Part shown: in pieces, positions 1 to 33,307 of the stretch | Layout of the letters: every line of letters starts with the position of its first letter | Numbering within the stretch: the first letter of the stretch is position 1 | Virus record (IMG/VR): IMGVR_UViG_3300036791_001904 | Location: 1-33,307 of that record | DNA length: 33,307 bases | Strand: one strand, 5' to 3' | Origin: a virus | Notes under the pieces: model-generated | Told to the model about the DNA's origin: nothing | Database searches by the model: none | The model's input: the letters and a program-made list of their open reading frames with translations, nothing else | Made by a program: the position numbers and the translations under genes

Positions 1-1194
1 ATGGAATTCCTCTACACCATCTTCACCGTATTTTTTAATCAGGTAATGACCAACGCGCCGTTGCTGCTGGGTATTGTGACCATGCTCGGTTACATCCTGC
101 TCAGGAAGAGCGCGACGGTGATCATCAAGGGCACCATCAAAACCATTATCGGCTTTATGTTGCTGCAGGCAGGGTCCGGCATTCTGACCGGCACTTTCAA
201 ACCCGTGGTAGCAAAACTTTCAGAAGTGTATGGCATTAACGGCGCAATATCAGACACCTATGCGTCGATGATGGCGACGGTTGAGCGCATGGGCGAGGCC
301 TACAGCTGGGTGGGTTACGCGGTGCTGATAGCACTGGCGCTGAATATACTGATGGTGGTTTTCCGCCGCATCACCGGCATTCGCACCATCATGCTCACCG
401 GCCACATCATGTTCCAGCAGGCGGGGCTGATTGCGGTGTTCTTCTTCATCATGGGCTACCCGATGTGGACGACCATCTGGTTGACGGCAATTCTGGTGTC
501 ACTGTACTGGGGCATTACCTCGAACATGATGTACAAACCGACCCAGGCCGTGACCGAAAACAGCGGCTTCTCGATTGGTCATCAGCAGCAGTTTGCCTCA
601 TGGATTGCCTATAAAATCGCGCCATACCTCGGCAAGAAAGAAGAGAGCGTGGAAGACCTGAAACTGCCAGGCTGGCTGAATATCTTCCATGACAATATCG
701 TCTCCACCGCCATCGTGATGACCGTGTTCTTCGGTATTATTCTGTGCTCCTTCGGCCTCGACACCCTGCAACAAATGGCCGGAAAAACCCACTGGACGAT
801 TTATATCCTGCAAACCGGTCTGATGTTTGCGGTGGCGATTTTCATCATTATTCAGGGCGTGCGTATGTTCGTCGCTGAACTGACTGAAGCCTTTAACGGT
901 ATCTCCCAGCGCCTGATCCCCGGAGCTGTTCTGGCGATCGACTGCGCGGCCATTTACAGCTTTGCGCCGAACGCCGTGGTCTGGGGCTTTATGTGGGGCA
1001 CCATCGGCCAGCTGATTGCCGTCGCCATTCTGTTTGGCATGGGCTCTTCCATCATGATCATCCCTGGTTTCATCCCGATGTTCTTTTCCAACGCCACTAT
1101 CGGTGTGTTTGCCAACCACTTCGGCGGCTGGCGCGCGGCACTGAAGATCTGTCTGGTGATGGGAATTGTAGCGCGGCGAACGATTTGGCACTAA
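1..1194 (+). pseudogene. ulaA: UlaA, ascorbate PTS permease EIIC, 3'-truncated by prophage insertion
   Basis: UlaA is the inner-membrane EIIC of the L-ascorbate phosphotransferase system: it imports ascorbate while UlaB and UlaC phosphorylate it. The ORF begins with ATG at base 1, and the protein is strongly hydrophobic with many membrane segments. Stretches I recognise as close to E. coli UlaA include [15 protein letters not shown] near the start, [14 protein letters not shown] at about 131-144 and [18 protein letters not shown] at about 320-337. Host reading frame holds through residue 388 (ICLVMG). The remaining residues IVARRTIWH and the stop at 1192 come from phage end DNA. Full-length UlaA is about 465 aa, so roughly the last 75 residues, including C-terminal membrane segments, are missing and should lie beyond the far prophage end. 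Ascorbate uptake by this copy is inferred to be lost. Confidence 0.93.
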
Positions 1195-1286
1195 ATCACG
1201 TCAGCTTTGGCACTCGCAAAGGCCGTTTAAAGCCTCGATTTGGCACTGTGCCAAATCATTCGCACCGTAAGAAATCTTGAGAACGG
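1167..1286. other. Prophage right end (attR) with transposase-binding-like repeats
   Basis: Host ulaA coding sense stops at 1166 and the next bases are TGTA, the usual terminal bases of Mu-family ends. Inside the end the core TTTGGCAC occurs at 1184-1191, 1206-1213 and 1239-1246, all in one orientation. The spacings are 22 bp and 33 bp, much like R1, R2 and R3 of the Mu right end. The third copy forms a perfect inverted repeat, GATTTGGCAC at 1237-1246 and its complement at 1248-1257 around a single T. No gene is seen here. A 5-bp target duplication would be GGAAT (1162-1166), but the other junction is outside the window. Confidence 0.8.
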
Positions 1287-2042
1287 TTAAAAATTCCTGA
1301 CAATTATTTCACCCGCCCTTTGTCCGTTATCCCCGACACTATAACGGGCCGTCACTGCCTTAATATTTTGGCCAGCGAATACCTTTCGCATATCAACATG
1401 ATCATTCACTGAGATGATGACTTTACCTGCTATCGAACCAGCGAATGCCGCCATAGCCTGATACTGTTCAAGCCCAAAAGGGACGCCATAGCCCACAGTT
1501 TCCCAGTACGGCGGATCAAGATAGAAAAGTGTCCCTTTGCGGTCGTAACGTTTAATAATCACTTGCCAGTCAAGATGTTCGATAACAACGCGATTAAGCC
1601 GCGCCCAGGCCGCTGAGAGCTTTTCCTCAATGCGCAACAGGTTGATGGTCGTGTTACGTGTAGCTGAGACACCAAAAGCTTGCCCCGTCGCTTTCGCACC
1701 GAAGGCTATGTGTTGAAGGTAGAAAAATCGGGCCGCGCGCTGTATGTCCGTCAGCCGTTCTGTATTCGTGTCTCTCTCCCATTCGAAAATCTGCCGGCTG
1801 GTTAACGCCCATTTAAACTGCCTAATTAATTCCTCAAGGTGATGCTGTACGACCCGATACAGGTTCACAATATCGCCATTGATGTCGTTCAACACTTCGA
1901 CTTTTGATGGTTCCTTCATAAAGAATAAAGCGGCACCGCCGCAGAATGGTTCAACGTAACAATCATGAGCCGGGAACAAGGGCAACAGGTGCTTCGCAAG
2001 CCTGCGTTTCCCTCCCATCCAGGGAATTATCGGCGCGTTCAA
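1287..2042 (-). CDS. D12-class N6-adenine DNA methyltransferase
   Basis: A Dam-like methyltransferase that transfers a methyl group from S-adenosylmethionine to adenine N6. From the proposed start, GGKR (about 10-13) and PFCGG (about 32-36) form the AdoMet-binding motif, and DPPY (about 176-179) is the catalytic motif. The final residues RNF precede TAA only about 120 bp from the prophage end, the place of com-mom in Mu. I chose the TTG at 2042 because AGGAGG lies five bases upstream and the resulting 251 aa suits the family. The frame stays open to an ATG at 2180 (297 aa), but those extra residues show no family motif. Target sequence cannot be read from the protein; GATC is possible. Likely role: modifying phage DNA against host restriction, or regulation. 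Confidence 0.88.
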   Translation of the reverse strand: MNAPIIPWMGGKRRLAKHLLPLFPAHDCYVEPFCGGAALFFMKEPSKVEVLNDINGDIVNLYRVVQHHLEELIRQFKWALTSRQIFEWERDTNTERLTDIQRAARFFYLQHIAFGAKATGQAFGVSATRNTTINLLRIEEKLSAAWARLNRVVIEHLDWQVIIKRYDRKGTLFYLDPPYWETVGYGVPFGLEQYQAMAAFAGSIAGKVIISVNDHVDMRKVFAGQNIKAVTARYSVGDNGQRAGEIIVRNF

Positions 2043-2075
2043 AATGACCTCCTGATTAGTTCGGGCAATCACATC

Positions 2076-2110
2076 GATCGGTTTCAACGATCGATAGCGG
2101 AATATCGATC
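2076..2110. promoter_or_regulatory. Cluster of three GATC sites upstream of the methyltransferase
   Basis: GATC occurs at 2076-2079, 2089-2092 and 2107-2110. The last two sites close a perfect inverted repeat with 8-bp arms (GATCGATA and TATCGATC) around a 6-bp centre. On the minus strand a TTGAAA, a 5/6 match to a -35 element, lies between the first two sites (2082-2087), but no good -10 follows at 16-18 bp. In Mu, three GATC sites upstream of mom make the gene subject to Dam methylation and OxyR. That this cluster acts similarly is inference. Confidence 0.5.
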
Positions 2111-2143
2111 TGCGATAACAATTGGAAATTAAAACCAAAATAG

Positions 2144-2159
2144 CCGCAAATACCTGCGG
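2144..2159. other. Small hairpin in the divergent intergenic region
   Basis: CCGCA (2144-2148) and TGCGG (2155-2159) can pair around a 6-base loop, followed on the plus strand by a T-rich stretch. It lies between the methyltransferase start and the divergent glycosyltransferase. It could be a weak terminator for plus-strand transcription or a regulatory hairpin. The stem is short, so the call is tentative. Confidence 0.3.
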
Positions 2160-2220
2160 TTTAATTTCGGTATGTAACAATCACAATTTCCCTTAAGTTC
2201 AAACAACGGATGTTAGTAAA

Positions 2221-2973
2221 ATGAAAGTCTTTATTATCAATCTAATACGCTCGGTAGCGCGTAGAAAAAGCATTGAAAATGAATGCATTAAATACAAACT
2301 TGACTATGAATTTATTGATGCTGTTGACGGGCGGCTATTAAACCCCTCGGAGATAAAACGACATACGCGTAAACTGAATTATGCCTGTAGACCCGGTGAA
2401 ATCGGTTGTGCACTAAGCCACATCAAGGCTTATCGCCTTATGCACGAACGAGGCATCAACACCGCGCTTATTCTGGAAGATGATGCAAAACTGACGCCTG
2501 AAATAGCGGATGTTTTAACCGAACTCGATAAAGCCGGGAACAGCAAAAAACCGACCATAACACTACTGACAAAAACGTTTCAATATCAGGATAAATGCCT
2601 ATCCCACATCGACAATAAGCACGGTGTTTACCCTGTAATTGAGGCGTGTATGTCGCATGGCTATGTTATTAATCGTCCTGCGGCAAAGAAGGCGCTGAAG
2701 GCGCTTTACCCCGTCTGGATGGTTGCAGACCGCTGGCACCTTTTTAATGAGTATTCTATCTGTGATATTACCGCAATCATTCCCCCCGTTATTGTGCATT
2801 CTGAACTGGCTTGTGCATCAACAATAAGCACTCACTCTGAACATGACTCACACATTCAGGCAAAGAAACAAATCTGGGATAAATTGCGAAAAAAACGACC
2901 TCTTTCTATCAAGATAAAAAGAATGTTATGGCTAATATGCAAAAGGAATTTCATTAAGATTGTTAAGTGCTGA
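2221..2973 (+). CDS. Glycosyltransferase family 25 (LPS-modifying type)
   Basis: A 250-aa GT25-family protein of the kind that adds a sugar to lipopolysaccharide at the inner face of the cytoplasmic membrane. Family marks are the N-terminal FIINLIRS, GEIGCALSH at about 59-67 and LILEDDA at about 83-89, whose acidic residues would bind the metal and nucleotide sugar. The C-terminus is basic and hydrophobic, consistent with membrane association. GGATG precedes the ATG by about nine bases. It is the only phage gene seen on the plus strand, is convergent with the tail operon and divergent from the methyltransferase, and looks AT-richer than the tail genes. These are marks of a cargo (moron) gene expressed from the prophage. 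Inferred role: altering the lysogen's surface and possibly blocking superinfection. Donor and acceptor sugars cannot be told. Confidence 0.85.
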   Translation: MKVFIINLIRSVARRKSIENECIKYKLDYEFIDAVDGRLLNPSEIKRHTRKLNYACRPGEIGCALSHIKAYRLMHERGINTALILEDDAKLTPEIADVLTELDKAGNSKKPTITLLTKTFQYQDKCLSHIDNKHGVYPVIEACMSHGYVINRPAAKKALKALYPVWMVADRWHLFNEYSICDITAIIPPVIVHSELACASTISTHSEHDSHIQAKKQIWDKLRKKRPLSIKIKRMLWLICKRNFIKIVKC

Positions 2974-2980
2974 TATCGAT

Positions 2981-3001
2981 GGCCCCAGCATCACTGGGGC
3001 C
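2981..3001. terminator. Hairpin between convergent genes, possible bidirectional terminator
   Basis: GGCCCCAG and CTGGGGCC form a perfect 8-bp GC-rich stem around a 5-base loop. It lies between the stop of the plus-strand glycosyltransferase (2973) and the stop of the minus-strand 76-aa gene (3031), as a bidirectional terminator would. There is no clear U-tract on either side, so strength is uncertain. Confidence 0.55.
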
Positions 3002-3030
3002 GATGTATCAATCAGATGTGACTACCGCTA

Positions 3031-3261
3031 TCAATTCGGGTCAGACTCTCCCAGAACGTCTGTCAGGCCAGCATCAACCGCTTCATCAATCTGCGCGTCC
3101 AGAGTGGCTTTAATCTGTGTTTTAACGGCTGAAGTCACAGCGTCAGAACGTAACGCAGTTTTTACCAGTTCGTCGGTTACGATATCTTTAATATCTGCCA
3201 TTTTTAAATCCTCGTTTGTTTTTGGAGTGAAAAAGGGTTTAGCCCATGAAAATATGCTCAT
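3031..3261 (-). CDS. Small protein downstream of the tail fibre chaperone, function unknown
   Basis: A 76-aa ORF with AAAGGA seven to eight bases before its ATG (3261). A second in-frame ATG at 3201 (MADIKDIVTDEL) has its own GAGGA at good spacing, so a 56-aa product is equally possible. The C-terminal part is acidic and predicted helical (KTQIKATLDAQIDEAVDAGL). I see no membrane segment and no family I recognise. It is the last gene of the tail operon, close behind the fibre chaperone gene, and is probably cotranscribed late. Confidence 0.6.
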   Translation of the reverse strand: MSIFSWAKPFFTPKTNEDLKMADIKDIVTDELVKTALRSDAVTSAVKTQIKATLDAQIDEAVDAGLTDVLGESDPN

Positions 3262-3272
3262 GGTTTTGTCCT

Positions 3273-3794
3273 TTATTTTGAATTAGGTGTTTCCGGCCAT
3301 TTAATATCAGGCGCTGTGTTTAAATCTAAACGATTCAACGCAACGCGATATGTCTTCCACTGTTTGAGCAATGCAGTCTCGTCTTCCGTTGCTGCTTCAA
3401 TGTCTATAGCGTCCTGAAGCGGTGCTATAGCTGCGTTCGCTGTGAACATTAATGAATCACGCGTAGATGTGGCCTGCGCGATATATTCATCACTTGTATA
3501 TACTCGCTGGATGATTTTCTTTCCGTCAAATACCCACCCGCCATTGATATCTACGTTTTTGGGAATTTCAGCAACTGGAATTTCAGCAACTGAATTACCA
3601 ACAGGCCACAACGCTGAGACGTCATTGCTCATTGAAACAATCACACCTGCGGAATCAAAGATGATTTTTAATGTATCATCTGCAAAATTCTTTTGAGATT
3701 CATACCAATCTGCTCCGGTTTCATCCGTTGCTACACCGATAATGATCCCATCGGTTTCAACATTTTTCACCGTGAAGTTTTTCATGATAATCAT
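3273..3794 (-). CDS. Tail fibre assembly chaperone (Mu gpU-like)
   Basis: A 173-aa protein of the caudoviral tail fibre assembly family, which helps fold and attach the fibre encoded just upstream. The family signature is the C-terminal block LLKQWKTYRVALNRLD followed by a WPETP-type end. The start at 3794 is chosen for AAGGAA about seven bases upstream; a second ATG lies at 3782. The frame stays open to 3842 inside the fibre gene, but that part looks like overlap. The VAEIP motif is repeated in tandem because of a 15-bp duplication at 3562-3591. Confidence 0.85.
   Translation of the reverse strand: MIIMKNFTVKNVETDGIIIGVATDETGADWYESQKNFADDTLKIIFDSAGVIVSMSNDVSALWPVGNSVAEIPVAEIPKNVDINGGWVFDGKKIIQRVYTSDEYIAQATSTRDSLMFTANAAIAPLQDAIDIEAATEDETALLKQWKTYRVALNRLDLNTAPDIKWPETPNSK
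3562..3591. repeat. 15-bp in-frame tandem duplication
   Basis: The 15-mer GGAATTTCAGCAACT occurs twice back to back (3562-3576 and 3577-3591) inside the fibre chaperone gene, and a few matching bases follow. It adds exactly five codons, giving VAEIPVAEIP, and keeps the frame. Confidence 0.95.
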
Positions 3795-3810
3795 TTTTAT
3801 TTCCTTTTTA

Positions 3811-4842
3811 TCAGGCTGAACCCGCCGCCACCCACTGCCCATTAATCAAATATTGAAGCTGTCTTACCCGCCATTGCGCTTTGTTGAAGTCAGAACCGCC
3901 AGTGCCTGCTGCCCCCGTGAGCAATTCGCCACCAGCCAGGCTAACTACGCCGCCGCTATCATTTGTCGATGCCTGAACTCGCTCACTACCCAGCCTAACG
4001 GCTGTTACAAAACTCTGATTACACCAGTTGTAAATATCATTGCGTAAGTCGTTACTTGCCCAATTTTGCACCACACTGATTTGGTCACTTACCCAACTTC
4101 TTGGGGCCAGTTGAATAATCGTGTTTCCTCCGTACATCATGTAAGGGTCTTGAGAATTCTGTGAAACAAACCCAGCCTGATTACACGCATCTCCATTTAT
4201 TCCACCAATGGCATCAGCAGATGGTTTATTTGCGTTGCTGTACGGTTTATTGTCATTGATATATACATCACCGGTCGCTAAATCAACGCGGATGGGGCGG
4301 GCATCGTTGTAATTGCCGAACTGATCACCATCAGCGGTCATCATGATATAAAGGCTGTTTTGGTCAAGCCTCCAAAATATGCCGCGATTTCCATTCACCA
4401 TTCGGAAATTGTTATCGAGTGTAGAGCGAATTTCAGCACTTGTACTCACTATACCCGTTAGGTTCCCCCCCGATGTTGGTAATGCACCAACATCGCCAGC
4501 TGTGAGACTGTCTTTTAATGCAAGTTTTCCCAATTCCAGATTTTTATGTGCATCTTCAACGTCCTTGAGATCAGACAGGTTATTTTCCGAAAGCAATGCA
4601 CCTTTTAAACCCGTTGTTAATACTGCTTTAATCGCCGTTAATAATTGATTGGTGGCGGCTGCATCAGGCTTTAATCCGGCTTCGGTTAAAATACTGATAA
4701 TTTCTTTTTGCGTGCTTATTTCTGCCGCCTGCATATCGTTCAGCCATTTTGCCGAAACGATAGTCCCTTCAGCCCCCGTTGCCGGGTCGCCATCCTGAAA
4801 TAAACCGCTGTCTGTATCGATAGGTGAAATTACGTCTTTCAT
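3811..4842 (-). CDS. Tail fibre / receptor-binding protein
   Basis: A 343-aa fibre in the position of Mu gene S, directly after gp48 (TAATG overlap at 4842) and before its chaperone. The N-terminal 60 or so residues (IDTDSGLFQDGDPATG, VSAKWLNDMQAAEI) resemble the baseplate-attachment part of P2/Mu-type fibres. The LSDLKD and DVGALPTSGG segments are typical shaft spacers. The C-terminal region, rich in Asn, Gly and aromatics, is probably the receptor-binding tip. It is shorter than Mu gpS. Mu's two alternative fibre sets with a Gin invertase are not present, so this is inferred to be a fixed-specificity fibre. Confidence 0.88.
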   Translation of the reverse strand: MKDVISPIDTDSGLFQDGDPATGAEGTIVSAKWLNDMQAAEISTQKEIISILTEAGLKPDAAATNQLLTAIKAVLTTGLKGALLSENNLSDLKDVEDAHKNLELGKLALKDSLTAGDVGALPTSGGNLTGIVSTSAEIRSTLDNNFRMVNGNRGIFWRLDQNSLYIMMTADGDQFGNYNDARPIRVDLATGDVYINDNKPYSNANKPSADAIGGINGDACNQAGFVSQNSQDPYMMYGGNTIIQLAPRSWVSDQISVVQNWASNDLRNDIYNWCNQSFVTAVRLGSERVQASTNDSGGVVSLAGGELLTGAAGTGGSDFNKAQWRVRQLQYLINGQWVAAGSA

Positions 4843-5426
4843 TATGCTGTCTCATCGTAATTAAACACGACCTGCGTATGTGCTGGCTTCAGGTCATTAA
4901 ATAAGTTTTCAAGCAAATTCTGCCCATACGTCGTTAAACGTTCCCCGGCCAGCGAACTGCCTGCACGAAAATGGTAAACCGGTACTTGCTGGTCTGAAAT
5001 ATTCACAATCCAGACCCAGATAATGTCGGGTGTCCAAATCCGATCCCCGGCACGGCCAATGCCTGCCCGAAAGGGTTCAGGCTCGCTGATGGTGATGTCA
5101 TAACCCAGCGATTTAGCCAGGTTGATGAAATACGCCCGGCTCAATCCTCCGGTCGCATTCATTGCCGCTAAAACCTGCTGGCGGCGCGCCTGTAACGTCA
5201 TACCGCTGGTGACGCCAAGCTGGTAAAGACGTTCGTAGTCGGCCAACAATGCCGCAGGGGCATTAAATGGCGTGACGGCGTTCAGCACGTCTTTTGCCTT
5301 GCGTTCTGTCGCCGCCAGGGCGTTGGCTTCGGCGCGCAGTTCTGCCCGCAGCGTTTTGGCCTGGTGGTCATAAACACAGGGCGGCAAGAGCGCCATCAAC
5401 AGGTCAAGGTAGTCATCGCTTGTCAT
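4842..5426 (-). CDS. Baseplate/tail protein, Mu gp48 (YmfQ/DUF2313 family)
   Basis: A 194-aa protein of the family that follows the baseplate J protein in Mu-like and P2-like phages and links the baseplate periphery to the fibre. It starts MTSDDYLDLLMALLPPC and contains a QARRQQVLAAMNATGGLS block with downstream IWVWIVNI, all typical of YmfQ-like proteins. It overlaps gp47 by 4 bp and the fibre gene by 1 bp, so translation is probably coupled. Confidence 0.88.
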   Translation of the reverse strand: MTSDDYLDLLMALLPPCVYDHQAKTLRAELRAEANALAATERKAKDVLNAVTPFNAPAALLADYERLYQLGVTSGMTLQARRQQVLAAMNATGGLSRAYFINLAKSLGYDITISEPEPFRAGIGRAGDRIWTPDIIWVWIVNISDQQVPVYHFRAGSSLAGERLTTYGQNLLENLFNDLKPAHTQVVFNYDETA

Positions 5427-6496
5427 GCCATTTCACCGACGCTGATTGTCCCTGCGCGCACCCATTCAACGGTTGTTGCAGACACTTCAGGCACCACATT
5501 TGACGCTGGCGTCACAATCTCATAATCGACGATCCCGGCAATGTCAGACACCAGAGCGCCAATTTGTGAACGTACTGCAATTTCGCTCGGGGCAAGCCGG
5601 TTAAAGTAGCTGGTCACGACGCTTTGAATCTGCGTTTTTGCTTCATCCACGCTCAGACTGTCACTTCGCGTGATGTTAATTGTTACGTCAGTAGTGACGA
5701 CAGTCGGGGCTAAAACCAACGTATTTTTCGCCGTGACTGGACGCTGGTCATCGATGTATGCCTGAACGGCGGCGATAGTGTCTTCAGACGGCAAGCCATC
5801 GGCAGACGTAATGACGACGTCAACGGTGCCGTAACCCCGGCGAAGCGGATACACATACGCTTCGCTGACGCCGCTGACGCTTACCGCCCAGGTGTGGTAA
5901 TCGTATTTATTCCCGCCTGCTGCGGGACGGCGGATCACTTCTAAAAGGCGTGCTAACAGTTCGGTGTCAGTTTCATCTTCCGTGCCCCCCAGCATGCTGG
6001 TAATGGTCACTGTGCCATCAACGCCCGAAGGTGTGGTCATCAGCGTTGCGGGGGTGTTCTCTGTCAGGTTTCCCGCCGTTCCGGCGACCAGTGCCCGCGC
6101 GGGGACAGTAACGGTGCCATCAGCCCCGATGGTGCCAGCCGCTGTGGTTTGATATGTCGCGCCCGTCGTCAGTAACCTGAATTGCAGGCCTGGCGACAAC
6201 GGGGTATCAGCCGTGCCGGTAAATATGGCGCTCCCGTCTGCCTTGGTAGACAGTTTTTGAGTGATATTCCGGGTTCTGGCATGTAAGACTAAATAATCGT
6301 GGTCAGCGGTGTCAGGGAACATCTGCCGAACAATCCATTTTTGATGCTGATACAACCCGTTGACAGTGCTGGCGATAGCGTTTGAACGTATGGCATTGTC
6401 GCTGTCTTTACCCACATCGGCATCGGGAAGCTGGTTACCGATATCGCGTAAAAGCGTTGTGCTGATGTCTGTCAGTGCCGGTGTCGTAAGTGCCAC
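5423..6496 (-). CDS. Baseplate assembly protein J-like, Mu gp47
   Basis: A 357-aa baseplate wedge protein (J family). The central GGTEDETDTELLARLLEVIRRP block at about 170-191 and the GVSEAYVYPLRRGYGTVDVVI block at about 208-228 are characteristic. Early residues LLRDIGNQLPDADVGKDSDN fit the family start. It sits between gp46 and gp48 in Mu order, 12 bp downstream of gp46, in the operon inferred to start near 6870. Confidence 0.92.
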   Translation of the reverse strand: MALTTPALTDISTTLLRDIGNQLPDADVGKDSDNAIRSNAIASTVNGLYQHQKWIVRQMFPDTADHDYLVLHARTRNITQKLSTKADGSAIFTGTADTPLSPGLQFRLLTTGATYQTTAAGTIGADGTVTVPARALVAGTAGNLTENTPATLMTTPSGVDGTVTITSMLGGTEDETDTELLARLLEVIRRPAAGGNKYDYHTWAVSVSGVSEAYVYPLRRGYGTVDVVITSADGLPSEDTIAAVQAYIDDQRPVTAKNTLVLAPTVVTTDVTINITRSDSLSVDEAKTQIQSVVTSYFNRLAPSEIAVRSQIGALVSDIAGIVDYEIVTPASNVVPEVSATTVEWVRAGTISVGEMA

Positions 6497-6508
6497 TTTG
6501 AACTCTCT

Positions 6509-6859
6509 TTAAATCACTTTTACGGGGTGCGTGAACGTCTCTTCGTTACCGTTGGCCTGAACAACAAAAATTGTCAGTAAAAGCCATCCCGACTGCGGAT
6601 GGCTTGCCGTGACGGTGATTGAGGTTGCACGGCCATCGTCAATAATCGGTGCTAACGCTTGCTCTGTGTATTGCACTGCTCGGCGCTGAATGCTGGTCAC
6701 GTCTTTGGCACGGGCTAAAAGATGCAACTTTGACCCCAGCGTCGGGTCAGCCCAGTAACTGCCCAGCGGTGTTTGCAATCGAATATAAATCGCGTTCGAT
6801 AACGTGCTGGTTTGTGTGCCGGTGTAGTCGCCGGTTTGGCTGTCAATAAGTGCGTCCAT
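6509..6859 (-). CDS. Baseplate wedge protein, Mu gp46 (gpW-like)
   Basis: A 116-aa protein of the phage GP46 family, equivalent to the lysozyme-like wedge gp25 of T4 and gpW of P2. Recognisable parts are LQTPLGSYWADPTLGS and the C-terminal TVTASHPQSGWLLLTIFV. I start at the ATG at 6859; a TTG at 6868 is also in frame. Neither has a clear Shine-Dalgarno sequence, which is odd for this phage. It is the first gene after a terminator and a late-promoter box (6904-6913), so it leads a separate transcription unit. Confidence 0.88.
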   Translation of the reverse strand: MDALIDSQTGDYTGTQTSTLSNAIYIRLQTPLGSYWADPTLGSKLHLLARAKDVTSIQRRAVQYTEQALAPIIDDGRATSITVTASHPQSGWLLLTIFVVQANGNEETFTHPVKVI

Positions 6860-6903
6860 AGGGGACAAGAGTAATCGGAGTTAATGCGGGGGATGACTTA
6901 CGG

Positions 6904-6913
6904 GGGCGTAGTG
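6904..6913 (-). promoter_or_regulatory. Late-promoter box upstream of gp46
   Basis: The minus strand reads CACTACGCCC, identical to boxes upstream of protease I and the endopeptidase. The match with the endopeptidase box extends further (CACTACGCCCCCGT). GATTAC begins 27 bases after the box (6876-6871), putting the box centre near -44, as expected for a Mor/C-type activator site. Promoter function is inferred from position and conservation. Confidence 0.6.
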
Positions 6914-6915
6914 AC

Positions 6916-6942
6916 AAAATAAAAGCGGCACTAAGGCCGCTT
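6916..6942 (-). terminator. Intrinsic terminator after gp45
   Basis: On the minus strand AAGCGGC and GCCGCTT form a perfect 7-bp stem around a 6-base loop, followed by TTATTTT. It begins about a dozen bases after the gp45 stop and ends two bases before the next late-promoter box, so it closes one late operon just before the next opens. Confidence 0.88.
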
Positions 6943-6954
6943 GAGTAAGCGATA

Positions 6955-7623
6955 TTACCCTGCTTGTGGGCCTTCTGAAAGCCCATCAGGCGTCTGGTGT
7001 TTGTGCCCGCCCATTGGGATGGTTTTTATTACAACGTCGCCGTCAGTGTCGATGGTGCCGTCTGAATGCTTCACGTTGCCGGTAAATGTCGCGGTTGCAC
7101 CGTTTTCGCCGCCTTTGATGGCCATGCCACCATTGCCGCTGATTTGTCCCTGGGCGATGACCTCCTGGCTGGCCGTCAGCGCGGGGGTCTCAAACGTCGC
7201 TGACTCTTCAGCGTTTACGCTGTAACGCTTGCAGTTAACGACATAGTCATCGCACGTATGTTCGATGACTTTGTTGCGTTTTAAAACGATGGTGGCCCCT
7301 TCATCCGTATAGATAGCCACTTCGCCGGACTCTAACGCCTGCACACGGTAACGGCTGTTTTCTGTTGCGATAACGATGCCGTGCGTTGTCTTCCCGCCAA
7401 GCGGTAACACGACGGCCATCGTGCCAGCCGGGGGAACCGACGTTATCCCATACTGTTGGAACATTTCGATGTCTTCCAGCGTTTCCCCCGCCAGCCCTGA
7501 CACTTGCGTTGTCTGCACACCATTGTCGGACGTGACGCGTGTTAGAACGCCACGAAAAGCCCGCCGAACGCTGTTCATTGCCCTGGCAATGCGACGATCA
7601 ATAATCCCGCTGATATCAGCCAT
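6955..7623 (-). CDS. Baseplate assembly/spike protein V, Mu gp45
   Basis: A 222-aa protein of the gpV/gp45 family, which forms the trimeric membrane-piercing spike at the baseplate centre. The N-terminal part (RRAFRGVLTRV, EMFQQYGITSVPPAGTMAVV) is an OB-fold-like hub. The later part has the short repetitive blocks of a beta-helix. The end carries GGHKHQ, a His-X-His arrangement that in this family can bind iron at the spike tip. It overlaps gp44 by 8 bp and is followed by a terminator. Confidence 0.9.
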   Translation of the reverse strand: MADISGIIDRRIARAMNSVRRAFRGVLTRVTSDNGVQTTQVSGLAGETLEDIEMFQQYGITSVPPAGTMAVVLPLGGKTTHGIVIATENSRYRVQALESGEVAIYTDEGATIVLKRNKVIEHTCDDYVVNCKRYSVNAEESATFETPALTASQEVIAQGQISGNGGMAIKGGENGATATFTGNVKHSDGTIDTDGDVVIKTIPMGGHKHQTPDGLSEGPQAG

Positions 7624-8725
7624 TGTTCATCTGCTCCCAGTTATCCCACAGGCCCGCCTTGCCCTTGCGTTTGCGTTTGTGTTTTTTCTTCGGATAGGCA
7701 TCTGGTAGCCAGACGCCGTCTTCAACCAACGTTAACAGCGTGACGCGCGGCGTATTACGCCCGCCACGGAAACGGCGATGCATCAAAAAATAAATGCCGT
7801 CTATGCCGTGGGGTTCGCTTTTGACGTAGACGCGTTGGCCTGGTTCCCACAGCACGCCATCAGATGTGCGCAATCCTTTGACGGTGGCTATCATTGAGAA
7901 TGCGTTAAGGCGGGCGTCGGCCTGAAGCTTCTTCGCCCTGAATTGCACCTCTGCGTCATCATCCGTATCACCGCACACCTCAATACGCGGACGGTAAAAC
8001 GTCATTGTGGTATCGGTGGCCACGCTGCGCCGGTTGTGCTTGCCGTCCTCTTTCCCATATCCGTGGCTTTGCGCCAGAACGGTGGTTTCGGAAAAGCGCT
8101 CATTAATGCTACGGCGAACGGCCAGCGCCATAAGATTGTTTTGCGGGCCATCGCGCAGCATGGTCAGCGTATCAACAGAAGGGGTCGTGTAGTCAGGGCC
8201 GCCGACGTTCAAGGTGCCGTCTGGTGCCATCCACGGCCACAGGCCACACACTTCAGCGGTTTTGGTCAGCGCGCCCCAGGCGCTTTCTCCGGGTTCGATG
8301 CTGAATTTTTTCGGTGCTGTGCTGCTTTCGGCCATGATATTAATTTTTGCAATACCGAACGGCTTGATCACCTGGCTAATTACTTCAGTCAGTGACATAT
8401 CACGCACGGTAAACACCGGGGCCGAACAGTCAACCAACCAGCCAGCAAGGTCACGCCCGGATAATGTAATGGTGTGCTGTTGCGCGCTGATGGCTTGGTC
8501 AATCTCGTCAACACGACCTGTCATGATCAAATCATTTCCGGCATACAGTTCAGCTTTAGCGCCTTCAACAACTTCGGCGGGTAGCGTGCCAGCCGAAAGC
8601 CCGATACTGACATTCCAGGCATCTGCGGGGGTCAGTAAATCGGAATCCACTTCAAAGGCGATCCAGTCATTGTGTGCCACGCCGCCAACACGAAGCGAAA
8701 GCCGGTCATCATTTTGCAAAGGCAT
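7616..8725 (-). CDS. Baseplate hub protein P, Mu gp44 (gpD-like)
   Basis: A 369-aa hub protein of the Mu gpP family, related to P2 gpD and T4 gp27, forming the ring on which the spike sits. Typical blocks are LSLRVGG near the start, TLSGRDLAGWLVDCSAP at about 87-103 and SAWGALTKTAEVCGLWPWMAPDG at about 148-170. The C-terminus has a strongly basic run (PKKKHKRKRKGK). It overlaps N at its start and gp45 at its end. Confidence 0.9.
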   Translation of the reverse strand: MPLQNDDRLSLRVGGVAHNDWIAFEVDSDLLTPADAWNVSIGLSAGTLPAEVVEGAKAELYAGNDLIMTGRVDEIDQAISAQQHTITLSGRDLAGWLVDCSAPVFTVRDMSLTEVISQVIKPFGIAKINIMAESSTAPKKFSIEPGESAWGALTKTAEVCGLWPWMAPDGTLNVGGPDYTTPSVDTLTMLRDGPQNNLMALAVRRSINERFSETTVLAQSHGYGKEDGKHNRRSVATDTTMTFYRPRIEVCGDTDDDAEVQFRAKKLQADARLNAFSMIATVKGLRTSDGVLWEPGQRVYVKSEPHGIDGIYFLMHRRFRGGRNTPRVTLLTLVEDGVWLPDAYPKKKHKRKRKGKAGLWDNWEQMNNG

Positions 8726-10058
8726 TTAGCACGTCTCCGGGTTTCAGGTCGTTCGGGTTTTGCATATCAGGATTAAGGCGCACCAGCTCGTCAGCGCGGG
8801 CCATGTCGGCATACCAGTCAAACGCCAGTAAATGAACGTTACAAGGGCGCGTCACACTACGGGTAATAAGCGGGGGCAAAGTTAGAATAAGACTCCTGGC
8901 CTGCGTCTGTACGTTGTACGCCAGCGCTTGAAGTTGTCCGATTAACGCATTGTCAGTGTCGATATTTGCCGTCGTGTTTCCGCTGGCCATCGCAGCGTCG
9001 ATTTTATTGTCAATGACCTGACGTTGGGCTGTGATAGCGTCCTGGATCATCGACCGCACGGTGTTCGTCAGTCGTTCAACTTGCTGAGTTGATAGCGTGG
9101 GTTCCGTGCTTTGGGTAAGAAAAATGTCGCTGGCCACTTCAGCAAGTTCAGTGACAACGGTCAGCCGGGTCGTCTGTGTCACAAACAGGCGGTCTGATGC
9201 GGGCATGATGCTGGCCCGCGTCAGTGGTGAAGCAAAGACCCCAGATGACGTTGAACCGGTGCTAAAGTTCTGCATGCTGGCCAGCGAATCAGGATAAGCA
9301 ATTGCGCCCAGGCACAGCGTGTTCACCGCTTCGAAGTCAGACATTATGGTTGAACTAACCAGGCTCAGAGAATCCGTGAAAGTGGTCATTAATGACTTAA
9401 CATCACTGACAAAGACCGCGGGCGTATCCAGTAGATTTACCACGCCGCCGACCGTTGTTTTAACGTCTTCTTCCAGGCTGGTGATGACGTATTCAGCCGT
9501 CGCGATAATGTTGGTTACGCGGGCTACTTCATTTTGAACCAGGTGCAAGGTATTGACGGTATCGGCGAACGCGGACATTGCGCCCCCTAGTATGCCGTCA
9601 GTCAGATCATTAATTTTGTCCGTCAAGCTTTCGGCATAAGTTTCGGTAAACAAGGCCTGCTCTGTGGTCGCTTCGATAAAAAACAAATCCACAGTAGCGG
9701 CGTTCAGCGGTTCCACTTCGTGCTCGATGCCAACATTTACCAACTGCGCTTTAGGTATCGATCCCCACATAGGGTGAACCAGTTCCCCCGCGCCACGTTC
9801 TTTTACTGCCGTTAAAAAGCCTTTTAAACGGGTTTGATAGTCGTTTCCCCAAAACAGCGCGGTGATTCGAAAGGTCATCGCTTTCATGCCCTGGTCTTCA
9901 ACTTCTGCGCCATCACGATAAGGGAAGGTGTAGGCGACAATGTCCTTTTCAATCTCATCTTTTGTCGACAGACAATCAAACTCAACGCCCCGGAATGAGG
10001 CGGTTTCAAGTAAGTCAATGCCGAGCGCCCCGGCAATTTGATTGATGATGCTTGCCAT
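8709..10058 (-). CDS. DNA circularization/tail protein N, Mu gp43
   Basis: A 449-aa protein whose first 130 or so residues match the DNA circularization N-terminal domain family. Recognisable blocks are ASFRGVEFDCLSTKDEIEKD, then a block ending in PMWGSIPKAQLV. It ends with a LysM-like NPNDLKPGDVLN segment. In Mu the family member is gpN, needed for tails and reported to hold injected DNA ends. The middle is long, helical and Ser/Thr-rich. It lies between tape measure and hub protein, as in Mu. Confidence 0.88.
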   Translation of the reverse strand: MASIINQIAGALGIDLLETASFRGVEFDCLSTKDEIEKDIVAYTFPYRDGAEVEDQGMKAMTFRITALFWGNDYQTRLKGFLTAVKERGAGELVHPMWGSIPKAQLVNVGIEHEVEPLNAATVDLFFIEATTEQALFTETYAESLTDKINDLTDGILGGAMSAFADTVNTLHLVQNEVARVTNIIATAEYVITSLEEDVKTTVGGVVNLLDTPAVFVSDVKSLMTTFTDSLSLVSSTIMSDFEAVNTLCLGAIAYPDSLASMQNFSTGSTSSGVFASPLTRASIMPASDRLFVTQTTRLTVVTELAEVASDIFLTQSTEPTLSTQQVERLTNTVRSMIQDAITAQRQVIDNKIDAAMASGNTTANIDTDNALIGQLQALAYNVQTQARSLILTLPPLITRSVTRPCNVHLLAFDWYADMARADELVRLNPDMQNPNDLKPGDVLNAFAK

Positions 10059-10060
10059 GC

Positions 10061-12076
10061 TTATTGCCTCCTGCTGTCGCGTTCCATACGTTGCTGAACT
10101 GATGCCGCAATGTCATGACCATCCAGCTGAACGGTCAGGTTTATCGGTGAAGGCGCGGGCGTGTTTGTCGCCTCAACAGGCGTTAGACTCGGGGGTAAAC
10201 TTGACGCTGACGACCAGCGATTCATTTCATTAAGTGCGGGCAAGGGTTCTGTGCCGCCATTGGCTTTAAGATTTTGCATTTTTAGCCGGGCCAATTCCCC
10301 CATTTCACCTGAATGTCCCTGAATGCCGTTATAGGTTCGTCCGTCACTCATAGACTGGAGAATACCGACAACGTCGTTGCCCGCTGCTGCCGTGGCATAC
10401 ATTCCCGCGCCGGTCAGTAAACTGCCCGGCTTAAACAGGTTTTTCCCTTTAGACAGGCCATTTTTAGTCACGCCCCAGGCTTTAGATAGCAACCCTTTTG
10501 AGGCTGCGCCACCAGCGGCCCCCGCTGCGACGTCCGCAGCGCCACCGCCCAGAATCATGCCGACGCCTGCCTTAGCGGCTGCGGCGGCACCCAGTGCAGT
10601 GATGGCCATAGCGGCCCCTGCGGCGGCGGTGCTGACGCGGGGAAACTCTTCAGCCAGTTTGGATCCTGTTTCAGCAACGTTGCCTAGCGCTTTAGATATC
10701 GGTGCAACAACATCATTTGAGGCGAACAACTTGGCATTAGCTGCCTGGTGTAACTGGAATTCTGGTTCCTGTTGGATCAACCCAAAATCAAGGTCTGCTG
10801 AGCGATGGCCTTCAGGCAAATGGAATTGCTCCATCTCTTCGTCCTGGACTCGCTGGAAGTACGGACGTTGGCGACGAAGATTCAAAAACGCATTTCGGGC
10901 CTGCTGGTTTGGGAACAGGCGCGATACATAACCGCCTTCAATCAAGTCTCGCTGGGATTCGATACGGTCGCGCGACTCTTCGTCGTGGGTTCCAGCAAGC
11001 TGTTTTGTCAGGGTTTGATATTTGGGGTCATACTTCAGTGCGGAGTCGACAACCTTATTCACGGTGTCTAACGGGGTAAGTCCCGCTTTAGCGTCCTGAA
11101 CTTCAAGCGCCTGAATGTCGACGCCTTTGCCCCTAATTTTAAGCCGCTTGGCGTTGTTTGACAGGTTAGCTGAAGTCAATTCGGCTAACAGGCTGTTGGT
11201 GTTTGTGGCGGCTTCTTCTGGTGAACCAGCCCCCAGCGCTGACGCCTGGAACAGCGCAGCGACCTGGGCATAACCTTTCTGTCCCCGGAAACCGGCAGAT
11301 TTTGCCGCTTCAAGTGCGCGCGGCATTTCGCTGGCCAAAATAGGTACGTCGACCCGGCCATTCTGTGCCGCTGTTGTCGCAACAGACAGCGCGGTCATTG
11401 AGTCCTTTTTAGATAGGCCGAAGTTTTCCGCACTGGCGGCAAGGTTCGCCATTGATTCAGGCGATGAATTTGTTGCCGTCGCGTTCCTCATAACTTCAGG
11501 TAAGAATTCCCGCGCGCGGTTAAAATCCATACCGGTTCGGATCATCGCCGTCAGTGCGCTAATCCCTTCATCAGGCGAACCACCTTCACGTAACGCAGTA
11601 CGCAGCGCCTGATCGATTTCTTTTTTACCTGCAATACGACCAGCAACATCACGGTCTTTAAACGCGATGTTAGACAATTCGGCTTCAGCATGGCTAAGGC
11701 TTATCTGGTCGCTAATAGGCTTGCGTAACGTCATTGCACCGGCAACCACACCGGCACCGATGGAAAGCATTCCTTTACCTAACTGACGTTGCTGACGTTC
11801 TGCGCCTTCCATTTCTTTACGCAACCGGCCCACGGTAGATTGCATCTTTTCATAAGCGCGGCTTTGTTCATTCGCTGACAGAACGCCGCTTCGCTCCATG
11901 CGGTTGTAAGCGGCGGTAGTGCGCATGATCTCACGCTGGATATTGCGTTCAGAACGGATGCCGAGCGTTTCGCGGGCGCTTTGCATCCTGCGAAACTCGT
12001 CAGAGAGGGTGCGGACTCGGGGCGATGCATCGTCTTTGAGGGTAATTTTTACTTCTGTTTCAAAGTCGCGAGCCAT
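10061..12076 (-). CDS. Tail tape measure protein, Mu gp42
   Basis: A 671-aa tape measure whose length sets tail length. The N-terminus has coiled-coil-like Arg/Glu-rich sequence. There are hydrophobic Ala/Gly-rich segments at about 104-116 and across about 480-560. It has the usual position after the gp41 chaperones and before N. GGAAG lies five to six bases before the ATG and overlaps the stop of the frameshifted gp41 product. Confidence 0.93.
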   Translation of the reverse strand: MARDFETEVKITLKDDASPRVRTLSDEFRRMQSARETLGIRSERNIQREIMRTTAAYNRMERSGVLSANEQSRAYEKMQSTVGRLRKEMEGAERQQRQLGKGMLSIGAGVVAGAMTLRKPISDQISLSHAEAELSNIAFKDRDVAGRIAGKKEIDQALRTALREGGSPDEGISALTAMIRTGMDFNRAREFLPEVMRNATATNSSPESMANLAASAENFGLSKKDSMTALSVATTAAQNGRVDVPILASEMPRALEAAKSAGFRGQKGYAQVAALFQASALGAGSPEEAATNTNSLLAELTSANLSNNAKRLKIRGKGVDIQALEVQDAKAGLTPLDTVNKVVDSALKYDPKYQTLTKQLAGTHDEESRDRIESQRDLIEGGYVSRLFPNQQARNAFLNLRRQRPYFQRVQDEEMEQFHLPEGHRSADLDFGLIQQEPEFQLHQAANAKLFASNDVVAPISKALGNVAETGSKLAEEFPRVSTAAAGAAMAITALGAAAAAKAGVGMILGGGAADVAAGAAGGAASKGLLSKAWGVTKNGLSKGKNLFKPGSLLTGAGMYATAAAGNDVVGILQSMSDGRTYNGIQGHSGEMGELARLKMQNLKANGGTEPLPALNEMNRWSSASSLPPSLTPVEATNTPAPSPINLTVQLDGHDIAASVQQRMERDSRRQ

Positions 12077-12078
12077 GC

Positions 12079-12629
12079 TTACTTCCGGTTTTTGCGTGGG
12101 CGGGGTGATCGCCTTGCCGCGCTGGGGCGTTTGCGGCGAAGGCTGACCACTTTTTTATCGTTCTGTTTGGCCCATTCTTTCGGATTCTCTTTCCAGTTAA
12201 TCGCGTCGAACAGGCCCGCAAGTTCTACAGCGCTAAAGCTTTTGACCCTTTCTTCGCTGAAGCCGTAGCTGGCAAGTCTGACAAGGATGCGTCGGTAGTC
12301 TCTAAGCTGCCTTTCAGCGCGTTGCGCTTTTTTTTCGCTTCAGCCTGGGCCGCTTTCAATACGTTGAAATCCTCCAGATCCAGTTCATCGCAAAACAGTT
12401 CATACGTGATGTTATCCAGGGGGATATTGCCCAAAGCAATGACCGTGCGCGCAAGTACGGCAACGGTCTGACCGGCTTCAGACACACCGTCTTCAACAAC
12501 GGCAATTTCATCGCCGACGGTGGAAAGGCGCACGGTAAAATCCTTATGCACCTGGCCATCAAACAGGATGCCAATTTTTAACTGGCCTTCGTGGGTAAAG
12601 CTGTGTGCGGTTTTGGTCTGGTTTTCCAT
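12079..12629 (-). CDS. Frameshifted long tail assembly chaperone (gp41')
   Basis: Predicted 183-aa product of a -1 frameshift within gp41. The first 101 residues are shared; at A-AAA-AAG (12327-12333) the ribosome would slip back one base and read 82 further codons to TAA at 12079-12081. The extension contains YGFSEERVKSFSAVELAGLF and NWKENPKEWAKQND, then a very basic tail, and ends 2 bp before the tape measure ATG. Long and short chaperones from one gene, as with lambda G/GT and Mu gp41, escort the tape measure during tail assembly. Confidence 0.82.
12225..12629 (-). CDS. Tail assembly chaperone, short form, Mu gp41
   Basis: A 134-aa zero-frame product. Typical features are the early hydrophilic strand-rich region, LARTVIALGNIPLDNITYEL at about 59-78 and a Lys-rich segment holding the slip site at about 99-101. 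Position between tail tube and tape measure is diagnostic. GAGGAATAACAGGC precedes the ATG. The last 33 residues (after K101) are specific to the short form. Confidence 0.88.
   Translation of the reverse strand: MENQTKTAHSFTHEGQLKIGILFDGQVHKDFTVRLSTVGDEIAVVEDGVSEAGQTVAVLARTVIALGNIPLDNITYELFCDELDLEDFNVLKAAQAEAKKKRNALKGSLETTDASLSDLPATASAKKGSKALAL
12327..12333 (-). promoter_or_regulatory. -1 ribosomal frameshift slip site A AAA AAG
   Basis: Within an A8G run the zero frame reads GCG AAA AAA AAG, so the heptamer fits the X-XXY-YYZ slippery pattern. The -1 frame beyond it stays open for 82 codons. The sequence just downstream is GC-rich, but I did not verify a specific stimulatory structure. Confidence 0.82.
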
Positions 12630-12634
12630 GCCTG

Positions 12635-13006
12635 TTATTCCTCGATTCTATTCAGTGCAAAGGCGGTGATGTTGATGCGTGCTTCGTTGTCGACGCTGTA
12701 CTGTTCGCCGACGTCGGTCACGAAAACATCCTGGTACGTTGTCCGGGTGCCCGTGTCCGACAGCGGATATTGCGTCAGCTTCGCGCCGACAATCCCGGCC
12801 CAGTCGATATCTTTTTTAACCGGTACTACTGCGGTGATTGACAGTTCATAGGTCGCGATGCCGTTGGTGTAACCTTTGGCACGCCCGGTGCTGTTCATGG
12901 TTTTAACCAGTTTTTTACCCGTAGTTTCACGCGGGTTAAACTCGGTCACTTCGACCTCCTGGCTGTTCACTTCCAGAACGACTGCGCCCATGTATTCAGT
13001 GGCCAT
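12635..13006 (-). CDS. Tail tube protein M, Mu gp40
   Basis: A 123-aa tube protein of the Mu gpM family. Marks are GAVVLEVNSQEVEVTEF near the start, TGKKLVKTMNSTGRAKGY at about 29-46 and DVGEQYSVDNEARINI at about 99-114. It follows the sheath gene after 11 bp and precedes gp41 by 5 bp. Its subunits stack as the inner tube of a contractile tail. Confidence 0.9.
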   Translation of the reverse strand: MATEYMGAVVLEVNSQEVEVTEFNPRETTGKKLVKTMNSTGRAKGYTNGIATYELSITAVVPVKKDIDWAGIVGAKLTQYPLSDTGTRTTYQDVFVTDVGEQYSVDNEARINITAFALNRIEE

Positions 13007-13017
13007 AACTAACCCTC

Positions 13018-14475
13018 TTAAAGCAGATAAATCAGACCCGCGAAGATGTGCAATCCGCGCACAACCGGGGCCGGAATGGTGGCGTCAGCACGCGTGTCGT
13101 CCTGCATGTTGCGCACGACCGTTAGCTGGGATTTGTACTCGTCAACGTGTTCGATGATTTCCAAATCTTCCAGCGTATAGAGCACGTCAAGCAGTTCAGA
13201 ACGGATGCGCAACAGTTTGGCGTCAGTCAGTTTTTCACGCGGGAAGCGCTGACTGATGCGGGTGCGGCACGCAAGACGAACGTAATCGAGTGAGCGAATG
13301 ATCGTGATGTCCATCAGCGAACGGTCGACCACACCTTCGGCATTTTTCACGTAATTCGAAATGGCCCGCACGATTTGTACCGTACTGCCCACCACTTCAA
13401 ACGGCGTTAGGCCGTTTGCTAGCGCGTTTTCCTGCTCCGTGCGCCCTGGCCAGTTCTGCTGCCCGGTGATATCCAGCCCGGTCAAGGTCAGCGTGTTCAG
13501 CGGTCGCGCCGGGTCGTCTTCAGATGCAATCACAGCGGCGTAAATTGCTGCAATTTCCCCGTTCGGCAACATTGATGCACTGTGCCAGCCAGTGGTCACG
13601 CGGGCTGCGTCAACGGTGGTTGTCAGCGTCGTACCGGCTGACAGCGTGCCATTCCAGCCCGTCACACCAATCGCGCCGCGCTGTTCAAGCGGCCCAGATA
13701 CTTTATCCAGATGTGTGGCCAGGGTTTGCAACGCATCGGTCGTGGTGTACGGCACAATCAACATCGTGTGACCTGCGCTGAAAATTGCCGCCAGTGCGTC
13801 ATCAATGTCTGGGTCGCCTTCGCCGCCTTTCATTGCTGCCAGGGTGCCGGTGATGCCGGTTGCGCTGGTGTACGTCGCCAGGCCGATTTCATTCGCCGCT
13901 GCGCCTTTGTTTTTGGCTGTGACGACAACGGCTTTAACGGTGGTTGGCTTTTCTTCAGTGCTGTCTGGGCCGGGGATGTCGCCGACTTTTGCCGTTAACG
14001 GTAAACCGCTTTCCTCATTAACGGCGGCGGCTAAGTCAGCCATCAGGTCTTCGGCTTTATCGCCGCTGGCGACAGCAACAGACACCGTCGTGGCACCGAT
14101 GATTAAACGCACCTGGCCAGAACTTGTCGCGGTGCCTGACAACAACAGCGAACCGGTTGCCACAACACCCGCGTCGTCGTCTTCGATGGCGACAACGGAC
14201 AGTTGCAAATAACCGTTAGCTTTCATGGCCGCATCAGCCATGCGATGCACCTGCGAACCACGCCCGAAATAGGTCGCGACATCATCAGAACTGAATACGC
14301 TGATGGGCGTCAGAGACTCCACTGCGGTGGCTGTCGTGGTGCGTTGCCCGATGATGGCCAACAGCTGATCGTTAGTCGCCAGCGCGCGCGATGCCATCGT
14401 GTAATTAAACTCGAAATACTTACCAGGCTTCTTTGTGGTGGTCGGGATGCCGGTAAAATTCACGATATCGCTCAT
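13018..14475 (-). CDS. Tail sheath protein L, Mu gp39
   Basis: A 485-aa contractile sheath protein. The start DIVNFTGIPTTTKKPGKYFE is typical of Mu gpL. The RPLNTLTLTGLDITGQQNW region at about 320-338 and the C-terminal VDRSLMDITIIRSLDYVRLA region match the conserved sheath core and polymerisation domain. It overlaps gp38 by 4 bp, and the tube gene follows. Confidence 0.94.
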   Translation of the reverse strand: MSDIVNFTGIPTTTKKPGKYFEFNYTMASRALATNDQLLAIIGQRTTTATAVESLTPISVFSSDDVATYFGRGSQVHRMADAAMKANGYLQLSVVAIEDDDAGVVATGSLLLSGTATSSGQVRLIIGATTVSVAVASGDKAEDLMADLAAAVNEESGLPLTAKVGDIPGPDSTEEKPTTVKAVVVTAKNKGAAANEIGLATYTSATGITGTLAAMKGGEGDPDIDDALAAIFSAGHTMLIVPYTTTDALQTLATHLDKVSGPLEQRGAIGVTGWNGTLSAGTTLTTTVDAARVTTGWHSASMLPNGEIAAIYAAVIASEDDPARPLNTLTLTGLDITGQQNWPGRTEQENALANGLTPFEVVGSTVQIVRAISNYVKNAEGVVDRSLMDITIIRSLDYVRLACRTRISQRFPREKLTDAKLLRIRSELLDVLYTLEDLEIIEHVDEYKSQLTVVRNMQDDTRADATIPAPVVRGLHIFAGLIYLL

Positions 14476-14711
14476 GACGTCCCCTTGTTTTGTGTAGTGT
14501 CAGACTTATCGGCGACGGTTTTAATCGCTGCCGGGGCGGGCGTTGCCGCTTTCTTGGCCGGTGCCAGGATTAAATCGCCTTCGCGCAGACGGCGGCGGTA
14601 ATAGGTGTTTTTTTCAACCTCAAATTCATCTTTGTCATTGATGTACTTGCGGGCGTTATCTTCGCGCGGCACCTGTAATCCGGGGCGCGCAATGACCTTA
14701 ATTTTGCTCAT
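14472..14711 (-). CDS. Small tail-operon protein, Mu gp38 (DUF2635)
   Basis: A 79-aa DUF2635 protein. The family core is RPGLQVPRED followed by an E-K-TYYRRRLREGDLI block. The C-terminus is Ala/Pro/Lys-rich and disordered. The start ATG at 14711 lies within the last codons of gp37. The same frame stays open upstream to 14924, but that region is the shadow of gp37. Function unknown; the gene always sits just before the sheath in Mu-like phages. Confidence 0.88.
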   Translation of the reverse strand: MSKIKVIARPGLQVPREDNARKYINDKDEFEVEKNTYYRRRLREGDLILAPAKKAATPAPAAIKTVADKSDTTQNKGTS

Positions 14712-15354
14712 TGTTTTTTGTCTCCACGATATCTTCAGCGGCGTTGCTGCCTTGTCCTGGCAAGCGGTATGCCATGCCGGTGCTTTCATGCATAGGCCAC
14801 GGCTTATCGAGTTTTCCGCCGTAATACTGGAAGGCGTAATCGTCATCCGTGTCGGACTCCGGCGCTGGCCAGCGCTCGTTGTCCAGTGCTTCTTCGACCC
14901 AAACGGTATCGAATTCGCAGGCATACGCCGCCAGGGCTTTTTGATTTAACGCTGAGTTAAACAGGTTGCGAACGCGCCCAGGCATCAGCGGTTCAATCTT
15001 CAGGCCGAAGTCCTGGCGGGTCAGTAAACGGCGCACGGATTGGATCAACAGGTTTGAACCGGGTTCATCAAAATTCATACCCGCTGGCCCGCCCTGACGC
15101 CGCGCAGCTTCTTCGCGCACGTTGTAACAGCCGATCATCACGGAAAATCGTCCGGTCACGTAAAACTTGTTCCGGTGTGTGCTGACCGGTTTGCTGCTTT
15201 GCACGCCCAGGAACGTGACCCACACGGCGGGCAGAATGTGAACTACCGCGCCCATGTCTTCCAGTTCACCGCCGTAGCTGTTCACCTCTTTGGCCATCTT
15301 GCCCAGGCCAAGGCGCAGGCGTTCGACAATGGCGTTTTCTGTTAACGTGATCAT
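14698..15354 (-). CDS. Tail terminator/completion protein, Mu gp37 (DUF1834)
   Basis: A 218-aa DUF1834 protein. Recognisable stretches are the start MITLTENAIVERL, an FYVTGRFSVMIGCYNVREEAAR block at about 63-84, and SNLLIQSVRRLLTRQDFGL at about 100-118. Members sit between gp36 and the sheath and are taken to cap or complete the tail. It overlaps gp36 by one base and gp38 by 14 bp. Confidence 0.86.
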   Translation of the reverse strand: MITLTENAIVERLRLGLGKMAKEVNSYGGELEDMGAVVHILPAVWVTFLGVQSSKPVSTHRNKFYVTGRFSVMIGCYNVREEAARRQGGPAGMNFDEPGSNLLIQSVRRLLTRQDFGLKIEPLMPGRVRNLFNSALNQKALAAYACEFDTVWVEEALDNERWPAPESDTDDDYAFQYYGGKLDKPWPMHESTGMAYRLPGQGSNAAEDIVETKNNEQN

Positions 15355-15788
15355 CAGTAACCGCCTCCCTGAGTTGAACGGCGCGACCAGTTTTTCGAAC
15401 CTGAACAGAAGGCAACGCTGCTGCCTGCGGACGGCACCGCCGCACCGGTATCGGCAAACACGCCCAGCGTCACTGTGCCGTTAGCGACTTTTTCCAGATA
15501 GCGGATCGCATCACGATAGCGGTCACGGATTTCGTCGCTGCACGTTCTTTCTGTACCTGTCAGGCGGTAACGGGCGATGTCACAGCAAATGCCTTTTAAA
15601 ATCGGCGGCGTTTGCGGTAACGGCAGTTTGTAGCGTCCGGCGATGTAACCGTTGATTTCATCCGTCGCCTTCGCTAGCCCCTTGCCTAACACGTCAGCAT
15701 CAACACTGCCTGTAAGTTCACGGTCGGACAGTGTCCGCACTTCGCGTTCGCCGAAGCTTTCAATCATGTCATCGCTGGACGCGTACAT
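15354..15788 (-). CDS. Head-tail connector, Mu gp36 (DUF1320)
   Basis: A 144-aa DUF1320 protein, the family of small adaptor proteins that bind beneath the portal. The start MYASSDDMIESFGEREV, the central ATDEINGYIAGRYKLPLPQ at about 41-59 and ICCDIARYRL at about 67-76 are characteristic. It lies immediately after the major head protein, as in Mu. Confidence 0.89.
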   Translation of the reverse strand: MYASSDDMIESFGEREVRTLSDRELTGSVDADVLGKGLAKATDEINGYIAGRYKLPLPQTPPILKGICCDIARYRLTGTERTCSDEIRDRYRDAIRYLEKVANGTVTLGVFADTGAAVPSAGSSVAFCSGSKNWSRRSTQGGGY

Positions 15789-15790
15789 CG

Positions 15791-16699
15791 TTATGCCCCT
15801 GCGCCGGTTGACCCGTAAGCCATTTGCCAGAATCCGAAGCCCGCCACACCGCGCGCTTCCGCGCCAAACTTGAACATGCCGCGCATAAAGACGTCGTCAG
15901 AATCAGGGTTAGTCTGAGACACAAACACCGGTTTTTTGCGCTGCTGGAAAATCAGCGGTTTAAGCGGGCGTGAGGTGTCAAACAGGAACCACTGGGTGTC
16001 TGATTCGAGATAATCGACGACCAGCACTTCGGCGGTGCCCTTGTACGGGTTGACCTTGCCGTCTTCCAAACGGTCAGTGGTCATCAACGCGTTGGCGGTA
16101 TCTTCCAGCGCAGGCGGCACAATCAGAAGATTTGGGCGCACGTTGAGCGGGCGACCATCTTCGTCTTTAAACTTGCGCATCTGCGTGCGCCCCGCGCCGT
16201 AACCCGCTTTTGCGGCGGCAAGGGTATCAATCGACAAGGGCGCTGTGCCGAGGTTGGAATACGTCATTTTTCCGACCTGGTGCTTAGCGCTGATAAACGG
16301 CTGGCCGTCGTAGCACTTAGCTTTAAACGCCATGCTAAGCAATTTAAAGACGATTTCGTCCGGCCACTGTTTTGCAGAAAAACCGGCGTCCTGCGCCTGT
16401 GGTGCGTAGATGCCCAGTTCATCGTCTTCGATGTCGTCGCGGCTGACTTCGATAGTGGCTTCAAAGTTTTCATTGGTCAGCGTGTAGCTGCACGCTTCCA
16501 GCGCCTTAATGACTTTGTCGCCAATCCATTTACGCATACGCGGGAATTTTTTAAGCCACGCATAATCGTTTGATTTACTGGTCGACGGCACCATTGTCGC
16601 GACTTTCTCCCACTGCGACGGTGCGTCGGCGAACGCGTTGTTAAAGGTGGTTTTCAGGTTAACGAAAATCATCTTTACGTTGGATGCATTAACAAGCAT
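15791..16699 (-). CDS. Major head (capsid) protein T, Mu gp34
   Basis: A 302-aa major capsid protein of the Mu gpT family with HK97-like fold. Marks are FVNLKTTFNNAFADAPSQWE near the start, a KKFPRMRKWIGDK block at about 50-62, TNENFEATIEVSRDDIEDDELGIY at about 75-98 and the C-terminal MRGMFKFGAEARGVAGFGFW region. Order protease, decoration-like protein, T agrees with Mu-like head clusters. Confidence 0.94.
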   Translation of the reverse strand: MLVNASNVKMIFVNLKTTFNNAFADAPSQWEKVATMVPSTSKSNDYAWLKKFPRMRKWIGDKVIKALEACSYTLTNENFEATIEVSRDDIEDDELGIYAPQAQDAGFSAKQWPDEIVFKLLSMAFKAKCYDGQPFISAKHQVGKMTYSNLGTAPLSIDTLAAAKAGYGAGRTQMRKFKDEDGRPLNVRPNLLIVPPALEDTANALMTTDRLEDGKVNPYKGTAEVLVVDYLESDTQWFLFDTSRPLKPLIFQQRKKPVFVSQTNPDSDDVFMRGMFKFGAEARGVAGFGFWQMAYGSTGAGA

Positions 16700-16713
16700 G
16701 TGTGTAACTCCTT

Positions 16714-17124
16714 TTAGTAGACCCAGACACCGTCTGTGTCGATCATGATGATGGTGCCAGCCTGCGAACGGGTTGCGTCGCCGCCGTCCGGGCCTTCCGT
16801 TGCCCCGACCGTCTGGTTGTCGACGATGTAGGCACGCTTGCCCAGGCTGGCTTGTTCAACGCTACCGTCGTTCTCCCACAGAAAAGCTTTATGGCTGTGA
16901 ACGTTGATGAACTGATCACCGTCAGCGCCTGCACTGTTGTCGACGCGTTCTTCAGAACGGCCCAGATAAAACAGGCCGGTTGCCTCTGTACCGTTGACGG
17001 CGAAGCCTGTGGCACTGACGCAGACGATCACGCCAGCGGGAATGATTTCCCCTTTAGCGACCGGGACTGGCGTAATTACGCAGTCACGGTACGGGGTGTT
17101 GCGGTCTTCCGTTGTTGCGGCCAT
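16714..17124 (-). CDS. Putative capsid decoration/cement protein
   Basis: A 136-aa protein between the protease/scaffold and major capsid genes, where Mu-like and lambda-like phages often carry a decoration protein. It is rich in Gly, Val, Asp and short strands (AKGEIIPAGVIVCVSATGF, ATGLFYLGRS, GTIIMIDTDGVWVY), which fits a small beta-sandwich or tulip fold on the capsid surface. Family membership was not certain from reading, so the role is mostly inferred from position. Confidence 0.68.
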   Translation of the reverse strand: MAATTEDRNTPYRDCVITPVPVAKGEIIPAGVIVCVSATGFAVNGTEATGLFYLGRSEERVDNSAGADGDQFINVHSHKAFLWENDGSVEQASLGKRAYIVDNQTVGATEGPDGGDATRSQAGTIIMIDTDGVWVY

Positions 17125-17712
17125 TTATTCCCCCTGGAATTGTTCTGTGATGGTTTTCGGGTCGTTACCGAAGGCGTTACAAATGGCCAGCGCATCGGCG
17201 TCCATCTGCGGCGCACGATCTTTGTCCAGACCCGGCGTGTTGTTGGTCTGCAAGCCGCTTAACGCAGCAACCGGGGCGGCTTTATCCAGATAGGCTTTCA
17301 GCGACGACAGGTCTTTCTTGCCCAGGTCACGCGCCCAGGATTCCATCGCCGGATTCAGTCGCCCGTCGTTGAGTGCCACGGTCACCAGGCCGCTGACCTG
17401 ATCGCCGTTAATCTGGGTCGTCAGCGCCGCCAGCTGCGTTTGCAATTGTTCAACGGTGGCTAATGGCACGAATCGCGCCGGGTCAGGTGCCTGAGTCGTC
17501 AGGGTTTGTACCTGCGTTGACAGCGCGGCGATTTGTTCGTCTTTTTGCGTTGACGTCGACACGAACGCCATCAGGTCAACACTGGCGGCGGCGACGCCCT
17601 GACCGTTGGTCAGTTTTGCGATCAGCTTTTCCAGCTCCGCTTTTACGTCGTCAGCGGTGGCCGACAGCGGCAAATTAAGCATCCAGCGCAGTTGTTCTAA
17701 AATTTCGTCCAC
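17125..17712 (-). CDS. Scaffold protein Z from internal in-frame start in I
   Basis: Predicted 195-aa scaffold from an in-frame GTG at codon 168 of the protease gene. Directly upstream is GAGGGGG with a 5-base gap to GTG, a much better ribosome site than that of the full-length ORF. The product is helical (DDVKAELEKLIAKL, then Gln/Thr-rich heptads around 40-110) and ends with a short C-terminal tail. In Mu, gene Z shares the 3' part of I and yields scaffold removed by the protease. Confidence 0.72.
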   Translation of the reverse strand: MDEILEQLRWMLNLPLSATADDVKAELEKLIAKLTNGQGVAAASVDLMAFVSTSTQKDEQIAALSTQVQTLTTQAPDPARFVPLATVEQLQTQLAALTTQINGDQVSGLVTVALNDGRLNPAMESWARDLGKKDLSSLKAYLDKAAPVAALSGLQTNNTPGLDKDRAPQMDADALAICNAFGNDPKTITEQFQGE

Positions 17713-18213
17713 GGGTTCCCCCTCAATTTCAAAGATTTGTGATGCAGCGGCTAAGATTTCGCCCATGCCATCCAGGGCAGGCGTATTGGTTAGCGCGGCA
17801 TTGATAAGACGGCGCGGGTGACCGTCTTTGTTGTAGGTGAACAGCGGCGAGATAAAGCGGTATTCCTTCGCTTTAATCATGGCTTTCGCCGCGTCCGTCC
17901 ATTCAACATCGGTGGCGAACAGGCCGACGCCTTCAACCCATTCAAGCGTTTTGAACCATCCCGCAGCCGGGGCGGGTTGGCCGTTCTTTTGTGTGTTGAG
18001 GCTTTGATGTTCGTAATCGAAGCAATACGGGGTTTTGCGGTCTTGAGCGGCGGCAATCAGCGCGCTGGCAATAGCGGCATCGAGAAACCAGCAAGGCGCA
18101 TCGGTCGGGCGTCCATCTGCTGCGCGAAATTCGCCAGCGGGGAAAAGCTGAACGCGCGGCCCTGCGTCTTTAATTTCGATGCTGCAAGCGGCAAGGCGCT
18201 GATGCTGTTTCAC
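17125..18213 (-). CDS. Prohead protease-scaffold I, Mu gp32
   Basis: A 362-aa prohead maturation protease with C-terminal scaffold. The N-terminal half carries PCWFLDAAIASALIAAAQ, then KTPYCFDYEHQSLN at about 60-73, which holds the conserved H. FISPLFTYNKDGHPRRLINAALTNTPALDGM at about 120-150 holds the serine/NTPA region typical of Mu gpI. The C-terminal half is helical and is also predicted to be made alone. The GTG start at 18213 is forced by an in-frame TAA shortly upstream. It follows a non-coding gap with a late-promoter box. Confidence 0.9.
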   Translation of the reverse strand: MKQHQRLAACSIEIKDAGPRVQLFPAGEFRAADGRPTDAPCWFLDAAIASALIAAAQDRKTPYCFDYEHQSLNTQKNGQPAPAAGWFKTLEWVEGVGLFATDVEWTDAAKAMIKAKEYRFISPLFTYNKDGHPRRLINAALTNTPALDGMGEILAAASQIFEIEGEPVDEILEQLRWMLNLPLSATADDVKAELEKLIAKLTNGQGVAAASVDLMAFVSTSTQKDEQIAALSTQVQTLTTQAPDPARFVPLATVEQLQTQLAALTTQINGDQVSGLVTVALNDGRLNPAMESWARDLGKKDLSSLKAYLDKAAPVAALSGLQTNNTPGLDKDRAPQMDADALAICNAFGNDPKTITEQFQGE

Positions 18214-18476
18214 GTTCCGTAAACCCTGTTAATTGAAATGACGGGTTAAAGGTAACGTTGGGGATTGTGGGTTTTTACCTGCGTGGGCGTAGTGGGTAAG
18301 TTTTGGGCGGGTTTTCAGGGGGAAAGGCAGTAAGTAGAAATAGGCCAGTCAGGATAAACATGCAACCCCATTTAAATGCCGTTTAAATCGCGCGAGATTG
18401 CCTTAAAGGGGGTTCAGTGCGGTCATTGTATCAGTTAAGGGCATGAGCGGCGTTACAGGCGCTTAAATTCGATGGT
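18214..18476. other. Central non-coding gap; candidate gyrase site and late promoter
   Basis: 263 bp without a recognisable gene between G and I, almost at the middle of the prophage. It holds the late-promoter box (18285-18294), a partly palindromic AT element ATTTAAATGCCGTTTAAAT (18370-18388), and a minus-strand extended -10-like TGATACAAT (18425-18433). In Mu the same gap, at the genome centre, contains the strong gyrase site needed to synapse the ends for replication. Equivalence is inferred from position only. Confidence 0.5.
18285..18294 (-). promoter_or_regulatory. Late-promoter box upstream of protease I
   Basis: The minus strand reads CACTACGCCC, preceded by TACC as in the endopeptidase copy. 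TTACC and GGTAA flank the box symmetrically, 15 bases apart, giving the dyad expected for a dimeric activator. CGTTAC starts 27 bases beyond the box, the same distance as GATTAC at the gp46 site. This fits Mu promoter P-I. Confidence 0.6.
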
Positions 18477-18956
18477 TCATTGTGAGGATTTAAACAGGTA
18501 ATCGTCAATCGACTGAGTGACCCCGTTCAGGTCATCGTCAGTTAACGTTAAAAACGGACGCGCGGGAATGACTGACCCCGGATGATTGACCTTTTTCACC
18601 ACCCCACCGCCGAACGCCAGCGCCTTTTTGTTACGCGGACGGATAACGTGCGGGCGCGTTGTGCCGCCCTGGTTGTGTATGTTGGCGTAAATGACGTTTG
18701 TCCCGACAACTGCGCTGTCGTTGTCTGAGTCAGAATCAATGGATGATTTCAGTCGTCCGGTCTTTTGCAGGATTTCCCCGGCGCGCTCGATGGGTAGCCA
18801 TTTTGGTCGGCCTTCCTGCTCGAAGTTCTCCATGACGGCGGCGTGCATGTCTTCGCTGATGGCCCGCATCAGTGGCGCACGGTTTGCTATCTTTTGGGCC
18901 AGCGCTTCGAGCGCAATGCGCAGATTATCCGGGATGGTCAGAACGACTTCACTCAT
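18477..18956 (-). CDS. Virion morphogenesis protein G, Mu gp31
   Basis: A 159-aa protein of the phage virion morphogenesis family (Mu gpG), needed for tail completion and head-tail joining. Recognisable are MHAAVMENFEQEGRPKWLPI at about 37-56, the LQKTGRLKSSI segment and the C-terminal IPARPFLTLTDDDL at about 130-143. It overlaps the minor head gene by 8 bp and is the last gene before the central gap. Confidence 0.9.
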   Translation of the reverse strand: MSEVVLTIPDNLRIALEALAQKIANRAPLMRAISEDMHAAVMENFEQEGRPKWLPIERAGEILQKTGRLKSSIDSDSDNDSAVVGTNVIYANIHNQGGTTRPHVIRPRNKKALAFGGGVVKKVNHPGSVIPARPFLTLTDDDLNGVTQSIDDYLFKSSQ

Positions 18957-20214
18957 CGGCCCAGGCTCCCGTCACGATGTTTAAATGTTGGTAGCGGGCA
19001 ACGTCACCCGGCATCAGTGCCGCCGTCTGGGTCACGACGGGGATGCCGTCCTTAATTGACACATGGCAAATTCTTGGTGTGCCAGATGTCGGTTTTTGAA
19101 TGACGTAGATAAACCCGCTATTGTCCGGCAATGCCAGCACAACGTCGGGCGCGCTCAACAGTTCTGGCAGTTTTAACCATTCAGGACTTAAGACAGCATC
19201 TTGCACCGTCGCACCTTCCAGACGAATAACCGCGCTCAACGGCTGCGTGGCGAGCGCATCGAGCATCGCCGGTTTAAGTGCGCCCGGATAACGCCACTCA
19301 CCCCGCATCGCTGTATCGGCGTGCGCCTGCTGTGCCCACGACGCCAGGTCGCGCGTCACCTCTTTAATCATACGGGGCTGGCCCATCACTTCTTCAACGG
19401 CCTGCGCGGCCAGGCGCGGGTCAATGGTATCGCCTTTGCGCATTAGCTGATCGCCCAGATTGGCCATATAACCTTTGCCGGGATTGGAATGGAATCCCGG
19501 ATCAGGGGTAAAAACGTTGCCGGTTTTCGGGTCACGATACGCCTGCACACGGCGCGTCTCGTTATCCGTGCCATAGGGCTGGTCAATCCATTCCATACGG
19601 TCTTCGGACGACTCCAGGCCGATTGGGTGGTCTTCCAGTTCACGTTCATTACGCGCGCGAACGCCACAGCGGCACCGGTAACCGTTCGGCGGGTAGATGG
19701 TTGTCCAAATCGGATCATCGTACCTGAATACACGCCCGTTAAGCGCCGCATGCGCCGGGCGGGTACGATTGTCCATGATGGCGTCATACTCCCAATACGG
19801 GCGAAAGGCGACGTTTTCCATCATGCGCTGATAGCGACCCGCCGCATATGACGACTGCATATTGGTGCGGAAAATGGTTTCCATGCGGTACGGCATCAGC
19901 TTTTTGCCTTCAAGCTCGCCGGTTTCCGGGTTGGCCTTCAGCCCGCTGCCTACCCAGCCCTTACGCTCAAGCGTGGGCAGGATCGATGCCTGGAATTGTG
20001 CCAGGGTCTGGCCGTTCTTTAACGCCTGGGTTAACGACTGCTGAACGTCCGCTAACACGTCTTGCTTGAGTATGCCCGCCACGGTGAAGGCCGTCGCGTG
20101 TGCGCTGTCTTCCACGTCATGCCAGTTAAAGCCGATGACGTAGCCTTTTGATTCGAAATATTCAATTGCCTTCGCCGGGGGTAACGTCGTGGCAAAACCC
20201 AAATCAACCGGCAT
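18949..20214 (-). CDS. Minor head protein F, Mu gp30
   Basis: A 421-aa member of the phage head morphogenesis/SPP1 gp7 family. Marks are TIFRTNMQSSYAAGRYQRM at about 137-155, WEYDAIMDNRTRPAHAALNGRVF at about 165-187 and YPPNGYRCRCGVRA at about 197-210. The paired Cys-Arg-Cys is typical of these proteins. It overlaps the portal gene by 11 bp, following portal and preceding G in Mu order. Confidence 0.92.
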   Translation of the reverse strand: MPVDLGFATTLPPAKAIEYFESKGYVIGFNWHDVEDSAHATAFTVAGILKQDVLADVQQSLTQALKNGQTLAQFQASILPTLERKGWVGSGLKANPETGELEGKKLMPYRMETIFRTNMQSSYAAGRYQRMMENVAFRPYWEYDAIMDNRTRPAHAALNGRVFRYDDPIWTTIYPPNGYRCRCGVRARNERELEDHPIGLESSEDRMEWIDQPYGTDNETRRVQAYRDPKTGNVFTPDPGFHSNPGKGYMANLGDQLMRKGDTIDPRLAAQAVEEVMGQPRMIKEVTRDLASWAQQAHADTAMRGEWRYPGALKPAMLDALATQPLSAVIRLEGATVQDAVLSPEWLKLPELLSAPDVVLALPDNSGFIYVIQKPTSGTPRICHVSIKDGIPVVTQTAALMPGDVARYQHLNIVTGAWADE

Positions 20215-21772
20215 TTAAACGCCCCCAGATATCCGCAACGAAAATGGCCTGGGCGATCAATTGTTCCATTTCTTCGGCGTTTACGTTCGGGTAAGCGTCA
20301 GACAGCGCCGCGCGTGCCTCGTCGGGCGATTGCCCGCTGGCCAGTGCATCAAGTACCGGTTTGAGCATCACGGTCATCGCTTTGCCCACCGCGCTGGCCA
20401 GCGTGTCCGGTGCGCCGTCAATCGCGTCCTGTTCCTGCGTGATGCTGACCTGGCTATTGACCTGCGCTAATGCGGCAAGAGACAGACCGACCGGCTGCGG
20501 GCCGCCAAACGGGGTCATCTGGCTTTTGACCAGGATGGCTTCGCCTTTCTCCGGTTCCGGGATGCGGGTTTTTTGGCGCGCCCATTTCACACCGACCGGC
20601 ATGCCTGCGGTGACCAGCTTGTCGATGGCTTCAGCGGTAGCGGTCAGGTCTTCAGGCTCGGAGGTATCGAATTCAAACCGGCACATACGACGTGGGGTAA
20701 TATCGCCGTACCCGTTGAGCACAAACAGCGGGTAAAGCAATTCCCGCGTCAGGGTGCTGGCAAGCTGAATGGCGTCACTGGCCATCAGGTCATGACGGAC
20801 TTCGTTATGTACGTTGCCCAGCGCGTTAGTGCTGCTCTTGCCATCGGCCTGAGACGTGAGTGTTGCGCCCAGGATAACTTTAGATTGCGTGCGTTCGCAC
20901 CAGTCAATCATGTAAGAGAACGGATCCACCTGGCCTTCTGCGGCTGACTGAAAGTCGATGGTCATGCCGTCCGGCATGATACCACCTGCGTTGTGACCCA
21001 AATCAATGATGGCGTGCATCAGCGCCATCTTCTGGTCTTCCGTCGACCCGGCTGGATATTTACCGACCCGCATCGGCAAACCGTAAATCTCCAGAAATTC
21101 AGCCAGATCGCGCGCGGACAGGTTCTTAAACAAGTACGGCCAGGCCAATACGCGGAATAACCCGGATTCGGCTAGCCAGCCGCTTTTCGCGCGGTGCTTG
21201 TGTAACACCCAGCCGAACGGCTGCAAGGTCGCGCCGTCCAGTGAACCGTCGATTAAGCGAATGGAATTACCATCATATTGCGGCGTTTGGAACCAGCGCT
21301 GCGGGCGCTTATGAAACGCCTTCGGTAACCAGGTATTGTCGGCCCGTTCCCATTCGATTTCGACCGGCGAAAAACCGTGCCCGATAGCGTCGAGCATGTC
21401 GAAAATGAGCGTTTCAAAATCTGGCAAATCTTCGAACCATTCAGCGGCGGCGGCGGCCATGTCTTTTTCACGCGCGGTGGCGTTACGCGGGGGGACGATG
21501 CTCCAGTCGAGCGACATCACGGCGCGGCGGCGCTTGCTGAGTTCGGCAAAAATATGGCCGTCGCGTTCTTCCATGTCGGTGAAGAAGTCAGACTGGCGGG
21601 TTAAATATCCCTGTTCGGCTTCGCGAAACATGGCGTAAAGCCGTTGCACGGTCACGCCTTTTGACGGGTGTTCGGCCCACTGCATACGCAACATCGCGTC
21701 GGTTTCTGACTGCTGTTCTTTGAGCGTACTTTTAGACAGCGGATTACCGTAAATGTCGATTAACTGGCCCAT
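20204..21772 (-). CDS. Portal protein, Mu gp29 (DUF935)
   Basis: A 522-aa portal of the Mu gp29 family, forming the dodecameric ring through which DNA enters the head. The start MGQLIDIYGNPLS and LQPFGWVLHKHRAKSG, FKNLSARDLAEFLEIYGLPM and GHNAGGIMPDGMTIDF are conserved family stretches. I use the ATG at 21772, which overlaps the terminase stop as TAATG. The frame stays open to 21871, but those residues lie inside terminase and lack family likeness. Confidence 0.94.
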   Translation of the reverse strand: MGQLIDIYGNPLSKSTLKEQQSETDAMLRMQWAEHPSKGVTVQRLYAMFREAEQGYLTRQSDFFTDMEERDGHIFAELSKRRRAVMSLDWSIVPPRNATAREKDMAAAAAEWFEDLPDFETLIFDMLDAIGHGFSPVEIEWERADNTWLPKAFHKRPQRWFQTPQYDGNSIRLIDGSLDGATLQPFGWVLHKHRAKSGWLAESGLFRVLAWPYLFKNLSARDLAEFLEIYGLPMRVGKYPAGSTEDQKMALMHAIIDLGHNAGGIMPDGMTIDFQSAAEGQVDPFSYMIDWCERTQSKVILGATLTSQADGKSSTNALGNVHNEVRHDLMASDAIQLASTLTRELLYPLFVLNGYGDITPRRMCRFEFDTSEPEDLTATAEAIDKLVTAGMPVGVKWARQKTRIPEPEKGEAILVKSQMTPFGGPQPVGLSLAALAQVNSQVSITQEQDAIDGAPDTLASAVGKAMTVMLKPVLDALASGQSPDEARAALSDAYPNVNAEEMEQLIAQAIFVADIWGRLNAG

Positions 21773-23409
21773 TACCAGCCTCCTTTTGAAAATCCAGTGC
21801 GTCCACCGCTGCGCCCACCGGACAGCGACCGGTATTCGCCGACCGGGGCGCTGGTGACCGCAAGCGCCCACAGCATGTGTAAAGCATCCGGGCCATCGTC
21901 ATGATCGGCCTTCGGGAAGTGGCGAAGTTGCTGAATAAGTGTTGATTGTGATGGATGCAGGCGGATCAAGCCGTTTTCCATGTGCGGCTGTAACGACTCA
22001 ATGCGCAACAGCTTGTCGGTGTGAGGGATAACCGCACGCGCGGGAACCGGAATACCCAACTGCGCAGAACGTTTGATAAGTTCGGTGCGTAGAAACTCCT
22101 GAAACTGCACGGACTCAATGCCCCAGACCAGGCACTGGTATTCACGCTGCAAGTCAATAACGTCACTGATAATCTTATCGGGCAGGCGCTTACGAATTGC
22201 CGCCTCGACCACGTCCAGAATGCCGGTCATGCGGTTAAACCCGCCGACCAACAATGCTGACGGGTCACGGCTTGCGCCGCTCTTGCCCAGGCTCGGATCG
22301 CAGGCACCATAAAACAACCATTCATTAAGCCGGTTAACCCAGAAGTTAATGCAGGTGGCGAAGATGGCGTCTTCACCGCTGACAGGGTCATTCTGATATT
22401 CAGAATCGAAAGTCGCATGGCCATCGCGCGCGCGTATCAGCATCAGTGCAAGGATCGGACGCGCAGACCAGGACACAATCGCGCCGTCGTCCATTTCGCG
22501 TTTGTGAAGGTTGTAGAACTGCTGGGCCGGGTCTTCGCCTTCGTTGCGTAGCACTTCCTCCCAGGCGTCCCACAAAGACATATTGATTGGCCAGCGACGT
22601 ATGGCTTTAAAGCGCTTGGCCCGCCACAAGGGATTTGCCAGCGTGCGAGACAGAACGGAATCGTAATGCAGGATTGTCCCGATGTAGACAACATCCATTT
22701 TTGCTCCGGCCCCGCCAAGCGGCAACACGGTCTTTTTCAGCCAGTTTTCTGTCTTGTCTCGTTGGTCAGGGTTGCGCACCTGTTCGTCATTCTCGATATC
22801 ATCGAGCACAACCAAATCAGGGCGATACGGGCCGTGACGTAGACCGCGCAGCTTCTTCCCTGAACCTGCAACCTGCACTTTGATGTCGTTGCGGGTCAGG
22901 ATTGTCCCGGCTTGCCAGACGCGCCCCTGTCCGCACGCTTCAGGAAAATCAGCCAGCAAACGCGGGTTAAATTCCAGCTCTGCTTTGATGGCTTCGAGCA
23001 TCGGATACGCCTGATCGATGCTGTCCATTACGATGACCGGGTAATGTTTAATGCCTAAGATAATGCACCACATAACGAAAAGCTGGGTGACGATAGTCGA
23101 TTTCGCTTCGCCGCGCGGGGCGGCAATAGCGTCGTTTTCACCCTTGATGCTGCTGACAATTTCGGGTAACCGGGCGAACAAATAGACGTGCAATTCGGAC
23201 GGTTCCGCGTGGCGTACATAATGTGGAAAGTATTCCTGTACGAAATAACGAAAGCCGGTGACACGATTAAAGACACACAAACGCCGTTCGGCGGTTGCCT
23301 CGAAACTGATATCGAAGCCGGTACATTCGGCTTCAATGGTACGGCGCAGGGTCGACGCCAGTTCATCCATTGAGGCCCGAAAATCTTTGACTGAAAACTT
23401 ACTGGCCAT
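21772..23409 (-). CDS. Terminase large subunit, Mu gp28
   Basis: A 545-aa ATP-dependent packaging motor and nuclease. APRGEAKST at about 97-105 is the variant Walker A, LVVLDDIEN at about 199-207 is Walker B, and ACDPSLGKSG and HDDGPDALHM mark the RNase-H-like nuclease with its acidic residues. The start at 23409 is set by AAGGG six bases upstream of MASKFS. Upstream codons to 23469 overlap the preceding gene. Mu-type terminase packages from within host DNA flanking the left end, so this enzyme also sets the host DNA carried in virions. Confidence 0.95.
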   Translation of the reverse strand: MASKFSVKDFRASMDELASTLRRTIEAECTGFDISFEATAERRLCVFNRVTGFRYFVQEYFPHYVRHAEPSELHVYLFARLPEIVSSIKGENDAIAAPRGEAKSTIVTQLFVMWCIILGIKHYPVIVMDSIDQAYPMLEAIKAELEFNPRLLADFPEACGQGRVWQAGTILTRNDIKVQVAGSGKKLRGLRHGPYRPDLVVLDDIENDEQVRNPDQRDKTENWLKKTVLPLGGAGAKMDVVYIGTILHYDSVLSRTLANPLWRAKRFKAIRRWPINMSLWDAWEEVLRNEGEDPAQQFYNLHKREMDDGAIVSWSARPILALMLIRARDGHATFDSEYQNDPVSGEDAIFATCINFWVNRLNEWLFYGACDPSLGKSGASRDPSALLVGGFNRMTGILDVVEAAIRKRLPDKIISDVIDLQREYQCLVWGIESVQFQEFLRTELIKRSAQLGIPVPARAVIPHTDKLLRIESLQPHMENGLIRLHPSQSTLIQQLRHFPKADHDDGPDALHMLWALAVTSAPVGEYRSLSGGRSGGRTGFSKGGW

Positions 23410-23428
23410 AATGCCCTTTAAACCCCGT

Positions 23429-23638
23429 TTAACCGTGTGCCAATTGCATTTCAGCGCCAATGAATCCAATAGCCAGCACGGCTTCGCCGCCAGGATAACG
23501 GGTTAACATTTCGCGCAACGTCGCAATGCAAGTGTCGACGTTCTCCCGCTGTTCGGGGGATAGGTCAGCCATTAAGCCTTTAAACAACAGGACGGTTTCT
23601 TCATCGTGAGTCATGACGGCATTCTTTAACTGGCTCAT
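23429..23638 (-). CDS. Small packaging-operon protein, unknown
   Basis: A 69-aa protein starting at an ATG that overlaps the stop of the gene before (ATGA), with GAGGCG upstream. It is acidic and helical (LLFKGLMADLSPEQRENVDT, then CIATLREML) and ends EAVLAIGFIGAEMQLAHG. I recognise no family. Its place between small and large terminase genes suggests expression with packaging genes, nothing more. Confidence 0.65.
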   Translation of the reverse strand: MSQLKNAVMTHDEETVLLFKGLMADLSPEQRENVDTCIATLREMLTRYPGGEAVLAIGFIGAEMQLAHG

Positions 23639-23835
23639 GCACACGCCTCATTAATCAGTTTTTCAATGCGCAGCTTTGCGGCGAACGGCGTTTCGTGCTG
23701 GCCGTGGTCGACCGGGTGCGTTTCCCCGTCAGCGGTTTTGATATACGTCTGGCCTGCATTCGCGACCCACACGCGGATCACGTCACTGGCCTTCACAGAT
23801 GTTGACCCGTTGATTTCTATCAGTGGCTTACCCAT
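23635..23835 (-). CDS. Small packaging-operon protein, unknown
   Basis: A 66-aa protein starting at 23835, with GGAG about seven bases upstream inside the end of the small terminase gene. The sequence (SDVIRVWVANAGQTYIKTADG, then HETPFAAKLRIEKLINEAC) looks like a small strand-rich domain with a C-terminal helix. No family recognised. Overlaps on both sides indicate coupled translation. Confidence 0.65.
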   Translation of the reverse strand: MGKPLIEINGSTSVKASDVIRVWVANAGQTYIKTADGETHPVDHGQHETPFAAKLRIEKLINEACA

Positions 23836-24328
23836 AACGTTTCTCCAGTGTTTCGCCAAAGTTCGGCAGGACTTCCAAAAAGGCCGCAACATGCTTCGGA
23901 TGATGCTGTTGAATGAACGTTGCCAGGTCTTCGACTGTCTTCATTGCGACGGCCAGCTCGCTGGTTTCTGGCAAAATCTTCTTACTGGCGGCGATGGCTT
24001 TGTTGTACGAATCGGACAAACTGGCCAACAGTGCGACGCGTTTCTCTGCCGGGATTTCGTCACCGTTATTCAGCTTTTCCATGGTGAACTGAAACTGAGT
24101 CATCAGACCGTTCAGGATGGCCCGGCTTAAATCTTCCGGCGCGCCGCTGGCGAGAAGGTTCGCACTGCGCAGCATGTCCCAATCGTCCTGCGAGTCCTTG
24201 GCTTCTTTCTTCCAGCGCGACGCGGTCGCGAAGCTGACGCCGTTTTGCAACGCCGACATATCCAGCGACAGACTTTGAAAGATGTATGAGCGACGAACGG
24301 CGTCGCGTGTTTCTTTCGGATGCGCCAT
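23828..24328 (-). CDS. Terminase small subunit, Mu gp27 (DUF1804)
   Basis: A 166-aa DUF1804 protein. The N-terminal AHPKETRDAVRRSYIFQSLSL and GVSFATASRWKKEAK at about 30-44 form a helix-turn-helix that would bind phage DNA. The rest is helical for oligomerisation. It starts at the gp26 stop and precedes the large subunit, as in Mu. Confidence 0.88.
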   Translation of the reverse strand: MAHPKETRDAVRRSYIFQSLSLDMSALQNGVSFATASRWKKEAKDSQDDWDMLRSANLLASGAPEDLSRAILNGLMTQFQFTMEKLNNGDEIPAEKRVALLASLSDSYNKAIAASKKILPETSELAVAMKTVEDLATFIQQHHPKHVAAFLEVLPNFGETLEKRYG

Positions 24329-24555
24329 CAGATCCCCAGCTTTGTGCGAATAAGCAGAATACCCGCTGCGATAATGCCCCCCGAAACTGCACCCGCTGCC
24401 GCTCCTGCTATGGCACCGCTTTTTGTAGCGGCGTTCAGAATGGCATCCATGCTGCTTTCGACCCCATCAAGTTGCGCGCTAATCTTTCGCAACTCGGTCA
24501 ACTCCGGTGTCATTGACGCCGGTTCACTGCGCCTTGTGTGCTGACGCTTACCCAT
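24328..24555 (-). CDS. Small protein, Mu gp26-like
   Basis: A 75-aa protein with a basic N-terminus (MGKRQHTRRSE), a helical ELTELRKISAQLDGVESSM segment and a C-terminal Gly/Ala-rich hydrophobic stretch at about 46-69. The stretch looks like a membrane segment or glycine-zipper. The ATG at 24555 is preferred over an in-frame GTG at 24567 because GAGGG precedes it. It lies between gp25 and gp27 as in Mu; function unknown. Confidence 0.75.
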   Translation of the reverse strand: MGKRQHTRRSEPASMTPELTELRKISAQLDGVESSMDAILNAATKSGAIAGAAAGAVSGGIIAAGILLIRTKLGI

Positions 24556-24566
24556 TGGATCCCTCA

Positions 24567-24836
24567 CTATGTTTTGTCCGCTTTGTTATCAATCTTGGTT
24601 TCAATGCGGCCCATCGTTTTCTTAATATCTGAAAGCAGTTGCATAAACATTTCGCGCTCCGTGCGGGCATCATCTCGCCGTTGGTAGTCCTGGCGAATGT
24701 TCGCCAGGTCATCACGTAGCCTTTTTGTTTCGTCCTGCATGTTCTTCAGCCACCAGCCGCCCAACGCTGAAATAATCATGACGGCGATGTTGAAGGCAGC
24801 ATCAAGGCTCATTCCTATCTCCGTCATAGTATTCAT
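24567..24836 (-). CDS. Mu gp25-like protein (DUF2730)
   Basis: An 89-aa DUF2730-type protein: one N-terminal membrane segment at about 11-31 (AAFNIAVMIISALGGWWLK) followed by a charged coiled coil ending KKTMGRIETKIDNKADKT. It overlaps the 3' end of Rz by 35 bp. The architecture suits a small inner-membrane protein associated with lysis or packaging; function is unknown. Confidence 0.8.
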   Translation of the reverse strand: MNTMTEIGMSLDAAFNIAVMIISALGGWWLKNMQDETKRLRDDLANIRQDYQRRDDARTEREMFMQLLSDIKKTMGRIETKIDNKADKT

Positions 24837-25437
24837 TGAGCGACTCCAGCTTGTTTCTCAACGTCAGGCACCACTGGCCATAGCGTTTTATGTGAGACAA
24901 AAGCGCCTGCGGTGTCAGTCCGTGTTTGGCGGTGCGGGCATCGGTGGAATGGATAGCATTTCGGTCGGCGGCTTCTGACACTGCGTCACCACCACTGCGG
25001 GGTTGATCGTCGCCGGGGTATCCAAGCCCGGTGAGGTAGAGGCGCAGGCTGTCAGGGCCAATGCCGGTATAGCCAGCGCCATCGCGTAACGTCGCATTTT
25101 CAATTTCCTGTTTGGATAATTTGCGCTGAGCAAGTTCCAGCGCCGTTTGTTTTTCCTGAAGCGCTAACGCAAGCGTGCGCCCGCGTTCTGCTTCGGCATC
25201 GCGCGCGGCCAGCGCGGTCTGAAGTGCCTGCTGATTACTTTCAGCAAGCTGGCGGCGTTCGGTATCCCATGCTGATTGTTTCTGCGCTAACGCGGTGTCA
25301 TAGACGTTTGACGCATGTTCATCGCCAGCGGTATATCCGGCATGATGAAGCCACCAGGCGACACCGCCAAGCGCGGCGCACAGCGCAACGCCCGGTAATA
25401 AACGCGTGAGAATCCACTTAACGATGCTGCTGCCCAT
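24802..25437 (-). CDS. Inner-membrane spanin, Rz-like
   Basis: A 211-aa i-spanin: a single N-terminal membrane segment at about 11-33 (GVALCAALGGVAWWLHHAG), then a periplasmic coiled coil rich in Gln, Ala and Glu at about 45-110. It would pair with the nested Rz1 lipoprotein to fuse inner and outer membranes at the last lysis step. It follows the endopeptidase and candidate holin genes. The Cys-containing C-terminal part (QWCLTLRNKLESLNEYY) lies beyond the Rz1 overlap. Confidence 0.85.
   Translation of the reverse strand: MGSSIVKWILTRLLPGVALCAALGGVAWWLHHAGYTAGDEHASNVYDTALAQKQSAWDTERRQLAESNQQALQTALAARDAEAERGRTLALALQEKQTALELAQRKLSKQEIENATLRDGAGYTGIGPDSLRLYLTGLGYPGDDQPRSGGDAVSEAADRNAIHSTDARTAKHGLTPQALLSHIKRYGQWCLTLRNKLESLNEYYDGDRNEP
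24915..25097 (-). CDS. Outer-membrane spanin lipoprotein, Rz1-like, nested in Rz
   Basis: A 60-aa lipoprotein wholly inside Rz in another frame. The signal peptide MRRYAMALAIPALAL ends in a lipobox LTAC, so the Cys at about 18 would be lipidated. The mature part is Pro-rich (PPTEMLSIPPMPAPP), as in Rz1. AGGA stands about eight bases before the ATG at 25097. Nested Rz/Rz1 pairs are common in enterobacterial phages. Confidence 0.85.
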   Translation of the reverse strand: MRRYAMALAIPALALTACASTSPGLDTPATINPAVVVTQCQKPPTEMLSIPPMPAPPNTD

Positions 25438-25690
25438 TCGGTTCCTCCGGGGCTGGCCCCGGTGTTGTGCCGGGAACCATTTTTAACTTCTGGTGAACCT
25501 GAACGCCTGCATGTGTGACCCATGCGCCGAGATATAATCCCAGCGCCGCATCAGGTTCGCGATTCATGGCAACGCAGATAAGAAGCGCGATTGAACTGAC
25601 GATCAACGCCGTGACCGTGATGGTGTCGGTCGTTGATAACCGGCCTTCACGGTTGGTGATCAGTTCTGCCAATCGGTTAAAAATCGCCAT
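25418..25690 (-). CDS. Small membrane protein, candidate holin (DUF2644-like)
   Basis: A 90-aa protein with a membrane segment at about 24-42 (TVTALIVSSIALLICVAMN) and a second weaker hydrophobic stretch at about 48-60. It has a polar, Pro/Gly-rich C-terminus. GAGGG precedes the ATG at 25690. The same frame is open upstream to 25903, but that is the shadow of the endopeptidase. Position between endolysin and spanin suggests a holin; the family call is moderate. Confidence 0.72.
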   Translation of the reverse strand: MAIFNRLAELITNREGRLSTTDTITVTALIVSSIALLICVAMNREPDAALGLYLGAWVTHAGVQVHQKLKMVPGTTPGPAPEEPNGQQHR

Positions 25691-25715
25691 GACTAAAATC
25701 CCTCTTAACATGAGT

Positions 25716-26105
25716 TCAAGCCGGATAGGTGGCGAAAGGTAGCTGGAAGTGCGGGCCGTCTTTGAGTGTCTTCCAGTCGCCGCCCCATTCAATCGGGGTC
25801 GACAATTCGCTGGCGGCTTGCTTAAAGGCTTCAGCAATTTGTTGATACAAAGGCCAGTCCCATGACACGTCGCGGCCAACATAGGCGACAACATCAACCG
25901 CATGGCCAGTAAGGTGACGGCTGTTCATGGTCTGACTGCTGCCCTGGGCAACCATTTCTTTCTGGCGCTCTGTGGTGCGCAGACCTTCGGTGATGCCGAA
26001 ATCAACGGGGGAAAGCTGCAACGCACGACGCGTTACGGCAACTAAGTCGGGATGAACGCCCGTCAGATTGGATTCACTGCGTTTGCTAAATGAATAAGAA
26101 GACAT
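25716..26105 (-). CDS. Endolysin, M15-family peptidase
   Basis: A 129-aa zinc peptidase of the L-alanyl-D-glutamate/VanY-like M15 group, which cuts peptide cross-links of murein. Zinc ligands are visible in SRHLTGHAVD (H64, D71) and DGPHFQLP (H119). ITEGLRTTERQ at about 38-48 is the conserved early block. No signal peptide, so it needs the holin to leave the cytoplasm. Mu itself uses a different lysin in this position. The ribosome site lies in the hairpin at 26111-26134. Confidence 0.9.
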   Translation of the reverse strand: MSSYSFSKRSESNLTGVHPDLVAVTRRALQLSPVDFGITEGLRTTERQKEMVAQGSSQTMNSRHLTGHAVDVVAYVGRDVSWDWPLYQQIAEAFKQAASELSTPIEWGGDWKTLKDGPHFQLPFATYPA

Positions 26106-26134
26106 AAAAAAACCCTCATCAAAAGATGAGGGTT
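26106..26134 (-). terminator. Terminator hairpin upstream of the endolysin
   Basis: On the minus strand CCCTCATC and GATGAGGG, extended by flanking A-T pairs to 10 bp, form a stem around TTTT, followed by seven Ts. It lies between the activator gene stop and the endolysin ATG at 26105. The GAGGG of the 3' arm is also the only plausible Shine-Dalgarno sequence for that ATG. Confidence 0.88.
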
Positions 26135-26170
26135 ATTGTGTGCGTCGGGGAATTTGTCAGCCCCTAACGG

Positions 26171-26180
26171 GGGCGTAGTG
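26171..26180 (-). promoter_or_regulatory. Late-promoter box upstream of the lysis operon
   Basis: The minus strand reads CACTACGCCC, preceded by TACC as in the protease-I copy and followed by CCGTTAG, close to the gp46 copy. It starts seven bases after the activator stop codon. The most likely -10 is ACAATA at 26139-26134, slightly further away than at the other two sites. This fits Mu P-lys. Confidence 0.55.
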
Positions 26181-26186
26181 GGTAGA

Positions 26187-26636
26187 TTAGAACAGGCTTT
26201 TTTGCTGGGGTTCCGGCGTGCTGGAACGGGCCTTTAACAGTTCCCAGGCGCGGGTCGATGCAATCCCGTATTTTGGACAAACCAGCGTCAGGGCCATCGT
26301 GATGGATTCACCCGCGTCGCACAGCTTATCAACGTCGGCAAGAAAACAGCGGTTACGCCATGCGCGCCATGCTTCCTGACAGCGGGGAATGTACAGCCGT
26401 TCTCCCCCGAAGTGCTGAATGATCATCATGACTTGCTCCGGTGTCAATACCTCCTGTAAAAGTTCGATGCGGGCATGCCCCGCACCGCGCAGCCCTTTAC
26501 CCACTGGAAACACCACCCCGCCAAATTGCTCAATAAGCTTTCCCGTTGCAGGGAAGCCAATCAACGCGGCGATGTGTTGCACTGAATCGGGTAACAGGTC
26601 TTTGACTTGTTCTAAATCGGGCTGCGCATGTTTCAT
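26187..26636 (-). CDS. Mor/C-family transcription activator of late genes
   Basis: A 149-aa Mor-family activator. The strand segment QHFGGERLYIPRCQ at about 74-87 is the conserved linker of Mor and C, and the C-terminal region around 112-135 (ITMALTLVCPKYGIASTRAW) would be the DNA-binding helix-turn-helix. Mu has separate Mor (middle) and C (late) proteins; here only one is seen. It lies right before the lysis operon, so it probably acts at the three CACTACGCCC boxes. It overlaps gemA by 4 bp. Confidence 0.9.
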   Translation of the reverse strand: MKHAQPDLEQVKDLLPDSVQHIAALIGFPATGKLIEQFGGVVFPVGKGLRGAGHARIELLQEVLTPEQVMMIIQHFGGERLYIPRCQEAWRAWRNRCFLADVDKLCDAGESITMALTLVCPKYGIASTRAWELLKARSSTPEPQQKSLF

Positions 26637-27031
26637 CCGTGCCTCCCATGCCGCTTGGCATCGACGATAAGCATCTGCATCACTTTACGCACCTGATCGT
26701 CATTGAGCCATTCAAACGGCTTTTTTTCGCCCAGCATGCGTTCAGTAACGCCATCGAGATATGACCAGGGCCGATTGGCCTCAGCCAGCATGGCTTCGAT
26801 TTTCTTGACCATGCTGCTGCGTCCTGCGGCGACGTTAGGGCGGCGACCGGTCTGTTTAACCGGCGTAAATCCCTGTTCACGCATATAGCCGATGACGCGC
26901 TCCAGCTCCGCTTCGCTGCACTGTGTCGCGCTACGGTGGCCAGTGATGCGGGCCAGTACACCACGATACGTTTCGTCGTCCCAGCCCAGCTTTGATTTCC
27001 CAGTGTGGATGATGCGAATTAAATTACTCAT
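26633..27031 (-). CDS. gemA: GemA/gp16-like regulatory protein (DUF1018)
   Basis: A 132-aa DUF1018 protein like Mu GemA (gp16), reported to modulate host gene expression and gyrase activity. Marks are LIRIIHTGKSKLGWDDETYR at the start, the MREQGFTPV block at about 49-57 and the helical end WLNDDQVRKVMQMLIVDAKRH. It overlaps the genes before and after by 4 bp each. Confidence 0.9.
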   Translation of the reverse strand: MSNLIRIIHTGKSKLGWDDETYRGVLARITGHRSATQCSEAELERVIGYMREQGFTPVKQTGRRPNVAAGRSSMVKKIEAMLAEANRPWSYLDGVTERMLGEKKPFEWLNDDQVRKVMQMLIVDAKRHGRHG

Positions 27032-27414
27032 GGCTTAGGCTCCCACAAGTTAGCGTGACCAGTCACGCTGGTTAAATTCATTTGCAAACAATCACGCGTA
27101 AACCAGCATGCGGCTTCGCCTTTATGCAATGAACGGCAACCAGCAGGCAACTTTTCACCACAGCGCTTACATCTGCCCAGGCTATTTTCCTGACGCTCTA
27201 ACCGGGCTTTATCTGTGAGCAACAGCAATGCAATGTATTCACGCCCCTGATACGGTGACCGCCCAGGATTGCGCCGCGCACAACCAGATATCAGCGCGTC
27301 ATACTCTTGGCCTGTTAATACTAATTCGAGGCGATGGATCCCCGCCGCCGCGTCTTTTGCCCGCTGCGCGGCTTTGCGCTCCTTTGGTGTTTTAATAGTC
27401 AGCGATTTATTCAT
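27028..27414 (-). CDS. Cys-rich early protein, unknown
   Basis: A 128-aa protein with a basic N-terminus (MNKSLTIKTPKERKAAQRAK), a central LELVLTGQEYDALISGCARR block and a C-terminal CKRCGEKLPAGC segment followed by two more Cys, possibly a zinc ribbon. The start at 27414 follows AAAGGCGGCG and overlaps the gene before by 8 bp. The frame is open to 27525, overlapping that gene. A nucleic-acid-binding regulator is plausible; no family recognised. Confidence 0.65.
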   Translation of the reverse strand: MNKSLTIKTPKERKAAQRAKDAAAGIHRLELVLTGQEYDALISGCARRNPGRSPYQGREYIALLLLTDKARLERQENSLGRCKRCGEKLPAGCRSLHKGEAACWFTRDCLQMNLTSVTGHANLWEPKP

Positions 27415-27589
27415 TTTCGCCGCCTTTTGCCGGAAGCACTGCATCAACTGGCAAGCATGTATAACCAGCTGGCAAATGCTGCTGCCGGATGTCTTCAGCA
27501 CAGTTTTTAAGGTCTGGGTAGACATAGCCTTGCGGCTGATAATCGCAAGGCTGGAAGCTGTAGCAGACCATCAGAAACAGACCATACAT
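27407..27589 (-). CDS. Small protein resembling the YebW/DUF1482 family
   Basis: A 60-aa ORF whose FLMVCYSFQPCDYQP start, spaced cysteines and YTCLPVDA end resemble the small YebW/DUF1482 phage-associated proteins. Its start overlaps the stop of the gene before by one base and its end overlaps the next gene, the pattern of a coupled operon gene. Function unknown. Confidence 0.6.
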   Translation of the reverse strand: MYGLFLMVCYSFQPCDYQPQGYVYPDLKNCAEDIRQQHLPAGYTCLPVDAVLPAKGGENE

Positions 27590-27807
27590 TATGAAATCCT
27601 CCAGCGGGCTTTATGCTGTTCAACCGCCTTTTTCATGGCCTGTTTAGTCGCATTGGTGAAAACGGTGCGGTTACGAGCATCAAAGAATTTAAACCGCATT
27701 TTTCCCGGTAAATTGGTACGTTCGACAACGGTGCTGGCGTCTGATAGCGAATAGGTGCGTACGGTGCCGTTGTCCATGTACGTGCAATCCTTAACGAGTA
27801 AAATCAT
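27589..27807 (-). CDS. Early-operon small protein, unknown
   Basis: A 72-aa protein, strand-rich at first (MILLVKDCTYMDNGTVRTY) and helical and basic at the end (ATKQAMKKAVEQHKARWR). It overlaps DUF2786 by 4 bp and the following gene by 1 bp. I do not recognise a family. Confidence 0.62.
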   Translation of the reverse strand: MILLVKDCTYMDNGTVRTYSLSDASTVVERTNLPGKMRFKFFDARNRTVFTNATKQAMKKAVEQHKARWRIS

Positions 27808-28517
27808 TTTGCGCCTCCAATTCTAAGAGGCTGGGGAACGCCCGCCCCATTGACTCCGTGGTGCAATCTTGCATTCAATCCGGCCCTGTATCCGGCTTCA
27901 GCAGCGTCGTCACTTCCGCGACAGGATTTGGCTTCGCGTAGCTCACCAGTTTTTAGCCCGGCATCCTCCATCAACTTACGGCGGCAAATTTCCATCAGGG
28001 CACTTTCTTGTTTAGTTACGGCAAAATCATCGACTGCCTGATATGCACCAGACACCCAGCTTTCGCAGAAGGTGTCAGCGCGAGCGGTTTTAGTGCTGGC
28101 CTTAATGTTTTTGCGCATGCTTGCGCGGTATTCTTTGCGGGCTTTCATCATTTGGCGCATTAGAACGTCAAAGGCGTAAGCCGCAATCTGCGGGCGTTCG
28201 TTTGGGCCATAAAAAACCACTATGCGCTTTGGTGGAAAAACACTTTTATAGTCATGAAAACACTTCACACCAAAAGCCCAACAAATAACCGCCGCGAGAT
28301 TCCCCATGTATTTGGGAATAGCTTCAGCATTGGATGGCGCGCCCGCTGAATTGGCTTGTCTAATTTCCATCAGGTCAACATCTGTCGCAGTGAGGTTGTG
28401 CTCTTTCATCAGGTTTTGAGCCTGTCGCATAGCGTTAGCGGCTTCATTCGCATTGCTGCTCTTTTTTGCTAAATTCAGAAGTTTTTTAATTTTCTGAAGG
28501 TATTTATCTTTATCCAT
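27804..28517 (-). CDS. DUF2786 protein
   Basis: A 237-aa protein. The first 45 residues (YLQKIKKLLNLAKKSSNANE, then NLMKEHNLTATDVDL) are a clear DUF2786 domain. The middle (NLAAVICWAFGVKCFHDY, then IVVFYGPNERPQIAAYAFDVLMRQM) is the usual conserved partner region, and the end has QSALMEICRRKLM and a Gly-rich tail. Family function is unknown; members are common in early regions of Mu-like phages. GAGG lies upstream of the ATG, and a hairpin lies between it and the previous gene. Confidence 0.85.
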   Translation of the reverse strand: MDKDKYLQKIKKLLNLAKKSSNANEAANAMRQAQNLMKEHNLTATDVDLMEIRQANSAGAPSNAEAIPKYMGNLAAVICWAFGVKCFHDYKSVFPPKRIVVFYGPNERPQIAAYAFDVLMRQMMKARKEYRASMRKNIKASTKTARADTFCESWVSGAYQAVDDFAVTKQESALMEICRRKLMEDAGLKTGELREAKSCRGSDDAAEAGYRAGLNARLHHGVNGAGVPQPLRIGGAK

Positions 28518-28533
28518 AATTATTGAACCTCAG

Positions 28534-28573
28534 ATTATGGCGCAAGCCTGCCCAGGCGGGTTTACGCCATAAT
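28534..28573 (-). promoter_or_regulatory. Leader hairpin before the DUF2786 gene
   Basis: ATTATGGCG (28534-28542) and its perfect complement CGCCATAAT (28565-28573) pair around 22 bases that contain a smaller GC-rich inverted repeat. It lies in the longest gap of the early operon and lacks a U-tract, so an mRNA processing or stabilising element or a protein-binding site is more likely than a terminator. Confidence 0.5.
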
Positions 28574-28600
28574 TAAATAAGATTTAAATGCGGTTTAAAT

Positions 28601-28810
28601 TCAGCTCGTCGGGGTCAATGAATTCACGTTAGCGAAATAAGGTTCTAAGTTAATTTCGACAACTGTCGATTCTTCGAAACCTTCGGTTTTCCGCATATCG
28701 CGCGCAACATCGACCGTCTTGACCAATTTACCGCCGCGTAATGCTTTTGACGGTTGGTAAATAAAGTGACTTCCGACCGGATGCTTAGAATTAAACTGTT
28801 TCGCGTGCAT
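28601..28810 (-). CDS. Early-operon small protein, unknown
   Basis: A 69-aa protein starting at 28810 with GGAGG about five bases upstream, overlapping the end of the ANR gene by 20 bp. The frame is open upstream to 29011, but that part shadows the ANR gene. The sequence starts MHAKQFNSKHPVGSHFIYQP and continues KTVDVARDMRKTEGFEESTVVEI. Short strands give the impression of a small beta-barrel. No family recognised. Confidence 0.72.
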   Translation of the reverse strand: MHAKQFNSKHPVGSHFIYQPSKALRGGKLVKTVDVARDMRKTEGFEESTVVEINLEPYFANVNSLTPTS

Positions 28811-29021
28811 TTGGATGCCTCCAGCCCAGTTTTGCGGCTGCTTCGCAGAACTCCGCGCGTTTGATCGCCCAGAACAGCTTGGCTGCGCAACAATTGCTTT
28901 TGATCGCCTTATCCCACAGATTCGCAGCGGTGGAATACTCGCTGCGGTGTTCCGCGCGGGTTGCGCCGAGCGCGTAGATGGCGAAGCTATTTCTGACCTT
29001 CCGGTCATCAATTTTATTCAT
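28791..29021 (-). CDS. ANR-family transcriptional regulator
   Basis: A 76-aa protein with the ANR pattern: YSTAANLWDKAIKSN at about 29-43, then FWAIKRAEFCEAAAKLGW. ANR proteins (such as Aar of enteroaggregative E. coli) bind AraC-type activators and other regulators and dampen them. GCGGGGGT precedes the ATG at 29021; a further in-frame ATG at 29036 lies upstream of that ribosome site. It follows DUF3164 with only a few bases between. A phage-borne ANR could act on host AraC-family regulators; that is inference. Confidence 0.78.
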   Translation of the reverse strand: MNKIDDRKVRNSFAIYALGATRAEHRSEYSTAANLWDKAIKSNCCAAKLFWAIKRAEFCEAAAKLGWRHPNARETV

Positions 29022-29022
29022 C

Positions 29023-29661
29023 TCATACCCCCGCAATATCTAAAGGGATTGGCGCGTATTGGTCAGTGTCGCCAACGCGTTTATAAACGCGGATATATGA
29101 GCGACTCCCTACAACCTGCACGGCTTCACCGATGGCCTTCATGGCACGCTGCCAGCGTTCGTCCTCGATCTCATACCGGCGCAGGGCCAGCACAGCGCCG
29201 GTATTGATGTCACCTTCTTTGTCTGTGGAAAACGCACGATTAATAATGGTATGAATTTCCGGGCGGGCACCGTCCACCCATTCAGCCAGGCATTCATCAA
29301 TCAGGGCTTTCGCTGACTGCAAGCGCTCGTCAAAGGCCAGGCGGTCTTGCATAGCGCGCTGAATCTTATATTTACCGTCGAATGAATACAGGGTGACATT
29401 GCCTTTTTTACCGCCGAGACTGACGCCGTACTCGTTCGCTGACAGGTCAACAAATGCCGCAATGTCAGCGAAAACAGTTAATTTAAATTCGCTCAGAATT
29501 TCACTGACCGTAATGGCTTTGCCGACCAGTTCCGCGACCAGACCATCACGCGCTTTGTCGATGTCTTTAATCAGACTTTCGGGCGTCATCACGCCTTTGG
29601 CGTCAACCCAGTAACCTGCGGGCGCTGCTTGTTCGGTAAATTGTTTGGTATTAGTGGACAT
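29023..29661 (-). CDS. DUF3164 protein
   Basis: A 212-aa DUF3164 protein found in early regions of Mu-like phages. Recognisable are PAGYWVDAKGVMTPESLIKD at about 14-33, GKKGNVTLYSFDGKYKIQRA at about 83-102 and the C-terminal GSRSYIRVYKR. Function is not established. It overlaps the preceding gene by 11 bp. Confidence 0.88.
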   Translation of the reverse strand: MSTNTKQFTEQAAPAGYWVDAKGVMTPESLIKDIDKARDGLVAELVGKAITVSEILSEFKLTVFADIAAFVDLSANEYGVSLGGKKGNVTLYSFDGKYKIQRAMQDRLAFDERLQSAKALIDECLAEWVDGARPEIHTIINRAFSTDKEGDINTGAVLALRRYEIEDERWQRAMKAIGEAVQVVGSRSYIRVYKRVGDTDQYAPIPLDIAGV

Positions 29662-29860
29662 TGCTATTTTCTCCGTTGGATTTAATAGAGGTTTCTTTTT
29701 CGCAAAAGCTTTTAAAGTAAGTATCCAGATTGCCTTTTAATTCTTCAGCGGCCTCCAGTTCATGAACGCATGTAGAGTTTTTCGATAATTCCATTGTGGT
29801 TTCAAAATCAATTTGATTTTTACCAACATGATTAATAATTATGGTTACTTTAACAGCCAT
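29651..29860 (-). CDS. Early-operon small protein, unknown
   Basis: A 69-aa acidic protein with a strand-rich beginning (MAVKVTIIINHVGKNQ) and a helical Glu/Lys-rich rest. GGAGGATATTATT precedes the ATG, a strong Shine-Dalgarno sequence. It lies 14 bp after the gene before and overlaps DUF3164. No family recognised. Confidence 0.68.
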   Translation of the reverse strand: MAVKVTIIINHVGKNQIDFETTMELSKNSTCVHELEAAEELKGNLDTYFKSFCEKETSIKSNGENSNVH

Positions 29861-29874
29861 AATAATATCCTCCG

Positions 29875-30099
29875 TTAATGCCAGATAATCTGGCAGTCAT
29901 GAATGCGTGAGGTGCGCACGGTGCGCGTAATACCGTGCTCCTTAACGTCGATTGAGATAAACGGCCAGACCGGTTGGTCGTTTGGTGCTTGCGCTGTGAT
30001 AACTGGGCGTGCAGCCCGGCGCTTGCAGGTGACGACGCTGCAACCCTGATTTTCCAGTTCTGCGCGTGCTTTATTAATTGCTTCAAATTGATTTAGCAT
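29875..30099 (-). CDS. Early-operon small protein, unknown
   Basis: A 74-aa protein: a helix (MLNQFEAINKARAELENQG), then strand-rich sequence (VWPFISIDVKEHGITRTVR). AAGGG precedes the ATG at 30099. It is the first gene after B. No family recognised. Confidence 0.68.
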   Translation of the reverse strand: MLNQFEAINKARAELENQGCSVVTCKRRAARPVITAQAPNDQPVWPFISIDVKEHGITRTVRTSRIHDCQIIWH

Positions 30100-30112
30100 A
30101 ATTAAACCCTTA

Positions 30113-31024
30113 TTAATTAATCAGCATCTTTGAATATTCTTCGACCAGCTTGACCGAAATCCCTTGATTATCGATTTGGCCCGCACGTACAACACCGCGC
30201 GCCAATTTAAATAAACGGCGGTAATTACCTTTCGCGCCTTTATAAAACGCATCCAATAACGGGGCTTCGACATTCACTTCGCCGTCGTCGTCTTCCGGCA
30301 ACATGTTGGCCAGAATGTCGTCGAAGTCAGCGCGTTTGAGGTTGGCGTCTAAATCGAGAGCCATCCCCACGCGGCTATAAAGCTGCGCATATTCACCACG
30401 ACGGCCTTTCAGGTTCAGCAACAGGCGAGGCATACCGGCCAGAACGATGCCGACGCCTGTTCTGTCGTGGATACGGCGCAGCACTTCAAGTGCGCGGTAT
30501 GGCAATAATTCGGCCTCGTCGATTAAGATGGCTTTGCCGGTATCGCGCAGGGCGTTAATACAATTCTCTGACAGTTCGTGAATGTTGCCGCGCTTGTTCA
30601 CGCCCAGTTTGATGCACAGTTCTTCTAACAACACCTTGGTGGTGAAACCTGGATCCGCTTCAATCAGAATGGCGCTTTGGTCGCGTGACGCGTATTCACG
30701 CATGGCCATCGTTTTACCCAGACCCGCCGACCCGTAAATCACGCCAATGTCGCCGTCTAACTGCGTGTTACGCATGATTTCAATACAGCGTTTAGCCAGT
30801 CGGGTCGGCACATAACCGACGCGCACGGTGCGGTTACGCTCTTTCTCTTCTTCGCGGCTGATAAATTCATTAATGGCGTGTTCAACCGCTGAAATACTGC
30901 CGGTATATTTGCCGTTAATATATTGAGAAATAACCGCCGTACTTAATCCGGTTTTCGCTGCAACTTTGCTTTGGCTGTAGTGCTTCCGCGCCATGAGGCG
31001 TGATAAGTTTTCTTTAGTATTCAT
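30113..31024 (-). CDS. B: Transposition target-DNA activator B, AAA+ ATPase
   Basis: A 303-aa MuB-like ATPase that coats target DNA, delivers it to the transpososome and gives target immunity. The N-terminal 55 residues form a helix-turn-helix (YSQSKVAAKTGLSTAVISQY). Walker A GSAGLGKT is at 98-105 and Walker B ILIDEAE at 166-172. The C-terminal AKGNYRRLFKLARGV matches the family's DNA-binding end. It starts 10 bp after transposase A. Confidence 0.95.
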   Translation of the reverse strand: MNTKENLSRLMARKHYSQSKVAAKTGLSTAVISQYINGKYTGSISAVEHAINEFISREEEKERNRTVRVGYVPTRLAKRCIEIMRNTQLDGDIGVIYGSAGLGKTMAMREYASRDQSAILIEADPGFTTKVLLEELCIKLGVNKRGNIHELSENCINALRDTGKAILIDEAELLPYRALEVLRRIHDRTGVGIVLAGMPRLLLNLKGRRGEYAQLYSRVGMALDLDANLKRADFDDILANMLPEDDDGEVNVEAPLLDAFYKGAKGNYRRLFKLARGVVRAGQIDNQGISVKLVEEYSKMLIN

Positions 31025-31034
31025 TTTTCAATTC

Positions 31035-33068
31035 CTAACGATGGGTGCCGCTTTTTAAATCGTCGTCTAAGTCTGCGTTAAATATGTAGACTTGCTCTTT
31101 ATCCTGACTCGGTGCCGCTGGCATAAAGCGACTAAAGTCAGTTTCCGGTTGGGACGCAATGGCTGGCCGTAATTCGTCTTCGGCGTCACGAATACCTTTC
31201 TGTTTCAGGGCAATCATGCGTTTGACGCGTTCTTCCTGCGCTTTCTGGACTTTCGCCACCGGCACTGGGCTGGCTTTGTTGCCGTTCCAGACAGCGATGC
31301 ATACAAAGGTGCCGTCCATCTTGCGGATGACCACTTCACTGGGGTCATGAATATCGAAGGCTACGCGCACTTTGTCGCCGTCGACGTTAATTAAATCTTT
31401 ATGGAAATACTGGTTATTTTCTAATTCAATCCAGCCACGCTGGGCGACGCGTATTTCCTGCGGCATAAACATTTCACGTAATTCACCTTCGGAAAGGTAT
31501 TCAATATTGTCGCCTTCTTTTTCTAACATCGCTTTACGATAAACAGCGGGGGAAATATGTTTCCCGTTTACTTTTGGTAATTCGCTGTGTTCGTGCCCGG
31601 CATTGTATTTTTCGATTTCTTCTTCAACCGCGTCGACCAACTGCCGCCATGTTGGCAATTTCTGGATGGTCTTTTTGTTCTGGGCTGTCAGTTCGCGATT
31701 GTCACGAAGGGCATTGCTCAGGCTGTTAAGGTGCTGACCATTGAGGCGGGCGACATTGGGGTCAACGCTCAGGCCATTATAGGTTTGAAAGCGCATGGCC
31801 AGACGGCGCGGTAACACACCATTCAGGCGTTCAATGATACCGCGCGCTTGCGGGTTGCCCGGAATACCGGTCATGTGCTGAATACCGAGGCGCGGGAAAA
31901 TACCGGTAATGTCGGCGTCTAACATTCTGTTCTTTTCACCGCCGCCGTTATCTGAATAAACAAATAATGGCTTTCCGTGATGCTTCATGGCGTGGCGGTA
32001 GGCATCGGCCACCGCAATGGCACTTTCTGACAGTGACAGACTCCAGCCGACGATATAGCGCGTGCGGCCATCAATAACCATCGTCAGTTCCGGCGTGAAC
32101 GGGCGACCGTGGAACGGGTGCGCCACCTTCATGTTCAGTGACTTACCGTCAGAAATCCAAATACCGTTAACAGGCATTTGTTCCCAGTCACGCTTCTGAT
32201 AAACATCGTAAGCACGCGCCGCCGACCCGGTCACGCGACCGATAACGCGCTCTTTTAACGACAGCTTATTTGCCAGACGTTGCACGGCGTAGTAAGACGG
32301 CAATGTCTCCATCATGGCGGGCTGGTCGTGATAAATTTCACGCCATTCGTCGCTGAATGAGCGGTACGCTTCGCGCAGGTTCGGCCCGTTCTGGTTGCGG
32401 TAGTGCGGCATAAACAGGGTATAGAACCAGCCTATGTCTTCGGGACGCTTCTCTTTTGTATGACCGGGTGCCAGCAGTGCCAGCCGTTCGCTGCCTGACT
32501 GCGTACTCATGTAGACCGATAACCAGCCTTGCAAGCGACGGGCGCTGACGCCTGTTCGTTGCACGCCGCGCCGCGCATTGGCAACGTCCGCCGCCGACTG
32601 GATACGCAGCGGCAAAGAGCCATTGCGGGATGCTTCGGCAATCATTTCAACCGCCGCCGCGCGGGATAATCCCGCTTCGCGCATCCGTAAAACTTCCTGC
32701 GCCAGCGTGGCGCGGGCATCGGCGATCTGTTTTTGCTTTTGGGTCAGCGCCGCCACTTCACGATCAAGCAGCGCCGGGCACTGGCGCATCACTTCAAGTT
32801 CTTTGCGTTTGGACGCTTCCACCTTCGCTTTAATGGCGGGTGATTTGGCTGGCTTTTCATCCATCAGCTTTTTGAAGTGCAGGTCTTTTAAAGCCTCCTG
32901 CGCCATCGCTGGCAGACATTCAATATTGTATTCAAACGCTTTGCTGCCTTGACGCTTACGGACAAGCTCAGGTGACGTCCCAGTTAATTTTTTAAGTGCG
33001 GCCCTAACGCCCTGGGCGGTGCCAGGTAATCCGGCAACACCCACCAGTTCATTCACGCTGAAATACAT
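31035..33068 (-). CDS. A: Transposase A (MuA-like DDE recombinase)
   Basis: A 677-aa MuA-like transposase that binds the end sites and carries out strand transfer for integration and replication. The N-terminal region (VNELVGVAGLPGTAQGVR) is the winged-helix end/enhancer-binding part. Catalytic DDE residues are seen in WISDGK (D307), VYSDNGGG (D373) and GIIERLN (E413). The C-terminal region is where MuB and ClpX contacts lie in Mu. I use the ATG at 33068; an in-frame TTG at 33074 overlaps the ner stop and is possible. Confidence 0.95.
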   Translation of the reverse strand: MYFSVNELVGVAGLPGTAQGVRAALKKLTGTSPELVRKRQGSKAFEYNIECLPAMAQEALKDLHFKKLMDEKPAKSPAIKAKVEASKRKELEVMRQCPALLDREVAALTQKQKQIADARATLAQEVLRMREAGLSRAAAVEMIAEASRNGSLPLRIQSAADVANARRGVQRTGVSARRLQGWLSVYMSTQSGSERLALLAPGHTKEKRPEDIGWFYTLFMPHYRNQNGPNLREAYRSFSDEWREIYHDQPAMMETLPSYYAVQRLANKLSLKERVIGRVTGSAARAYDVYQKRDWEQMPVNGIWISDGKSLNMKVAHPFHGRPFTPELTMVIDGRTRYIVGWSLSLSESAIAVADAYRHAMKHHGKPLFVYSDNGGGEKNRMLDADITGIFPRLGIQHMTGIPGNPQARGIIERLNGVLPRRLAMRFQTYNGLSVDPNVARLNGQHLNSLSNALRDNRELTAQNKKTIQKLPTWRQLVDAVEEEIEKYNAGHEHSELPKVNGKHISPAVYRKAMLEKEGDNIEYLSEGELREMFMPQEIRVAQRGWIELENNQYFHKDLINVDGDKVRVAFDIHDPSEVVIRKMDGTFVCIAVWNGNKASPVPVAKVQKAQEERVKRMIALKQKGIRDAEDELRPAIASQPETDFSRFMPAAPSQDKEQVYIFNADLDDDLKSGTHR

Positions 33069-33070
33069 AA

Positions 33071-33307
33071 TCAAGACGCCTTACGTTGTTCAGGGTAACG
33101 GCTTGGCCAGATGCAAGCCGGAATTGTTCCCAGTGCATCAGCGATGATGCGTTCCGCTTTTGGGTAGGGACGGGACAGCGCATTTTTCAGCGTATCCGGG
33201 GCCAGACCGGCTTTAACAGACAAGTCGCGCATATTAACGCCTGACTTGTGCAACGCGGCGACGATGTCGATGCGGTGCCAATCCTCTTTTGCTTCAAAGT
33301 GAGTCAT
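33071..33307 (-). CDS. ner: Ner-like early regulator
   Basis: A 78-aa Ner/Nlp-type DNA-binding protein. The helix-turn-helix lies at about 25-45 (MRDLSVKAGLAPDTLKNAL), preceded by DWHRIDIVAALHKSG and followed by IPACIWPSRY, all typical of Ner. In Mu, Ner represses both the early and repressor promoters to manage the lytic switch. Its ATG is the last base triplet of the window, so the divergent repressor gene and operators are not visible. Confidence 0.93.
   Translation of the reverse strand: MTHFEAKEDWHRIDIVAALHKSGVNMRDLSVKAGLAPDTLKNALSRPYPKAERIIADALGTIPACIWPSRYPEQRKAS

Follow-up and report, generated by a model that had tools for sequence, protein, structure and literature searches.

Joint control of a gene by OxyR and Dam methylation is described, in the literature that we searched, for mom of phage Mu, agn43, gtr and opvAB. 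Mu mom has hitherto been treated as a special case of methylation-sensed control; we find the same geometry before a methyltransferase that replaces Mom, and also ahead of many phage genes whose products remodel the host or protect it. That adenine methyltransferases can stand in for Mom in Mu-like prophages is already known, and Drozdz and colleagues reportedly found in 2012 that three adenine methyltransferases of Mu-like prophages are non-specific. No description of OxyR/Dam control of D12 methyltransferases in the mom position was found in our literature search, whose coverage was incomplete. A widened half-site spacing of reduced OxyR has been described for gtr (PMC2909390), and the working OxyR sites of opvAB, with their embedded GATCs, are 7-8/10 matches (PMC12902445).

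The window, which is the whole stretch of DNA analyzed here (an IMG/VR virus record of 33,307 nucleotides), comprises most of a Mu-like prophage, with genes for a MuA-type transposase, a MuB-like ATPase, a Mor-type activator, a Mu portal, a gpT head protein, a tail sheath, a tail fibre and a fibre-assembly protein. The right prophage end is inserted in a ulaA-like gene that is 82% identical to E. coli ulaA, which points to an Enterobacteriaceae-like enteric host other than E. coli. The rightmost phage gene stands at the com-mom place of a Mu-like phage and encodes an adenine methyltransferase of the D12 class (PF02086, E 1e-25), in agreement with the first-pass annotation as to both position and product. 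Its likely start is a TTG codon at 2042, preceded by an AGGAGG Shine-Dalgarno sequence and conserved in the two nearest relatives, L002 and L003. The enzyme would have an anti-restriction role. The repeats just inside the right phage end are probable binding sites for the transposase. A predicted hairpin upstream of the operator would shield the methyltransferase gene from upstream transcription; the scan returned 4 terminator-like sites against 2.3 expected by chance. The divergent moron of the window, a GT25 glycosyltransferase gene, occupies the place that the invertible G segment and gin hold in Mu, and gin was not seen in the stretch from the tail genes to the methyltransferase gene of the window. 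The features of the locus are as follows.

Left of the repeats at 1181-1258: disrupted host gene (ulaA-like).
1181..1258, plus strand: CGATTTGGCACT repeats immediately within the apparent right phage end (two exact copies, two having 2 mismatches).
1287..2042, minus strand: D12-class N6-adenine DNA methyltransferase, 251 aa, rightmost phage gene, mom position.
2076..2079, minus strand: GATC3, 13 bp past GATC2, in OxyR half-site B (3' arm).
2077..2091, minus strand: predicted OxyR half-site B, ATCGTTGAAACCGAT, 8/10 consensus, register +19.
2089..2092, minus strand: GATC2, 18 bp past GATC1, in OxyR half-site B (5' arm).
2089..2110: operator portion with GATC1 and GATC2, a perfect inverted repeat GATCGATA-N6-TATCGATC.
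2107..2110, minus strand: GATC1, the first towards the methyltransferase, in OxyR half-site A (3' arm).
2108..2122, minus strand: predicted OxyR half-site A, ATTGTTATCGCAGAT, 6/10 consensus, register -12 from GATC1.
2144..2159, minus strand: predicted terminator-like hairpin, CCGCAGGTATTTGCGG then CTATTTTGGT, separating the operator from the DNA upstream.
2221..2973, plus strand: divergent LPS glycosyltransferase, GT25 (PF01755; PHROG moron glucosyltransferase).

The three GATCs lie at 2076, 2089 and 2107, as previously annotated, and are spaced 18 and then 13 bp apart when read towards the methyltransferase gene. GATC1 and GATC2 form the ends of the perfect inverted repeat that had been noticed, with 8-bp arms (GATCGATA at 2089-2096 and TATCGATC at 2103-2110) and a 6-bp loop; the family form of this repeat is GATCRAT-N8-ATYGATC. 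The window is poor in GATC (69 copies against 108 +/- 10 in shuffles), and the trio is the sole GATC triplet within 60 bp anywhere in it. That three GATCs fall in 35 bp at some point of the window is only mildly unusual (P ~0.11). A trio spaced 18/13 has P ~0.0005 anywhere in the window and did not arise in the intergenic region in any of 200,000 trials, and the exact-spacing pattern, found once in the window, is found in none of 100 shuffles. The trio with its 18/13 spacing is real and not due to chance. The position of GATC1 matches in three relatives (L002-L004), in Mu mom and in agn43.

The likeness to Mu mom that the first-pass annotation had proposed extends to the exact geometry and orientation of the trio, to which two OxyR half-sites are added. 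Half-site B starts 31 bp after half-site A, which is the spacing of reduced OxyR, and the earlier reservation that the half-site spacing fits imperfectly disappears once this spacing is applied. The conventional 37-bp consensus of oxidised OxyR fits more poorly than two half-sites 31 bp apart. We aligned 166 non-redundant instances of the operator and scored them against the OxyR dimer half-site ATAGnTnnnAnCTAT, which revealed two peaks of similarity at -12 and +19 from GATC1. These two registers score best in the family, with 6.8/10 and 7.5/10, and the bases left unconstrained by the pattern match at 68% (-12) and 83% (+19) against a background of 29 +/- 7%. The half-site score of the trio, 14/20 (6+8), is the maximum across the whole window (P 3e-5), with 14 (7+7) for Mu and 16 (8+8) for agn43. 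With 6/10, half-site A is a weak match in the window, which counts against reading the trio as an operator.

A DNA-level search of named phages and E. coli genomes with the upstream region returned the coding region only, or nothing, and relatives were therefore sought by protein and by pattern. The exact spacing is kept in L002 and L003, whose methyltransferases are 88% and 87% identical, and in L004, with an approximately 70% identical methyltransferase and unrelated flanking DNA. In a maximum-likelihood tree of 98 methyltransferases, the trio is restricted to one well-supported clade (99/86) of 17 rows, and the outgroup methyltransferases are without it. It is intact in 15 of these rows, while the other two keep GATC1 and GATC2 and have GATC3 turned into GATA by one substitution; L271, which is not in the tree, has GGTC. 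Thus, in the related prophages to which the earlier annotation had pointed for comparison, the trio is conserved. Pairwise identity among 18 clade members is 97% for the GATC bases, 65% for the other OxyR consensus bases, 51% for the other positions of the element and 35-38% outside or upstream. The distance from the end of the trio to the methyltransferase start codon is about 14-33 bp in clade members.

The geometry is also rigid in bacterial genomes, which we searched with a gap-tolerant motif (GATCRAT-N3..13-ATYGATCG-N3..13-GATC) that allows 121 gap pairs. Among 111 matches in 295 Enterobacteriaceae-family genomes, 92 have gaps of 8/8, equivalent to the 18/13 spacing, and the next class, 9/8, which is the spacing of agn43, accounts for 5; the backward control of the motif gave no matches. 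Enrichment was judged by this histogram of genome gap lengths and not by raw counts of the loose pattern in viral contigs, since some of the loose-pattern viral matches are chance. The host genome of one clade member (G057) has a Dam above the family cut-off. Pseudomonadaceae are mostly without Dam, and the geometry is nearly absent from them, with 8 motif matches in 198 genomes and a single one in the exact geometry (G317:C1:440138-440172). That genome has no Dam match over the family cut-off, and this occurrence counts against the operator reading. Operator copies that overlap in tandem or as mirror images, with several GATC trios in 70 bp, were seen at G203:C1:715947-716016 and, in similar form, at two more places, on three contigs of G203 in all.

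The trio is thus quite probably an OxyR/Dam epigenetic operator for the adenine methyltransferase of the phage. Reduced OxyR would bind the half-sites at 2108-2122 and 2077-2091. Because the three GATCs sit in the half-site arms, Dam methylation of the trio would exclude OxyR, and bound OxyR would keep Dam away. With OxyR bound to the unmethylated trio, the methyltransferase gene, 34 bp on, would be closed to transcription (OFF); with the trio methylated by Dam, the promoter would be free (ON). Bound OxyR is likely to occlude the promoter and start region directly, similar to agn43 and with the ON/OFF logic of Mu mom, given that the operator is placed 18-33 bp ahead of the start and, in most relatives, behind a -10-like box. 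Since this TATnAT-like box stands before GATC1 in most clade members and the trio is near the start, OxyR bound there would cover the transcription start. The box is poor in the window, where a sigma-70 promoter scan of the locus gave no credible promoter for the methyltransferase; both points count against the operator reading. Control of this kind would be bistable, with switching between the two methylation states, and by analogy with agn43 and gtr the expression of the methyltransferase may be phase-variable.

Instead of, or besides, the methyltransferase, the operator could control the divergent GT25 gene. This gene, which the first-pass annotation had overlooked, is a possible second target, and we would entertain tentatively that phase-variable lysogenic conversion by GT25 is the main purpose of the operator, which the methyltransferase merely adjoins unless both are co-switched. 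GT25 starts 111 bp beyond GATC1, the operator elsewhere precedes morons on that side (Cor at ~70 bp, O-acetyltransferase), and L176 has the operator and GT25 without the methyltransferase. OxyR/Dam control of phage O-antigen genes is moreover established for P22 gtr (PMC2909390). Within the clade, however, the operator is fixed 18-33 bp from the methyltransferase, whereas the divergent partner and its distance vary or vanish: the partner is GT25 in the window, L002, L003 and L269, an O-acetyltransferase in L229 and L261-L263, an unrelated protein in L004, L273 and L264, and elsewhere none was recognised. Since the partner varies while the operator stays, the operator tracks the methyltransferase. 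The asymmetric 18/13 order likewise points at the methyltransferase, as it points at com-mom in Mu.

We are somewhat more doubtful of a self-reinforcing loop, in which the methyltransferase would methylate the GATCs of its own operator, exclude OxyR and lock itself ON, so that a brief escape from OxyR would commit the cell or the replicating phage to full methylation. The chemistry of the product agrees with that of the operator, as OxyR is kept from gtr when the GATCs there are N6-adenine methylated (PMC2909390). If the enzyme methylates GATC, its own expression may well be favoured. The mom-position enzymes of other Mu-like prophages, reportedly non-specific adenine methyltransferases, also speak for the loop. 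Against it, the score of the methyltransferase, 114.2 bits, is slightly under the NCBIfam dam cut-off of 114.85 bits, and the protein is devoid of the GATC-recognition stretch NGLxRxN...NVPxGRY of EcoDam and DpnII. In addition, host Dam already methylates GATC, and the extra effect of the loop may therefore be small.

It is very unlikely that the trio is a SeqA- or replication-related GATC cluster, or the operator of a regulator other than OxyR. SeqA does bind hemimethylated GATCs that are close together, and the 31 bp from GATC1 to GATC3 make about three helical turns, but OxyR-specific bases outside the GATCs (T24, A28, C30, G-9, T-7) are conserved although SeqA would not need them, and the rigid 18/13 spacing is that of proven OxyR/Dam sites. 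That a chance cluster or an RNA hairpin (a terminator, or one that occludes the RBS) was mistaken for an operator is hardly credible: the clustering of three GATCs is only mildly unusual in itself and the inverted repeat can fold as RNA, but the exact spacing is conserved over diverged relatives and genomes, and the leader RNA folds no better than shuffles (z -0.6), an ordinary fold that disfavours an RNA explanation.

With regard to the origin of the putative methyltransferase operator, the first-pass annotation suggested that the phage may have kept the control site of mom while swapping Mom itself. Several observations run against this view. No com ORF is present at the window locus, where GATC3 and the methyltransferase start are only 34 bp apart, and the C-activator site TTAT-N6-ATAA, which was sought just downstream of the trio, is absent at this locus. 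The outgroup methyltransferases have no trio, the trio is placed 18-33 bp from the start codon and not upstream of a C-activated promoter, and the same operator is found ahead of many unrelated genes. The gain of a portable operator is thus as likely as its inheritance from mom.

Approximately 29 non-redundant operator sites lie ~70 bp upstream of genes for Cor superinfection-exclusion lipoproteins (phrog_1119), for example at L182:3205-3477, in L142 and L135 and in Enterobacter phage LAU1 (L359:188-530), and OxyR/Dam phase variation of superinfection exclusion is predicted from these sequences. In P2-like phages, the operator separates the tail sheath gene FI from the gene for tail-fibre assembly, at 35 non-redundant sites; phase variation has no obvious sense before tail sheath genes of the P2 type, which counts against the operator reading. 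The P2-like sites (L177, L209, L154, L158 and others) are often without a moron, and in L152 the slot holds an acyltransferase. The operator also occurs near O-acetyltransferase, GT25, mom, flagellin and heptosyltransferase genes. The sites upstream of flagellin, L315 and three further ones in Enterobacteriaceae-family genomes, make OxyR/Dam phase-variable flagellin possible.

Because it also precedes genes for Cor, O-acetyltransferases and LPS glycosyltransferases, the operator looks like a general phage module. As a broader and speculative proposal, temperate phages of Dam-positive enteric bacteria may share a portable OxyR/Dam operator that phase-varies morons (methyltransferase, Cor, O-antigen acetyl- and glycosyltransferases), with the methyltransferase rewriting the marks of its own switch in a self-reinforcing manner. 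A general distribution of the operator in phages, or OxyR/Dam control of Cor or of the methyltransferase, is undescribed in the literature searched; as its coverage is incomplete, the novelty of the wider pattern is provisional. If OxyR/Dam control holds, a population of lysogens would be split into cells that are ON and cells that are OFF for anti-restriction methylation and superinfection exclusion, with the redox regulator OxyR and host methylation setting the state. The sequence rule GATCRAT-N8-ATYGATCG-N8-GATC would then predict new phase-variable phage genes.

Among described systems, the FluMu Hin1523, Hia5 and Pnme Nma1821 enzymes are likened to the present one by description and not by sequence: an adenine methyltransferase replaces Mom in the same way. 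Pseudomonas phage B3 has a 61.5% identical methyltransferase homologue, also in place of Mom, but B3 and several homologues differ from the window in that com-like ORFs are present and the GATC trio is absent. In Pseudomonas phages such as B3 (H71), a Com gene is annotated over the methyltransferase-homologue match, and in L010 and L070 a Com-like zinc-finger ORF stands before the methyltransferase, a com-methyltransferase arrangement instead of com-mom. P22 gtr and Salmonella opvAB resemble the window in their 13-bp GATC pairs inside one OxyR half-site, in the half-site spacing of reduced OxyR and in the control of a horizontally acquired or phage gene (PMC2909390, PMC12902445). They differ by four GATCs, three or four OxyR half-sites and alternative sites that activate and repress, whereas a fourth GATC is absent from the window locus, with only three GATCs in 1518-3743. 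The agn43 (flu) operator likewise has three GATCs with OxyR half-sites in the same register, and lies over the transcription start region, where the annotated isrC transcript begins at GATC1. Its spacing is 19/13, the first gap being 1 bp longer, and it controls an autotransporter; no promoter was identified by the scan in the window. Mu mom differs in that its operator lies upstream of a C-activated promoter, with a C site, TTATGCCCCAATAA, at L096 697-710 that lacks a counterpart in the window, while the operator described here is 34 bp from a start codon; the product here is a MethyltransfD12 protein (PF02086) and not the Mom (acetamidoadenine) enzyme. The two loci nevertheless share three GATCs with the 18/13 spacing (L096 660, 678 and 691) in the same orientation to the gene, their place in the phage genome, an OxyR half-site score of 14/20 and a DNA-modification gene downstream.
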